Assembly (NCBI RefSeq): GCF_001442535.1
Contig: NZ_CP013141.1
Location: forward strand, 877,907-941,906
DNA length: 64,000 nt
Reading direction: 5' to 3'
Source: Lysobacter antibioticus
GTDB lineage: Bacteria; Pseudomonadota; Gammaproteobacteria; Xanthomonadales; Xanthomonadaceae
Part shown: in pieces, positions 1 to 64,000 of the stretch
Layout: the number at the start of each line of letters is the position of its first letter
Numbering within the stretch: position 1 is the first letter of the stretch
The notes under the pieces: generated by a model
Database searches by the model: none
What the model saw: the letters and a program-made list of their open reading frames with translations, nothing else
What the model was told of the DNA's origin: nothing
Made by a program: the position numbers and the translations under genes

Positions 1-30
1 AACACCACTGCCCTCCTCGAGACTATCTTG

Positions 31-996
31 ATGACTCGCACCTACCGTTCTGCATTGGTCGTCGCATTCCTGGCCGGCACGATGCTCGCCGGATGTTCGG
101 AGCCCAAGCCCGCCGCGACCGCCACGCCCACCCCGGCTCCGGCCACACCCTCGGCACCGCAGCCAGCGAGCAACCCCGACGTGCTGCGCTTCCGCATCGG
201 CACGCTCGACGCCGCCGCACTGAAAGACGGCGACATCGAAGCCGCCAACGACGGCAAGACCTTCGCCATCGGCCAGCCCGCCGATGAAGTGAACGCATTG
301 CTTGCCGCCGCGGGTGCGCCGACGGATGTACTGCACCTCAGCATCCAGCCTTTGCTGGTCCGCAGCGGCGCACGCATCTTGCTGTTCGACACCGGCGCGG
401 CGGATGCTGCGTTCGCGCGCGCCGGGCGCTTGCCCGCTTCGCTGCGCGCGGCCGGTGTCGAGCCCTCGCAGGTCACCGATATCTTCATCTCGCACCAGCA
501 CCACGATCACGTGGGCGGCTTGCTTACGCGCGAAGGCGCGCTGGCCTTCCCCAACGCGGCCATCCACCTCTCGACGCCCGAATGGGAGTCCCTGAAGGCC
601 GACCGCGACGCCGCCGCGCTGGTCGCCGCGATCACGCCGAAGGTAGCGGCCTTCCAGCCCGGTGCGGCGATCGTTCCCGGCGTGGTCACCGCCGTGTCCG
701 TTGACGGACACACACCCGGGCACAGCGCTTACGAGATCGCATCCGGCGACGAGCGCCTGCTCTACCTGGGCGATACCGCGCATCACCACGTGATCTCGGT
801 GCAGCGCCCGGAGTGGACGGTGCAGTACGACATGAACGCACCGCTGGCCCAGGCCAGCCGCCGCGCGCTCCTGCAACGTGCCGCCGACGGAAAGCTGCGC
901 GTCTACTCGGTTCATTTCCCCTTCCCCGGACTGGGGCACATCAAGGCCCAGGGCGACAACTTCGTTTGGGAGCCCGAGCAGGACACCGCTCGCTGA
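31..996 (+). CDS. MBL-fold metallo-hydrolase lipoprotein
   Basis: A metallo-beta-lactamase-fold hydrolase predicted to be anchored in the envelope as a lipoprotein. The N-terminus is hydrophobic and ends in a lipobox (LAGC, Cys about residue 22), followed by an Ala/Pro/Thr-rich linker. The metal-binding motif reads HQHHDHVGG, that is HxHxDH, and downstream segments GHTPGHS and YLGDTAHH supply the expected later His and Asp ligands. Overall it resembles the lactonase/methyl-parathion-hydrolase branch of the superfamily; the substrate cannot be read from sequence. The ATG at 31 is chosen over an adjacent TTG at 28. It is the first gene in the window, so its upstream context is unknown. Confidence 0.85.
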   Translation: MTRTYRSALVVAFLAGTMLAGCSEPKPAATATPTPAPATPSAPQPASNPDVLRFRIGTLDAAALKDGDIEAANDGKTFAIGQPADEVNALLAAAGAPTDVLHLSIQPLLVRSGARILLFDTGAADAAFARAGRLPASLRAAGVEPSQVTDIFISHQHHDHVGGLLTREGALAFPNAAIHLSTPEWESLKADRDAAALVAAITPKVAAFQPGAAIVPGVVTAVSVDGHTPGHSAYEIASGDERLLYLGDTAHHHVISVQRPEWTVQYDMNAPLAQASRRALLQRAADGKLRVYSVHFPFPGLGHIKAQGDNFVWEPEQDTAR

Positions 997-1043
997 TTCG
1001 CCACGGGCGCAGCGCGCGCGTCGCGGTCATCCGCGCTGCGCGC

Positions 1044-1574
1044 ATGGCGTCCACGAACTGGACTCTGGGCATGCCGAACGTCGTTTACTCGAACCGCTGG
1101 CGGTTTGGTGGCCGCAGATTCTTGAAAGTCGCCGACCATTACTTCGGCGGTACGGCACGCTACAGCTCGCACACATCACGACCGCACGGGAAAGAATTTT
1201 CGATCGCAGTCGCGCTCTTGCTGGCCCTCACTGCTTGCAGCAAGCCCACATCCGATGAAGGATCCAGCCAGCCGCCATCGCCACCGCCACCGACCGACTT
1301 CTCGTTCCTGCACGGCCCCAGCAAACACTGTTCGGCCCGGCTTCGAGCAGCTCAAAACGTTTCCGCGGCAGAGCGCTGCTGGATCGAGGTCCTGTCCGCT
1401 CGGTGCAATGTCGGAGACGATTGCCTGGTGTCCTGTCTCGCCAGCGGCAAGGCTCAGAATGAAGGCGGAGGTTGCTGGCATATCTGCTGGGAGCCTCCAT
1501 CGAGGCTCGGCGACTGGCAAGAACCATCGGGCACGGACCGGTGCCGCGCATTGGGACAGGTCAAGGGCATCTGA
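1044..1574 (+). CDS. small Cys-rich putative lipoprotein, start uncertain
   Basis: I do not recognise this family. The reading frame holds a hydrophobic stretch ending in LTACSKP (codons around 1200-1245), which looks like a lipoprotein signal. A Pro-rich linker and a domain with about eight cysteines (CSARL, RCWIEV, RCNVGDDCLVSC, GCWHICW) follow. The in-frame ATG codons at 1044 and 1071 leave an unusually long hydrophilic leader before the lipobox, so the true start is probably a non-ATG codon nearer 1190. Clustered cysteines in an exported protein suggest disulfides. It opens a strip of small accessory genes. Confidence 0.5.
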   Translation: MASTNWTLGMPNVVYSNRWRFGGRRFLKVADHYFGGTARYSSHTSRPHGKEFSIAVALLLALTACSKPTSDEGSSQPPSPPPPTDFSFLHGPSKHCSARLRAAQNVSAAERCWIEVLSARCNVGDDCLVSCLASGKAQNEGGGCWHICWEPPSRLGDWQEPSGTDRCRALGQVKGI

Positions 1575-1659
1575 CAGGAATCCCGAGCCACCTGAGCATC
1601 ATTGCGACAACCAATCGCGGGCGACATTGGCTACTCGCGACCGACTACACGAAAAGGCC

Positions 1660-2070
1660 ATGGAAACATCGGATTTCACGATCAGATCGGTGTCGACCGA
1701 CAAGGAGCTTCGGTTCTTTGACCCAATTGATTACTCGTTCCGGGTGGAGCTTCGCGGCGCGTCGATCCATGCCGTCCAGGAAGTCCATTGCCCTCTCGGC
1801 GCATCCGAGTTGACCCAGTTCTTCTCGCGTCTGGCCGCCCATGAGCGCCCTTGGTCCGGGAGCGAGCGATATACCTCGTTGGAGGGCGATTTCTCGCTCG
1901 CTGCCACCTGCTCATCGCTCGGACAAGTAACGCTCACGATCGTCATCCACGGCCCCTTCGGAGCGTCCGAAGAATGGCAAGTACGAAGCCAGCTTGGGGT
2001 GGAACTGGGGCAGCTGCGTGGAATCGCGGCGGCCGCGAATCGCTTCTTTCGCTCCATGGCAGACGCTTGA
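1660..2070 (+). CDS. DUF6228 family protein
   Basis: About 136 residues, no signal peptide or membrane segment. The pattern matches my memory of DUF6228: an N-terminal beta-rich part (FRVELRGASIHA), the mid-protein LTQFFSRLAAHERPW and SLEGDFSLAA motifs, and a C-terminal helix (GQLRGIAAAANRFF). Function unknown. The ATG at 1660 begins exactly where family-like sequence starts; the frame is open much further upstream but overlaps the preceding gene. It sits among other small orphan proteins, a context typical of fast-turnover accessory genes. Confidence 0.7.
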   Translation: METSDFTIRSVSTDKELRFFDPIDYSFRVELRGASIHAVQEVHCPLGASELTQFFSRLAAHERPWSGSERYTSLEGDFSLAATCSSLGQVTLTIVIHGPFGASEEWQVRSQLGVELGQLRGIAAAANRFFRSMADA

Positions 2071-2263
2071 ACACGCGCTCGATGCGATTCATACCTTCAG
2101 TTTCAGCGAGCCGCCATGCTATCGAAAGCGCAGCGGGCGCCGGCGCAACAGACCCCGCTGAATCAGCGGACCATTGTGTAAGACTGCCCTCATGAAGACT
2201 GCCAGTCGATACTCGACAGGCACCTGATCCGATAGAACGCTGCAACCAGGAGGTCGCCAAGAA

Positions 2264-2779
2264 ATGGATCCGTTGTCGCCTTTTGAATTAACGCTCGCCT
2301 ACTCGCTTACCCTTTGGGAGCGAATTCGAGCATCGGCATGGCTGGTTACGCAACGTTGGCTGACTGCCGTATTCGCCGGCATCTGGGTCGTGGCCGGAGC
2401 TTCGCTGGTCGGCCTGTACCTGTTCAAGGGCGTCCCTCTTACGCCGACGGTCTGGCTCGCCGCACTCGCGTGCATCCTCTTTATGCCGCTGATGCTGGTC
2501 ATCACTGCCCTTCTGCTCCATTTCAATAAACGCGCGCGCGAACCCTTCACCTACAGGTTCGATGACTACGGCGTACATGTTTCCGCGGTGTCCTACGAGT
2601 ACACGCACAAGTGGGCGGCCATTTCCCATGCCAAGCGCCTGGGCGGCTTCCTGATGCTGTTCTTTGCCCCGGGCTGCGCTCACTGCCTGCCGCTGCGAGT
2701 GGCAGGCAAACCGGAGATATACAAGCACTTGCTTGAGCTGGCGAAGCAGCACAACGTAAAAATCGAATCCGGCACCTAG
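2264..2779 (+). CDS. YcxB-like membrane protein
   Basis: A 171-residue protein with two hydrophobic segments (about residues 35-55 and 63-85). A C-terminal soluble part carries YRFDDYGVHVSA, then EYTHKWAAISHAKR, then FFAPGCAHCLPLRV. This arrangement (two TM helices, a beta-strand domain with a conserved Trp, a terminal amphipathic helix) is that of YcxB-like proteins, whose role is unknown. A clear AGGAGG ribosome site precedes the ATG by about 10 bases. The next gene starts 2 bases after its stop, so the two are probably co-transcribed. A second YcxB-like gene lies 1.9 kb downstream. Confidence 0.7.
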   Translation: MDPLSPFELTLAYSLTLWERIRASAWLVTQRWLTAVFAGIWVVAGASLVGLYLFKGVPLTPTVWLAALACILFMPLMLVITALLLHFNKRAREPFTYRFDDYGVHVSAVSYEYTHKWAAISHAKRLGGFLMLFFAPGCAHCLPLRVAGKPEIYKHLLELAKQHNVKIESGT

Positions 2780-2781
2780 CC

Positions 2782-3297
2782 ATGCAGGTCCGCTACGTCG
2801 GCCGCGAGCTCCCGGACCAAGTTACAGATGGAAACGTCAGGGGCGTACTGGCCAAGACCGAAGTTCCCCATACTCGCGCCTATGGCCTCGATCACGCCGC
2901 CGGCCAATCCAATGCCGCAACCATGACCGCCAGTGGCCAGCCAGCTATTTACCTGGAGGACACCAGCCTCACCCAGTTACTGCGCGACGCCGGTGTTGTC
3001 CGCATCGGCCTGGCAAATACCGCTGTTTACCTTGAAGACTATATCGAGCTCTATGAGGCGGAACTGATCTTCTCGGACGCCGAGGTCGAAAACAACATTG
3101 GCCAACTACCCGCTGAGATATCCGAAGCATCGCTGCACACCGAAGGCATGACGTACTACGTATTCCTTCCCTTGCCCTTCGTGGTCGACGGCGCATGCCG
3201 TATCGATGCCCTGACCCGCAACGGCGGGCGAATCACGGTCCGCGGGAGTTCATGCCGAATCGAGCTCGGCCCAAGCATCCGGCAGGCCTATATTTGA
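2782..3297 (+). CDS. hypothetical protein
   Basis: An unrecognised 171-residue soluble protein without a signal peptide. The central part (residues about 50-100) is acidic, with repeated Tyr/Glu stretches such as YLEDYIELYEAEL, and the C-terminal part is predicted beta-rich (YYVFLPLPFVVDGACRIDALTR). It is almost contiguous with the YcxB-like gene upstream, which suggests one transcript. Codon use is less GC-biased than in the housekeeping genes nearby, in line with accessory origin. No function is proposed. Confidence 0.6.
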   Translation: MQVRYVGRELPDQVTDGNVRGVLAKTEVPHTRAYGLDHAAGQSNAATMTASGQPAIYLEDTSLTQLLRDAGVVRIGLANTAVYLEDYIELYEAELIFSDAEVENNIGQLPAEISEASLHTEGMTYYVFLPLPFVVDGACRIDALTRNGGRITVRGSSCRIELGPSIRQAYI

Positions 3298-3389
3298 GGG
3301 CCGCGAGCAAGCTGTTGACGTCAGACCAAGCAGAGTATAGCCAGTCCTTTCCAGCCCAGCCGCCAACCCAGCAGACCTCAAACGACACC

Positions 3390-3860
3390 ATGTCCAACCA
3401 AAGCGTTCCCTCCCTGTACGACTGGCTCGGCGGTATCGATGCGCTGAACCGGCTGACCGATCGTTTCTACCAACACGTCAAGGCCGACCCGCTGCTGGGG
3501 CCGGTGTTCGAGCACATGGGTGCGGATCATCCGGGCCATGTCGCGACCTTTCTTGCCGAGGTACTCGGCGGGCCGGACGACTACAGCAAACAGCACGGCG
3601 GGCATCCGCACATGGTCCAGCAGCATCTCAATCGTCACTTGAGCCAGGAGAAGCGGCGGCGCTGGGTCGGTCTGCTGCTGGAAACGGCGGACGAGCTCGG
3701 CATGCCCGACGACCCGGAGTTCCGCTCGGCCCTGGTCGGCTATCTGGAATGGGGCTCGCGCCTGGCAGTGATCAATTCGCAGCCGGGGGTGGCGGTCGAC
3801 CCGCACGCGCCGATGCCGCGCTGGGGCTGGGGCGAGGTCAAGGGCCCGTATACGGGCTGA
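3390..3860 (+). CDS. group 2 truncated haemoglobin
   Basis: A globin of the 2-on-2 truncated type, expected to bind haem and handle O2 or NO in the cytoplasm. The start SLYDWLGGIDALNRLTDRFYQHVKADPLL is characteristic of trHb group 2. The proximal-His region appears in GGHPHMVQQHLNRHLS, and a Trp-rich C-terminus (MPRWGWGEV) follows. Length (156 residues) is slightly above the usual 120-140. The ATG at 3390 is chosen because homology begins there; the frame is open upstream to 3195 but overlaps the previous gene. Confidence 0.88.
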   Translation: MSNQSVPSLYDWLGGIDALNRLTDRFYQHVKADPLLGPVFEHMGADHPGHVATFLAEVLGGPDDYSKQHGGHPHMVQQHLNRHLSQEKRRRWVGLLLETADELGMPDDPEFRSALVGYLEWGSRLAVINSQPGVAVDPHAPMPRWGWGEVKGPYTG

Positions 3861-4090
3861 GCGCCCTACGTTCTTGGCGGTTGCAGCCGCCACTCTACTC
3901 GGAGGCAGCCAAGACGCTGCTTCGGATCCCCTGCCGATTGGACACCCGGCCATGTAAAGGGCGGGTGGAGCGCGGGCCGGATGCGGCAAGAGTACCGAGC
4001 CTTGTTGCCGGTCACCGCATCGCACAGGATCGCCTTTTGGGCTTCATTGCGACGAATCGCTCCGTGACCGCTCGACGAGGCAATAAAACA

Positions 4091-4564
4091 ATGGACAGCA
4101 TTTTTGACGCTATCGATCGGGCATTCAGCGACGGCACCGCCGTGCCTGCGATGTCGCTGCGCGGCGGCAATGCCCTCGACAGCCACCAAGCACCTGCGCC
4201 GTTCGATGCCGAACTCGACCGTCCGGTCGCTGCGTATCTGGAAGCGCACCATTGGGGCGTCGCGCATCTCGACCCCATCTCGTGGCGCCACTACCTGCCG
4301 CTGCTTCTGCGATACGCCTTGCTCAAGCTGGACCAGGCGGATTCGATGGCGATCGACGCACTGTTGAGTTCACTGCGTCCACCCGACCGCGATCCACCGC
4401 GCTTCGCATCGCTCACCCAGCAACAGGAACAAGCCGTGATTGCAGTGCTGGACGCCCTCGCCTTCGAGGAAGCCTCAGCCTGGACGGATGAGGCCATCGT
4501 CGCTCTTGATGAGTACTGGGCGCCGGGTGCCCACTATCGCAACGGCCTCGCCACGCAAGAGTGA
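4091..4564 (+). CDS. DUF6714 family protein
   Basis: About 157 residues with the features I associate with DUF6714: an N-terminal IFDAIDRAFSDG segment, a HHWGVAHLDPISWRHYLPLLLRYAL core in which large protein-level landmarks (Trp, Tyr, Leu-Pro) are conserved, and a C-terminal LTQQQEQAVIAVLDALAFEE helix. No signal peptide or membrane helix. Function unknown. The ATG at 4091 follows an A-rich stretch. A 230-base spacer separates it from the haemoglobin gene, so it probably has its own promoter. Confidence 0.65.
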   Translation: MDSIFDAIDRAFSDGTAVPAMSLRGGNALDSHQAPAPFDAELDRPVAAYLEAHHWGVAHLDPISWRHYLPLLLRYALLKLDQADSMAIDALLSSLRPPDRDPPRFASLTQQQEQAVIAVLDALAFEEASAWTDEAIVALDEYWAPGAHYRNGLATQE

Positions 4565-4667
4565 CTCAGGCAGGGAGCGCTGGCACCATCAGGGAAGTTC
4601 GATAGCCGCGGCTTGGACGAGCCAGGCGGCCTCGACCGCACTGCCAACCCTCCTGATCAGGCGCCCC

Positions 4668-5156
4668 ATGCATTCCTTGACCCTCACCTATGACGAACCC
4701 TTGCTGCGTCGAGCCGTACTCGGATTCTGGTGGCGGGTGGTCGGGCTGCGCTTCCTGATCGTGATGGCGCTCAATGCCATTGCCCTGGGCGTATTGCTGA
4801 TGCAAAGGGACGGCTCCTGGCTGACCGGTCTGATGGCGACCACGTTCGCATTCGGCCTGGGCTTCGTCGTCTCGCTTTACCTCGTCCACTACCGCAACTC
4901 GCTGCGCAAGTTCAGGGCGATGCGCAACCCACAGGCGAGCTTGGTACTCACCGAAGCCGGTTTCAGCCTCTCCGCCGACAGCGGCTCCAGCACCCTGCCC
5001 TGGTCTGCCGTCGCCGAGCTATGGAAGTTCGAAACCTGCTGGTTGCTGCTGTTCTCGAAGGCCCAATTCGCCACGCTGCCGTTAAGCGACGTTCCGTCCG
5101 ACGCCCAAGCGTTCATTCTTGAGCATGTGGCCGCGGCGGGCGGCAAAGTCGGCTGA
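4668..5156 (+). CDS. second YcxB-like membrane protein
   Basis: A 162-residue protein built like the gene at 2264-2779: a charged N-terminus (LTYDEPLLRRAV), two hydrophobic helices (about residues 23-43 and 50-72), a basic loop (YRNSLRKFRAM), then a soluble domain with LVLTEAGFSLSADSGSSTLPWSAVAELWKFE and LLLFSKAQFATLPL. The Trp-containing strand after the second helix is the YcxB-like hallmark. It shares the fold plan but little direct identity with the first copy, so this is probably an old paralogue or an independent acquisition. Confidence 0.65.
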   Translation: MHSLTLTYDEPLLRRAVLGFWWRVVGLRFLIVMALNAIALGVLLMQRDGSWLTGLMATTFAFGLGFVVSLYLVHYRNSLRKFRAMRNPQASLVLTEAGFSLSADSGSSTLPWSAVAELWKFETCWLLLFSKAQFATLPLSDVPSDAQAFILEHVAAAGGKVG

Positions 5157-5242
5157 CGTTTCCTGCGACCGTGACCAACCGAAACACAGAGAGTCCGCAT
5201 TAGATCTCGAACGCCTGCCATCTAACCGCCACGAGACATTCG

Positions 5243-6163
5243 ATGAAGCACTCTTCGCTCCTCGCCAAAGCCACTTCGTTTCTTTGCGCTCTGACGTGCG
5301 CTGTTTCGTCGGCGCAACCACTAAAGGCCACTGCATTCGAAGAGAAACTTCAGCAGTTCGATAGCGTCATTGATTCTGTCCTGAGCAAATCCGACTCCGA
5401 GAAAGCTTCGGCGATCGAACGCAGCTACCGAGAGCTTTTCGAGAATGAATCGGCGCAAGCTCAAGCGAATCGATCGGCCAAGGACCTGTCGCTGGGGTTT
5501 CGCGCCGCCTCACAGGCGGCGTTCTATACGCTCGATGAGCGGTATATCGACGACATGTCGCATTACCTGAAGGCGCTGGAAGCGAGGCGGCAAGCCACTC
5601 CAGCGCAGTTTGCCGCCATGTATGGGGCGCTCGTCCAAACCCGGAATCTGGACGCTGCGCAAGCGCTCTATTCGCAGCATGCCAATCCCGAGATGGAGCC
5701 ACTTCCACGACGAGAACAGATGCCCGCGACACAGAAGGGTCCAAGGGAGTGGAGCATCAGCGAGCAAGGCGTTCTATCGCTGAAGCTTCATCCGGCCCGT
5801 GCTGCGGAAATCATCGTGATATCCCATCCGTCCTGCGACTTCACCCGCCGCGCGGTGCAGGACCTGAAAGAAGTGCCTGGAGGATCGGCCTCGTTCTTTC
5901 GTGGCGCGCATTGGCTGACACCGCAGGATCGCCGATTCAAGGTCGACGTCCTTCGCAGTTGGAACCAGCAGCACCCCGACGCCAGGATGTCGATCGTCTA
6001 CAAGGAAAAAGAGTGGCGCGGACTCGACGCCTGGAGCACACCGACCTTTTACTTCATCAAAGACGGACGGGTGGTCCGCAAGATCGTCGGCTGGCCCGGC
6101 CCCGAGCGGGTCCGGGACGTCATCGATGCGGCACGCGAGATCGGCATTTCCGACGCACGGTAG
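5243..6163 (+). CDS. exported thioredoxin-like protein
   Basis: A 306-residue protein with an N-terminal signal peptide (MKHSSLLAKATSFLCALTCAVSSAQP). Residues about 30-160 are helical and Ala/Gln/Glu-rich. The C-terminal half looks like a thioredoxin fold: EIIVISHPSCDFTRRAVQDL places one cysteine where the CxxC would be, and WSTPTFYFIKDGRVVRKIVGWPG supplies the cis-Pro strand and the following hairpin. With a single active-site cysteine it could not act as a simple dithiol oxidoreductase. It is the last plus-strand gene before the convergent hfl cluster. Confidence 0.6.
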   Translation: MKHSSLLAKATSFLCALTCAVSSAQPLKATAFEEKLQQFDSVIDSVLSKSDSEKASAIERSYRELFENESAQAQANRSAKDLSLGFRAASQAAFYTLDERYIDDMSHYLKALEARRQATPAQFAAMYGALVQTRNLDAAQALYSQHANPEMEPLPRREQMPATQKGPREWSISEQGVLSLKLHPARAAEIIVISHPSCDFTRRAVQDLKEVPGGSASFFRGAHWLTPQDRRFKVDVLRSWNQQHPDARMSIVYKEKEWRGLDAWSTPTFYFIKDGRVVRKIVGWPGPERVRDVIDAAREIGISDAR

Positions 6164-6192
6164 CCGCCACATGCCGGTGAACGGCTACGCCC

Positions 6193-6384
6193 TCACCCGC
6201 CCCGCAACACCCACAGCGAAACCACCCCGATCGCGACCACGACGCCGCCCACGACGCGCAGGTGGCGGTCGGGCAATGCCTGCAGTTGCTCGGCTGCGCG
6301 TTTCCAGCCGTTCGGGGCGACGAACAGGAACAGGCCTTCGAGCACTGCGACCAGGCACAGTGCCCGGATCAACTCACCGACCAT
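6193..6384 (-). CDS. DUF2065 small membrane protein (YjeT-like)
   Basis: Sixty-three residues with two hydrophobic helices separated by a basic loop (PNGWKRAAEQLQALPDRHLRVVG). This matches the DUF2065/YjeT family, which in gammaproteobacteria commonly follows hflC. It starts 6 bases after the hflC stop, so it is the distal gene of the hfq-hflX-hflK-hflC transcript. Function unknown. In many relatives purA comes next; here the neighbouring gene is unrelated and convergent. Confidence 0.85.
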   Translation of the reverse strand: MVGELIRALCLVAVLEGLFLFVAPNGWKRAAEQLQALPDRHLRVVGGVVVAIGVVSLWVLRGG

Positions 6385-6390
6385 GCACGA

Positions 6391-7254
6391 TCAGCGGTCG
6401 GACTTGAGGTATTGCAGGAACGGATCGTCGCGGTCGAGCACGATCACGCTCTGGCCATCGGCGAAGGACTTGCGATAGCTTTCCAGGCTGCGCTGGAAGG
6501 TGAAGAACGCCGGGTCCTTGCTGGCAGCCTCGCCGTACATGCGGGTGGCCTCGGCATCGCCTTCGCCGCGCAGGCGCTGGGCGTCGCGTTCGGCTTCGGC
6601 CAGGATCACGGTCTTGTCGCGGTCGGCGGTGGCGCGGATCGCCTGCGACTGTTCGACACCTTCGGCGCGCAGCTGGCTGGCGACCTGCAGGCGCTGCGAA
6701 CGCATCTGGTTGTACACCGAGGCCAGCACATTGCTGTCCTGCGGCAGGTCGATGCGCTTGATGCGGATGTCCTTGATGCGGATACCCAGGGTCGCGGCGC
6801 CCTTGTTGATCGTCTCCAACTGCTTGCCGATCACCGCTTCGCGATCGCCCTTGACCACGTCGAGCAGGTTCAGCGAGTTGATCTCGTTGCGCAGCGAATC
6901 GCGGATGATGGGCGCCAGGCGCTCGACCGCGACGGTCTCGTCGCCGCCGGTGGCCTGGAAGAAACGGCGCATGTCGTCGATCTGGCCGAGGGCGAAGAAG
7001 TCGACGCTGACGTCGAGCTTGTCGGCGGTCAGGTAACGCTCCGGCGGCGATTCCAGGATCTGCAGACGGCGGTCGAACACCCGCGCGGTTTCGATCAGCG
7101 GCCACTTGAAGCGCAGGCCGGGGCCGATGTCCTCGCGCACCACGGTGCCGAGGCGGAACACGATCGCGCTGTGGCCTTCGCTGACCACGAACACCGAGCC
7201 CAGCAAGGCGAGCAGCAAGGCGATGCCCGAGGCAATCAGGGCGGGAACTCTCAT
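6391..7254 (-). CDS. hflC: FtsH protease modulator HflC
   Basis: SPFH/band-7 membrane protein which, with HflK, forms the large inner-membrane complex that surrounds and modulates FtsH. There is an N-terminal membrane helix (residues about 5-24), then the band-7 domain beginning VVSEGHSAIVFRLGTVV and GPGLRFKWPLIE. An Ala/Glu/Arg-rich coiled-coil region (DKTVILAEAERDAQRLRGEGDAEATRMYGEAASKD split over residues about 205-245) and a short C-terminal tail follow. Length 287 is normal. Its ATG overlaps the hflK stop (ATGA), which indicates translational coupling. Confidence 0.97.
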   Translation of the reverse strand: MRVPALIASGIALLLALLGSVFVVSEGHSAIVFRLGTVVREDIGPGLRFKWPLIETARVFDRRLQILESPPERYLTADKLDVSVDFFALGQIDDMRRFFQATGGDETVAVERLAPIIRDSLRNEINSLNLLDVVKGDREAVIGKQLETINKGAATLGIRIKDIRIKRIDLPQDSNVLASVYNQMRSQRLQVASQLRAEGVEQSQAIRATADRDKTVILAEAERDAQRLRGEGDAEATRMYGEAASKDPAFFTFQRSLESYRKSFADGQSVIVLDRDDPFLQYLKSDR

Positions 7255-8366
7255 CGGATCACCTCATCGCGGGACTTGGGGCGCGCAGGCCGGCCGACAT
7301 AGGGCACGGTGGACTGCGATTCGGTCGCGGTGACCGGGCTCAGCATTTCCGGCTGGGTCATCAGCGGCACGCTGACCGGACCCGGGGTGGTCGGCGCGCT
7401 GCGATCCATCGGCACGTACAGCACCTGGCGCGAATCGCCGCCGACGATCTTGCGGTTCTGGCTCAACACTTCTTGCACGGTGTCGAGCCACAGGCGCTTG
7501 CGGGTGACGTCGGGCGCGCTCTTGTACTGGTCGACCAGCAGCGAGAAGCGGGTCGCGTCGCCCTGGGCGCGGGCGACGGTCGAGGTCTTGTAGCCCTCGG
7601 CCGTGGTGCGCACGCGCTGGGCCTCGCCTCGCGCTTCCGGAACGATCTGCTTGGCGTAGGCCTGGGCCTGGTTGATCGAGGTGGTCTTGTCGGCGTTGGC
7701 GCGCTGCGCTTCGTCGAACGCGTCCTTGACCTCGTCCGGCGGGCGGGCGTTGGGCAGGTTGAGCTCGGTCAGGATCAGGCCGGTCTCGTAGTCCTTCAGC
7801 GAGGCCTGCAGGCGCTGGCGCACCTGCGCGGTCAGCAGGCTGCGCGCACCGAGCACGGTGTCGAGGTCGGAGCGCCCGATCTGCTCGCGCACGGCGCTCT
7901 GCGCGGCCTGCTTGAGCACGTCGTCGGGCTTGCGCGAGCCGAACAGGAACAGGCGCGGCGATTCGATCCGGTACTGGGCGTTGATCTCGACGTTGACCAT
8001 GTTGCCGTCGCGGGTCAGCACCGGGATGGTCTCGGTGTAGGCCTGGCTCTGGGTTGCGTTGAGCTTGGTCACGCGCTCGATCGGCCACGGCGCCTTGAAG
8101 TGCGGGCCGGGCTGGAGGACGCGCGAGAACACGCCGAAGCGCAGGACCACGCCGCGTTCCTGCTCGGTGACGAGCACGAAGCAGTTGAACACCAGCCACA
8201 GGCCGATCAGCAGCGCGACCCAGCGCAGGATCCCGCCGCCTCCGTTGCCGAACAAGCCGCGCAAGGGCTCGATCACAGCATCGAGACCGCGACCTTGCGG
8301 TTTGCGTTGTCGCGGCGGACGCGGGTTGTCGCCGGAATTGTCACTGCCAGGGGTGTTCCAGGCCAT
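7251..8366 (-). CDS. hflK: FtsH protease modulator HflK
   Basis: Partner of HflC in the HflKC-FtsH complex. The N-terminus is Gly/Pro/Arg-rich and cytoplasmic (residues 1-45), followed by a membrane helix (ILRWVALLIGLWLVFNCFVL). The band-7 domain then begins TEQERGVVLRFGVFSRVLQPG, and a long coiled coil lies around residues 240-310. The C-terminal tail is Pro/Thr/Ser-rich. The start at 8366 (MAWNTPGSDNSG) is the typical HflK start; upstream in-frame codons give an implausible basic leader. It overlaps hflC by 4 bases. Confidence 0.97.
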   Translation of the reverse strand: MAWNTPGSDNSGDNPRPPRQRKPQGRGLDAVIEPLRGLFGNGGGGILRWVALLIGLWLVFNCFVLVTEQERGVVLRFGVFSRVLQPGPHFKAPWPIERVTKLNATQSQAYTETIPVLTRDGNMVNVEINAQYRIESPRLFLFGSRKPDDVLKQAAQSAVREQIGRSDLDTVLGARSLLTAQVRQRLQASLKDYETGLILTELNLPNARPPDEVKDAFDEAQRANADKTTSINQAQAYAKQIVPEARGEAQRVRTTAEGYKTSTVARAQGDATRFSLLVDQYKSAPDVTRKRLWLDTVQEVLSQNRKIVGGDSRQVLYVPMDRSAPTTPGPVSVPLMTQPEMLSPVTATESQSTVPYVGRPARPKSRDEVIR

Positions 8367-8509
8367 GCCTGCTCCTAAAGATGTGGGCGCCGGGCGGGAC
8401 GTCCTGTCCAGCCCGCTGCACCGGCCACGGCCTGCGCCGCGCCCGGTCCACGGCGCCGGTTGCGCCGCGGGAGTCCGCACGCAGTCACCCGCGCACGAAC
8501 CCGTCGATT

Positions 8510-9808
8510 CTAGGTGGGGGCCTGAACGGCCTCAAGCAAGGGGCGCAATGCCTCGCCGTTGGCCTGGGCGAACAGGCGTTGGGCGTCGGCCACGGCCAGG
8601 TCGACCTCGACCAGCCAGCCGTGCTCGTCGGCCTGCTCCGAACGCACCGCGCCGAGCTCGTGCAGGCGTGCGCGCAGGCGCGCGTCCTGAGGCGCGATCC
8701 GCACGCTGCCGGCGACATGGCGCAGCTGCAGGGCCTCGCCCAGGGCGCTGCGCAGCAGGTCCAGGCCCTGGCTGTCGCGGGCCGACACCCAGACCCGGCT
8801 GCTGTCTTCGCCGGGCCGGTCGATGCGTGGCTCGACCCCGTCGAGGCGGTCGATCTTGTTGAACACCAGCACCTGCGGCAGGTCGCCGGCGCCGATTTCG
8901 TTCAGGACCGCGTCGACCTGGGCGATGCGCTCGTCGCGCAGCGGGTCGGCGGCGTCGATCACGTGCAGCAGCAGGTCGGCCTCGCGCGCTTCCGACAGGG
9001 TCGCCCGGAAGGCGGCGACCAGTCCGTGCGGCAGGTCGCGGACGAAACCGACCGTGTCGGCCAGCACCGCGGCGCCGCCTGAGAGCTCGATCCGGCGTAC
9101 GGTCGGGTCGAGGGTCGCGAACAACTGGTCGGCGGCGTAGGCCTCGGCGCCGGTCATCGCATTGAACAGGGTGGATTTGCCGGCGTTGGTGTAGCCGACC
9201 AGGGCCACGCGCGGCAATTCGCTGCGCAGGCGCGCGCGACGCATCTGGGTGCGCTGCACTTCGACCTTGTCGAGCCGGCGCTGCAATTGCTCCAGGCGTT
9301 TCTGCAGCAGGCGGCGGTCGGTCTCGAGCTGGGTTTCGCCGGGGCCGCGCAGGCCGATGGAGCCGCCGCGCTGGCGCTCCAGGTGGGTCCAGCCGCGCAC
9401 CAGGCGCGTCGCCATGTGCTTGAGCTGGGCCAGTTCGACCTGCAGCTTGCCTTCCGAGCTCTTGGCGCGCTGCGAGAAGATGTCGAGGATCAGGCCGGTG
9501 CGGTCGACCACGCGCCGTTCGAGGAAACGCTCGAGATTGCGCTCCTGGCCCGGCGACAAGGGGTGATTGACCAGGATCAGGTCGGCGCCGCTGGCCTCGG
9601 CCGCGGCTTTGACCTCGTCGAGCTTGCCGCTGCCGATCAGGGTCGCCGCGTTCGGGCGGTCGATGCGCGCGGTCAGGACCGCGGCCACGCTCGCGCCCGC
9701 CGACCGGGCCAGGTCGGCGAACTCTTCCAGCAGGTCCTCATCCGGCGGGCCGCCGGCATGAGGCTGGATCAACAGCGCGTGCTCACCCTTGCGCGAACGT
9801 TCAAACAC
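8510..9808 (-). CDS. hflX: ribosome-associated GTPase HflX
   Basis: GTPase that splits stalled or stressed 70S ribosomes. The N-terminal HflX domain (residues 1-165) includes the glycine-rich TLIGSGKLDEV and GLRGPGETQLETDRR motifs. A helical linker follows, then the G domain with P-loop GYTNAGKS (about 205-212), switch region DTVGFVRDLPH and NKID specificity motif. The start codon is GTG at 9808; no ATG fits. It sits between hfq and hflK, a conserved order. Confidence 0.97.
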   Translation of the reverse strand: MFERSRKGEHALLIQPHAGGPPDEDLLEEFADLARSAGASVAAVLTARIDRPNAATLIGSGKLDEVKAAAEASGADLILVNHPLSPGQERNLERFLERRVVDRTGLILDIFSQRAKSSEGKLQVELAQLKHMATRLVRGWTHLERQRGGSIGLRGPGETQLETDRRLLQKRLEQLQRRLDKVEVQRTQMRRARLRSELPRVALVGYTNAGKSTLFNAMTGAEAYAADQLFATLDPTVRRIELSGGAAVLADTVGFVRDLPHGLVAAFRATLSEAREADLLLHVIDAADPLRDERIAQVDAVLNEIGAGDLPQVLVFNKIDRLDGVEPRIDRPGEDSSRVWVSARDSQGLDLLRSALGEALQLRHVAGSVRIAPQDARLRARLHELGAVRSEQADEHGWLVEVDLAVADAQRLFAQANGEALRPLLEAVQAPT

Positions 9809-9849
9809 GAGTCCGCACCGTCGGCGCGCGCGCCGCCATCGTCATCGGA

Positions 9850-10131
9850 TTACTCAGTTTCGTCGCCGCCGTCGCCATTGTCGCTGCCATCGGCGGACTG
9901 CACATAGCCGCCGCCCGGACCGACGCGGACATTGCGCGCGGGAACGACGGTGGAAATGGCGTGCTTGTAGACCATCTGACTCACGGTATTGCGCAACAGC
10001 ACCACGAATTGGTCGAAGGATTCGATCGTGCCCTGCAGCTTGATGCCGTTGACCAGGTAGACCGAGACCGGTACGCGTTCGCGACGCAGCGCATTCAGGA
10101 AAGGATCCTGTAGGGATTGCCCCTTAGACAT
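9850..10131 (-). CDS. hfq: RNA chaperone Hfq
   Basis: Sm-like hexameric RNA chaperone that pairs small RNAs with mRNAs. Sm1 reads [26 protein letters not shown] and Sm2 contains the diagnostic YKHAIST motif. The N-terminal [20 protein letters not shown] is near-invariant. The C-terminal tail is short and acidic, with Gly/Asp/Glu repeats ([13 protein letters not shown]), as in Xanthomonadaceae-type Hfq. Total 93 residues. It lies between miaA and hflX on the same strand. Confidence 0.98.
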
Positions 10132-10311
10132 CTTCTAATTCCCCAGCATGTTCTAGTTATTAGGACGGCACGCCCGGCACCGATGGTGCGGAGCACGGCC
10201 GTATCGCCGGCTGTTGTCCCCACAGGGCGACCGGCCGATGTTAACGCAAGTGATAGCAAACATTGCGACCCGGTTCCGGGTTTGCGCCCTCATTCTAAGC
10301 GCCGGATGTGC

Positions 10312-11283
10312 CTATGGCGGGCCGGCGCCCATAAACAGGGCCAAGGCGCCCTCCAGTTCGGCCGCATCGCGCAAAGGATCGAACCAACGTGCGTCAAGCT
10401 CGCCGCGCAACCAGGTCAACTGGCGCTTGGCGAGCTGGCGGGTGGCGTAAACGCCGCGATCGCGGAATTCCCGGGCGTCGTAGTCGCCGTCGAGGTGCTC
10501 CCAGGCCTGGCGATAGCCGACCGCGCGGATCGCCGGCAAGTCCTGCGGCCGCGAATGCGCCTGCAGCGCCGGCAACGCGCGCAGGCCGCGGACCTCATCG
10601 AGGAAACCCTGGGCCAACATCTGCTCGAAGCGGCGCTCGATGCGGGCATGCAGTACGGTGCGCTCGGCCGGCGCCAGCACCAGCTTGAGCACGCGGTACG
10701 GCAGGCGCGGCGTGGCGAGCGAATCGCGGCGCCAGTCGCTCATGCTGCGTCCGGACAGCCGGAACACTTCCAGCGCGCGCTGGATCCGCTGGGCGTCGGT
10801 GGCGTGGATGCGCGCCCCGGCCTCGGGGTCGACCTGCGCCAGTTGCGCGTGCAGGGCCGCCCAGCCGAGCGTTTCGGCTTCGGCGGCGAGCTGCGCGCGC
10901 GTGGCCGGATCGGCCTCGGGCATGGCCGACAGGCCGTGCAGCAAGGCGTGGAAGTACAGGCCGGTGCCGCCGGCGAGGATCGGCAGGCGCCCGCGGCCGG
11001 CGATATCGTCGAGCGCGCGGCGGGCGTCGAGCGCGAACTCGGCGGCCGAATACGGCTGCCAAGGCTCGCGCACGTCGATCAAGTGATGACGCACGCTGGC
11101 CAGCTCGGCGGCGCTCGGCTTGGCCGCGCCGATGTCGAGGCCGCGATAGACCAGGGCCGAATCGACGCTGACGATCTCGCCGCCGAGGCGCCGCGCCCAC
11201 TCCAGGGCGAGCGCGGTCTTGCCCGACGCGGTCGGGCCCATCAGGGCGATGGCGAGCGGGCGGGGATCGGCGGAAGCGTTCAT
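10312..11283 (-). CDS. miaA: tRNA dimethylallyltransferase MiaA
   Basis: Transfers a dimethylallyl group to A37 of tRNAs reading codons that begin with U. The P-loop is [14 protein letters not shown] near the N-terminus, followed by [23 protein letters not shown] and the DDxxR-like region around [14 protein letters not shown]-terminal [20 protein letters not shown] helix and [12 protein letters not shown] close the enzyme. Start ATG at 11283 gives 323 residues, normal for the family; the longer frame upstream runs into the non-coding repeat region. It is 180 bases upstream of hfq, so hfq may have its own promoter as in other species. Confidence 0.97.
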
Positions 11284-11403
11284 GCGGGACGGCGGCACGG
11301 CGGTGGAGCGAGCCGGCAGCCTCGCACAGGCGCGGGCATCGAGGAAGCGGCGGCACCGCCCGGCCCTGCCCGCCCCGTGGCCTGTGCGACGCGGCGCCGG
11401 CGC

Positions 11404-12352
11404 TCTCCACAGACATTGTGGAGAAGCACTGGGGCAAACCTGTTGATAAGCCCATCGCGCCCAGGCCTGGCAAGGGATAGCTCTTGTTTGTCGCTTTTTT
11501 GACCAGACGATGACGTTTGTCCACACAGCCTGTGGACAAGCCTGCGGACAGTCTGCCGCGGAGCAAGCGCAATCCGTTGCGGTGTAACGCTCGCGATAAG
11601 TTTGATCATTTATTGATCACTTATTTTTCTTGACTTGCATCTCATTGTCGGCATCCCCAACCGATCCGAATCGCCGCGCGGCGACAGCGCGCGCAAGCGA
11701 CGCGAAGCGCTGTCCACAATCGCTGTGGACAAACCTGCGGACAGCGGCGATGCAATCGGGTTTCACGCCTTATGCCGCAAGGCCGAACCAACTATGGTGA
11801 AAATTTAACCATGCACGGAAACGGCCGAAATCGCTTGGCCGCGCATCGGTCCCGCATCGGTCCTGCGTTGGGCGAACGAGACTCGAACGCGCATCGCAAG
11901 CGCCGATCCCGCCCGGGATCGCGCAAATTTCCCCGCCGATGCACGAGCGCAGGCTACTGATTGCGCGAAACGGCTTGCGCAATGTCCACAATCGCTGTGG
12001 ACAAAGCTGCGGACACACGCGATGGAAGCGTGTTTCACGCGTTGTGCGGCAAGGGCGCACGGATTATGGCGAAATTTTGACCACCGTTCCCGGGTCGAAG
12101 AACAAGCCTTGCCCACTTCGTCAAATGCTTGACTTCGCGAGCGCTCGCCCAGGCCAGGATCAAAGGCATTGACATGGCTCGATGCTTCGACGCCCGAAAC
12201 TCAGGAGCGGCATGACCGCAGCGGCGAGCGCATCGAAACGGCCGCATCGCGCTGTCGACGGTGCCTGTGGACAAGGCTGCGGACAAACTTCATGCAACGT
12301 GTTTCACGCCTTGCGCGGCAAGGCTTTCGCGGTCATGGCGATTGTTGAAGAC
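11404..12352. repeat. array of DnaA-box-like palindromes in about 270-bp units
   Basis: Five related sites. Each of the best four has an inverted pair separated by 5 bases plus a third box whose start lies exactly 12 bases after the start of the second. Site 1: TTGTCCACA 11517-11525, TGTGGACAA 11531-11539, TGCGGACA 11543-11550. Site 2: 11711-11718, 11724-11732, 11736-11743. Site 3: 11983-11990, 11996-12004, 12008-12015. Site 4: degenerate left arm 12253-12260, 12266-12274, 12278-12286. A diverged site 0 is at 11404-11424 (TCTCCACA, TGTGGAGA), followed by TGTTGATAA at 11441-11449. In sites 2-4 the box trio is followed at 23-24 bases by GTTTCACGC (11760, 12032, 12301) and 33 bases later by a TATGG/CATGG block. 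TTGTCCACA is one base from the classical DnaA box TTATCCACA and is a known preferred box in high-GC bacteria. Confidence 0.75.
11596..11635. promoter_or_regulatory. AT-rich palindrome with two TGATCA sites
   Basis: In an otherwise GC-rich region this stretch is strongly AT-rich. It contains TGATCA at 11603-11608 and 11614-11619, 11 bases (one helical turn) apart, enclosed by ATAAGT and ACTTAT arms, followed by TTATTTTTCTTGACTTG. It lies between DnaA-box-like sites 1 and 2. It could be a DNA-unwinding element, a regulator site or part of the miaA promoter; sequence alone does not decide. Confidence 0.45.
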
Positions 12353-12523
12353 GATATGGCGCCGATCGGGCGACAGACCGCTTTCGCAACGATCTGCCGC
12401 TGAGCGCACAACGCCGCAGACCCTGCGCTGCGGCGACTACGGTTTTCTGCGCTCAGGCCGCGGGCCGCCGCTTCCGTTCCGGCAACCAGGTGCTTCGCGG
12501 CGGACATCGCAACGGCGAAGGGC

Positions 12524-13426
12524 TTACTCGTCGTCCGGCCACTTCAGGCTCGGGGCCGACGAGGCCGCGCGCCGCGGCATCGGCTGCGCCGCGACCGCTT
12601 CCCAGACCTTGATCGCGTCGACGGTGGCGGCGACGTCGTGCACGCGCAACAGCTTCGCGCCGCGCTGGGCGGCGATCAGATGAGCCGCGACCGAGCCGTG
12701 GACGCGCTGCTGCGCCTCGTCGCGACCGGTGAGCTCGCCGATGCTGCGCTTGCGCGACAGCCCCGCGAGCACCGGCACGCCGAGTTCGCCGAAACGCTGC
12801 AGCTGCGCAAGCAGGGCCAGGTTATGGGCGAGGGTCTTGCCGAAGCCGAAACCGGGATCGACGACGATCCGTTTCTTGGCGATGCCGGCCATCTCGGCGG
12901 CGAACAGGCGCTCGACCAGGAAGCGGTGCACTTCGGCGACGACGTCGTCGTAGACCGGCTCGGCCTGCATCGAACGCGGCTCGCCCTGCATGTGCATCAG
13001 CACCACCGGCACGCCGAGTTCGGCGGCGGCATCGAGCGCGCCTTCGCGGCGCAGGGCGTAGACATCGTTGATCAGGCCGGCGCCGGCCGCGACCGCGGCA
13101 CGCATGACCTCCGGCTTGGAGGTGTCGATGCTGATCGGCAGCGCGGTCTCGCGGGCGAGACGTTCGATCACCGGGATCGTACGCCGCAGCTCTTCCTCCA
13201 GCGGCACCTCAGCGGCACCGGGGCGGGTCGATTCGCCGCCGATGTCGAGCAGGTCGGCGCCCTCCCCGGCCAGCTTCAGGCCGTGCGCGACGGCAGCCTC
13301 GAGGCTGTCGTGAGCGCCGCCGTCGGAGAAGGAATCGGGCGTCACGTTGACGATGCCCATGATCCGCGGGCGGTCGAGGACGAGGCGGCGGCCGTTGCAG
13401 TCGAGAGTCGTGGCGAGATCGAACAT
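12524..13426 (-). CDS. folP: dihydropteroate synthase
   Basis: Condenses 6-hydroxymethyl-dihydropterin pyrophosphate with p-aminobenzoate in folate synthesis; the sulfonamide target. Signature motifs are present: GIVNVTPDSFSDGG near residue 25, GGESTRPGA about 62-70, SIDTSKPEV about 100, and DPGFGFGKT followed by GLSRKRSIGELTG. Length 300 is slightly above the usual 275-285 because of an Arg/Pro-rich C-terminal tail. The ATG at 13426 is preceded by no obvious Shine-Dalgarno sequence: a heptamer tract ends only 14 bases upstream. Confidence 0.96.
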   Translation of the reverse strand: MFDLATTLDCNGRRLVLDRPRIMGIVNVTPDSFSDGGAHDSLEAAVAHGLKLAGEGADLLDIGGESTRPGAAEVPLEEELRRTIPVIERLARETALPISIDTSKPEVMRAAVAAGAGLINDVYALRREGALDAAAELGVPVVLMHMQGEPRSMQAEPVYDDVVAEVHRFLVERLFAAEMAGIAKKRIVVDPGFGFGKTLAHNLALLAQLQRFGELGVPVLAGLSRKRSIGELTGRDEAQQRVHGSVAAHLIAAQRGAKLLRVHDVAATVDAIKVWEAVAAQPMPRRAASSAPSLKWPDDE

Positions 13427-13440
13427 GAGATGGGGGACCG

Positions 13441-13540
13441 GAATCGGGAATCGGGAATCGGGAATCGGGAATCGGGAATCGGGAATCGGGAATCGGGAAT
13501 CGGGAATCGGGAATCGGGAATCGGGAATCGGGAATCGGGA
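13441..13540. repeat. heptamer tract GAATCGG x14 upstream of folP
   Basis: Fourteen perfect tandem copies of a 7-base unit (GATTCCC family on the folP strand), ending 14 bases from the folP start codon. Period 7 means each change in copy number shifts the reading frame of anything translated through it. On the minus strand the tract is open from an ATG at 13589 and encodes a repeating Phe-Pro-Ile-Pro-Asp-Ser-Arg heptapeptide. That frame differs from folP by one base, so loss of one unit would join it to folP. Confidence 0.9.
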
Positions 13541-13691
13541 AGAGCGTCCGCGCTGCTCCGAGCTTACGCAAGCGCTTTGCAGCTTTCATCTCCGATCGGA
13601 AGCAGAAACGTAAGCCGGCCTGGCAGCGCGAATCCGCGATGGGTGGGCTTCGGCTTTACCCATCCCGATTCCCAACTGCCGAATCGCGGCC

Positions 13692-13729
13692 AAAAGAAAA
13701 CGGCGCCCGGTTGCCCGGACGCCGTTTGC
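13692..13729 (-). terminator. rho-independent terminator after ftsH
   Basis: Hairpin with arms AACGGCG-CCCGG and CCCGG-A-CGCCGTT around a TTG loop, followed on the minus strand by TTTTCTTTT. It lies 36 bases beyond the ftsH stop, so folP is probably transcribed, at least partly, from its own promoter in the 13430-13690 interval. Confidence 0.75.
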
Positions 13730-13764
13730 TCTTGCTCTACCAATCCCGAATCCCGGCCTGAAAG

Positions 13765-15672
<1,908 letters not shown>

Positions 15673-15819
15673 GTATTTCCTAGCCTGCGGCCCTGTGGGG
15701 CCTCGTGTCCTCCGACGCCTCTTGCGCCGGCGGTACCGCTCAGATTGTCACACCACCCGCCGCCGGACACCTGCCAAAAGCAGGTGGGTCGGCCGGCCGC
15801 CGGCCCGACGCCTTGGCGT

Positions 15820-16467
15820 TCAGGTCGGCGTGGCCCGCTTGCCCTGCGCCAGCGCGTACACCTCCGGGGATCGCTTGCGCGAGGCCGCCGGCTTGCGGAT
15901 CGAGACCTTGGCGTAGCGACGGCGCAGTTCCCGCACGTAATCGTCGAAGCCCACACCCTGGAACAGCTTGATCAGGAAGGTGCCGTCGACCCTTAGGTGC
16001 CGGTCGGCGAAATCCATCGCCAGCTCGGAAAGGTGCATCGCCCGCGGCAGGTCCACCGCGTCCACACCGCTCATATTGGGGGCCATGTCCGACAGCACAA
16101 GGTCCACGGTCTGTCCGGCCAGGGCCTGCTCCAGCTGGGTTAAGACCTGGTCCTCGCGGAAATCGCCGAGGATGAACTCGACCCCGGCCAGGCCGGGCAT
16201 CTCCAGGATGTCCAGGGCGATGATCCGGCCCGGCTTGGCCGCGTTGAGGCGGTCCAGCTCCTGGCGGACCCATTGCGACCAGCCGCCCGGGGCGGCGCCG
16301 AGGTCGACCACGACCATGCCCGGCTTGAGCAGGCGGTCGCGCTCGACCAGCTCTTCCAGCTTGTAGGCGGCGCGCGAACGCAGACCTTCGGCCTTGGCCT
16401 TCTTCACGAAGGGGTCTGAGAAGTGTTCCTTGAGCCAGCGTTGGCTGCTTTTGCTGCGGGTCGCCAT
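15820..16467 (-). CDS. rlmE: 23S rRNA 2'-O-methyltransferase RlmE
   Basis: Methylates U2552 of 23S rRNA (the FtsJ/RrmJ heat-shock enzyme). Motifs: SAM-binding [13 protein letters not shown], catalytic Lys early ([12 protein letters not shown]), Asp in [10 protein letters not shown], Lys in FLIKLFQG, and a C-terminal [14 protein letters not shown] segment that carries the last tetrad residue. Start ATG at 16467 gives 215 residues, typical. It is divergent from yhbY across 78 bases and co-directional with ftsH, the standard arrangement. Confidence 0.97.
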
Positions 16468-16545
16468 GTGCGGGCGGCCGTCCCGGTGGGGGTTGGGGAC
16501 GCCATGATACCCTGAGCGCCCCTCCCGCTCCGTTCGTGTGACCCA

Positions 16546-16851
16546 ATGCCCACCCTGTTGACCTCCGCCCAGACCCGTTTCCTGCGCGGACAGGCCCACG
16601 ACCTCAAGGCCATGCTCCAGGTCGGTGGCAAGGGCATCACCGATGCGCTGGTCGCCGAGGTCGATAACGCCCTCGAGCACCACGAACTGATCAAGATCAA
16701 GGTCGGCGCCGAAGACCGCGACACCCGCGACGCAGCCATCGCTGAGATTGCCGAGCGTACCGACGCCGCCCTGGTCCAGCGCATCGGCCATACCGCCGTG
16801 CTGTACCGCCCCAGCAAGGAAAAGCGCCAGATCGTCCTGCCGCGGACCTGA
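16546..16851 (+). CDS. yhbY: ribosome assembly RNA-binding protein YhbY
   Basis: Small CRM-domain protein (101 residues) that associates with pre-50S particles. The family signature is seen in [27 protein letters not shown] and in [14 protein letters not shown] basic C-terminus ([15 protein letters not shown]) follows. The divergent position next to rlmE is conserved in proteobacteria. Confidence 0.95.
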
Positions 16852-16854
16852 TGA

Positions 16855-16955
16855 GCCGGGAATAGGGAATGGGGAATGGGGAACCGGAAAGCCCCACCCC
16901 TGCTCCGCTCTGGCTTCAAGCCATTCCCGACTCCCGACTCCCGATTCCCGCCCCC
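16855..16955. repeat. inverted GGGAAT / ATTCCC intergenic repeat
   Basis: Between yhbY and the Mth938-like gene, a run of GGGAAT-type units (about 16858-16882) faces ATTCCCGACTCCCG-type units (about 16921-16950), making an imperfect inverted repeat around a spacer of about 40 bases. Similar sequence occurs beside folP and before the MFS gene at 62417. It ends only a few bases before the next start codon. Confidence 0.65.
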
Positions 16956-17330
16956 ATGCAACTGACCCTGGAACGCCCCGATCACGAGTTCTACCTGCGC
17001 GGCGCCGACGGTCAGGTCGCCCTGGTCAACGATCGCCGCCTGGAACGCAGCTTCATCCTCGCGCCGAACCGGCTGATCGAGGACTGGCCGGTGCTGGACG
17101 TGAAGACCCTGACCATCGAAGACCTGGCGCCGGTGTTCGCGCTGGAACCTGAGTTGATCGTGCTCGGCTGCGGCGCGACCCAGTCGTTTCCGCCGGCCGC
17201 GACCCTCGCCGCCTGCCTCGGCCGCGGCGTCGGCCTGGAAACCATGACCAACCCCGCCGCCGCGCGCACCTTCAACGTGCTGGCCGGCGAAGGCCGGCGC
17301 ATCGTCATGGGGTTCGTGCTCGGGGCATGA
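16956..17330 (+). CDS. Mth938-like domain protein
   Basis: A 124-residue protein of the Mth938/DUF498 fold, related to a mitochondrial complex I assembly factor. Conserved features: [29 protein letters not shown], and [33 protein letters not shown]. Biochemical function in bacteria is unknown. Its stop overlaps the ATG of the next gene (ATGA), so the two are translationally coupled. Confidence 0.9.
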
Positions 17331-17974
17331 AGTGCGCCGGGCCCCGCTTGCGGTGGCCCGCGCTTGGCTTCGCCCCGATGCTGGCGACGCTGCTCGCCGC
17401 CTGCACCCTGCCCACGCCGGCGCAGCGTTACCAGCGCTGGCTCGGCGACGGCCAGCAGGCCGCCGTCGAGGAATACCGCCGTTATCTGCACGCTCACGGC
17501 GCCGGCGAGTCCGTACCGATGATGCAGTTGCTGCGCAGCGGCCGCCGCTGGCGCATCTGCGGCGCGCCCGAGTTCGCGTTGCCGCCGAAGCCGGCCTGGC
17601 CCGACACGGTGCGCAGCCTGCGCCTGATCGCCGAGCTAAGGCGCGCCGGGCTGCTCGACGGCGCCGAGATCACTTCCGGATACCGCGACGAAGCCCTCAA
17701 CCGCTGCGAAGGCGGCAGTTCGCGCAGCCGGCACATGAGCGGCGGCGCCTACGATTTCGATCTCGCCACCGACGCCCCGACACGCGAGCTGTGCGCGTTC
17801 TGGCGCCGGCGCGGACCGGCGAGCGGCTTCGGACTCGGGTTCTACGATGCTCGCCATCTGCACATCGACACCACCGGGTTCCGCACCTGGGGGCACGACT
17901 ACACTTACCGGACATCGCAGTGCCTGCCCGGCGTTCGCCTGAAACATGAGGCAAACCAAGCCGGCGCACGATGA
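17327..17974 (+). CDS. M15-family peptidase lipoprotein
   Basis: A likely D-Ala-D-Ala carboxypeptidase-type zinc peptidase acting on peptidoglycan. The N-terminal signal ends in a lipobox (LLAACTLP). The catalytic zone contains ITSGYRDEALNR, then SRHMSGGAYDFDL (the HxxGxAxD zinc motif, with an extra Gly) and HLHIDTTGFRTWGHDY (HxH). Length 215. Translational coupling to the Mth938-like gene is not an obvious functional link. The exact specificity (carboxy- or endopeptidase) cannot be told. Confidence 0.85.
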   Translation: MKCAGPRLRWPALGFAPMLATLLAACTLPTPAQRYQRWLGDGQQAAVEEYRRYLHAHGAGESVPMMQLLRSGRRWRICGAPEFALPPKPAWPDTVRSLRLIAELRRAGLLDGAEITSGYRDEALNRCEGGSSRSRHMSGGAYDFDLATDAPTRELCAFWRRRGPASGFGLGFYDARHLHIDTTGFRTWGHDYTYRTSQCLPGVRLKHEANQAGAR

Positions 17975-18160
17975 AGAGCGATATCGCTCCGCGGGTCGGC
18001 ATCGCGGCGAAGGTTTCGCATCATCGTTGTCGCCATGCCCGAACCCACCGTCAAGCACGATCCACGCGAGCGCCTGCGGCTGGCTGGGCAACGGACCGGG
18101 CTGTTTCCTTTCATGCCGGGAATGGACGCAAGCATCGCGCCATCATGATCGTGGCTGGCA

Positions 18161-19384
18161 TCAAGTCGCCCGAGTTTCGTCTTCCAGGCGCAACGAGTAG
18201 CTGTACGAGTCGGTCCGCAGATGCAGAAGGGTCTTGCTCGCCGGGACGTAGACGATGCGCACCGCATCCTCCGGCAGCAGCGCATGGAACAAGCGGCTTT
18301 CCACCAGGAACACGATCGTCCGCGGCGGCGGCCCATCGACCGCCACCGTGATGAAGCAATAAGGGCTGCCGCCGCCTTCGGAACTCTCGGTCCGCATCTG
18401 GCTGATGCGGCCGGAAACGCTGACCTTGACCCCCATGTCGAGATCGGACTGCAACTTGTCGTCTTCGTTCGACACGACGAAAGCCACCACGGTCGCCGCC
18501 AGGAGAACCGCGACCACCATGGCCGCGGTCGCTCCTTCGTCGATGCCGTTCACGCTGGCCACCATGCATACCGCCGCTAGAACCAGGCCCAGGGCGCAGA
18601 GGAAAGCGACGATTCCGCAGCCGCTCATTCGCCTCGCAGCCAATCTGTCCCGGTCGTGTCCGTTGAGCGGTCCGGTTACGCGCGGCTTCGCCGCCTGCGG
18701 CGTGTCGTCGATGCTCGCCGTCGCTTCCGGGCGAAGCTGCCCCAGATCGTCCTGGAGATCGAGATCCGCTCGCGTGGACGGCGCCATCCGCCGCAGCTTT
18801 CGCGCTGCGTCGCGCTGGGCTCTGCGCAATCGCAAACGCGCGTCGGCCGAACCGTCGTACTCCGGTGCGGCCTGCGAAGCCGCATCCTGCGCAACGAGCT
18901 CGTACTCGCATCCCACCGCAACGACGCTGATGACGGTCTTGCTGGCCGGCGCATAGGCGATCCGGACTTGCTCGCCGTATTCGACTTCGAAGAACACACG
19001 GTCCGGCGGGGTAAATTCGAGCATGCACGGCGGGGTTTCCTCGGTCCGCAGCTGGATGCGGTAGCGAGATTGCTCGCCGTCATGACTGACTTTCACCACC
19101 GTCGCCGCGGCGAGCCGCTTGAGGCCGCCGTCCATGTCGGCCTGAAGGTTCGCGTTGGCGCCGGAACGGCCCAGCACCGTCAGCGCCGCCATTGCAAGGC
19201 CGGCGAGCAACTCCATCGCGGTCCAGAAAGCGCCGTAACGTTCCCACGTCAGCAACACCATCACCAGCGTCATAACGACGATCAATATCGCAACCGGCAC
19301 GCCATCGGACTTGAGCGCATCCAGGCGCGCGATCTCGTCCTGGCTCAGCGGCCGGGTCGTATTTTCGTCGGGCGATGCCGTCAT
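18161..19384 (-). CDS. membrane protein with internal duplication, unknown function
   Basis: A 407-residue protein whose two halves share one plan: a charged N-terminal segment, two hydrophobic helices (about 30-70 and 258-305), an LQADMDGGLK / LQSDLDMGVK turn, a beta-rich domain, and the near-identical motif VRIAYAPASKT / VRIVYVPASKT. The central linker is Arg/Ala-rich with Asp repeats. I do not recognise the family. Two tandem copies of a TM-plus-beta domain could form a pseudo-dimer in the inner membrane. No start ambiguity: ATG at 19384. A spacer of about 120 bases lies upstream. Confidence 0.6.
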   Translation of the reverse strand: MTASPDENTTRPLSQDEIARLDALKSDGVPVAILIVVMTLVMVLLTWERYGAFWTAMELLAGLAMAALTVLGRSGANANLQADMDGGLKRLAAATVVKVSHDGEQSRYRIQLRTEETPPCMLEFTPPDRVFFEVEYGEQVRIAYAPASKTVISVVAVGCEYELVAQDAASQAAPEYDGSADARLRLRRAQRDAARKLRRMAPSTRADLDLQDDLGQLRPEATASIDDTPQAAKPRVTGPLNGHDRDRLAARRMSGCGIVAFLCALGLVLAAVCMVASVNGIDEGATAAMVVAVLLAATVVAFVVSNEDDKLQSDLDMGVKVSVSGRISQMRTESSEGGGSPYCFITVAVDGPPPRTIVFLVESRLFHALLPEDAVRIVYVPASKTLLHLRTDSYSYSLRLEDETRAT

Positions 19385-19507
19385 GCTGATCCTTCAGGCT
19401 GCTTTTTCGCGGGCTTATTCTGCACCGACCCGGCCCACCGCTCGCGGGCGGAGGCTTCTGCGTTCGAACACCGGGGCACGGCCGGTAAACGGCAGGCGCG
19501 GCGGCGC

Positions 19508-19801
19508 CTAAAGCGGCGCCAGGCCCAACTGCGACAGTTTTCGCGCCATGCCTTCGGGCGTATTGAGCGTGTGCAGGCAGCCCCCGTCGGCCCGTCGATA
19601 AGAAATCAGGCCGCCATCGATCAGCCACGCCACGACAATCGCGTCGCGCGCCCGGGCGCTGCGGTGTTCGGACACGGGAATATCGGAACCGAGCAGGTCC
19701 GCGGGCATCAGCGCGGGATCGGCGTCCTTGAGCACGAACCGGCCCGGGCAGTCGACGATGTCGATCCATGGCCAGGCCGCTTTCAACGTCGCGAAATCCA
19801 T
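19508..19801 (-). CDS. small conserved hypothetical protein
   Basis: Ninety-seven residues, soluble, with FATLKAAWPWIDIVDCPGRFVL at the start and a C-terminal ISYRRADGGCLHTLNTPEGM motif. The pattern looks like a small folded domain, not a chance frame, and codon use matches neighbours. It lies 43 bases downstream of nlpD on the same strand and may be co-transcribed. No function can be assigned. Confidence 0.55.
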   Translation of the reverse strand: MDFATLKAAWPWIDIVDCPGRFVLKDADPALMPADLLGSDIPVSEHRSARARDAIVVAWLIDGGLISYRRADGGCLHTLNTPEGMARKLSQLGLAPL

Positions 19802-19844
19802 GGGCTCGCTCGGCGCCCCGCCGCGACGGCGGGTGCGCGGCCGA

Positions 19845-20645
19845 TTATTTCGCCGGCAGGTACAACAAGGGGTCGACCGGCTTGGCGTTGTAGCGCACCT
19901 CGAAGTGCAGCATGTCGCGCGCGGCGCCGCTGCGGCCCATCTCGGCGATCTGTTCGCCGGACTTGACCACCTGGCCTTCGTTGACCAGACGTTTGCGGTT
20001 GTGGCCGTAGGCCGACAGCCATTGTTCGTTGTGCTTGACGATGATCAGTTCGCCGTAACCGACCAGGCCGGTACCGGAATAGACCACCACGCCGTCGGCG
20101 GCGGCACGCACCGCCGCGCCGCTGGAGCCGCCGATATCGACGCCCTGCTTGGTCGGCTCGTTGGCGACGTAGCGGCTCAGCAAGGGGCCGTCGGCCGGCC
20201 AACGCCAGCGGATGCCGCTGTTGACCGGCGCGGCGACCGGCGCTGCGGGCGTGGGCCGCGGCGCGCTGGTGCCGCCGCTCGACGGCGTGCCCGCCGACGG
20301 GCGAGCGCCACCGCTGGGCGGGTACAGGCGCAAACGCTGGCCAGGGTAGAGGGTGTAAGGCGGCGAGAGGCCGTTCCAGGCAGCGAGATCGGCGACCTGG
20401 ATGCCGTTGTTGGTGGCGATGCGGTACAGGCCTTCGCCGCGCTGCACGACGACCGTGGCGCCGGGCTTGGGCCGGGACGGACGCGGCGGCGCCGGACGCG
20501 ACGAGGGGCGCGACGGGCCGCGGCTGGAATGACCGCGCGAGGGTTCGCGGACCACCGTGCTCGAACAGCCGATCAGGGCAAGCGCGGCCAGAACGCAGGC
20601 GGCCATCGCCAGGGTCGGGGTCCGGGTCGTCTTGATCATGCGCAT
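19845..20645 (-). CDS. nlpD: NlpD-like LysM/LytM lipoprotein
   Basis: Outer-membrane lipoprotein expected to activate a cell-wall amidase during division. Domains: signal with lipobox LIGCSS (Cys about 27), a Ser/Pro/Arg-rich linker, a LysM domain (VVVQRGEGLYRIATNNGIQVADLAAWNGL, PGQRLRLYP), a second low-complexity linker, and a C-terminal LytM (M23) domain. In the LytM domain the first zinc ligand site reads QGVDIGG and the last MLHFEVRY, so at least one canonical His is replaced. This fits a non-catalytic activator. In many gammaproteobacteria rpoS follows nlpD; here it does not. Confidence 0.9.
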   Translation of the reverse strand: MRMIKTTRTPTLAMAACVLAALALIGCSSTVVREPSRGHSSRGPSRPSSRPAPPRPSRPKPGATVVVQRGEGLYRIATNNGIQVADLAAWNGLSPPYTLYPGQRLRLYPPSGGARPSAGTPSSGGTSAPRPTPAAPVAAPVNSGIRWRWPADGPLLSRYVANEPTKQGVDIGGSSGAAVRAAADGVVVYSGTGLVGYGELIIVKHNEQWLSAYGHNRKRLVNEGQVVKSGEQIAEMGRSGAARDMLHFEVRYNAKPVDPLLYLPAK

Positions 20646-20699
20646 CCTCTTGCAGCGTCCATGTTCCGGTGTTTCGTCATTGCGGGGTTCGCAGCGGCC

Positions 20700-21314
20700 T
20701 CAGCCCTGTTGCGAGCGCCATATCAGCCAGACTACGGCGGCCGCGATGATGGCCGTGGCAATCCAGCCGATCGGCTCGATGTAGCGTCGCAGCGTCGCCT
20801 CGGCGCGTTCGCCGCCGATGCGGATCGCCAGCGCCAGCAGGAACACGCGCTTGCCGCGGCCGATCAACATGCTCAGCACGTATTGCAGCATAGGCACGCC
20901 GACGATACCCGACGCCCAGGTGAACACCTTCATCGGGATCGGCATGAAACCGCCGAGGACCAGGAAGGTGAACACCGCCCACGGCGATTCGGCCATCTTG
21001 GCCTGGACCGTGGCGATGCCGGACTCGATGCCGGCGAGCATGCCCATCGCCGCGAACACCGGCTTGAGCGCCTCGAAGGCGTAATGGCCCAGGGCATAGC
21101 CGACCAGGGCGCCGGCCATCGAGCCGATCAGGCTCAGGGTGGCGAACCAGAACGCGCGCCGCGGCGCGCCAACGCACATCGGCGCCAGCATGACCTCGGG
21201 CATGATCGGAAAAATGATGGCTTCCACGAAGCTCAAGCCGGTGAGATAGGCCGGCGCGTGGCGATGCCGGGCCCAGGTCAACGCGCGCTCGTAGAGCGGT
21301 CCGAAGATCTTCAA
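20700..21314 (-). CDS. YqaA-type DedA-superfamily membrane protein
   Basis: A 204-residue polytopic membrane protein of the YqaA/DedA (SNARE-associated/VTT) group. Features: FVEAIIFPIMPEVMLAPM near the N-terminus, the GSMAGALVGYALGHYAFE segment, and GFMPIPMKVFTWASGIVGVPMLQYVLSMLIGRGKRVFLLA. Members are implicated in lipid flipping or membrane homeostasis. The only start in place is TTG at 21314. It lies between nlpD and pcm, 25 bases from pcm, in an operon. Confidence 0.9.
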   Translation of the reverse strand: MKIFGPLYERALTWARHRHAPAYLTGLSFVEAIIFPIMPEVMLAPMCVGAPRRAFWFATLSLIGSMAGALVGYALGHYAFEALKPVFAAMGMLAGIESGIATVQAKMAESPWAVFTFLVLGGFMPIPMKVFTWASGIVGVPMLQYVLSMLIGRGKRVFLLALAIRIGGERAEATLRRYIEPIGWIATAIIAAAVVWLIWRSQQG

Positions 21315-21339
21315 AAGCGAACCCCTGTCGGGTGAGGTG

Positions 21340-22020
21340 TCAGTCGATCATGCCCGACAGCAATGGCACGAAGACCACCGGCGCGAGCGTGTGTTGGCTG
21401 ATGTTGCCGTCGGCATCCTTGCGCAGCTTCAACAACGACTGCGACGAGGACGCGCCGACCGGCGCGATCAGGGTGCCGCCGACGGCGAGCTGGTCGGTCA
21501 ACGCATCGACCAGCGCAGGCGCGGCCGCGGTGACGATGATCGCGTCGAAGGGACCATTTTCGGGCCAACCGATGCGGCCGTCATCGTGCTTGCTGCGCAC
21601 GTTGAGACCGAGTTGGCGGAACCGCTTACGCGCGGTGCGCAACAACTCGCCGATGCGTTCGACGGTATGCACTTCCAGGCCAAGCGCGGCGAGAATCGCG
21701 GCCTGGTAGCCCGAGCCGGTGCCGATTTCCAGCACTTTGCCGGGCATGCCGTCTTCGAGCAGGGCCTCGGTCATCTTGGCCACCACCCAGGGCTGGGAAA
21801 TGGTCTGGCCGTGGCCGATCGGCAAGGCGGTGTCTTCGTAGGCGCGCATCGCCAACGCTTCGTCGACGAACAGATGGCGCGGCACCGTGCGGATCGCGTT
21901 GAGCACGCGCTCATCGCGGATGCCGGCCTCGCGCAAGCGCTCGACCAGGCGGTCGCGCACGCGTTGCGAGGTCAGGCCGCTGCCGATCGCTTCGGGCTGC
22001 AGGCGCATGCGCTGGATCAT
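21340..22020 (-). CDS. pcm: protein-L-isoaspartate O-methyltransferase
   Basis: Repairs isoaspartyl residues in aged proteins using SAM. Motifs: [34 protein letters not shown] (substrate region), the SAM-binding [24 protein letters not shown], and [11 protein letters not shown]. Start ATG at 22020 gives 226 residues, normal. It overlaps surE by 4 bases (ATGA). The surE-pcm pair is widely conserved. Confidence 0.97.
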
Positions 22021-22820
22021 GCGGTCGACTCCGGCGCCCGCGGCTCCGGCTGCGCCAGCGCATCGGCCAGGCCGCCGACCCAACTGGCGACTTGTTCGAG
22101 CGCCTGATAGCGGGTCAGGTCGACGTGAATCGGAGTGATCGAGATGCTGCCGGTGCGCACGGCCTGGAAGTCGGTGCCGGGGCCCGCGTCCTGCTCGGCG
22201 CCGGCCGCGCCGATCCACCACCACTGGCGGCCGCGCGGATCTTGTTGCGGCGTGCAGGCTTCGGCGCGGTGGCGGTTGCCCAGGCGGGTGACTTCGAAGC
22301 CGGCGATCTCGCCCCAGGGCAGGTCGGGCACGTTGACGTTGAGGATGGTGTCGGCCGGCAGCGGATCGGTGCGCAGGCGAGCGATGATCTCCACCGCCGC
22401 GCGCGCCGCGGTTTCGTAGTGATGGCCGACATGGTCGGCGGTCGCCAGCGACATGGCCACGGCCGGCAGACCGAGGAAACGGCCTTCCATCGCCGCGGCG
22501 ACGGTGCCCGAATAGATCACGTCGTCGCCGAGGTTGGCGGTGTTGTTGATGCCGGACACGACGATGTCGGGCTCGGCTTCGAGCATGCCGGTGATCGCCA
22601 CGTGCACGCAGTCGGTCGGGGTGCCGGACACGCGCCAGGTCGACTCGTCGAGCTTGTGCACGCGGATCGGCATGTCCAGCGTCAGCGAATTGCTGGCGCC
22701 GGAGCGGTCGCGATCGGGGGCAACCACCAGCACCTCGTGACCGGCCTCGCGCAGCCCCTGAGCGAGAATGCGAATGCCGGGTGCGTCGACGCCGTCGTCG
22801 TTGCTGACCAATACGCGCAT
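22017..22820 (-). CDS. surE: 5'/3'-nucleotidase SurE
   Basis: Stationary-phase survival nucleotidase acting on nucleoside monophosphates. The N-terminus [16 protein letters not shown] holds the metal-binding DD pair. [51 protein letters not shown] and the tail [11 protein letters not shown] are all family signatures. Length 267 is normal. First gene of the surE-pcm-yqaA-nlpD unit; its upstream region (22821-22925) is shared with the divergent luxR gene. Confidence 0.97.
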
Positions 22821-22925
22821 GAGGATTCCGCAATCAAAGGCAGGATGATACCCGATCTGGCCGGGGGGTTCGGACGGGCGCCTGGCGTTAAGATGGGCTC
22901 CGTACCGACTGAATGCAGGTAAGGC

Positions 22926-23693
22926 ATGCAGTATTGGGAGCATATCGATCGCGTGTTTCGCGCCCAGTCGCTCGACGAGGTGAAGTCGGCCACGTCCGCC
23001 TATACCAGGGCGCTCGGGTTTCAGCATCATGGCTATGCGATGAAACTGCAGGAGCCGGCGCTGCAGCCCGGCCACGGCAGTGGGCCGTCCAAGGATTTCT
23101 TCTACTTCGAGGATTTCGACAGCGACTGGTCCAAGACCTACCCCGGCCTCGCCTCGGCCCAGGCCGAACGCTCCGACCCGCGCATCATCCAGGCCCGCGA
23201 GGGCCTGCCGGCGGCGTCATGGAACTGTCGCGGCCAAACCAGCTACGAGCTCGGCCAACGCGTCTACCTGATGCAGCGCACCCGGCGCACGCTCGAGATC
23301 GCCGGCGAACACGGCCTGCGCGGCGGCATCACCGTGCCGAGTTGGTCGCAGGGCATGCGCTGGTCGTTCATGACCTTCACCCACACCGCGATCGTCGACC
23401 CGCGCGAGATGGTCCCGACCGTCGCCTCGGCGGTCTATTTCGTCAACTGCATGCAGGCCACCCTCGACCGCCTGATGCGCCAGCGCCCGTCGCTGCCGAC
23501 GCTCAGCGAGCGCGAGCGCGAAGTGCTGCGCTGGTCCGCGGTCGGCAAAACCTCGTGGGAGATCTCGATGATCCTGCGGATCAGCGAGCGCACGGTGAAC
23601 TTCCACCTGCAACAGGTCTCGCGCAAGCTCGGCGTCAAGGGCCGGCGCGCCGCCTGCGCGCGTGCGGTGGCGCTGGGGCTGATCTTCCTGTAA
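22926..23693 (+). CDS. LuxR-type regulator with AHL-binding domain (LuxR solo)
   Basis: A 255-residue quorum-sensing type regulator: N-terminal autoinducer-binding domain (about 1-180) and C-terminal HTH (about 192-250; [39 protein letters not shown]). The signal pocket keeps the canonical residues: Trp68 and Tyr72 (spaced as TraR W57/Y61), Asp84-Pro85 (D70/P71), Trp99 exactly 15 residues after the Asp (W85), and Gly133-134. This predicts binding of an acyl-homoserine lactone instead of the plant-signal-type ligands of OryR-like proteins, which lack the first Trp/Tyr pair. No luxI synthase is present within 20 kb on either side, so it is a solo in this window. Lysobacter has a described LuxR solo (LesR); whether this is its orthologue needs comparison. 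Confidence 0.9.
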
Positions 23694-23990
23694 CCGCTGC
23701 CTGTAACCGCTGCGGCCGCCAGCGAGCCCGCGCCGATTCGGCCGCTGCGCTCGCCCGGGCCGCGCCTGCCTGCCCGGCGCTGCCCTCACCTGTCTGTTCT
23801 TACAGGCCGGCCCACGCGTTGCCCGCCGTCCATGCTGAACTGAATGCTCGCGGTGTTCGCTGACGCATGCGCGCCGAACGGCGCGAGGGGACTTCTTGGC
23901 GCGCACCGCTCTTTCGTTTTTCCCCGGTGCCGGCCCGATACCGACGGGTCGCAGGTCCCAAGGAAGGGCCGGGGCTTTTATGCTGTGGCC

Positions 23991-24569
23991 ATGACGCCCC
24001 CACCCGACCGTCCCGACGACGACGACAGCGACGACGCGGCCCTGTTCCGTGCCGCGATCGGCGAGGTCCGCCGCCTGCCCGACGCGCCGCTGCCGCCGAC
24101 CTCGCCGAAGCCGCGCCCGCGCGCGCGCATGGCCGAACGCGACGAGGCCGAGGCCCGCGACGAGTTCCGCCACGCCCTGGAAGAAAACCTGCTCGAAGCC
24201 GGCGATGCGCTGAGTTATCGCCGCGACGAGCTGCCGCCGCGGGTGTTCGCGCGGCTGAAACGCGGCGAAATCTCGGCCCAGGAGGAATTGGACCTGCACG
24301 GCAGCCCGGTGCGCGAGGCCGAGGCGCTGCTGCGCGCCTTCCTCAACGACGCCCGCGAACACGGCGTCGGGTGCGTGCGGGTCATCCACGGCAAAGGCCG
24401 CGGCGGCGGCAACGACTTCGTCGACAGCCGCGGCCTGCCCGTGCTCAAGAACCTGGTCGACCGGATGCTGCGCCAACGCGCCGACACCCTGGCCTTCCAC
24501 TCCGCACCGCCCGCGCAGGGCGGCACCGGAGCGGTGCTGGTACTGCTGGCGCCGCGCAAACGGCGCTGA
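23991..24569 (+). CDS. Smr-domain protein
   Basis: A 192-residue protein with an acidic, Pro-rich N-terminus and a C-terminal Smr (small MutS-related) domain: EELDLHGSPVREAEALL and VRVIHGKGRGGGN carry the LDLHG and HGKG motifs of the nuclease fold. Members cleave nucleic acid and some rescue ribosomes. ATG at 23991 is used because the frame upstream is only the continuation of an open frame. The gene is separated from luxR by a 297-base spacer with no clear feature. Confidence 0.9.
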   Translation: MTPPPDRPDDDDSDDAALFRAAIGEVRRLPDAPLPPTSPKPRPRARMAERDEAEARDEFRHALEENLLEAGDALSYRRDELPPRVFARLKRGEISAQEELDLHGSPVREAEALLRAFLNDAREHGVGCVRVIHGKGRGGGNDFVDSRGLPVLKNLVDRMLRQRADTLAFHSAPPAQGGTGAVLVLLAPRKRR

Positions 24570-24621
24570 ACCCCGCCTCGGAGCTTCGAACCCGGCCTTC
24601 GGGGCGGACCCGTCGGCGGTG

Positions 24622-24864
24622 TCACTCTTCCTGATGCCCGCCCATCGTGCGGCGGTCCGGCGGATTGACCCAGACCACTTCGATGCCGCGGCGCTTGGCG
24701 AGGCGCTCGACCGCGGAGACGTAATAATCGTCGCGCGACATGCCCGCGACGGCGTGTTTGGAAACCGACGGCTCGGTATAGCTGCTCTTGGTCTGGGTCC
24801 CGGCGCACGCCGCCAGGCCCAGCACCGACAACGACAGGACGGCAATACGCAACGTAGCGTTCAT
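24622..24864 (-). CDS. small lipoprotein
   Basis: Eighty residues: a lipoprotein signal (IAVLSLSVLGLAACAG) then a short polar domain with TKSSYTEPSVSKHAVAG, DDYYVSAVERLAKRRGIEVVWVNPPDRR. The C-terminal half is predicted as one helix and a strand. Family not recognised. ATG at 24864 chosen so that the signal peptide is N-terminal. It converges with the Smr gene. Confidence 0.65.
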   Translation of the reverse strand: MNATLRIAVLSLSVLGLAACAGTQTKSSYTEPSVSKHAVAGMSRDDYYVSAVERLAKRRGIEVVWVNPPDRRTMGGHQEE

Positions 24865-25150
24865 GACCCGACTCCCTGACGCGGTGGAGTCCGGCGGCGG
24901 CTTGGCGCGACCGAACGGCAACCGGCACCTGCCGGCTGTCACCTTCGGCTTATACGCCGGCCGGAATCGTGAACCAGTGCCACCGCACGGCACCCGACGA
25001 ACGGTCGCATTCGACGGCCGAAAGCGGCGAAAACGCAGGCGAGTTCGTTATCCCGGGCTAGCCGCCGCCTGCGCTCGCGGCGATTGCGCGAGCACGGATT
25101 TCGCATTGGCGGATGAGCCGAGCGCCCATCTCGCGAGCGCCCTCCCTTGA
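24865..25150. other. intergenic, no gene seen
   Basis: No coding potential beyond short chance frames. It contains the promoter region of the small lipoprotein at its left end. A minisatellite follows immediately to the right. Confidence 0.5.
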
Positions 25151-25215
25151 GCCCCGATTCGGCAAGCCCCGATTCGCCAAGCCCTGGTTCGCCAAGCTCC
25201 GATTCGGCAAGCCCG
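25151..25215. repeat. 15-bp minisatellite abutting truD stop
   Basis: About four and a half copies of a 15-base unit (GCCCCGATTCGGCAA type) run up to the truD stop codon at 25218. Copies differ by single substitutions (GGCAA or GCCAA, CCCCG or CCCTG). The period is a multiple of three. Confidence 0.8.
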
Positions 25216-25217
25216 GC

Positions 25218-26309
25218 TCAGGCCGCGCCGGAACGGATCTCGCCGAGCTCGGCCAGGACCACGGTCGCGTAGGCGCCGGCCGGCAAGGCGAAAGACACTT
25301 CCAAGGCACCGTCGTCGAGCCAGCACCAGGCCAGGCCATCCGGGCGCAGACGCAGCGCACGGCGCTCCTGATCGAGCCCGGCCGCTTCCAGGCCCGCGCG
25401 CAGGGCCAGCGCCTGCTCGCCGTCGAGCGCGGCCAGCTCCAACGCCCGCACCTCGTCGGTGCTGCGCAGTTCGCCGCGCCCCCACAACGGCCCGCTCGGA
25501 TGGATATCGAAAGCGGCCAGGCGTTGCGCGAGCGTTTCGCTCCAGGGTTCGGGGCCGAACACGCTGCGGCTGCCGGCCAGGGCCCAGACCTCGCCGGCGA
25601 GCGACGCGCCGGCGCGCAAACCGTCCCAACTGCCGTCGGCCACGCGCACCGCGAGGGCGCGATTGAACAGCTCCGAGCGCGCCGCCGACAGCAACAGGCT
25701 GCGTTGCTCGCGGCGCACCCGGCGCCCTGCGAACATCGCCAGGGCGTTGACGACGTTGTCGCCGTCGCGGCCGAAGCGCTGTTCGCCGAAATAGTTCGGT
25801 ACGCCGCGTGCGGCGATGTGGGCCAAGCGCGCGTCGATCGCCTCGCGCTCGCCTTCGATCTCGCGCAGGGTCAACACGAAGCGGTTGCCGGCCAAGGCGC
25901 CGCGCGGCAGTTTCTTCGCATGCCATTGGCTGTCGAGCACGCGCAGCTCGTCGTCCTGCAGGCCGGCCAGGTCCGGCGCGATGCGCTTGGGCAGGTGCAC
26001 GCTGAAGCGCTGCACGGTGACCGCATGACGATCCTTGAGCCCGGCATAGCCGATCCCGACCTCGCCGATGCCGGCCCAGGCGGCGATGCGCTTGGCCGCG
26101 AAGGCAGTGTTCATGCCGCGCTTTTCCACCGTCAGCAGCAAGTGCTCGCCGCTGCCGCTGGCGGCGAAACCGGGCAGTTCCTCGACCCGGAAATCCTCCG
26201 ACGAGGTGCGGATGCGCGCACTGAGCACGGCCGCACCGTGGGCGCGAGCGAGCGCGGCGTCCTGCGCAGCACCGACCGGCGCCATGCCGTCCTGCGAATC
26301 CTCGCTCAT
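25218..26309 (-). CDS. truD: tRNA pseudouridine(13) synthase TruD
   Basis: Makes pseudouridine 13 in tRNA-Glu. The catalytic segment is [18 protein letters not shown] (Asp in KDRHAV). The TRUD insertion region contains [17 protein letters not shown], and [12 protein letters not shown] is also family-like. Start ATG at 26309 overlaps the ispF stop (26306). Length 363 matches the gammaproteobacterial form. The last codons lead directly into a minisatellite. Confidence 0.96.
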
Positions 26310-26779
26310 GCCGACACCAGCAGGCACACCGCCATCGCCGCAATGCCTTCGCGGCGGCCGGTGAAACCGAGTTGTTCGCTGGTGGTGGCCTTGACGCTGA
26401 TCGCATCGAGCTCGACACCGAGATCGGCGGCCAGCGTCTCGCGCATCGCCTGCGCGTGCGGGCCGACCTTGGGCCGTTCGCAAACCACAGTAACGTCGGC
26501 ATTGCCGAGCTTGTAACCGCGTTCGGCGATCAGCACCTGGCAATGGCGCAGGAACTGGCGGCTGTCGGCATCGCGCCAACGCTCGTCGCTGGGCGGGAAA
26601 TGCTGGCCGATGTCGCCGAGCGCGAGCGCGCCGAGCAGCGCATCGCACAGCGCGTGAATGACCACGTCGCCGTCGGAATGCGCGACCACGCCGCGGTCGT
26701 GCGGCACCCGCACGCCGCCGAGCATGATGTGGTCGCCGTCGCCGAATGCGTGGACGTCGTAGCCTTGGCCGATTCTCAT
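26306..26779 (-). CDS. ispF: 2-C-methyl-D-erythritol 2,4-cyclodiphosphate synthase
   Basis: MEP-pathway enzyme that cyclises CDP-ME-2-phosphate. Zinc site and family signatures: [37 protein letters not shown], and [17 protein letters not shown]. Length 157, normal. It overlaps truD by 4 bases. The usual direct ispD-ispF adjacency is broken here by a small membrane gene. Confidence 0.97.
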
Positions 26780-26812
26780 GGGGTCTTTACTCGAATGATG
26801 AAGAGATCGCGC

Positions 26813-27064
26813 TCACGCAGCCTGCGCCGAGCGACGATGTAGAAACAGGCCCAGCCCGGACAGCGCCAGCGAAACCGCGAAATGCAGCCACGATGCGCCC
26901 GGGCCGGGCGGCATCGCGAAAGGATGGGCATCATCGGCCATCTGCGCGCCGATGGGGTCGATCAAGGTCAGGACCGAAATCATCGCACCGAGCCCTCCCA
27001 GCAGCGACAAGACCATAGCCGACGCCCGCATCAGCATTTGCCGGAGGCGGTCTGGCGCTTTCAT
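26813..27064 (-). CDS. small membrane protein between ispD and ispF
   Basis: Eighty-three residues with two hydrophobic segments (SAMVLSLLGGLGAMISVLTL and LHFAVSLALSGLGLFL) joined by a Pro/His/Gly-rich loop, and a basic N-terminus. Starts 13 bases after the ispD stop, ends 33 bases before ispF: it fits inside the operon. Family not recognised. Confidence 0.6.
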   Translation of the reverse strand: MKAPDRLRQMLMRASAMVLSLLGGLGAMISVLTLIDPIGAQMADDAHPFAMPPGPGASWLHFAVSLALSGLGLFLHRRSAQAA

Positions 27065-27077
27065 GACCGCCCTCGGT

Positions 27078-27758
27078 TCAAGCCTTGCCCAGCAAATATT
27101 CCGCCAACGCCAGATCCGCCGGCGTGGTCACCTTGAGATTGTCCTCGCGGCCTTCGACCAGGTGCGGTTTCGCGCCCATGCGCTCCATCGCCGAGGCCTC
27201 GTCGGTGACGATCACGCCGGCCTGCGCCGCCGCATCCAGTGCCGCGGTCAAGGCACCGCGACGGAACGCCTGCGGCGTGAATGCGCGCCACAGGCCGTCG
27301 CGCGGCTCGGTGGCGGCGATACGGCCGTCGGCGGCGCGCTTCAAGGTGTCGCGCAAGGGCGCGCCGAGAATCGCGCCGTCCGCGCAGGTTTCGGCCGCTG
27401 CGATCAGCAGATCGATATCGCCGCGGCGCAGGTTCGGCCGGGCCGCATCGTGCACGAGCACCAAGGCCTCGTCGCCGACCTCGTCGGGCAGCGCGCGCAA
27501 GGCCGCCAACACCGAATCGGCGCGCTCGCCGCCGCCCACGCAACGCAGCACCGGCTTGTCCTGCAATCGGCTCCAACCCGGCCACAACGTATCGCCGGGC
27601 GACAGCGCGACCATCGCCCCGGCCACGCGCGGATGCGCAAGCAAGGCGTTCAGGGCGTGCTCGATCAGCGGCTTGCCGGCCGCATGCAGATATTGTTTCG
27701 GCGTCGGCCCGCCGAAGCGCTGGCCGCGGCCGGCAGCGGGAATCACGGCCCAGATCAT
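27078..27758 (-). CDS. ispD: 2-C-methyl-D-erythritol 4-phosphate cytidylyltransferase
   Basis: MEP-pathway enzyme making CDP-methylerythritol. N-terminus MIWAVIPAAGRGQRFGGPTPKQYL carries the CTP-binding loop; VHDAARPNLR, and EASAMERMG then LKVTTPADLALAE are further signatures. Start ATG at 27758; an alternative six codons upstream (27776) is less likely. Length 226. Downstream of ftsB in the classic order. Confidence 0.97.
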   Translation of the reverse strand: MIWAVIPAAGRGQRFGGPTPKQYLHAAGKPLIEHALNALLAHPRVAGAMVALSPGDTLWPGWSRLQDKPVLRCVGGGERADSVLAALRALPDEVGDEALVLVHDAARPNLRRGDIDLLIAAAETCADGAILGAPLRDTLKRAADGRIAATEPRDGLWRAFTPQAFRRGALTAALDAAAQAGVIVTDEASAMERMGAKPHLVEGREDNLKVTTPADLALAEYLLGKA

Positions 27759-27812
27759 GTCTCGTATCCCTTGCAAAAACCGCAGCCCGAATGCGTCGCC
27801 GCGTTCACCGCT

Positions 27813-28301
27813 TCAATGCGCCGGCTGTTCGCGTACCGGTGCCGGAGCCGGTTCGGGCGCCGGCGGCGGCAGTTCGCTGGGCGGTTCGTCGACCTGCTCT
27901 TCCAGGCTCGATTCCTCCGGCGCGGCCTGCTCGCCCGGCACGGCGCCGTTCTGCACCGCGCTGACCGCCGCGGCCGCATTCGCACCCGGCGCCTGCGGCT
28001 TGGCTTCGACCACGCGATAGAACGTCTCGCCCGGCTTGATCATGCCCAGCTCGCTGCGCGCGCGCTCCTCGACCGCTGCCTCGCCCGACTTGAGGTCTTC
28101 GACCTCGGCGGCGAGCGCGTCGTTGCGTTGCTGCAGCCCCTGGTTCTCGCGGGTCTGGCCGTCGACCTGGGCCTGCAGCGCGGCGACGCTGCCGCCGCTG
28201 CCGCCGCCGGCCCACCACAACCGATACTGCAAAAACGCGAGCAGCGCCAACAACGCCAATACCAGCACGCTCAGCCAGCGCTTGCCCGTGTTCTCGACCA
28301 T
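27813..28301 (-). CDS. ftsB: cell division protein FtsB
   Basis: Bitopic divisome protein that pairs with FtsL and FtsQ. Short cytoplasmic head, one membrane helix (SVLVLALLALLAFLQYRLWW), then a leucine-zipper-like coiled coil (VAALQAQVDGQTRENQGLQQRNDALAAEVEDLKSG over residues about 38-72), and the family motif ARSELGMIKPGETFYRVVE. It is 162 residues, well above the usual 90-120, owing to a Pro/Ala/Glu-rich C-terminal tail. Between eno and ispD, as in most gammaproteobacteria. Confidence 0.93.
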   Translation of the reverse strand: MVENTGKRWLSVLVLALLALLAFLQYRLWWAGGGSGGSVAALQAQVDGQTRENQGLQQRNDALAAEVEDLKSGEAAVEERARSELGMIKPGETFYRVVEAKPQAPGANAAAAVSAVQNGAVPGEQAAPEESSLEEQVDEPPSELPPPAPEPAPAPVREQPAH

Positions 28302-28317
28302 CGCGACTCAGCCGCGC

Positions 28318-30706
<2,389 letters not shown>

Positions 30707-30788
30707 CGCTTGCTTCCTGAATTCATGAGTACGAAGGAATCTTCATCAATGGTTGCCGCGGACGTCCCAGGCAAGCCCGGCCTGGGCT

Positions 30789-32899
<2,111 letters not shown>

Positions 32900-32908
32900 T
32901 TACGGATT

Positions 32909-33307
32909 CTACGGGGCCCGGCGGGTCAGGCGGACGCTGCGCAGCTTTCGGTGCATAGGAAGGAAGCCGATCCACAAACCCGCTATCAGCACCGAAGACG
33001 CCGTGATCAGACCCAGCGCAAACCCCGGGAACATCATCAGCCACGGCATCCCGATACAGTCGCCAGTGCCGAACATGACCTTCCCCAAAACGAGCATACC
33101 GACATACGTCGCGCAAACCGGAGCGCCCCAGGCGAATACAGCCATCCAAGCCATACGCCAGACGTCGCGGGCGCACGGAACTCGCCAGAGCGCGAGCGCC
33201 AAGACGGCGGCCACGAACAAGAAAAGCCAGGGATTCATAGCTACATAATTCGCCGCTTCTGCGGCAACTGCCGCTATCTCGGCCGGATTACCGCAAGCAG
33301 AACTCAA
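32909..33307 (-). CDS. membrane protein, unknown
   Basis: Up to 132 residues with four hydrophobic segments: FLFVAAVLALALWRV, MAWMAVFAWGAPVCATYVGMLVLG, MPWLMMFPGFALGLITASSVLIAGLWIGFL. The longest start is TTG at 33307; an ATG at 33238 gives 109 residues and puts the first helix at the N-terminus. The family is not recognised. Base composition is a little lower in GC than around it. Confidence 0.5.
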   Translation of the reverse strand: MSSACGNPAEIAAVAAEAANYVAMNPWLFLFVAAVLALALWRVPCARDVWRMAWMAVFAWGAPVCATYVGMLVLGKVMFGTGDCIGMPWLMMFPGFALGLITASSVLIAGLWIGFLPMHRKLRSVRLTRRAP

Positions 33308-33366
33308 ACTACCATCTCCGTTATTCGCTCCAGCGGAAACAGGGTCCGACGCGCCCCGCCTAAGCG

Positions 33367-33753
33367 CTATTTCAACACGGCCCCTTGCTCAATCAGCAGC
33401 TCGCGCAGGATCGAACGGTGGCAGCGCGCCTCGTCCTCGCAATAGCAGCCGACCGAGAAATCGCTGTGGCGGGACAGGGTCGCCAGCAGTTGCAGGGCGT
33501 GGCCGGCGTCCGGCATCGCCATCTCGGCGCGGTACTTGCGCACGAACGCCTGCCATTGCGCCGGCGTCTGCGCCGTCTGGCCGAGCTTGAGGGTGTCCGC
33601 GCTCGGCGCCAGGTTCGGGAACCAGACGTCGTACCAGTCCTGGGTCGCGAATTCGCTCTTCGGCACCCCGCGCGGCGGACGCCGCACGGTGCCGATGCGG
33701 GTGCCCTCGCCCTTCAGGCGCGGGCTGCCGAGTCTCACGATGCGTACCGCCAT
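33367..33753 (-). CDS. DUF488 (YeaO-like) protein
   Basis: A 128-residue DUF488 protein. Motifs: VRLGSPRLKGEGTRIGTVRRPPRGVPK at the N-terminus, DWYDVWFPNLAPS, and the Cys-rich GCYCEDEARCHRSILRELL near the C-terminus. The family is widespread and uncharacterised; the CxC...CHR motif suggests metal or redox chemistry. Confidence 0.88.
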   Translation of the reverse strand: MAVRIVRLGSPRLKGEGTRIGTVRRPPRGVPKSEFATQDWYDVWFPNLAPSADTLKLGQTAQTPAQWQAFVRKYRAEMAMPDAGHALQLLATLSRHSDFSVGCYCEDEARCHRSILRELLIEQGAVLK

Positions 33754-33802
33754 GACGGTCTCCTGACTGAGCGCGCTTCGATGCTACCGGCTTCGCCAAC
33801 GA

Positions 33803-33829
33803 AAACGCCCCGGCGAGCCGGGGCGTTTC
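33803..33829 (-). terminator. rho-independent terminator
   Basis: Hairpin with arms AAACGCCCCGG and its complement around CGA, and a T-run on the minus strand. It lies downstream of the small exported protein at 33876-34103 and separates it from the DUF488 gene. Confidence 0.75.
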
Positions 33830-33875
33830 GTGGAAAGTTCGGCGGCATGCCGCGACCGGGATTAGGCGACCGGGA

Positions 33876-34103
33876 TTACTTGTCGCCTTCCTCTTCCGGC
33901 TCGACGCCGCGGTCGCCGGACTGCTTCTTGTCGGCTTTGGCCTTCTTCTGGGCCTCGGCCTTCTTCGCATCCTCGGCTTTCTTGGCCTCTTCGGCCTTCT
34001 TGGCGTCGGCCTGCGGGTCCTGCTGCGCGAAGGCGGCAGGCGCGGCCAGCATGACCAGGGCAGCGGCGATGGCGGCGGGGAGCACGAGCTTGCGGATGTT
34101 CAT
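33876..34103 (-). CDS. small exported Lys/Glu/Ala-rich protein
   Basis: Seventy-five residues: a signal peptide (PAAIAAALVMLAAPAAFAQQ) followed by a highly charged helix of KKAEEAKKAEDAKKAE-type repeats and an acidic tail. It is likely an extended helix or coiled coil in the periplasm. No known domain. ATG at 34103 is chosen because the signal follows directly; it has a good upstream purine-rich site. Confidence 0.65.
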   Translation of the reverse strand: MNIRKLVLPAAIAAALVMLAAPAAFAQQDPQADAKKAEEAKKAEDAKKAEAQKKAKADKKQSGDRGVEPEEEGDK

Positions 34104-34435
34104 GGTGTGGCCTCCTGACGGAATGGGGACCGGCGCGACGGACTGCGCCGTGTGTCGTGGGCGATGAGCCGTTCGGCGCACCGCTTCCCTGAGCGACGCG
34201 GCGGACCCTAACCCCTACCCCCATGCTGGTGGCTGAATCGACCGATATCAACCCGCCCCGGCTCGCCGCCGCGGCGCCCGATCCAGCAGGCCGGGCCGCC
34301 GTCTCAGCCGGTCTCGCCAGGCGAGACGCAAGTGGGCCAAGCTTCTTACCCACTCTTCACGTCGTGCGGCTTGACCACCTAGCCCGCCGTCGCCATTCTC
34401 GCCGCTCCGAACACCACGGCCACGCCCTTCAGTTA
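34104..34435. other. intergenic region upstream of parE
   Basis: Divergent spacer of 332 bases. The parE frame is open back to 34223, but that part has no topoisomerase similarity. I see no convincing additional gene; promoters for both flanking genes should lie here. Confidence 0.5.
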
Positions 34436-36355
34436 ATGAGCAGTCGCTATAACGCCGCCGACATCGAAGTCCTCTCCGGGCTGGACCCCGTCAAACGACG
34501 CCCGGGCATGTACACCGACACCACCCGCCCGAACCATCTGGCGCAGGAGGTCATCGACAACGCGGTCGACGAGGCGCTGGCCGGCCACGCCCGCAGCATC
34601 GAGGTCACCCTGCACGCCGACGGCAGTTGCGAGGTCTCCGACGACGGTCGCGGCATGCCGGTCGACATCCACCCCGAGGAAGGCATCCCCGGCGTCGAGC
34701 TGATCCTCACGCGCCTGCACGCGGGCGGCAAGTTCAGCAACAAGAACTACACCTTCTCCGGCGGCCTGCACGGCGTCGGCGTGAGCGTGGTCAATGCGCT
34801 GTCCAAGCTGGTCGAAGTGCACATCAAGCGCGACGGCAACGAATACCGCATGACCTTCCAGAACGGCGATCGCGCCACCCCGCTGGAAGTGGTCAACTCG
34901 GTCGGCAAGAAGAACACCGGCACCCGCGTGCGCTTCTGGCCCGACGCGAAGTATTTCGACACGCCCAAGTTCAACCTGCGCTCGATCAAGCACGTGCTGC
35001 GCGCCAAGGCGGTGCTGTGCCCGGGCCTCAACGTCAAGCTGTTCGACGAGGCCAGCGGCGAGCGCATCGAGTGGTACTACGAGGACGGCCTGCGCGACTA
35101 CCTGTCGGGCGAGCTGCGCGAGGGCCAGCCGCAGCGCGAGCTGCTGCCGCCGGAGCTGTTCGTCGGCCAACTCAAGAAAGACACCGAAGTGGTCGACTGG
35201 GCGGTGGCCTGGGTGCCCGACGGCGAGCTGGTCCAGGAAAGCTACGTCAACCTGATTCCGACCGCCCAGCACGGCACCCACGTCAACGGCCTGCGCACCG
35301 GCTTCACCGACGCGCTGCGCGAGTTCTGCGACTTCCGCAACCTGCTGCCGCGCGGCGTCAAGCTGGCCCCGGAAGACGTCTGGGACAGGGTCGCCTTCGT
35401 GCTCAGCATCAAGATGACCGACCCGCAGTTCAGCGGCCAGACCAAGGAGCGCCTGTCCTCGCGCCAGGCCGCCGGCTTCGTCGAGGGCGCCGCCCACGAT
35501 GCGTTCTCGCTGTGGCTCAACCAACACACCGAGCTCGGCGAGCGTATCGCCCAGTTGGCGATCGAGCGCGCCGCCGCGCGCCTGAAGACCGAAAAGCAAA
35601 TCACCCGCAAGAAGATCACCCAGGGCCCGGCCCTGCCCGGCAAGCTCGCCGACTGCAGCTCGCAGGATCTCTCGCGCACCGAGCTGTTCCTGGTCGAGGG
35701 CGATTCGGCCGGCGGCAGCGCGCGCCAGGCCCGCGACAAGGACTTCCAGGCGATCCTGCCGCTGCGCGGCAAGATCCTCAACACCTGGGAAGTCGCCTCG
35801 GGCAGCGTGCTGGGTTCGCAGGAAGTGCACGACCTGGCGGTCGCGATCGGCTGCGACCCGGGCAAGGAAGACATCAGCGGCCTGCGCTACGGCAAGGTGG
35901 TCATCCTCGCCGACGCCGACTCCGACGGCCTGCACATCGCCACCCTGCTCAGCGCCCTGTTCCTGCGCCACTTCCCGGCGTTGGTCGCGAGCGGCCACAT
36001 CTTCGTGGCGATGCCGCCGCTGTTCCGCGTCGACGTGGGCAAGACCGTGTTCTACGCGTTGGACGAGGAGGAAAAACGCATCCTCCTGGAAAAGATCGAA
36101 CGCGAAAAAGGCGACCGCAAGAAGGGCCTCAGCGGCGCGATCAACGTCACCCGCTTCAAGGGCCTGGGCGAGATGAACGCCTCGCAGCTGCGCGAGTCGA
36201 CCATCCACCCCGACACCCGCCGCCTGGTCCAGCTGACCATCGACGACAACGCCCAGACCCATTCGCTGATGGACATGCTGCTGGCCAAGAAGCGCGCCAG
36301 CGACCGCAAGTCCTGGCTGGAAACCAAGGGCGACCTGGCGACGCTGGAAGTCTGA
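34436..36355 (+). CDS. parE: DNA topoisomerase IV subunit B
   Basis: ATPase subunit of the chromosome-decatenating topoisomerase IV. GHKL ATPase motifs: EVIDNAVDEALAGHA, DDGRGMPVDIH, GLHGVGVSVVNALS. The Toprim region has LVEGDSAGGSARQARDKDFQAILPLRGKILN and ILADADSDGLHIATLL. The short insert and LFRVDVGKTVFYALDEEEK favour ParE over GyrB. Length 639. ATG at 34436 is where similarity starts. parC is not adjacent in this window. Confidence 0.96.
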   Translation: MSSRYNAADIEVLSGLDPVKRRPGMYTDTTRPNHLAQEVIDNAVDEALAGHARSIEVTLHADGSCEVSDDGRGMPVDIHPEEGIPGVELILTRLHAGGKFSNKNYTFSGGLHGVGVSVVNALSKLVEVHIKRDGNEYRMTFQNGDRATPLEVVNSVGKKNTGTRVRFWPDAKYFDTPKFNLRSIKHVLRAKAVLCPGLNVKLFDEASGERIEWYYEDGLRDYLSGELREGQPQRELLPPELFVGQLKKDTEVVDWAVAWVPDGELVQESYVNLIPTAQHGTHVNGLRTGFTDALREFCDFRNLLPRGVKLAPEDVWDRVAFVLSIKMTDPQFSGQTKERLSSRQAAGFVEGAAHDAFSLWLNQHTELGERIAQLAIERAAARLKTEKQITRKKITQGPALPGKLADCSSQDLSRTELFLVEGDSAGGSARQARDKDFQAILPLRGKILNTWEVASGSVLGSQEVHDLAVAIGCDPGKEDISGLRYGKVVILADADSDGLHIATLLSALFLRHFPALVASGHIFVAMPPLFRVDVGKTVFYALDEEEKRILLEKIEREKGDRKKGLSGAINVTRFKGLGEMNASQLRESTIHPDTRRLVQLTIDDNAQTHSLMDMLLAKKRASDRKSWLETKGDLATLEV

Positions 36356-36384
36356 GCCTCGCCTTCCGCCGCGCGTCAGTAACG

Positions 36385-36449
36385 AAACGCCGCCTCGTGC
36401 GGCGTTTCTTTTCAAGGAATGCCCGCCGCCTCGTGCGGCGTTTCTTTTT
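36385..36449 (+). terminator. two tandem terminators after parE
   Basis: Two near-identical hairpins, each built on GCCGCCTCGTGCGGCG followed by TTTCTTTT, at about 36385-36412 and 36424-36449, close behind parE. A weaker relative (GCGCCTTGCGGCG then TTTCTC) occurs near 36561. Duplicated stem-loops of this type probably arose by local duplication. Confidence 0.75.
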
Positions 36450-36709
36450 AGCGCACCGGCGGCTTGCCGCAAAGCCGGTCGGTTGGACGTTTTTCGCCCG
36501 AGACTGCGTTCGTCTCAAGAAGTCCCACCCGCCCGCGGCCCGTTTCTTTTTCGCAACAAGCGCCTTGCGGCGTTTCTCTCCGGCATCACGCCGTCATACC
36601 GCGGCTTGCGGCAATTTGGATGCATCGATGGGCAAGGAGATCGAAATGGAAGGATGCCCCGACCATCACCGGCCCGCCCGCGGCGGGCGCCTTGCGGAGG
36701 GACCGCGCC

Positions 36710-37108
36710 ATGGCCGTTGAACGCATCGAAGGCGCCTTGAACGAGCGCGATGCCGATGCCTACGCCGAAGCGCTGGCCGAAGCCTTTCCCGACGCCGGCG
36801 TCGAGTACGCGCGGCCGCGTTTGTTCGGCGTACTGGCCTGGCTCGCCCTGTTGCTGGGCCCGGTGCTGGCCTGGCTGTTCGTGTTCGGCCTGACCCCGGA
36901 CGACAAATGCGGCACCTGGAGCCTGCACTGCACCGGCCGCGCGATCCTGTTCACCGCGGCGAGCTGGCTGTTCGGCAGCCTGCTCGCGATCGTCGCCCTG
37001 TTCCGGCATGAGCGCCACAGCATCGCGGTGCCGGCGCTGGTGTTGAACCTGATCCCCCTGCTCGGCCTGGTCGCGGCCTGCGTGGTGATCGTGCAGCGCT
37101 CGGGTTAA
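36710..37108 (+). CDS. membrane protein, unknown
   Basis: A 132-residue protein: a short acidic N-terminal helix (IEGALNERDADAYAEALAEAFPDAG), then three hydrophobic segments (LFGVLAWLALLLGPVLAWLFVFGL, ILFTAASWLFGSLLAIVALF, VPALVLNLIPLLGLVAACVVIV), with two cysteines in the first loop (KCGTWSLHC). ATG at 36710 has a strong GGAGGGA site. Family not recognised. Confidence 0.6.
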   Translation: MAVERIEGALNERDADAYAEALAEAFPDAGVEYARPRLFGVLAWLALLLGPVLAWLFVFGLTPDDKCGTWSLHCTGRAILFTAASWLFGSLLAIVALFRHERHSIAVPALVLNLIPLLGLVAACVVIVQRSG

Positions 37109-37146
37109 GCCGTCGCGATCGCTTTCCGGCGCCGACGCCCGCGGTT

Positions 37147-38403
37147 TCAGGCCAAGGCCGCCAACGCCGCCTTGAGCGGTTTGGCGAACGCCGCCGGCCG
37201 GCAACGCGTCAATCGCACCGCCGGCGTTTCGTGCCAACGCGCGCAATCGTCGATCGCGCGGGCGATGTCCGCAGCAAGGGCTTCGTCGGCGACGACGCCC
37301 TCTTCCAGATACAAGGCCCTGACCTCGAACTCGCCGTGGGCGCGATGCGCTTTCGCGTCCAGGCGCCCGACCAGGCGGCCACGCACCAGGATCGGCAGGA
37401 CGAAATAACCGTAGCGGCGTTTCGGCTCGGGCGTGTAGCACTCCAGGGTGTAGTCGAAACCGAACAGTTCGCTGGCGCGTTCGCGATCCCAGACCACCGG
37501 GTCGAACGGCGACAGCAGGGTCGAATGGGTCGCACGCAAGCGCCCGCCTGCGGCCAGCGCAAGCGAATCGGCATGATCGCGATGGACATAGCCCGGCGAC
37601 TCCCAGCCCTTGACCTCGACCCGCAACAAGTCGCCGGCCTCGACCAACTCGGCCAAGTCGGCATCGCGCAGGCGCGGACGCAAGCGGTAGTAATCGGCGA
37701 TCCAGCGCGCCTGGGCGATGCCGAGCGCGCGCACCGACTTGAGGATGGTGTCGCGCCGCACCGTCGCGGCCTCGATCGGCGTGCTGTCCCAACCCGGCAC
37801 GGCCACGCCGGCGACGCGTTCGGCCAGGTCGTAGACGCGATGGAAATTGTCGCGCCGCGCGACCATCAGCTCGCCGAGGGCGAAGCCGGCTTCGAGCCAG
37901 CGTTTCTCGTCTTTCCAGCCCCACCAACCGCCGCCGGCGGAGCCCGCTTCGCGTTCGAAGTCCGAAGACTTGACCGCGCCGAGCTCGCGGATGTGCCCGA
38001 GCAGGCGATCGATCTTGGCGCCGCTGCTCTGGCGATGACGCTGGGCACTGCGGATCGCCCAGTGATGCGCGCGTTGCGACAAGGCGTTGCGATGCAGCAG
38101 GTAGTCGCTCATCGGCGCGAAGCAGGCTTCGTGGGCCCAGACTTCGAAGATCTCGCGCTCGGCCAACAACTCTTCCAGCCAGCGCGCGCGATAACCGCCC
38201 ACGCGCGAAAACAACACCAGGTAGGGGCTGCGCGCGACCACGTGGATGGTGTCGATCTGCAGCAACTGCATGCGCGCGATCGCCGCAAGCAGATCGGGCC
38301 GGCGCGCGCGCCGGCGCGGCCGGGCCAGCAGGCCTTGCGCGGCCAGATGCAAGGCGCGCGCCTGACCCACGGTCAGCCGTGGCGCCACGGGCGCTTCGGT
38401 CAT
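37147..38403 (-). CDS. AlkX/YcaQ-type winged-helix DNA glycosylase
   Basis: A 418-residue protein of the AlkZ-like (YcaQ) family, glycosylases that open DNA interstrand crosslinks or remove bulky alkyl adducts. The catalytic QxD of the YcaQ branch is seen as QID (Gln49, Asp51) in MQLLQIDTIHVVARSPYLVLFSRV. HEACFAPMSDYLL, WWGWKDEKRWLEAGFALGELM, LSPFDPVVWDRERASELFGFDYTLE and KRRYGYFVLPIL follow the family. Overlaps hutG by 4 bases, an unusual partner. Confidence 0.85.
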   Translation of the reverse strand: MTEAPVAPRLTVGQARALHLAAQGLLARPRRRARRPDLLAAIARMQLLQIDTIHVVARSPYLVLFSRVGGYRARWLEELLAEREIFEVWAHEACFAPMSDYLLHRNALSQRAHHWAIRSAQRHRQSSGAKIDRLLGHIRELGAVKSSDFEREAGSAGGGWWGWKDEKRWLEAGFALGELMVARRDNFHRVYDLAERVAGVAVPGWDSTPIEAATVRRDTILKSVRALGIAQARWIADYYRLRPRLRDADLAELVEAGDLLRVEVKGWESPGYVHRDHADSLALAAGGRLRATHSTLLSPFDPVVWDRERASELFGFDYTLECYTPEPKRRYGYFVLPILVRGRLVGRLDAKAHRAHGEFEVRALYLEEGVVADEALAADIARAIDDCARWHETPAVRLTRCRPAAFAKPLKAALAALA

Positions 38404-39206
38404 GCGTCGTCCGCTGCCAGGGTCGCGCGCAGCAAGGCCTCGATCACGACCTGCAGACGCACCGCCTTGCTTTCGTCGTAGGCGAAGCTGATCTCGTCCA
38501 TGTAGTTGCGCTGGCTGATCTCCAACTGCACCGCCTGCACGCCGATCTCCGGATCGCCGTAGTGGCGGGTGATGTAGCCGCCCTTGAAGCGGCCGTTGGC
38601 GACCCACTCGTAGTCGCTCTGCGCGCCCAGGATGCGTTCGAGGCGGGCCTGCAACTCCGGCAGGCAGCTCTTGCCGGCGGCGGTGCCGAGGTTGAGGTCC
38701 GGCAAACGCCCCTCGAACAGGAACGGCACTTCGCCGCGGATCGAATGGCCCTCCCACAACACCGCACGGCCGTGCTCGCCGCGGATGCGGTCGAGCTCGC
38801 CGACCAGGGTGTCGTGATACGGGCGCCAGTACAGTTCGACGCGCTCGGCGACGTCCTCCGGGGTCGGCGCCTGGCCGTCGAGATAGACCGCTTCGCCGCT
38901 GAACTGCACCGCCGGACACAGACCGGTAGTGTTCTGCCCGGGGTACAGCGAGGTGTCGTCGGGCGGGCGATTCAGGTCGACCACATAGCGCGAATAGCTC
39001 GGCACGATGATCGAGGCGCCGAACGCGCGGGCGAGCGCGTACAGGCGCGACACGTGCCAGTCGGTGTCCGGCGCGCGCCGCGCCGATTCGACCATGCGCG
39101 CGGCCAGCGCGTCGGGGATCAGCGCGCCGTCGTGCGGCAGGCTGATCAGCAACGGCGCGGTGCCGCGGTGCAGTCGGTAGACGGGTTCGGTCGGGTGCGG
39201 CGTCAT
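38400..39206 (-). CDS. hutG: N-formylglutamate deformylase
   Basis: Hydrolyses N-formyl-L-glutamate to glutamate and formate, the last step of one histidine-utilisation route. Features: LLISLPHDGALIPDALA at the start, VVDLNRPPDDTSLYPGQNTTGLCP, LWEGHSIRGEVPFLFEGRLPDLNLGT, and NGRFKGGYITRHYGDP. Length 268. No hutH, hutU or hutI is nearby, so it is separated from the rest of the pathway in this window. Confidence 0.92.
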   Translation of the reverse strand: MTPHPTEPVYRLHRGTAPLLISLPHDGALIPDALAARMVESARRAPDTDWHVSRLYALARAFGASIIVPSYSRYVVDLNRPPDDTSLYPGQNTTGLCPAVQFSGEAVYLDGQAPTPEDVAERVELYWRPYHDTLVGELDRIRGEHGRAVLWEGHSIRGEVPFLFEGRLPDLNLGTAAGKSCLPELQARLERILGAQSDYEWVANGRFKGGYITRHYGDPEIGVQAVQLEISQRNYMDEISFAYDESKAVRLQVVIEALLRATLAADDA

Positions 39207-39216
39207 GCGTTCGGGC

Positions 39217-41346
39217 TCAATCGGCGCCGGGCTTCAGCTGCCGGCGGAAGAACTCCATGGTACTGCGATGGACCTGAAGCCAGGTCGCGTGGCGCAGGAA
39301 GAAATGGTCCTCGTCGGGCAGGACCAGGGTCTCGACCGGCACGCCGCGCGCGCGCAGGCGCTCGACCAGGTCGACGCTCTGGGCGAACTTCACCGCGCGG
39401 TCGTCATCGCCGTGGACGAACAGCACCGGCGAACGCCAGTTGTCGACATGCGCCATCGGCGAGGATTGCCAGGCCAGCTCCAGCTCGTCCGGCCCCAGCC
39501 CCCACAGGCCGCTGTTGTCGCCGCCCTTGGCGCTCTCGCGCCAATCGTGGACGCCGTGGCGATCGAGCCCGGCCGCGAACAGATCCGAGTTGCGCGCCAG
39601 GGCCGAGGCGGTCAGGAAGCCGCCGTAGGAACCGCCGTAGATGCCGATCCGGCGCGCATCGACGTCGTCGCGCTTAGCCAGGTAGGCGTGCGCGGCCAGC
39701 ACGTCCTGATACTCGCTGAAGCCGCGCGGTCCCTGTTTCTCGGCGCGGCGGAAGGCTTGCCCGTAGTTGGTGCCGGCACGGAAATTCAAGGCCAGCACCA
39801 CGAAGCCCTGGCTCGCCAGCCACTGATTGCTGGCGTAGTCGGCGTAGTAATAGCTGCCGTAATGCCAGCCCGGCAGCATCTGCCGGACCGGGCCGCCGTG
39901 CACGTAGACCAGCGCCGGGCGCTTGCCTTTGAACGAGGCCGGCGGCTCGAACACGGTGGCGTGCGAGACCACGCCGTCGCTGGCGCGCAGGCTCAGCGTC
40001 TTGGGCTCGACCAGGCGCTCGATCGGAAAGCGCGCCGGCAACTGCGCCGGGAAGATCCGCCGCAGTTCGCCGCCGTTGCGCGGCATCACCGCGATCGCGC
40101 TCGGCCGGCGCGCATCGGCATGACGGAAGGCCAACCACTGCCCGCCAGCGACCGCGACCGGCTCGGTCGCGATCTCGTGTTTGCCGGTCAGCAGTTTCTG
40201 CGCCGCGCCTTTGGCGTCGACCGCGAACATCTGCCGGTAATCGAGTTCGGCGCAGTTGCCGCTGAAGAAGAAGCTGCCGTCCTCGGCCAGTACGCTGGTT
40301 TCGGCCTCGCATTCGCCGCGGCTCAGTGCGGCCGGCTCGCCGCCGTCGGGCGACAGCGCATACCAATGCAGCCAGCCGCTCTGTTCGGAGCTGAACACCA
40401 GGCGGTTGTCGCGGCTCCACTGCAGCGGGTCGGGCTCGGCGAACTGGGCGTAACCGCCGGCGTGATCGTTGGAATGGAACACGCGCTTGGCCTGGCCGCT
40501 GGCGGCGTCGGCGACCCAGATCTCGAAAGGATTGGCGCGGGTCAGGTCGAACTGCTCGCCGTTGCGCGCCGCGGCCATGCGCAGGAAGGCGATGCGGCGG
40601 CCGTCCGGCGACCAGGCCGGGTTGCTGTCGCGATTGAAGTCCGCGCCCATCCAACGCACCGTGCGCGCGGCCAGGTCGAGCACGCCGATGAAGCTGTGGT
40701 CGCCGCGGTCGCTGCTGAAACTCAGCAACTTGCCGTCCGGCGAGAATGCGGCCGCGCTGTTGCTGCCGCGGGTCTTGATCAGGGTTTCCTTGCACCACTC
40801 CGGCGCTTTACCCCCGGGCACCGCGTAACAGCCGAGCATGCGCCCCTGCACCAGCAGCGCGTCGCCCTGCGGCGCGAACTGCATGCCGCGGCCGGCAGCA
40901 ATGCGTTGCGGCTTGCCCGAACCGTCGCTGGCGATCACCCATACCGCCTGCTCCTGGCCATCGGGATCGCTGGTCGGATTGCTGTTGTTGCCGGCGGCGT
41001 CCGGCCCGCTGCCGCGCACATAGGCGAGCCAGCGGCCGTCGCGGCTGAGCTGCAAGGGGCCGATGGCCTGGCCGTCGTCTTCGTCGTAGGCGGTGAGCTT
41101 CTGCGGTGCGAAACCGGGGGCGCGCGCCGTCCATACGTTGCGCACGCCTTGGTCGTTCGACACCCAGGCCAGCACCGGCGCGTCGCTGGCGCCGATCATC
41201 TGGTCGGGCCGCGGCACGCTGAGCAGGTCGGCGATGTCCATCGCCGGTGGCGCAGGAGCGGCCACCGCCGCAGTAATCGTGCCCCACGAGAGCGCAACGC
41301 CGATCGCGCCGGCCTTGATCCAATAACGTCCCTTGCCCTGATTCAT
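39217..41346 (-). CDS. secreted S9 prolyl-oligopeptidase-type peptidase
   Basis: A 709-residue serine peptidase. Signal peptide at the N-terminus (KAGAIGVALSWGTITAAVAAPA), beta-propeller (about 40-430) with PD40-type repeats (SRDGRWLAYVRG, SPDGKLLSFSSDRG, SPDGRRIAFLR), and a C-terminal alpha/beta hydrolase domain. Ser573 lies in YGGSYGGFL; the other triad members are the Asp in VHGDDDRAV and the His in DEDHFFLRH. Probably periplasmic or outer-membrane associated. Its start is 59 bases from the gor stop, and it reads toward hutG on the same strand. Confidence 0.93.
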   Translation of the reverse strand: MNQGKGRYWIKAGAIGVALSWGTITAAVAAPAPPAMDIADLLSVPRPDQMIGASDAPVLAWVSNDQGVRNVWTARAPGFAPQKLTAYDEDDGQAIGPLQLSRDGRWLAYVRGSGPDAAGNNSNPTSDPDGQEQAVWVIASDGSGKPQRIAAGRGMQFAPQGDALLVQGRMLGCYAVPGGKAPEWCKETLIKTRGSNSAAAFSPDGKLLSFSSDRGDHSFIGVLDLAARTVRWMGADFNRDSNPAWSPDGRRIAFLRMAAARNGEQFDLTRANPFEIWVADAASGQAKRVFHSNDHAGGYAQFAEPDPLQWSRDNRLVFSSEQSGWLHWYALSPDGGEPAALSRGECEAETSVLAEDGSFFFSGNCAELDYRQMFAVDAKGAAQKLLTGKHEIATEPVAVAGGQWLAFRHADARRPSAIAVMPRNGGELRRIFPAQLPARFPIERLVEPKTLSLRASDGVVSHATVFEPPASFKGKRPALVYVHGGPVRQMLPGWHYGSYYYADYASNQWLASQGFVVLALNFRAGTNYGQAFRRAEKQGPRGFSEYQDVLAAHAYLAKRDDVDARRIGIYGGSYGGFLTASALARNSDLFAAGLDRHGVHDWRESAKGGDNSGLWGLGPDELELAWQSSPMAHVDNWRSPVLFVHGDDDRAVKFAQSVDLVERLRARGVPVETLVLPDEDHFFLRHATWLQVHRSTMEFFRRQLKPGAD

Positions 41347-41405
41347 CGCTGCCCCTGCTCGGATCGCCTGCCTGGCGCGCGCCGCGCGGCGATCGTCGCC
41401 CCGCG

Positions 41406-42812
41406 CTAGCGCATCAGCACCACTTCCTCGGCGCTGGTCGGATGGATGGCGACCGTGTCGCGCAGGTCGTCGAGGGTGATGCCGCGCTTGAGCGCGACCG
41501 CGAAGCCTTGCAGCATCTCGTCGGCGGCCTCGCCGAGCAGATGGATGCCGACCACGCGGCGCTCCTGGCCGACGCAGACCAGCTTGAACAGGCTGCGCTG
41601 CGGCGACTCGGCCAGGGCGTACAGCATCGGCCGAAACCCGGCGCGATAGATGTGCAGGTTGTCACCATGTCGTGCCCGCGCCTCGTCCTCGGTCAGGCCG
41701 ACCCGGCCGATCGGCGGGTGCGCGAACACCACGGTCGGGATGTCGTTCTGGTCGAGCCGACCTTCGCGGCCGCCATAGACGCGGTCCATCAGCCGGCGCG
41801 CGGCGGCGATCGCCACCGGGGTCAGCTGAGCGTTGGGGGTGACGTCTCCGACTGCGTGAATATTGGCGACATTGGTCGCATGCAGCTCGTCGACGACGAT
41901 GTGGCCGCGCCCATCCAGCGTCACGCCGACGCGGTCGAGCCCGATGCGCTCGCTGTTGGGCCGGCGTCCGGTCGCGAACAACACCTGGTCGAAGGCCTCG
42001 CTGAGCGAACCGTCGGCGCCGCGTAAGCGCACGCGCGCGCCGTCGGCTTCGAGCGCGGCGACCGCATGGCCGAAATGCAGGCGCACGCCGTTCTGACGGT
42101 AGTCCTCGGCCAGTTGCGCGGTCAGTTCGGCGTCGAAAGCTTCGAGCAGGCGCTGGCCGCGCACGAACAATTCGACCTGGCTGCCGAGCGCCTGCAGCAC
42201 GCCGGCGAGCTCGACGGCGATATAGCCGGCGCCGACGATGGCGACGCGCCCGGGCGCGGCGCACCACTGGAAGAAATCGTCCGAGGTCGTGCCCAGTTCG
42301 GCGCCCGGGATCTGCGGCTTGACCACGCGGCCGCCGGTGGCGATCAGGATCCGCGGCGCGCTCAGGCGCGCGCCGTTTTCGCACTCGACCGTAGTGGCGT
42401 CGAGCAACTGCGCGCGCATCGGCAGCACGGCGATACCGGAGGCATCGAGGCGGCGCCGATAGCTCTCATGGATGTTGGCGATGTAGCGCTGGCGGTGGAC
42501 GATGAAGGTCGGCCAGTCGAGCGCGCAGGGCCGTTTCGGATCGGCATCGATGGAGAACCCCAGCGACTGCGCCATGCGCAGCTTGCCGGCGATATCGGCG
42601 GCCAGCCACATGGCTTTCTTCGGCACGCAGCCGACGTTGACGCAGGTGCCGCCGAGCAGCGAAGGCTCGAGCAAGGCCACGCGCGCGCCGTGCTCGGCGG
42701 CGCGGAAAGCGCCGGCGAGGCCGCCGGAGCCGCCGCCGATCACGATCAGGTCGAACTCGGTGTTGCGCTCGTCGCGCTGGCCGCTGTCGCGGGCTTCGGT
42801 GGCCTGGCTCAT
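41406..42812 (-). CDS. gor: glutathione-disulfide reductase
   Basis: FAD/NADPH flavoprotein restoring glutathione. FAD-binding GGGSGGLAGAFRAAEHG, redox-active disulfide GGTCVNVGCVPKKAMWLA (Cys57/Cys62), NAD(P) site VAIVGAGYIAVELAGVLQALGS, and C-terminal HLLGEAADEM then HPTSAEEVV with the catalytic His-Glu pair. Length 468. The start overlaps dadA by 4 bases. The link between D-amino-acid oxidation and thiol reduction could reflect peroxide produced by the oxidase, but this is inference. Confidence 0.95.
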   Translation of the reverse strand: MSQATEARDSGQRDERNTEFDLIVIGGGSGGLAGAFRAAEHGARVALLEPSLLGGTCVNVGCVPKKAMWLAADIAGKLRMAQSLGFSIDADPKRPCALDWPTFIVHRQRYIANIHESYRRRLDASGIAVLPMRAQLLDATTVECENGARLSAPRILIATGGRVVKPQIPGAELGTTSDDFFQWCAAPGRVAIVGAGYIAVELAGVLQALGSQVELFVRGQRLLEAFDAELTAQLAEDYRQNGVRLHFGHAVAALEADGARVRLRGADGSLSEAFDQVLFATGRRPNSERIGLDRVGVTLDGRGHIVVDELHATNVANIHAVGDVTPNAQLTPVAIAAARRLMDRVYGGREGRLDQNDIPTVVFAHPPIGRVGLTEDEARARHGDNLHIYRAGFRPMLYALAESPQRSLFKLVCVGQERRVVGIHLLGEAADEMLQGFAVALKRGITLDDLRDTVAIHPTSAEEVVLMR

Positions 42813-44107
42813 GCGAAGCGCTCCGGTCGGTAGGGATGCGGATCGATCGCGGTCTCGCGTCCGGCGATCAGGTCGGCGACGAGCTGGCCGGTGCCCGCGC
42901 TCATGCTCACGCCCATCATGCCGTGGCCGGTCGCCAGCCACAGGCCGTCGCGGCCGGGTACCCGGCCGATCAGCGGCACGTCGTCGACGCTCATCGGCCG
43001 CCAGCCATACCAACGCTCGCGTTCGACCGGGCCGACCGGATGGTGCAGGTATTCGGCGGCGCCGCGCTCCAGCGCCGCCAGCCGGCGCGGGTTGAGGCTC
43101 TCGTCGTAGCCGGAAAATTCCATGGTGCTGCCGAGGCGGAAGCCGCTGTCCCACATGGTCACGCAGACCTTGCGTTCGCGCAGCACCACCGGCCGGCGCG
43201 GCATCAACGGCGGGCGGTCGTAGGTGATCGAATAGCCCTTGCCCGGCTGCATCGCGCGCTGCAGCGACGGCAGGCCGATGGCGTCGGACAGCTTCGGCGT
43301 CCAGGCGCCGACCGCGACCACCACCTCGCGCGCGCGCAACAGGCCCAGGCTGGTGTCGAGCTCGATGCCGGCGGCGTCGTGGCGGAGGTCGCGCAAGGCG
43401 CATTGCTCGGTGAAGCGGCCGCCGTGCTCGCGCACGGTGCGCGCGAGTTCGGCGACGTAACGGTCGGGCCGCAGCACCGCGTCGTGGTCGAAACGGATCG
43501 CGCCGGCGACGCCGGGCTTGAAGGCGGGGTCCTGGGCCTCGTAGGCGGCGCCGTCCAGCAGGCTCACGCCGATGCCGAACTCGCGCAGCAGATCGAGTTC
43601 GAGCTGGCCGCTGGCGAAGGCCTTGGCATCGCGGAACACGTAGTCGACGCCGGCGGTGTCGAATTCGCAGACCAGGCCGTAGCGCCCGACCCAGCTTTCC
43701 AGGCGTTCGCGCGAATCGTTGAGCAAGGCCGACTTGGCCTGCGCGCTCGCCCGCCAATCGCGGTCGTTGCAGCGCGCGGCGAAGCGCAACAGCCAGCCCC
43801 ACAACTGCGGATCGAGCTTGGGATGCACGTACAGCGGCGCATCCGGGGTCAGCATCCAGCGCAGGGCCTGGGCGATCACGCCCGGCGCGGCCAGCGGTGT
43901 CGCGTGGCTCGGGGTGATGGTGCCGCAATTGCCGTGCGAGCTGCCGCCGCCGATGCGTCCGGCGTCGATGACCCGCACCGAGCGCCCGCTTTCCAGCAAG
44001 GCCAGGGCGCAGGTCAGGCCGATCACGCCCGCACCGATCACGATCACGTCTTCGCCGCCCGTGGCGGCCGTCCGCTGTTCCACCCCACCCACCTGTGCTT
44101 CGCGCAT
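42809..44107 (-). CDS. dadA: FAD-dependent D-amino acid dehydrogenase (DadA-type)
   Basis: A 432-residue FAD oxidoreductase of the DAO/DadA family that oxidatively deaminates D-amino acids. N-terminal Rossmann fold IVIGAGVIGLTCALALLESG, SSHGNCGTITPSHATPLAAPG, and C-terminal RWYGWRPMSVDDVPLIGRVP, LATGHGMMGVSMSAGTGQLVADLI. ATG at 44107 is chosen; a longer start at 44410 adds an Arg-rich leader without support. It forms a two-gene operon with gor through an ATGA overlap. Alternative identity: another D-amino acid or hydroxyproline-epimer oxidase. Confidence 0.8.
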   Translation of the reverse strand: MREAQVGGVEQRTAATGGEDVIVIGAGVIGLTCALALLESGRSVRVIDAGRIGGGSSHGNCGTITPSHATPLAAPGVIAQALRWMLTPDAPLYVHPKLDPQLWGWLLRFAARCNDRDWRASAQAKSALLNDSRERLESWVGRYGLVCEFDTAGVDYVFRDAKAFASGQLELDLLREFGIGVSLLDGAAYEAQDPAFKPGVAGAIRFDHDAVLRPDRYVAELARTVREHGGRFTEQCALRDLRHDAAGIELDTSLGLLRAREVVVAVGAWTPKLSDAIGLPSLQRAMQPGKGYSITYDRPPLMPRRPVVLRERKVCVTMWDSGFRLGSTMEFSGYDESLNPRRLAALERGAAEYLHHPVGPVERERWYGWRPMSVDDVPLIGRVPGRDGLWLATGHGMMGVSMSAGTGQLVADLIAGRETAIDPHPYRPERFA

Positions 44108-44727
44108 TTGCCCTGTCAGCCAGTCCGGTTCGTTGTCGCGTGGCCGGGCCGCAGCGCTGCCGCCGCGGCCCCGGGTGCCGCCGGGAACCGCTCGGCACGT
44201 ACCGCATAGTACTAAGACTGGGCCACGGCGAGCGCCGCCGGTTTTGCGGCTTGGGGCGGGCCGCGCCTCGTTGCGCCTCGGTTTAGGCGGCTGCACAGCG
44301 AACGGAACGCTGCGATCCATCGATGCCGACCGCATCGCCGGGCCGATCCCGTACAGCGGCGCATGCAAGGGCGCGGCGATGCGCGGCGTCAACACCTCGT
44401 CGCCGTGCATCGAGCCAACGATCCGCCAACGCGCCCACCGCGTTTTCGCCTATCGCGCCGGTTCTGTGACCAAGCGCGAAATGCGGCTCGCCGTTACGTG
44501 ACCACTCGCACCGATTTTTCATTCAAGCACAGCGGGCCCGCAGCCTAACGTCACTCCAGGCCCACCGTCCGACTCACGCCGACGCCACCGCAGCACATCA
44601 GGTAGGCCGATCCCTCCAAGCCGAACGTCTTTCGTCGCAGCCGACGAAGGGCGCCGCCGGAGGCTGCGCAGAACCAAAGACAGCACCTCACAAAACACGA
44701 CCGTTACCTTCATTAGGGGATTCACCC
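44108..44727. other. divergent 620-bp spacer between dadA and the M4 protease
   Basis: No gene seen. The end nearest the protease carries a ribosome-site-like TAGGGGA 10 bases before its ATG. The spacer must hold the promoters of both the protease and the dadA-gor pair. A long leader for a secreted protease mRNA is possible. Confidence 0.5.
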
Positions 44728-46524
44728 ATGCAACTGAAGACCGCCGTATTGAGCACCGCCATCGTCGGCGCCATCGCCGTGCTGGCGACTGCGTCCCTGT
44801 CGAGCTCGGGTTCGACCCCATTCGCCGCCACGCCCGCCATCGCGCCCGCGGCCGCCGTCACGACCACTCATGCCGCTGCCGTCACCGCCGCCCGCCTCGC
44901 CACGCCGCATGCGGCGCAGGCGCCGAGCCAGTTCGCCGTCGGCGCGCGTTCGGGCAGCGACCTCCTGGCCGCTTCGACCTCGCCCGAGCAAGCCGCGGCT
45001 TCGCCGGCCGCGCAACGCGCGCGCGGCCTGCTGGAAACCATCGCCGCCGACGAAGTGCATCGCGCCAAGGCCGACGGCTTCGTCGCCCGCGACGTCATGA
45101 TCGACCGCGACGGCACCGAGCACGTGCGCATGGAGCGCACTTACCGTGGCCTGCCCGTGGTCGGCGGCGACCTGGTCGTGCATTCGCGCAACGGCGAGCT
45201 GAAGTCGATCAGCCAGGGCGACAACATGCGCAGCTTCGGGCGCCCCGCCATCGAGCCGAAGATCAGCGCCGAGCAGGCCAAGGTCGAAGCCGGCGCCGCC
45301 TTCGACGGCACGGTCACGGCGATGACGCCGGCCGCCCTGGTGATCTTCGCCCGCGGCACCGAGCCGACCCTCGCCTACCAGGTCGACGTCACCGGCGACC
45401 GCCGCAACGACCCGGCGCCCGGCCTGATCAGCTATTACCTCGATGCCTCCACCGGCAAGCTGCTGCAGGAAGACGACCGCGTCCATTCCGCCGCCGCCAA
45501 CGGCACCGGCAAGACCCTGACCCTGGGCAACGTGAGCCTGGTCAGCAATTCGGTCAGCGGCGGCTACACCCTGACCGACCCGACCCGCGGCAACGGCCAG
45601 ACCCTGGATGCGCGCAACCAGTCCGGCACCTCGGGCGCGGTCGCCTTCAACGACAGCGACAACGTCTGGGGCAACAACACCACCTCCGACCGCGCCTCGG
45701 CCGCGGCCGACGCCCACTACGGCGTCGCCGCCACCTTCGACTACTTCAAGAACGTGCACGGCCGCAGCGGCATCTTCAACGATGGCCGCGGCGTGAAGAG
45801 CTACGTCCACTACGGCCCGACCAACCTGGTCAACGCCTACTGGACCGGCAGCGCGATGGTCTACGGCGACGGCGACGGCGTGACCTATCGCCCGCTGGTG
45901 GCGCTCGATGTCGCCGGCCACGAAATGGCCCACGGCGTGACCGGCGCCACCGCGCGCCTGGGCTACTACAACATCAAGGACAGCGGCGGCCTCAACGAAG
46001 CCACCTCCGACATCTTCGGCACCCTGGTCGAATTCAGCGTCGGCAACGCCAACGACCCGGGCGACTACCTGTTGGGCGAAGAGGTCTATATCAACAACCC
46101 CGGCGACACCAAGGCGCTGCGCCTGATGTTCAAACAGGACGCCGACGGCCGCTCGTTCTCGTGCTACCCGGTCGGCGGCTTCACCGCCTCGCAGACCGGC
46201 CAGAACGGCAAGTACGACCCGCACCTGAGCTCGGGCGTGGGCAATCGCTTCTTCTACTTGCTCGCCGAGGGCGCGGTGAAGCCGGCCGGCTTCAACTACA
46301 CGCCGTCGCAACTGGTCTGCAACGGCGACACCGCCATCGCCGGCATCGGCCGGGCCAAGGCCGGCGCGATCTGGTACCGCGCGCTGACCCGTTACTTCGT
46401 CTCCAGCACCACCTACCCGCAGGCGCGCACCGCCACCCTGCAGGCCGCGACCGACCTCTACGGCGGCACCTCGAACGAGTACAAGGCGGTCGCCCGCGCT
46501 TGGAGCGCGGTGTCGGTCAACTGA
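44728..46524 (+). CDS. secreted M4 family metalloprotease (thermolysin-like)
   Basis: A 598-residue preproenzyme. Signal peptide residues about 1-35, a long propeptide (about 40-250) with FTP/PepSY-type parts (MERTYRGLPVVGGDLVVHSRNGEL and PTLAYQVDVTG), then the catalytic domain. Zinc motif HEMAH at 398-402 and third ligand Glu424 in GGLNEATSDIFG; the active-site helix and C-terminal GKYDPHLSSGVGNRFFYLL are typical of vibriolysin-like enzymes. It ends at the catalytic domain: no C-terminal PPC or P domain. Exported, probably autoprocessed. Confidence 0.95.
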   Translation: MQLKTAVLSTAIVGAIAVLATASLSSSGSTPFAATPAIAPAAAVTTTHAAAVTAARLATPHAAQAPSQFAVGARSGSDLLAASTSPEQAAASPAAQRARGLLETIAADEVHRAKADGFVARDVMIDRDGTEHVRMERTYRGLPVVGGDLVVHSRNGELKSISQGDNMRSFGRPAIEPKISAEQAKVEAGAAFDGTVTAMTPAALVIFARGTEPTLAYQVDVTGDRRNDPAPGLISYYLDASTGKLLQEDDRVHSAAANGTGKTLTLGNVSLVSNSVSGGYTLTDPTRGNGQTLDARNQSGTSGAVAFNDSDNVWGNNTTSDRASAAADAHYGVAATFDYFKNVHGRSGIFNDGRGVKSYVHYGPTNLVNAYWTGSAMVYGDGDGVTYRPLVALDVAGHEMAHGVTGATARLGYYNIKDSGGLNEATSDIFGTLVEFSVGNANDPGDYLLGEEVYINNPGDTKALRLMFKQDADGRSFSCYPVGGFTASQTGQNGKYDPHLSSGVGNRFFYLLAEGAVKPAGFNYTPSQLVCNGDTAIAGIGRAKAGAIWYRALTRYFVSSTTYPQARTATLQAATDLYGGTSNEYKAVARAWSAVSVN

Positions 46525-46553
46525 TCTGCGGTCTCGGTAAATCAGGCGTATCG

Positions 46554-46581
46554 ACAGGCCGCCTTCGGGCGGCCTGTTTTT
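46554..46581 (+). terminator. terminator after the M4 protease
   Basis: Perfect hairpin ACAGGCCGCC-TTCG-GGCGGCCTGT followed by TTTT, 30 bases beyond the stop. The same stem-loop with the same tetraloop follows the second NlpC/P60 gene (51049-51079). Confidence 0.9.
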
Positions 46582-46599
46582 ATTGCGGGGTGACGAATC

Positions 46600-46860
46600 C
46601 TAGTGGGCCGCTACACCCTCCCTGTAGGAGCGGCGTGAGCCGCGACCGCGGGACGCGCAGCAGCAACAACGCCGATGCCACCCATCGAAGCGGCGTACTT
46701 TCGCCGGGTAACGGCGTCCTACTGGATTCTCTTCGGTCACAAGCCGCGACCGTGGGATGCGCAGCGATGGCATCGCCGTCGTCATCGATCGAAGCGGCGT
46801 GCTTTCGCCGGGGTAGGAGCGGCGCGAGCCGCGACTGCGTTGTTGCGTTGTTGCGGCGTT
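46600..46860. repeat. REP-type repeat block, copy 1
   Basis: Units of the type GTAGGAGCGGCGTGAGCCGCGACC occur several times in both orientations, interleaved with GGATGCGCAGCGATGGCATCGCCG and CGATCGAAGCGGCGTGCTTTCG. The block precedes the MITE-like element and is closely matched by 51105-51420. Confidence 0.8.
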
Positions 46861-46895
46861 TCTCTCAAGCAAGACCAAGATCAAGATCAAACGCC

Positions 46896-47350
46896 AAAAG
46901 CTTCCGTCACTAAAGCGGCGGGTTACCTTCTTTTGTCATAAGCAACAAAAGTCCGTCTGGATTCCCTTCGGTCAAAGATAACTAAAGAAGTTGCTTATTT
47001 TTGAATCACCAGTCCGCTCGAGCGATGCCTCCGCGGGGATCTACATACGAGACATCCCTGTCCCGATGAAAAACGGCGCGCATCCCTGCGTATCGCCCTC
47101 CGGGCCTTCCATGGCCTTCGCTAGTGCAGACCGGCGCACATCAACAACAAGGCAGCAGCCCAGACTCCACTCTGAAGCAAAGTTGCTGTTGCTGTTGCTG
47201 TTGCCGGCTGAGCTTGGCGCAGAACCGAACTAGCGAGGACACCTGGAGACCCAGAGGGCGCCGCACAGGACGTGCGGCCAGCTTTCATTGAAATGTCCCG
47301 ATAAGACAGGGACGTCTTATCGGAAAATCCCGGCGCGCGCACCGCACTCG
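46896..47350. mobile_element. MITE-like symmetric element, copy 1 (right end truncated)
   Basis: Homologous to the element at 51463-52098. It starts with the AAAAGCTTCCG left end and GGGTTACCTTCTTTTG, but part of the left terminal hairpin is replaced by a GTCTGGATTCCCTTCGGTC module that also occurs in the neighbouring repeat block. The inner stem-loops (about 47045-47080 and 47298-47323) and the central tandem repeat (TTGCTG x4, 47183-47206) are present. The distal terminal repeat is not found, so this copy is truncated on its right. No transposase gene. Confidence 0.7.
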
Positions 47351-47524
47351 CGGCCTGTGCCCTTGCAACGCGGTCGCGACTTGCGTCGCTCCTACTCTTG
47401 AAGCAACGACCACTACGCCTCGTCCTCGCGTCGCTTCCGTCTGGAGCCCAGGAGCAACGCAAGCCGCGGCCGCTGTTTCGATCTTGCCGCGCACCGGTCC
47501 CGCCAGATCAGACGCGAACGCTCG

Positions 47525-48760
47525 TTACGACACCCGGATCCTCATCGGCGGCAAACGCCAATAGGTGAAGGCACGCCACAGCCATTCGACCGGGCCGAAG
47601 CGGTAATGCCGCAGCCAGAGCGCGCTGAGCAGCATCTGCAATGCGAACACGGCAAAGGCCGCGGCGATCAGCGCCGCCAGCGGCACCCGCCCCCACAGGC
47701 CGAAGCCATAGCCGTAGAACGCCAGGGTGCCGATCAGCGATTGCGCAAGATAGTTGCTCAAGGCCATCCGCCCGGCCGGCGCGAAGCGCAGCGGCCAGCG
47801 CGCGCCGCCGTGCACGACCAGCACGACCCAGGCGATCAGGGCCATGGCCAACGGCAGCGCGCCGAGCATGTGCAGGGTACTCGCCGCGACCGAGGCGGCA
47901 CTGACCGGAGTGAACGCCGGCGAGCTGTCGATGAACAGACTCAAACCGGTGATGGCCGCGCCGGCTGGCACGCCGAAGCCGATCAGCGCGCGCAGACGGC
48001 GGCGATGCGCGGCCGGATCGGCGAGCGCTCCGCTGCGCACGAACCAAGCGCCGATCAGGAACAAGCCCAGCACCATCGGCACCATGCTGAACCAGCCCGA
48101 CATCGCTCCGTCGGCGAAGAAGGCCAGGCGCTGCGCCGTGGCCTGCGCGTAGTCGCCGTGCGCATAGGCGGCGATTTCGGCGGCGCGCGCGGCGCGGTCG
48201 GCGGCGGCATCGGCGGGTGTCGACTGCGCCACCCCGGGAATCGCCAGCAACGCCGCGATCATCAGGAAGAAACCGAGCACGCTCAGGTACAGACTCAGAC
48301 CGATCCGCCATAAGGCACCCGGCGACAACGAGCGCATCGCGAACAACCCGAACGCAGCCAGCGCATAGGTGACCAGGATGTCCCCGGCCCAGATCAACCA
48401 GGCATGGATCAGGCCGATGATCAACAGACCGACGCTGCGGCGCAGGTACAGCGGGCGAAAATCGCGCCCGGCCTGGCGCGAGCGTTCGAACATGACCGCG
48501 AAGCTCATGCCGAACAGCAGCGAGAACAAGGTCCAGAACTTGCTGCGTATCAGCACGTAGACCAAAGCCGAAGCGGCGTGATCGAGCCCCCGCAGGTGCG
48601 CATCGATGCCATCGGAAATATCCGCCAGCGGCCGGTTGAACATCTCGGCGTTGCTGAGGAAGATCCCGAGCAGGGCCAGACCGCGCAGCGCATCGAGTGC
48701 GAGCAGGCGTTCGTGGACGGGAATAGGGGCCAAGCCGGAGGCCGCGGCGCTTGCGCTCAT
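47525..48760 (-). CDS. DUF418 (YeiB-like) membrane protein
   Basis: A polytopic membrane protein of about 411 residues. The N-terminus RLLALDALRGLALLGIFLSNAEMF is the family signature; other conserved blocks include KFWTLFSLLFGMSFAVMFERS, and the C-terminal DUF418 domain (AGRMALSNYLAQSLIGTLAFYGYGFGL, FGPVEWLWRAFTYW). Probably ten or so helices. Function unknown; related to acyltransferase-type membrane proteins. ATG at 48760 follows the usual start; the frame upstream is non-specific. Confidence 0.9.
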   Translation of the reverse strand: MSASAAASGLAPIPVHERLLALDALRGLALLGIFLSNAEMFNRPLADISDGIDAHLRGLDHAASALVYVLIRSKFWTLFSLLFGMSFAVMFERSRQAGRDFRPLYLRRSVGLLIIGLIHAWLIWAGDILVTYALAAFGLFAMRSLSPGALWRIGLSLYLSVLGFFLMIAALLAIPGVAQSTPADAAADRAARAAEIAAYAHGDYAQATAQRLAFFADGAMSGWFSMVPMVLGLFLIGAWFVRSGALADPAAHRRRLRALIGFGVPAGAAITGLSLFIDSSPAFTPVSAASVAASTLHMLGALPLAMALIAWVVLVVHGGARWPLRFAPAGRMALSNYLAQSLIGTLAFYGYGFGLWGRVPLAALIAAAFAVFALQMLLSALWLRHYRFGPVEWLWRAFTYWRLPPMRIRVS

Positions 48761-48888
48761 GCTCTCGCTATCGTCGGTAGGGACCGTGGCGCTGCGGCGC
48801 TTGCCGGCGGAGTTGCCTGCAACCGGACCCGCCACTGCCGCGATTCTACGGCCGCCTGCCGGATCGCGGCCGTATCCGCCGGCGGCAC

Positions 48889-48918
48889 AAAAAGAAACGG
48901 CCCGCGCAGGCGGGCCGT
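48889..48918 (-). terminator. terminator after slyD
   Basis: Hairpin ACGGCCCGC-GCAG-GCGGGCCGT with TTTCTTTTTG on the minus strand, 24 bases beyond the slyD stop. Confidence 0.85.
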
Positions 48919-48941
48919 CGCTCATCGAAGGGGCGCCGCGC

Positions 48942-49421
48942 TCAGTGCGCGTGGCCGCCGTCGCCGTGCACGTGGCCGTGCTCGATCTCTTCCTTGCTGG
49001 CTTCGCGCACTTCGACGATCTCGATGGCGAAGTGCAGGTCCTTGCCGGCCATCGGGTGGTTCAGGTCGACGTCGACCACGCTCATGCCGACCTTCAGGAT
49101 GGTCACCGCGCGCGGGCCGAAGCTGGTCGGCAGCACGGCCTGCATGCCCGGGAACAGCTTGGCGTCCTTGAAGTACTTCTTCGGCACGCGCTGGGTCAGG
49201 CCTTCCTGGTGCGCGCCGTAGGCTTCGGCGGCGACCACGTCGACTTCGAACTTGTCGCCGGCTTCGCGGCCGTCCATCGCCTTTTCCAGGCCCGGGATGA
49301 TGTTGTTGTGGCCGATCAGGATCGCCAGCGCGTCGCGGCCTTCCGAGGTCTCGAGCGGCTCGCTGCCCTGCTCGGAGACGGTGTAGTGGAAACGGACGAC
49401 GCGATCTTTCTCGATTTTCAT
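48942..49421 (-). CDS. slyD: FKBP-type peptidyl-prolyl isomerase SlyD
   Basis: Cytoplasmic proline isomerase and metal chaperone. N-terminal FKBP part (VVRFHYTVSEQGSEPLETSEGRDALAILIGHNNIIPGLEKAM), IF insertion (YGAHQEGLTQRVPKKYFK), return to FKBP, and a short His-rich tail (HGHVHGDGGHAH). Its tail is much shorter than that of the E. coli protein, so nickel capacity is probably lower. Length 159. Confidence 0.93.
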   Translation of the reverse strand: MKIEKDRVVRFHYTVSEQGSEPLETSEGRDALAILIGHNNIIPGLEKAMDGREAGDKFEVDVVAAEAYGAHQEGLTQRVPKKYFKDAKLFPGMQAVLPTSFGPRAVTILKVGMSVVDVDLNHPMAGKDLHFAIEIVEVREASKEEIEHGHVHGDGGHAH

Positions 49422-49552
49422 TGCAGGACCCGACTGGAGACCGCCATCGGGCGATCAGGAAAGGAAACGGCGGCTCGTCTTTGAGCGGGCCGCCACAAAA
49501 CGACACGTGGACTGTCTTGTCGTCTCGGCGCTTAGCCGCCAAGCTATCGGCC

Positions 49553-50128
49553 GTGACGAAGGCCGCGCATTATCCCGGCAACACCGCTCCCGCGCCAGCG
49601 CGGGTGCGCAAGCCGTGGCCGGCGCTCGCCGTGGCAGTGGCCCTGTGCGCCCTGCTGAGCGCCTGCGGCGGCGGTCGCGAGGTCGTCCGCCGCCCGCCCC
49701 CGCCCAAGTCCGTCCGCGAATGGCCCCGGACCGAGCCGGAGAACCCCGGCGCCGCCAACGCGGTGCTGATGCGGGCGATCAGCCTGGTCGGCACGCCTTA
49801 CCGCTACGGCGGCAACACCCCCGACAGCGGCTTCGACTGCAGCGGCCTGGTCAACTATGTCTACCGCGACATGCTGTCGCTGAGCCTGCCCCGCACCTCG
49901 CGCGACCTGGCGTCCTACCAGGGGCCCAAGATCGAGCCGATGCGCCTGGCCGCCGGCGACCTGGTCTTCTTCGGCAGCAAGGGCAACGTCTCCCACGTCG
50001 GCATCTACGTCGGCGAGGGCCGCTTCGTCCACGCCCCGAGCACCGGCGGAACGGTCCGCCTGGATCACCTCGACGGCCCTTACTGGGTCAGCCATTACAG
50101 CGGCGCGAAGCGGGTTCTCAGGAAGTAG
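49553..50128 (+). CDS. C40 (NlpC/P60) peptidase lipoprotein
   Basis: A cell-wall endopeptidase of about 191 residues. Lipobox LLSACGG after a membrane-type signal, Pro-rich linker (VVRRPPPPKS), then the NlpC/P60 core: YRYGGNTPDSGFDCSGLVNYVY (nucleophile Cys in DCSG), LVFFGSKGNVSHVGIYVGEG (His) and HAPSTGGTVRLD. GTG start at 49553; the frame continues upstream without a signal peptide. It is divergent from slyD and lies 152 bases upstream of a paralogue. Confidence 0.93.
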   Translation: MTKAAHYPGNTAPAPARVRKPWPALAVAVALCALLSACGGGREVVRRPPPPKSVREWPRTEPENPGAANAVLMRAISLVGTPYRYGGNTPDSGFDCSGLVNYVYRDMLSLSLPRTSRDLASYQGPKIEPMRLAAGDLVFFGSKGNVSHVGIYVGEGRFVHAPSTGGTVRLDHLDGPYWVSHYSGAKRVLRK

Positions 50129-50280
50129 TGAGACTTTCATGAATGCGCTATCTGGCATGGCGCTAATGAAAAATGTGAATCAAATCACAGCCTTGTTAAC
50201 GACCTGCTAACGAAATTTGAACCTATGTCTCCCACATGACGGGCATCATCCCCCATCGGTGACGACTTCGTGATTAATAC

Positions 50281-51024
50281 GTGACGACCCAATTGACTCG
50301 CCACGGCCGCCTGGCTGCCACCCCCCAAGCACCTTGCGCCACCGCTCGCACGACCACGGTCGTCCGGGCCAGCCAACGAATCCTGCTGACCGCCGCACTC
50401 GCGGTCTGCGCTCTGCCCGCCTTCGCCCAGCAGTCCTCTGCGCTGGGTTCGAGCCTCGGCAGTTCCCTCCCGGGCGGCACCTCGCTGCGTAACGACTCGG
50501 CCGATGCGCCGGAGCCGACCGCCAGCAACATGCTCCCGGAGGCCATGACCCTGTCCGACCGCGCCCTGCTCCTGGCGACCGACCTCAACCGCCTGCTGGG
50601 CCCGAACGTGAATCTCGGCAAGACCGACATCCCGGCCGCCGAGCAGAGCCGCATCAAGAGCATGCTGCAGCGCGCCCTGGGCCTACTGGGCACCCCCTAC
50701 CGTTGGGGCGGCAGCTCCCCGGACCAGGGCTTCGACTGCAGCGGCCTGGTCGGCTACGTGTTCCGCAACGCCCTGGGTATCGAACTGCCGCGCGTCTCGC
50801 GCGAGATGGCCAAGACCGGCGCGGTGATCGACCGCGACGCGATGACCGAAGGCGACCTGGTGTTCTTCGGCCGCCGCGGCCGCGTCGACCACGTCGGCAT
50901 CTACCTCGGCGAGGGCCGCTTCGTGCACGCCCCGCGCACTGGCAAGGACGTGACCGTCTCCAGCCTGGACACCGGCTATTGGAGCGGCAAGTTCATGGAA
51001 GCCCGTCGCGTCGACGGCATCTGA
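50281..51024 (+). CDS. second C40 (NlpC/P60) peptidase
   Basis: A 247-residue paralogue of the preceding gene. N-terminal signal region (ILLTAALAVCALPAFAQQ) without a lipobox, a Ser/Gly-rich linker, then the core YRWGGSSPDQGFDCSGLVGYVF, LVFFGRRGRVDHVGIYLGEG and HAPRTGKDV. GTG start at 50281. It is predicted periplasmic or secreted and soluble, in contrast to the lipidated copy. The 152-base gap is AT-rich for this genome and probably has its own promoter. Confidence 0.93.
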   Translation: MTTQLTRHGRLAATPQAPCATARTTTVVRASQRILLTAALAVCALPAFAQQSSALGSSLGSSLPGGTSLRNDSADAPEPTASNMLPEAMTLSDRALLLATDLNRLLGPNVNLGKTDIPAAEQSRIKSMLQRALGLLGTPYRWGGSSPDQGFDCSGLVGYVFRNALGIELPRVSREMAKTGAVIDRDAMTEGDLVFFGRRGRVDHVGIYLGEGRFVHAPRTGKDVTVSSLDTGYWSGKFMEARRVDGI

Positions 51025-51048
51025 GTCCGGCTTCCCGATCGATATTCG

Positions 51049-51079
51049 CAGGCCGCCTTCGGGCGGCCTGTTTCGTTTT
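51049..51079 (+). terminator. terminator after the second NlpC/P60 gene
   Basis: CAGGCCGCC-TTCG-GGCGGCCTG stem followed by TTTCGTTTT, 24 bases after the stop codon. Nearly identical to the one after the M4 protease, so both repeat blocks begin just behind such a hairpin. Confidence 0.9.
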
Positions 51080-51104
51080 GGGGCCTGAGCGGCTACGCCG
51101 CCCC

Positions 51105-51420
51105 CGTGGGAGCGACGTAAGTCGCAACCGCGGGACGCGCGGAGATGGCATCGCCGCCTTCATCGATCGAAGCGGCGTGCTTTCGCGGGGTAGAGCGGCG
51201 CGAGCCGCGACCAAGGGACGCGCAGAGGCGACAAAGCCGATATCGCTCATCGAAGGAGCGTGCCGTCGCCGGGTAGGAGCGGCGTCCTACTGGATTTCCT
51301 CCGGTCACAAGCCGGGACCGCGGGATGCGCAGCGATGGCATCGCCGCCTTCGTCGATCGAAGCGGCGTGCTTTCGCGGGGTAGGAGCGGCGCGAGCCGCG
51401 ACCGCGTTGTTGCGGTCTTG
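51105..51420. repeat. REP-type repeat block, copy 2
   Basis: Three or four units combining GTAGGAGCGGCGCGAGCCGCGACC, GGGATGCGCAG, ATGGCATCGCCGCC and CGATCGAAGCGGCGTGC, with insertions of a CTACTGGATTTCC module. Closely matches 46600-46860. Individual arms are small palindromes (GGAGCGGCG and GCCGC), typical of REP sequences. Confidence 0.8.
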
Positions 51421-51462
51421 CGGCGCATCGCTCCAGCAAGGTCAGGATCAGGATCAAACGCC

Positions 51463-52098
51463 AAAAGCTTCCGCCACTAAAGCGGCGGGTTACTTTCTTT
51501 TGTCATAAGCAACAAAAGAAAGGTAACCAAAGAAAAATGCTTTTCTTTGAATCACCAGCCCGCACGAGCGATGCTGACGCAGGGATTTTTCATACGGGAC
51601 ATCCTTGTCCCGATGAAAAACGGCGCGCGTCCCTGCGCGCCGCCCACCGGGTCTTCTTTTGCCTTCGCGAGTGCTAGGCGACGCACAACAACAGCCAAGG
51701 CCAAAGCGATGACCGAGGACGGGATTTGGCTTCGGCTGTGAAACATCGTCGCCATCGAAAGTTCGTGGTCGCGGCTCACGCCGCCCCTACAGGTCATCCA
51801 TTGCCATTGCCGTTGACGTTGCCGTTGACGTTGCCGTTGACGTTGCCGTTGACGTTGCCGTTGACGTTGACGTGAAAGCTTGGCGCAGTTCCGAACTCGC
51901 GATGCAACCGTAGACCCGGAGGGCGGCGCACAGGACGTGCGCCGTTTTTCGATAGGACAAGGATGTCCTATCGAAAAATCCCGGCGTCGGCTGCGCACTC
52001 GCAGGGGAGCTTCGTCAAGGAAGGCCTTTTCTTTGGTTAGCTTTCTTTTGGGCCAGCAAAAGAAAGTAACCCGGCCGCGTCAGCGGACGGAAGCTTTA
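51463..52098. mobile_element. MITE-like symmetric element, copy 2 (complete)
   Basis: About 636 bp with imperfect terminal inverted repeats of roughly 75 bp: the left end (AAAAGCTTCCGCC, GGGTTACTTTCTTTTG at 51463-51502, then CAAAAGAAAGGTAACC at 51513-51528) is mirrored on the right (52019-52098). Inside lies a second inverted pair of stem-loops: 51586-51620, and 51945-51978 with a perfect 15-bp stem and an AGGA loop. Between them is a 12-bp tandem repeat. No open frame encodes a transposase, so mobility would need a partner. Confidence 0.75.
51806..51871. repeat. 12-bp tandem repeat GTTGCCGTTGAC x5
   Basis: Five uninterrupted copies (the first with one change) plus a half copy in the centre of the symmetric element. 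The corresponding place in copy 1 carries a different repeat, TTGCTG x4, so the core is hypervariable. Confidence 0.9.
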
Positions 52099-52100
52099 GA

Positions 52101-52337
52101 TGTTCACGTTGCTTCATCGCTCTGCGGCAAAGTCCGCAACAACTGCGAGCAACACGGTCGCGACTTGTAGCCGAAGGAAATCCAGGAGGACGTCGCTCCT
52201 ACCCTGCGACAGTTCGCGGCTTCGATCGGCAGCGACGGCGATGGAGATTCTGCGCGTCCCTCGGTCGCGACTCACGTCGCTCCTACACAAGCCCAGAGCT
52301 CCTGCACAAGCCCGGACCCGAGTGCAGCGGGCGAACC
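52101..52337. repeat. REP-type remnants downstream of yciA
   Basis: Partial, mostly reverse-oriented relatives of the REP block: TCGCGACTTGTAGCCGAAGGAAATCC, GACGTCGCTCCTACC near 52190 and GTCGCGACTCACGTCGCTCCTAC near 52268. No gene was found here. Confidence 0.65.
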
Positions 52338-52835
52338 TCATCCCTCGTGTACGTACCGCTCGACCGTCGCCTCGATGCCCTTGCTCAACTCCATTACCTT
52401 GAGCGCGTACTCGGCCAGACGCTTGTCGTCCTCCGTCACCGGGGTCCACGACGGCACCGGGGTCGGTTTGCCTTCGACCTGGTCCATGGCGACGAACACG
52501 ATGACGCAGTGGGTGCACAGGCGCTCTTCGGGTTCGCCGTCGTCCAGGCCCGGGTCGCGGGCCTTCACGTCGACCGCGAAATGCATGCTGCTGGTGCCGG
52601 TGTGGATCAGTTTGGTGTGCACGGTGACCAGGTCGCTGATCCGGATCGGGGCGACGAAGCGGATGCCGCCGACCGCGACGGTCACGCTGTACTTTCCGCT
52701 CCAGCCGACCGCGGCGGCGTAGCCGGCCTGGTCGATCCATTTCATGACCATGCCGCCGTGGACTTTGCCGCCGTAGTTGACGTCGGTCGGCTGCGCCAGG
52801 AAGCGCAGGTTCAATTCGCGTTGTTGGCCTTTCAT
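52338..52835 (-). CDS. yciA: acyl-CoA thioesterase YciA-type
   Basis: Hot-dog fold thioesterase that hydrolyses acyl-CoA. Conserved blocks: TDVNYGGKVHGGMVMKWIDQAGYAAAV, VTVAVGGIRFVAPIRISDLVTVHTKL, and HCVIVFVAMDQVEGKPTPVP. Length 165, slightly longer than the E. coli enzyme through a C-terminal helix. Its ATG overlaps the stop of the flavin reductase gene by 4 bases, so the two are co-translated. Confidence 0.9.
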   Translation of the reverse strand: MKGQQRELNLRFLAQPTDVNYGGKVHGGMVMKWIDQAGYAAAVGWSGKYSVTVAVGGIRFVAPIRISDLVTVHTKLIHTGTSSMHFAVDVKARDPGLDDGEPEERLCTHCVIVFVAMDQVEGKPTPVPSWTPVTEDDKRLAEYALKVMELSKGIEATVERYVHEG

Positions 52836-53440
52836 GCCGGAGCTCCCTGGTAAACCTTGAGATGACGCACCACGGCGGCGCCGACGCGATGCACGGCGTC
52901 GCGCTGGCGCTCGTCGTTCAACTGGCCGAAATCGATGAGTTTGTCGGCGGCCTGGCCGACCGCGACCTGCTGCGGCACCACGATCAGGCCGAGCTTGGCC
53001 AGGGCGTCGCGCAGCACCAGCAGCGAACGTAGTCCGCCGAGCGGGCCCGGCGAGGCCGAGACGATGCCGGCGACCTTGTCGGCGAACAGGGCGGTGCCGG
53101 AACGGCCGTCGGCGAGCGGCCGCGAGATCCAGTCCAGGGTGTTCTTGATCAGGGCCGGCATCGAGCCGTTGTACTCGGGCGTGCTGATCAACAGGCCGTC
53201 GTGCTCGGCCAGCAAGGCCTGCAGGCGGCGCGCGTGTTCCGGCATGCCCTCGGCCTCGATGTCGCCGTCGTAGATCGGCAAGGGGTAGTCGCGCAGCTCG
53301 ATCAGGGTGACTTCGGCGCCGGCGGCGCGTGCGCCTTCGACCAGGACCGGGATCAGGCGGCGGTTGTAGGAGCCCGCGCGCAGGCTGCCGGCGAAGGCGA
53401 GCAGACGCACCGGCGAAACGGCGGGATTGGCTGGGGGCAT
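52832..53440 (-). CDS. NADPH-dependent FMN reductase
   Basis: Flavodoxin-fold quinone or azo-type reductase. FMN-binding AFAGSLRAGSYNRRL, ISTPEYNGSMPALIKNTLDWISRP, and SASPGPLGGLRSLLVLRDALAKLG. ATG at 53440 gives 202 residues; a longer frame upstream adds nothing recognisable. Paired with yciA; substrate uncertain. Confidence 0.92.
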   Translation of the reverse strand: MPPANPAVSPVRLLAFAGSLRAGSYNRRLIPVLVEGARAAGAEVTLIELRDYPLPIYDGDIEAEGMPEHARRLQALLAEHDGLLISTPEYNGSMPALIKNTLDWISRPLADGRSGTALFADKVAGIVSASPGPLGGLRSLLVLRDALAKLGLIVVPQQVAVGQAADKLIDFGQLNDERQRDAVHRVGAAVVRHLKVYQGAPA

Positions 53441-53555
53441 GGGGGGCTCCGTGGCGAGGCGCCGATTATGCGCGACGCGTCGCGGCGGCGGGAGCTTGAA
53501 ACCCGGCGTCCGTGGGGCGATGCTCCGCGCATCCGATCCGGGGAGGGACGGAATC

Positions 53556-53969
53556 ATGATTCGCACGATCCTGGCGGTCATCGCCGGCATGCTGGTGGCG
53601 ATGGCGAGCATGCACCTGTTCGAACTCGCGTCGGTACGCGTGCATCCGTTCGCGTCCACGGTCGATCCGCGCGATCCGGCCGCCCTCGCCGCTCACGTGG
53701 CGACGGCGCCGTTCGCGGCCATGGCGCTGGTGGTGGCGGGCTGGGCGGCGGGCGCCTTCGCTGGCGGCCTGGTCGCGGCGCTGATCGCGCGCCGCCATCG
53801 CCGCGGCGCCGCGCTGGTGATCGGCGGCCTGATCGTCGCCAGCGTCATCGCGGTATCGATGATGTTCGCCCACCCGTTGTGGATGACCCTCGCCGGACTG
53901 CTGCTGCCCTTACCGGCCAGCTGGCTCGGCGCTTTTCTGATCTCGAAACCTGAGCGGGCGACTGCATGA
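53556..53969 (+). CDS. small membrane protein
   Basis: A 137-residue protein with about four hydrophobic helices (LAVIAGMLVAMASMHLF, FAAMALVVAGWAAGAFAGGLVAALIA, GAALVIGGLIVASVIAVSMMF, LWMTLAGLLLPLPASWLGAFLI). A good GGGAGGGA site precedes the ATG. The stop overlaps the next ATG by 4 bases. Unknown function. Confidence 0.65.
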   Translation: MIRTILAVIAGMLVAMASMHLFELASVRVHPFASTVDPRDPAALAAHVATAPFAAMALVVAGWAAGAFAGGLVAALIARRHRRGAALVIGGLIVASVIAVSMMFAHPLWMTLAGLLLPLPASWLGAFLISKPERATA

Positions 53970-54409
53970 AACAAGTGTTCTACGGCTTCGGCGTCTTCGT
54001 CGTCGCCTTCCTGATCGGTGCCGGCCTGGCCCGCTTCGGCGCGCCCGGCGACGACACCGCGATGCTGATCGGCGGCGGCATGCTCGCGGTCGGCCTGGTG
54101 CTCGGCTACAAAGCCCTGGAAGCGGTCGCCCTGCTGTTCGCGCCGGTCGTGCTTGCGCGCATGGCGGTGCGCTGGGCCGCCACCGGCAGCCCGGTGCCTC
54201 GCGACCAGCGCGGCGAGCGCGGGGTGTGGCTGGCGCGGCTGATCTTCATTCCCTTGTACGGGGCGTATTCGCTGGTCACCGGCGCCATCGTCGGCGCGTT
54301 CCCGGGCGGCTATGGCCTGTTCCTCACCGGTCTGCTGTACGGCGTGGTCGGCCTGGTCTTCGCCGGCCTCGCGGTCGGCGTGGTGCTGAAGTGGTTCGGC
54401 GAGAACTAG
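53966..54409 (+). CDS. small membrane protein
   Basis: A 147-residue protein with four predicted helices, a basic cytoplasmic loop (RWAATGSPVPRDQRGERG) and a conserved-looking GAYSLVTGAIVGAFPGGYGLFLTGLLYG. Co-translated with the gene before it. Family not recognised. Confidence 0.65.
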   Translation: MKQVFYGFGVFVVAFLIGAGLARFGAPGDDTAMLIGGGMLAVGLVLGYKALEAVALLFAPVVLARMAVRWAATGSPVPRDQRGERGVWLARLIFIPLYGAYSLVTGAIVGAFPGGYGLFLTGLLYGVVGLVFAGLAVGVVLKWFGEN

Positions 54410-54451
54410 GCGTCGCCGGCTCGGCATCCAGACAGCAAGGTTCCGAAACGA

Positions 54452-54483
54452 CGAAGCCCCGGCCATCGACGGCCGGGGCTTCG
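54452..54483. terminator. bidirectional terminator
   Basis: CGAAGCCCCGGCC-ATCGAC-GGCCGGGGCTTCG, a perfect 13-bp stem in the convergent gap between the small membrane gene and the M16 gene; it can serve both strands. Confidence 0.9.
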
Positions 54484-54504
54484 CTGTTGGATGAGCGGCC
54501 GGGT

Positions 54505-55929
54505 TTACTTCTCCAGCTTGAACTCGCCGTATTCCTTGAGCTGGCCTTCGACGGCCTTGTAGTCGCCGACCACGACGATCGACAGGTCCTTGGAGGCGTA
54601 GTACTTCTTCGCCATCGCCTGGACCTGCTCGGCGCTGATCGCGCGGATCTTCGGCACGTACTCGCCGAGGAATTCCGGCGGCAAGCCGTACAGCCAATTG
54701 CTCGCCAACGAGGCCGCGACCGAGCTCTGCAGCTGATTGCCGATCAGATAACCGCCGGCGACGTAACGCTTGGTGTCTTCGAGCTCCTGCGCCGGCACCG
54801 GGTAGTCGTTGAGGCGGCCGAATTCGTAGATGAATTCGCTGATCGCCGCGCCGGTGACTTCGTTGCGGACGTCGGCCGAGGCCTGGATGCTGCCGCCGTC
54901 GCGCAGAGCGTTGAGGCCGCCGCGCGCGCCGTAGGTATAGCCCTTGTCTTCGCGCAAGTTCTGCATCAGACGGCTGCTGAAACCGCCGCCGAGGACGATG
55001 CCGGCCAACTGCGCCGGCAGGTAGTCGGCATCGGTCGCGGCGATCGCCGGACGCCCCAGGCGCACCGCCGACTGCACGCTGCCGTCGCGCTGCACGAAGA
55101 TGCGCTGCGGATCGGCGTTGGCGCGCGCAGGCGCGGCGTCGGCGATGGCTTCGCCGCTGGCCTTCCATTGGCCGAAGGCGGCTTCGGCGAGCTTGAAGCC
55201 CTCCTCCGCGCCGATCCGGCCGGTGACGATCAACAAGGCGCGGTCCGGGCGAAAACGGCGTACGTGTTCGGCCCGCACTTTCTCCGCGGTGACCGCGCTG
55301 ATCGCCGCCTCAGTCGGCTGGCTGCGTGCGTAAGGGTGATCGCCGTAGGTCGCTTTCAGCAAGGCACGCGTGGCCTTGAAGCTCGGCTGCGCCTGCGACA
55401 CCTTCAAGCCTTGCAGGGCGTTGGCCTGGGCGAGCTTGACCTCGGCATCCGGGAAGTTCGCCTGCTGCGCCACTTCCGACAACAGCCGCATCATCGGCTC
55501 GGCCTGCGAGGGCAAGGCGTTGGCGCTGAGCAGCACGCCGTCGTTGAGAGCGTTGGCGCCGATCGCGCCGCCGTAGCCCTGCGCGGCCTCGGCGATCGCC
55601 TTGGCGTTGCGCTTGGCCGTGCCCTGGGTCAGCAGGCCGGCATACAGAGATGCGAAACCCGAGGCATCGGGGCCGTCGCTGGCATAGCCGGCGCTGCGCA
55701 CAGCGAGTGCGTAGTCGACGCGCGGCAGCCCCTTGCGCGGCACCACCCAGACTTGCAGGCCGTTGGCGAGGGTCTTCTGGGCGATCTGCGGCACCGGCAG
55801 CGCCTTGTCGGCGGCCAGCGGCGGCAGTTGCTTGGGCAGCTTGGCGGCGGGGCCGGCGACGGCGGTACCGAGCGCGCAGACCAGGGCCAGCGAAGTCGAC
55901 AGGGCGAGCAGATTGTTGTGGATTCTCAT
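54505..55929 (-). CDS. M16 peptidase-like protein lacking the zinc motif
   Basis: A 474-residue exported M16 fold protein (signal peptide ending TAVAGPA). The position where HxxEH is expected reads SGFASLYAGLL, so it should be inactive on its own and act as the non-catalytic half of an M16B heterodimer with the upstream gene. Other M16 features remain, such as the second-domain GGGFSSRLMQNLREDKGYTYGA. It lies 12 bases downstream of its active partner. Confidence 0.9.
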   Translation of the reverse strand: MRIHNNLLALSTSLALVCALGTAVAGPAAKLPKQLPPLAADKALPVPQIAQKTLANGLQVWVVPRKGLPRVDYALAVRSAGYASDGPDASGFASLYAGLLTQGTAKRNAKAIAEAAQGYGGAIGANALNDGVLLSANALPSQAEPMMRLLSEVAQQANFPDAEVKLAQANALQGLKVSQAQPSFKATRALLKATYGDHPYARSQPTEAAISAVTAEKVRAEHVRRFRPDRALLIVTGRIGAEEGFKLAEAAFGQWKASGEAIADAAPARANADPQRIFVQRDGSVQSAVRLGRPAIAATDADYLPAQLAGIVLGGGFSSRLMQNLREDKGYTYGARGGLNALRDGGSIQASADVRNEVTGAAISEFIYEFGRLNDYPVPAQELEDTKRYVAGGYLIGNQLQSSVAASLASNWLYGLPPEFLGEYVPKIRAISAEQVQAMAKKYYASKDLSIVVVGDYKAVEGQLKEYGEFKLEK

Positions 55930-55941
55930 GTCGTCTCCTCC

Positions 55942-57354
55942 TCAGTTCGCCGCCGACGGCGCGGCCGCTGCGGGCTTCGCGGCCGGCGCCGCCATCGCGA
56001 CCGGCTTGCGGTCGATCACGGTGCGGTTGGCGCGGGTCAGATAGGTCTTGGCGACGCGCTGCAGGTCGGCCGAGGTCACCCCTTCGATCCAGCCGGGGAT
56101 CTTGTTGACCACGTTGGCATCGCCCCACAAGGTCTGCATGCGCGCGACGGTGTCGGCGCGTTCGATGAAGCTCTCCAGGCCGTTGTACCAATCGGCGAGC
56201 ATGTGGGTCTTGACCCGCTTCAGGGTGGCCGCGTCGACGCCGTCGCGCGCGACCTTGGCCACCTCCTCGTCGATCGCGGCGAGCACCGCATCGGCGTTGG
56301 TGTCGGGCTTGTACAGCGCGAACAGGGTGAACAAAGTCGGGCCGTTGTAGGTCCAGGGGTCGGTCAGGCCGTATAGCGCGTCGATGTTGAGCGCGATCTG
56401 GCGCTGCTTGACCAGGCCCTGATACAAGCGCGAAGCCTCGTCGCCGGCGAGCAGGCTGCCGAGCACCGCCATCGGCGCATGGTCGCGGCTGCCGCGGGTC
56501 GGCATCTTCCAGGCCGCGGCGATCGCCGGCACCTGCGCCAGCGCGTCGGTCTGCTCGATGCGCTTTTCCTTGGTGTTGAGGCCTTCGGCGAAATCCGGCG
56601 GCGGCGGGGTCGGACGGCCCGGGATCGCGCCGAAGTACTTATCGGCGAGCTTGAAGGCGTCTTCCGGGCTGATGTCGCCGGCGATGCCGAGTACGGCGTT
56701 GTTGGGGCCGTAGTAGTCGCGATGGAAGGAACGCACGTCTTCCAGGCTGGCGTTCTCCAGGTCCTGGAAGCTGCCGTAGCCGTCGTGATTGTTCTCCCAC
56801 TTCTGGAACGCGTGCTGGCCGATGTCGATCCACATGAAGCCGCCGTAGGGCTGGTTCTTCACGTTGACCCGGATCTCCTCCTTGACCACGTCCTGCTGGT
56901 TCTTGAGCGTGGTCGGATTGAAGTCGAGGGTCTTCATGCGGTCGGCTTCGAGCCACAGGATGCGGTCGAGGGCCGAGACCGGCGCGACTTCGATGTAATT
57001 GGTGAAATCGGCGCGGGTGGAACCGTTGTTGCGCCCGCCGCCGCCGCTGATGACCTGGTCGAACACGCCCTTGGGCGCGACCGGCGTGCCCTGGAACATC
57101 AGGTGCTCGAACAGGTGGGCGAAGCCGGTGCGGTTCTTCGGCTCCAGCCGCATGCCGACGTGATAGACCACGCTGACGCCGACGGTCGGCGAGCTGTGGT
57201 CTTGCGAAACGACCACGGTCAATCCGTTGTCGAGCTTCTTGACTGCGACCGGCAACTGCCAGCGATCGCTCTCGGCCGCGTGCGCAGTGGCGAACGCAGC
57301 GGTCGTGATCGTGGTCAGACCGGCCAGCAGCACGCAGAGGTGACGCTTGCGCAT
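55942..57354 (-). CDS. M16 zinc peptidase (active subunit)
   Basis: A 470-residue exported zinc peptidase: signal peptide (LLAGLTTITTAAFATAHA), then the inverted zinc motif FAHLFEHLMFQGT (His80, Glu83, His84) with the third ligand expected in NQQDVVKEEIRVN. Family signatures also include GGGGRNNGSTRADFTNY and LASGDE-like LAGDEASRLYQGLV. The C-terminus is Ala/Pro-rich. Together with the downstream gene it forms the usual active/inactive pair, probably periplasmic. Confidence 0.93.
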   Translation of the reverse strand: MRKRHLCVLLAGLTTITTAAFATAHAAESDRWQLPVAVKKLDNGLTVVVSQDHSSPTVGVSVVYHVGMRLEPKNRTGFAHLFEHLMFQGTPVAPKGVFDQVISGGGGRNNGSTRADFTNYIEVAPVSALDRILWLEADRMKTLDFNPTTLKNQQDVVKEEIRVNVKNQPYGGFMWIDIGQHAFQKWENNHDGYGSFQDLENASLEDVRSFHRDYYGPNNAVLGIAGDISPEDAFKLADKYFGAIPGRPTPPPPDFAEGLNTKEKRIEQTDALAQVPAIAAAWKMPTRGSRDHAPMAVLGSLLAGDEASRLYQGLVKQRQIALNIDALYGLTDPWTYNGPTLFTLFALYKPDTNADAVLAAIDEEVAKVARDGVDAATLKRVKTHMLADWYNGLESFIERADTVARMQTLWGDANVVNKIPGWIEGVTSADLQRVAKTYLTRANRTVIDRKPVAMAAPAAKPAAAAPSAAN

Positions 57355-57558
57355 GGGAATCTCCCTGTCCTGTCGAATGAGTCCGTCGGCCGTCGCGGGA
57401 CCGCTGCTGCGACGCGCCGGAGGCTCCGGCACCCTAACCCGGGACGGGCCCGCCGATACGGGTCGAAAGTCACGTAGGGGGATCGACGGCGCTGGTCGTT
57501 GCGGGACGAATCGCCGACACTGTGCGGCCCCGCTCCTGTTCTGCAGACACCCTCGCCG

Positions 57559-58047
57559 ATGCCGTATACGCCTATCGTGGCCACCCTGGGCTACGTGATT
57601 TCGCCCGATGGCCGCCAAGTCCTGATGGTCCACCGCAACGCGCGCCCGGACGACCATCAGCTGGGCAAGTACAACGGTCTGGGCGGCAAGCTCGAACCCG
57701 ACGAGGACGTGGTCGCCGGCATGCGCCGGGAAATCTTCGAGGAAGCCGGGATCGACTGCACCGCGATGAACCTGCGCGGCACCATCAGCTGGCCCGGCTT
57801 CGGCAAGCACGGCGAGGATTGGCTGGGCTTCGTGTTCACCATCACCGCCTTCGACGGCACGCCGTTCGCGAGCAACCCCGAAGGCACGCTGGACTGGGTG
57901 GAGATCGAGCGTCTGCACGAGCTGCCGATGTGGGAAGGCGACCGCGAGTTCCTGCCGCTGGTGTTCGACGCCGACCCACGCCCCTTCCACGGGGTGATGC
58001 CGTATCGGGACGGGCGCATGCAGTCGTGGAAGTACTCGCGGATCTAA
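57559..58047 (+). CDS. Nudix hydrolase (8-oxo-dGTP diphosphatase-like)
   Basis: A 162-residue Nudix protein; the box reads GGKLEPDEDVVAGMRREIFEEAGI, matching GX5EX7REUXEEXGU. The N-terminus TPIVATLGYVISPDGRQVLMVHR and the HQLGKYNGLGGKLEP segment resemble MTH1/MutT-type 8-oxo-purine triphosphatases. ATG at 57559. Divergent from the M16 pair. Confidence 0.92.
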   Translation: MPYTPIVATLGYVISPDGRQVLMVHRNARPDDHQLGKYNGLGGKLEPDEDVVAGMRREIFEEAGIDCTAMNLRGTISWPGFGKHGEDWLGFVFTITAFDGTPFASNPEGTLDWVEIERLHELPMWEGDREFLPLVFDADPRPFHGVMPYRDGRMQSWKYSRI

Positions 58048-58063
58048 GCGCGAGCGCACAGCT

Positions 58064-58816
58064 TCAAGCCCCGTCGAGCCGCCGCTCGATGTCGTTCCAC
58101 GGCACAGCCCAGACCTCACCGTGCTCCGGCCAGTTGCCCACCTCGGCGGGCAGCTCGCCCTGCACGGCCTTGCCGAAGGCGGCACCGAAAAATTCCAACG
58201 AAAACACGTACCCCGAGACCGGCGCGCGGCGCAGGGTCGCGCAGCGGCTGGGTGTCATCGGGCTGCTCGACGGATCGCCGTCGTCCATGGCGATCCGCAT
58301 GCTGTCGTAATCGTAGACCGCCAGGCAACGGCCGGCGTCGATCTTGAGCAGGTACACCAGACCACCGTGCTCGGGCTCGGCCAGCGGCTTGCACTCGCTG
58401 AACTCGTAAGACTCCTCGTTCACCGTCCCCGCCTGCATATCGGCCCGATAGGCGGCGCGAGACGCAGCTCGCAAGCGGCCGAGCCGTCTGGCCTGGCGCC
58501 ACGCGTGCACGGCGCAGCCCAGCGCGATCGCCGCTGCGCCGGCCAGGACCGCGAACGAGGCGTACTCATCGACCCAGGCCCCGACGCCGAACAGCGTCCG
58601 CGCCAACCAGCCGGCCCCCATCGACAGCAAGGCCATCAGCAGACTCAGCGCGGCTGTCGCGACCAGCCAGTTGCCAAACGCCGTCTTGACCGGCGCAGGC
58701 CCGGCGTCGCTTGACCATGCCAGCTCGCCGAACTCCGCCTGCGTCATCGGACGCGACACGACTTCCACCGACATCCCTGTGTCCTCGCTGTCCGAGTGCG
58801 ATCGCGACGCAGCCAT
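58064..58816 (-). CDS. membrane protein, unknown
   Basis: Up to 250 residues. Two hydrophobic helices (WLVATAALSLLMALLSMGAGWL and FAVLAGAAAIALGCAVHAW), then a soluble C-terminal domain with GLVYLLKIDAGRCLAVYDYDS and GYVFSLEFFGAAFGKAV. No recognised family. It converges on the Nudix gene and is oriented like the TonB-like lipoprotein upstream. Confidence 0.6.
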   Translation of the reverse strand: MAASRSHSDSEDTGMSVEVVSRPMTQAEFGELAWSSDAGPAPVKTAFGNWLVATAALSLLMALLSMGAGWLARTLFGVGAWVDEYASFAVLAGAAAIALGCAVHAWRQARRLGRLRAASRAAYRADMQAGTVNEESYEFSECKPLAEPEHGGLVYLLKIDAGRCLAVYDYDSMRIAMDDGDPSSSPMTPSRCATLRRAPVSGYVFSLEFFGAAFGKAVQGELPAEVGNWPEHGEVWAVPWNDIERRLDGA

Positions 58817-58861
58817 CGCGAAGGCACCGGTATCTTCGATCCGCCGAACGAACGCGCCGAT

Positions 58862-59461
58862 TTATCCGCCGACCCGTACCGAGCCTTTGCCGTCTTCCTG
58901 CTCGAACACGAAGCTAAAGGCCAGGCTCACCGCGACCGCTTCTTCGCGGCCGCTGACGCAGCCCTGCTCGTCGATCGGCCGTGCCCCGGGATAGACGCAG
59001 CGGAACGCCGGGTCGAAACGCCACTGCGCCACCGCATTGCGCGCGGCTTCGACGAAGCGCGGGTCGGTCTGGGCCGGGCGCGGGCAACCGCTGGCGGCAT
59101 CGTCGATCGGCTGGCTGTCCATGACCTTGCCGTCCTCGCCGATGGCCACGCGCAGGCAGATCGTCTGCGGCGGCAGGCGCTGGGCTAGCAGCATCGGCGG
59201 ATACAGCGGATTGGGATTGCCGTATTCGGCCAAGGGCATCTGGAAGGTTTCGTTGTCGGCCAGTTGCATGCGCTCGCTGGCCGGCATCAGCTTGTCGATC
59301 GAGCGCACGCCGACCTGGCCGCTGCGGCTGGTCTCTTCGACCTCGGGCGGGCTCGGGTGCGTCGCGCACGCCGCCAGCAGGCTCAGGCTCAACAGCAGAA
59401 GCGACGATCGGCACGCAACCGATCCGCCCGCACGCTTGCATCGACGCTTCACACCCTGCAT
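58862..59461 (-). CDS. lipoprotein with TonB-like C-terminal domain
   Basis: A 199-residue lipoprotein (SLSLLAACATHP). The C-terminal half resembles TonB/energy-transducer C-terminal domains: QTICLRVAIGEDGKVMDSQPIDDA, then AARNAVAQWRFDPA, with a Cys-containing tail. There is no N-terminal membrane anchor of the TonB type, so it is probably not a functional energy transducer. It is 15 bases from the symporter gene upstream and could be in the same transcript. Confidence 0.7.
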   Translation of the reverse strand: MQGVKRRCKRAGGSVACRSSLLLLSLSLLAACATHPSPPEVEETSRSGQVGVRSIDKLMPASERMQLADNETFQMPLAEYGNPNPLYPPMLLAQRLPPQTICLRVAIGEDGKVMDSQPIDDAASGCPRPAQTDPRFVEAARNAVAQWRFDPAFRCVYPGARPIDEQGCVSGREEAVAVSLAFSFVFEQEDGKGSVRVGG

Positions 59462-59476
59462 GGCCTTCGTCCTCGC

Positions 59477-60802
59477 TCAGGCTTTGCTTTCTTCCTCGAT
59501 CCCGACATTCGTCGGCGCCGCGTCGTAGACCGCCTTGTCGAGCAGGCCGGTCTCCTTGGCCACCAGCACCGGCACCAGCATCTGCCCGGTCACGTTGGTC
59601 ATGGTCCGCATCATGTCGAGCACGCGGTCGATCGCATACAGATAGCCGATGGTCTCCAGCGGCAGGCCGGCGGCGCTGAGCACCACGGTGGCCATGATCA
59701 CCGCCGTGCCGGGCACGCCGGCGGTGCCGAAGCTGCCGAGCACCGAAGCGATCATGACGATGAAGTACTGGTCGGCGGTCAGCGGCGTGCCGGTGTACTG
59801 GGCGATGAACACCGCGCACAAGGCCGGATAGATCGCGCCGCAGCCGTCCATCTTGATGCTGGCGCCGAGCGGCGAGGCGAACGCCGCATAATCTTTATTG
59901 ACGCCCAGGTTGTGGGTGATCGAACGCATCGCCACCGGCATCGCCGCGAAGCTCGACGAACTCACGAACGCCACCTGCATGCCCGGCGCGGCGCCGCGGA
60001 AGAACTTCAACGGGTTCAGCCCGTGCGCGAGCAACAGGCCGCTGTAGACCACGACGATATGCAGGGCGCAGGCCAGGTACAGGGCGAACACGAAATTGCC
60101 GAGCGGCAGCAGCTTCTCGAAGCCGTAGGCGCCTACCAGCGCGGCGATCAGGCCGAAGGTGCCGATCGGGGTGACTTCGAGCACGAAGCGGGTGACCTGG
60201 ATCATCAGGTCGCTGGTCTCGCCGACCAGCTTGCGCACCCCGGCGACTTTCTCGCCGAGCTTGACCATCGCAAAGCCGAGTAAACCGGCAAAGAAGATCA
60301 CCGGCAGGATCGAGCCCTTGCCGGCCGCGAGCACGGTCTCGCCGGCGGCGTTCTTGGTCGTGCCGATGCCGGTCAGGGCGTAGAAGGGATTGCTCGGCAC
60401 CACGTCGAGCAGCACCTTGGTCACGCTGGGCACGTCGCGCGGCTTGTAACCGCTGTCGATCGCCAGCCCCATTACGCCGCTGCCGGGCTGCAACACGGTG
60501 CCGACCGCCAGGCCGATGCCGACGGCGAGGACCGCGGTGACCGCGAACCACAGGAAGGTGCGTCCGCCGAGCGCGGCGATCGACTTCTGCCCGTGCAGCG
60601 AGGCCACCGCGTTGATCACCGCGAAGAACACCAGCGGCACCGCGATCATCTTGATCAGGGTGACGTAGAGATCGCCGAGCGGGCCGAACCAGGTTTCGGC
60701 CGCGGGCCCGAAGGCCCAGCCGGCGAGCGCGCCGAGCACGAAGCCGCCGACCACGCGTTGCCAGAACGGAATGCGGAACCACGCGGAGAGCAAGGCGGTC
60801 AT
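59477..60802 (-). CDS. dicarboxylate/amino acid:cation symporter
   Basis: A 441-residue DAACS family transporter (GltP/DctA type) that couples uptake of C4-dicarboxylates or acidic amino acids to Na+ or H+. Signatures: FGPLGDLYVTLIKMIAVPLVFFAVINAVASL, SSSSFAAMPVAM (serine-rich re-entrant loop), LGASIKMDGCGAIYPALCAVF and GVPGTAVIM. About eight helices plus two re-entrant loops. Confidence 0.94.
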   Translation of the reverse strand: MTALLSAWFRIPFWQRVVGGFVLGALAGWAFGPAAETWFGPLGDLYVTLIKMIAVPLVFFAVINAVASLHGQKSIAALGGRTFLWFAVTAVLAVGIGLAVGTVLQPGSGVMGLAIDSGYKPRDVPSVTKVLLDVVPSNPFYALTGIGTTKNAAGETVLAAGKGSILPVIFFAGLLGFAMVKLGEKVAGVRKLVGETSDLMIQVTRFVLEVTPIGTFGLIAALVGAYGFEKLLPLGNFVFALYLACALHIVVVYSGLLLAHGLNPLKFFRGAAPGMQVAFVSSSSFAAMPVAMRSITHNLGVNKDYAAFASPLGASIKMDGCGAIYPALCAVFIAQYTGTPLTADQYFIVMIASVLGSFGTAGVPGTAVIMATVVLSAAGLPLETIGYLYAIDRVLDMMRTMTNVTGQMLVPVLVAKETGLLDKAVYDAAPTNVGIEEESKA

Positions 60803-60978
60803 GACGGACTATCCAGAAGATTCGTCGGAAGACTCCGGCCGGACCAGCCCGGTGCGGAGCGAGCGGCACACCATAAACAGGTTCGATACGTCGCCGGCAA
60901 ACCCTAGCGCATAAGCCGGCAACGAAATTTCATGAAGAGCGACCGCTTCGGCAAAACAGCGCGACACAGTCCGCGCTT

Positions 60979-61404
60979 TCATGCACGGGCCTTCGCCGGC
61001 GGCGTGCGCGAAGCCTCGACGCGGCGTCCGCGCGGCGCGGCCTTGGCCACCGGCTTCGCAGCAGGTTTCGCCGACGGCTTCCTGGTCGGTTGCGATCCCG
61101 CTGCGCCGGCCAGGATCGCCCGCAGCAGGCCGGGGAAACGCCGTTCGAGATCGTCGCAGCGCAGGGTGTTGAGATACTGCGTTCCGGATTTGACCGTGTT
61201 GACCAGGCCGGCCGAACGCAGCACGTCGAAGTGCCGCGACAAGGTCGCGCGCGGCAGTTCCTCGTCGATGCAGGCGCCGACGCAGGACACCGGATGGTCG
61301 CGGCTGAGCGAGCGGACGATGCCCAGGCGCACCGGGTCGGCCAGCGCATACAGCACGCTGGTCATCTCGATGTCGTCGATGGCGGGGTGATGCAGGGGTC
61401 TCAT
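60979..61404 (-). CDS. ArsR-type transcriptional regulator
   Basis: A winged-helix repressor. VLYALADPVRLGIVRSLSRDHPVSCVGACIDEELPRATLSRHFDVLRSAGLVNTVKSGTQYLNTL (in consecutive blocks) is the ArsR/SmtB pattern; the CVGAC pair lies where ArsR sensors bind metal(loid)s or thiols. A C-terminal Lys/Ala/Pro-rich tail follows. ATG at 61404 is preferred; an upstream ATG at 61449 would lie inside the operator region. It is divergent from an SDR gene. Confidence 0.85.
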   Translation of the reverse strand: MRPLHHPAIDDIEMTSVLYALADPVRLGIVRSLSRDHPVSCVGACIDEELPRATLSRHFDVLRSAGLVNTVKSGTQYLNTLRCDDLERRFPGLLRAILAGAAGSQPTRKPSAKPAAKPVAKAAPRGRRVEASRTPPAKARA

Positions 61405-61436
61405 GGCGACAGCTTGCAACAAGCCGAGGCCTGCTG

Positions 61437-61467
61437 CTATGGTTTCCATAGTTCCGAATATCGGAAC
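61437..61467. promoter_or_regulatory. two adjacent palindromic operators
   Basis: CTATGG-TTT-CCATAG (61437-61451) and GTTCCGA-ATA-TCGGAAC (61451-61467) abut in the intergenic space between the ArsR-type gene and the SDR gene. Both have 3-bp spacers and perfect arms, and sit where promoters for the two genes should overlap. The regulator next to them is the obvious candidate to bind. Confidence 0.7.
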
Positions 61468-61535
61468 AACAGAATAACACATCTGTCCTCCCCAACCACC
61501 CAGCCCAGTCGTCCCTCCCCCTCCGGACACCCATC

Positions 61536-62312
61536 ATGAGCACGCTTTCCAGCAAACCCCTGCACGGCAAGACCGCGTTCGTCACCGGCGCCAGCCGCGG
61601 CATCGGCCGCGCCATCGCTCTGCGCCTGGCCCGCGACGGCGCCCATGTCGCGATCAACTACGGCGCCTCGCGCGACGAGGCCGAAGCGGTGGCCGCCGAG
61701 ATCCGCACGCTGGGCGTGAAGTCGGTCGCCATCGGCGCCGACCTCGGCTCGGTCGCGTCGATCGCCCAGGCCTACGTCGAACTCGATGCGTTCCTGCTCG
61801 ACGCCACCGGCCGGCCCGGCCTCGACATCCTGGTCAACAACGCCGGCGTCGCCGTGGTCGCCACGCCCGCCGACACCACCGAGGCGCAGTTCGACCGTCT
61901 GTTCGACGTCAACGTCAAAGGCGTGTTCTTCGCCATCCAGCAGGCCGCGCCGCGTCTCAACGAAGGCGGCCGCATCGTCAACATCTCCTCGCTCTCGACC
62001 CGCGTCGCCACCGCGGGCCTGGCCGCCTACGCCGCCAGCAAGGGCGCGCTCGAAACCCTGACCCTGCAGCTCGCGCCCGAGTTCGCCGCGCGCGGCATCA
62101 CCGTCAACAACGTCTCGCCCGGCGCCATCGAAACCGTCATGAACACCTTCCTGCAGGAAGACGCCGGCCGCACCGCGATTTTGCAAAGCCAGGCGATCCA
62201 GCGGGTGGGCCAACCGGAGGACATCGCCGATGCGGTAGCCTTCGTCGCCTCGCACGAGGGCCGCTGGCTCACCGGCACCACGCTCGATGCTAGCGGCGGC
62301 AGTCATTTATAA
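61536..62312 (+). CDS. SDR family oxidoreductase
   Basis: A 258-residue short-chain dehydrogenase/reductase. NAD(P) loop VTGASRGIGRAIALRLARDGAHVAINYG (TGxxxGIG), NNAG at about residue 105, catalytic Ser in NISSLS and YxxxK in YAASKGALETLTLQLAPE, then VSPGAIETVM. Probable carbonyl/quinone reductase; substrate unknown. Likely controlled by the divergent ArsR-type regulator and followed by an MFS exporter. Confidence 0.95.
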   Translation: MSTLSSKPLHGKTAFVTGASRGIGRAIALRLARDGAHVAINYGASRDEAEAVAAEIRTLGVKSVAIGADLGSVASIAQAYVELDAFLLDATGRPGLDILVNNAGVAVVATPADTTEAQFDRLFDVNVKGVFFAIQQAAPRLNEGGRIVNISSLSTRVATAGLAAYAASKGALETLTLQLAPEFAARGITVNNVSPGAIETVMNTFLQEDAGRTAILQSQAIQRVGQPEDIADAVAFVASHEGRWLTGTTLDASGGSHL

Positions 62313-62328
62313 GCCGAGATTCGAGATT

Positions 62329-62410
62329 CGGGAGTAGTGATTCGTCGCACCGGCGCTCCTGCTCCCACGCTCTTGCCCCTGCCAATCCCGAATCCCTACT
62401 CCCGAATCGC
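62329..62410. repeat. inverted GATTCGGGAGTAG repeat before the MFS gene
   Basis: A 19-base inverted repeat with one mismatch (ATTCGGGAGTAGTGATTCG at about 62327-62345 and its mirror at about 62388-62408) enclosing some 45 bases, in the gap between the SDR and MFS genes. It is related to the GGGAATC-type repeats at 13441 and 16858. Confidence 0.7.
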
Positions 62411-62416
62411 GAAACA

Positions 62417-63589
62417 ATGAACAAACCCCTGTTCTCTCTCCTGCTCGGCGCCTTCGCGCTCGGCTCGGCCGAATTCGGCACGGTCGGGCTGATTCCGTCG
62501 CTGAGCCATCAACTGCACCGCAGCAGCGACGAGCTCGGTTGGCTGGTGGCGATCTACGCCATCGGCGTGACCATCGGCGCGCCGCTGCTGACGCGGTTGC
62601 TGCAGCGCTACGACGCCCGCCTGACCCTGGCGGTGTCGATGGCCCTGGCCGGAGTGCTGACCGTGCTCGCTTCGGCCAGCGAGCATTTCGGCCTGCTGTT
62701 GATCGCGCGCCTGTTGCTCGGCGCCAATCACGGCCTGTTCTTCTCGTTGGCGATGCCCTTGGCCGGCAAGCTCAGCCCGCGCTCGACCATCGAGGGCATG
62801 TCCCAGGTGGTGTCCGGCCTGACCATCGCCATCGTGCTGAGCATCCCGATCATGGGATTCGTCAGCGATCACTATCACTGGCAAGCGACGTTCTGGCTGC
62901 TCGGCGCCAGCTATTTCGTCGCCGCGGCGGCGATGTGGCGCTGGATACCGGCGCGTGCGGGCAGCCGCGATATCGACTCGCAGCAAGTCAGTTTCGTCGC
63001 AGTGATCTCCAACCCGCGCGTGCTGTCGGCGTTGATGAAGATCGTCCTGCTGTTCGGCGGCTACTTCATCGCCTACACCTACCTGCCCAAGCTCATCATC
63101 GATTCGCTCGGCTACAGCCAGGACACCGCCAACCTGCTGCTGTTGCTGTTCGGCATCGGCGTGGTGCTGGGCAACCATGTCGGCGGCATCGCCGCGGCGC
63201 GCTTTGGGGTGTCGCGCACGATCGGCTTCAACTACGCGCTGATCGCGGCCTTGTTCCTGGCGATTTATTTCCTGATCGGCCTGCCCTCGGCGGCCTACGC
63301 CGGCATCCTGGTGCTCGGCCTGTTCGCGATGAGCGCGACGCCGTCGCTGGGTCACTACGGCATCGAAGTGTCGCGCCGTCTGATTCCGGGTTCGGCCGAG
63401 ATCGCCTCCAGCCTGACCGTGTCGGGCTACAACATCGGCATCGCCCTGGGCTCGCTGATCGGCGGCGTAGTGCTGCGCCAGGTCGGGCTCAACCAGATCC
63501 TGGTGGTCGCCGCGTTCGTGATCGGGCTGGGGCTGGTGGTGAATTTCCTCGAACACCGTGCCGACCGGCGCCTGGATATGGCGATCTGA
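62417..63589 (+). CDS. MFS transporter
   Basis: A 390-residue, 12-helix major facilitator of the DHA1/AraJ-like group. FSLLLGAFALGSAEFGTVGLIPSL is the typical first helix; other family blocks include IYAIGVTIGAPLLTRLLQRYD, LLIARLLLGANHGLFFSLAMPLAG, and IASSLTVSGYNIGIALGSLIGG. Probable exporter of small molecules. It follows the SDR gene by about 100 bases; the inverted repeat in between could attenuate or split the transcript. Confidence 0.92.
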   Translation: MNKPLFSLLLGAFALGSAEFGTVGLIPSLSHQLHRSSDELGWLVAIYAIGVTIGAPLLTRLLQRYDARLTLAVSMALAGVLTVLASASEHFGLLLIARLLLGANHGLFFSLAMPLAGKLSPRSTIEGMSQVVSGLTIAIVLSIPIMGFVSDHYHWQATFWLLGASYFVAAAAMWRWIPARAGSRDIDSQQVSFVAVISNPRVLSALMKIVLLFGGYFIAYTYLPKLIIDSLGYSQDTANLLLLLFGIGVVLGNHVGGIAAARFGVSRTIGFNYALIAALFLAIYFLIGLPSAAYAGILVLGLFAMSATPSLGHYGIEVSRRLIPGSAEIASSLTVSGYNIGIALGSLIGGVVLRQVGLNQILVVAAFVIGLGLVVNFLEHRADRRLDMAI

Positions 63590-63819
63590 TCGAGACGGTT
63601 TCGCAGGCCGGCGTCGGCGCGGCCTGCGGGTCGGCAGCGTCGTCGCCGAAGGGTCGCCACAGCCACGACGCCATCGCCTGCGACCGCCGCGCCAACCCCG
63701 CCTCCAGGCGGACCGCCACGACCGGCAAAGGCGATGGCCCAGGCACATTTCCGGCAATCGTAAATGCCGTCACAGACCCGGGGCATAATCGCCGGCTAGC
63801 CATCCCAAGCCGGCCGTCC

Positions 63820-64000
63820 ATGTCCAAGCTGCGTTCCGCTTCCGTCCTTCTCGTTCCCGCGCTGCTCAGCGCCTGCGCCGCCTCGGCGCCGACGCGCAGC
63901 GACGCACCGGCGACGCACGGCGTCGCCATCGACGTCCCCGCGATCCAACACCCGCAAGGCGAGACGCCGGCCTGGTGGTATCGCGACGGCGCCGCCCAGG
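63820..64000 (+). CDS. 5' part of a lipoprotein gene (truncated by window)
   Basis: Only the first 60 codons are inside the window: a lipoprotein signal (LLVPALLSACAAS), an Ala/Thr/Ser linker, then VAIDVPAIQHPQGETPAWWYRDGAA. That last segment resembles the beginning of some exported alkaline phosphatases of this group, but the identity is a guess. Confidence 0.55.
   Translation, partial: MSKLRSASVLLVPALLSACAASAPTRSDAPATHGVAIDVPAIQHPQGETPAWWYRDGAAQ

Follow-up and report, generated by a model that had tools for sequence, protein, structure and literature searches.

What could a cluster of regularly arranged DnaA boxes do in a gene-free gap in the genome of Lysobacter antibioticus, probably a soil bacterium? 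Such a cluster lies between miaA and folP in the window, i.e., the whole stretch of 64,000 nucleotides that was analyzed, and a first-pass annotation had proposed that it is either a DnaA-binding locus controlling replication timing or a relic origin. The former suggestion gained support and was narrowed on sequence grounds to a putative locus with the core geometry of the DARS sites of Escherichia coli rather than that of datA, whereas the latter lost ground for the reasons given below together with the genomic position of the array.

Layout of the array in the miaA–folP gap

The gap between miaA (10312..11283, minus strand) and folP (12524..13426, minus strand) measures 1.24 kb. Both flanking genes are ORFs named from their sequence, and all gene names used here are based on sequence recognition and homology. 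The gap contains four copies of a 35-bp block and a diverged leader, all on the plus strand, which agrees with the four box trios of identical layout and the diverged fifth that had been reported. The leader (11403..11450) consists of CTCTCCACA-N5-TGTGGAGAA and a weak third box, ends in TGTTGATAAG, and is located 114 bp upstream of the core of unit 1. In this first DARS-like core (11517..11551), box I (TTGTCCACA) is followed after 5 bp by an inverted box II and after a further 3 bp by box III, and boxes I and II are both perfect copies of TTGTCCACA. The same box layout recurs in the DARS-like cores of units 2 (11710..11744), 3 (11982..12016), and 4 (12252..12286); as originally described, 5 bp separate the inverted boxes, and the start of box III follows that of box II by 12 bp. 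Box I scores 8, 7, 7, and 5 of 8 in units 1–4, respectively, and unit 4 is considered weak because of the low score of its box I (CTGTCGACG).

Downstream of the core, a GTTTCACG block is found in unit 2 (11760..11767, plus strand, 15 bp past the core end), unit 3 (12032..12039, plus strand), and unit 4 (12301..12308, plus strand), and the (T/C)ATGG block that had been noticed 33 bp further on is present in all three. The latter block is the start of a Fis-type palindrome. In unit 1, this palindrome (GATCATTTATTGATC, 11604..11618, plus strand) begins 52 bp past the core end, at a conserved position, and matches the consensus GnnYAnnnnnTRnnC exactly. Its counterparts in units 2 (GGTGAAAATTTAACC, 11796..11810, plus strand) and 3 (GGCGAAATTTTGACC, 12068..12082, plus strand) have an offset of 51 bp and retain five of the six consensus letters, and the element near 12337 in unit 4 is degenerate and absent among the rows listed for offsets 46–56, where units 1–3 are present. 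A period of about 270 bp, which had been ascribed to the best units, applies to the last two intervals (272 and 270 bp) but not to the first (193 bp); a constant 270-bp period was rejected, as it holds for part of this array only. Just upstream of the folP start, a GGGAATC tandem repeat extends from ~13438 onward.

With up to three mismatches allowed, the palindrome formed by the inverted boxes matched five times in the window versus 0.12 matches expected, and the strict trio pattern occurred three times versus not once in 200 mononucleotide shuffles. In the whole genome (5.77 Mb), the palindrome at up to two mismatches was recovered in seven places, five of which belong to this array.

The description of the region as gene-free was confirmed insofar as just mechanical ORFs occur between miaA and folP and no Rfam match was obtained in the array up to E 5; three Rfam matches below the gathering score are located at 13690–13740, outside the array. 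This bears on a possible role of the units in transcription, in which bound DnaA would control miaA, folP, or a small RNA missing from the annotation and thereby couple their expression to the cell cycle. DnaA is a known regulator, the array is situated upstream of miaA, and the units hold conserved blocks in addition to the boxes. However, searches with simple consensus sequences revealed neither a promoter-like site nor an excess of terminators, and single trios with the same downstream element adjoin other genes (priA and a histidine-kinase gene), so that transcription control appears quite improbable. A small RNA as such was rejected because of the missing Rfam match, promoter-like site, and terminator excess in the array. 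The units also contain a CCTTG/CAAGG repeat, which is not treated as an RNA hairpin since a perfect repeat with arms of 5–7 bp is absent in 56 of the 117 array hits described below.

Comparison with DARS1, DARS2, and datA of E. coli

E. coli has two known DARS, each of them a single site. Both turn ADP-DnaA into ATP-DnaA and have the same box spacing (PMC5742627, in part). The DARS1, DARS2, and datA regions of E. coli K-12 were scanned for the box layout of the array, and the positions found for these loci agree with the double boxes that a ChIP-seq paper gives for them (PMC11317965, in part). In DARS1 (TTATCCACTATTCCTGTGGATAACCATGTGTATTA) as well as DARS2 (TTATTCACCTTTTCTGTGGATAGAGTTGTGAAGAA), the boxes are located at offsets 0 (plus strand), +14 (minus), and +26 (minus). 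All four window units have three boxes at exactly these offsets, with box I opposed to boxes II and III, and hence the arrangement and spacing common to both E. coli DARS. The head-to-head pair of boxes I and II has been described as functionally essential, and such pairs as a feature of DARS, unlike the head-to-tail boxes of oriC (excerpt of PMC10380432). Among ten double boxes checked, which were taken from the 16 published E. coli regions (PMC11317965, partial text), only the DARS1 and DARS2 cores have a good inverted partner (7 of 8) at 5 bp, with the others scoring 2–5; at rpoH, an inverted partner of good quality is found at a distance of 4 bp.

Like the array, datA is an intergenic DnaA-box cluster away from oriC, but its double box has no inverted box at 5 bp, and its activity is ATP hydrolysis with IHF and not nucleotide exchange (PMC5742627, in part). 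An identity with datA was rejected because the inverted partner is present in the array and absent at datA. The same observation is relevant for the main rival explanation, according to which the array, as a sink of the datA type or of the type of the Bacillus subtilis DnaA-box cluster, mainly soaks up DnaA and delays initiation without nucleotide exchange. The many tandem boxes would suit this function, as multicopy binding sites titrate by nature, and the array accounts for five of the perfect boxes, of which the whole genome has no more than 19. The fixed inverted pair speaks against a plain sink, since titration needs boxes but no such geometry. In a search of class genomes with free gaps (first gap 1–12, second gap 0–9; 106 of 252 genomes matched), the first gap was 5 bp in 150 of 150 among the matches listed, and the second was 3 bp in 136, 1 bp in 12, 5 bp in one, and 8 bp in one of these 150. 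Selection thus appears to act on the geometry itself, and a pure sink is regarded as unlikely.

Each of the two DARS resembles the array in its own way. DARS1, located between bioD and uvrB, shares with it the identical box geometry, a G-N13-C 15-mer (GGCGTTAAAGACGGC) starting 51 bp past the core, and the absence of a strict IHF consensus from the scanned stretch of 250 bp. It differs by having one core instead of four and TTAT-type boxes I and II, and its 15-mer contains no exact Fis consensus. DARS1 is active in vitro without added factors (PMC5742627, in part); its core (35 bp) and a further 66 bp add up to 101 bp, the figure stated for it in the same excerpt, an agreement that may be a coincidence. 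DARS2, located upstream of mutH, has the identical core geometry and uses Fis, but contains one core only, and the one exact Fis consensus found there is located 110 bp past the core and not at 50–52 bp. It also requires IHF, with sites between the core and the Fis sites as deduced from published site-shifting experiments (PMC4245941, in part).

On the basis of these comparisons and of the downstream element, the array is probably a tandem DARS locus of the Fis type, at which DnaA would bind and exchange its nucleotide. In each unit, boxes I and II would be occupied by two ADP-DnaA molecules in head-to-head orientation, and box III by a third. Contact between the AAA+ domains of the bound DnaA molecules would then expel ADP, and the apo-DnaA would reload with ATP, so that the ATP-DnaA level would rise ahead of initiation. 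A protein of the Fis type, bound to the palindrome located 51 bp downstream, may help to assemble or activate this complex, and tandem duplication would have multiplied the unit, with the copy number setting the reactivation capacity. Several points weigh against the tandem-DARS reading: the missing strict IHF consensus (in a scan that is insensitive), the weak unit 4 without a proper palindrome, the harm caused by a DARS2 overdose, the position of the downstream element, which is unlike that in DARS2, the bias in the scoring of this element, and the absence of an exact trio from 133 of 274 class genomes (see below for the last two). The rate at which the initiator is recharged depends on DARS sites, and an extra DARS2 on a plasmid disturbs the growth of E. 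coli to the extent that colony formation is severely inhibited (PMC4245941, partial text). Many full-strength copies would for this reason be unexpected, which suggests that each unit of the array is weak on its own or that titration of DnaA is a further function of the array.

Anatomy of the unit and its downstream element

The anatomy of the unit was analyzed in 21 array loci, comprising the window and 20 regions chosen by hand from the genus and family lists, with the arrays of other listed genomes left out. These loci yielded 117 trio hits, of which a stricter filter dropped 12 weaker ones, mostly leaders, leaving 105 units. A G-N13-C palindrome of the Fis type with an AT-rich center was found 50–52 bp past the core in 111 of the 117 array hits (offset 51 in 71, 52 in 37, and 50 in 3), whereas 50 shuffles of the array flanks gave a maximum of 9 at any one offset. 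One caveat of the scoring is that it takes the best 15-mer and is biased toward Fis-like letters; in about half of the sites, position 4 of the palindrome is G instead of C or T. The exact consensus GnnYAnnnnnTRnnC occurred within 120 bp in 45 of the 105 units, compared to a mean of 9.8 and a maximum of 18 in shuffles. Beyond these arrays, 49 trio readings were obtained at family and genus loci after an overlapping reverse one had been dropped, and 48 of them have the element at 50–52 bp, as do 34 of 40 hand-chosen regions from other class genomes; the shuffle comparison for the offset covers the array flanks only. A Fis homolog is encoded in the L. antibioticus genome itself (50% identity over 74 residues, E 1.6e-19) and would be a candidate for binding the palindrome.

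A strict IHF consensus was found in none of the 117 array hits by a scan that is insensitive, since it misses the published pair of IHF sites next to the core of E. coli DARS2 and reports one site only, 400 bp past the core. With the same consensus, sites were detected at 85–87 bp in 16 of 41 family loci and genus loci of the single trio A (see below), and 9 of the 40 regions from other class genomes have one at 85 or 86 bp. Subject to the caution that applies to the IHF scan, the array looks like a series of repeated Fis-type, IHF-free units, and trio A like a Fis-plus-IHF type. The offset of 14 or 15 bp is occupied by GTTYCACG or GTTYCATG in 68 of the 117 array hits. GTTYCACG, which corresponds to the GTTTCACG blocks at 11760, 12032, and 12301 in the window, presumably resembles half of a parS site.

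Across the 21 array loci, the box columns are near invariant and the spacers variable. This pattern is difficult to reconcile with a non-functional satellite repeat that contains box-like words by accident, as is the occurrence of the module in single copies across the family and class. Such a repeat would also be tandem and differ in copy number between species, and the flanks are indeed somewhat more alike within one array than between arrays (0.576 vs. 0.489), but on balance a satellite is highly improbable.

Arrays and single trios in related genomes

Conservation of the array between folP and miaA, which the first-pass annotation had proposed to check, was found in relatives, where homologs of both genes flank 17 of the 20 relative array loci. 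The exceptions are two second arrays (L085 and L086), which are not beside folP–miaA but ~57–60 kb from the first array, and one locus of another genus (L100). Second arrays occur in the genomes G004, G005, and G015 in opposite orientation, ~57–70 kb from the first. Not counting leaders, the 21 loci contain 2 to 10 units each, with 3 to 10 at folP–miaA (4 in the window) and 2 in the locus from the other genus. A leader precedes the next matching core by 114 bp (once 115 bp) in 13 of the 21 loci including the window, and L082 shows a leader too. Neighboring units in relatives are spaced by 147–339 bp, and among the units listed also by 418, 622, and 1259 bp; in the latter cases weaker units were probably missed. 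Of 80 named folP loci, 11 contain one or more trios in the stretch scanned, among them three from Arenimonas with single or double copies; the FolP most similar to that of the window in this set is from L. antibioticus 13-6 (97% identity).

In the L. antibioticus genome, trios were detected at three places, i.e., the array (C1:889424) and the single trios A (C1:4477506) and B (C1:268800). Trio A is a neighbor of priA, and trio B adjoins a histidine-kinase gene. Among 41 A-like loci examined in the family and genus, 36 have a priA homolog next to the trio, and a homolog of the histidine-kinase neighbor of B was found in 6 of 6 relatives examined. A and B have the same core as the array units and a Fis-like element at offset 51 or 52, but unlike the array they are single copies, and in A there is an additional IHF consensus at offset 86. 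Of the 19 perfect TTRTCCACA boxes in the genome, 5 belong to the array, 2 each to A and B, 2 are located beside dnaA, probably in the dnaA–dnaN gap, and 8 elsewhere. The reversed control word occurs 30 times, as if perfect boxes were avoided outside functional loci.

These positions also bear on the earlier suggestion of a relic origin, or on that of an accessory one. Clustered intergenic DnaA boxes would be compatible with an origin, but oriC is expected as a box cluster beside dnaA, and the array is ~575 kb away from dnaA and its two perfect boxes. No comparable trio was found in the 10 kb around dnaA, trios exist at three separate places, and the head-to-head box pairs contrast with the head-to-tail boxes reported for oriC (PMC10380432, in part). 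A relic or accessory origin is thus regarded as extremely improbable. Expressed as the distance from dnaA, the array is located at 10%, B at 21%, and A at 48% of the chromosome. In eight relatives (G002, G003, G005, G007, G008, G013, G015, and G016), the array is at ~28–34% and A at ~8–11%, as determined by hand with the largest contig taken as circular chromosome. A dif-like match was absent from the L. antibioticus genome and present in 10 of the 20 genus genomes; together with the differing distances from dnaA, this perhaps reflects a rearrangement or an assembly problem.

As far as titles and the first parts of abstracts in the open literature reveal, neither DARS in Xanthomonas or Lysobacter, nor a tandem DARS, nor the fixed element at +51 has been described. 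A tandem DARS array may set the time of replication start. A more far-reaching and tentative idea is that Lysobacter possesses a dosage-tunable generator of ATP-DnaA, in which the tandem copy number (3 to 10) would set the initiation threshold and the units would reactivate DnaA at high levels of ADP-DnaA and act as a sink at low levels, and that the +51 palindrome, bound by Fis or another protein, would be an unrecognized general part of DARS across the class, including DARS1 of E. coli. Independently of this idea, the tandem core and the two single sites would offer a natural dosage series for studying how reactivation and titration jointly set initiation timing, and the +51 element, should it prove to be a general component of DARS, a concrete target for understanding how the flank activates nucleotide exchange.

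The distribution of the trio geometry was surveyed with the pattern TNTCCACA-N5-TGTGGANAA-N3-TGNG, which was derived from these same loci and which DARS1 and DARS2 of E. coli fit only with mismatches; the genome samples behind the following counts were not weighted phylogenetically. With at most one mismatch, the pattern was found in 20 of 20 genus genomes. Exact matches occurred in 136 of 149 family genomes (49 of 54 genera), in 141 of 274 class genomes, with the exact trio absent from the other 133, and in 75 of 299 genomes of the phylum sample; the reversed pattern used as control gave no matches among the rows listed. A wide distribution of DARS is not claimed as new here, because the conservation of DARS-like sequences across many proteobacteria has already been stated (PMC10380432, in part). 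Outside the class, trios also occur in genomes of the same phylum such as G466, with up to eight per genome.
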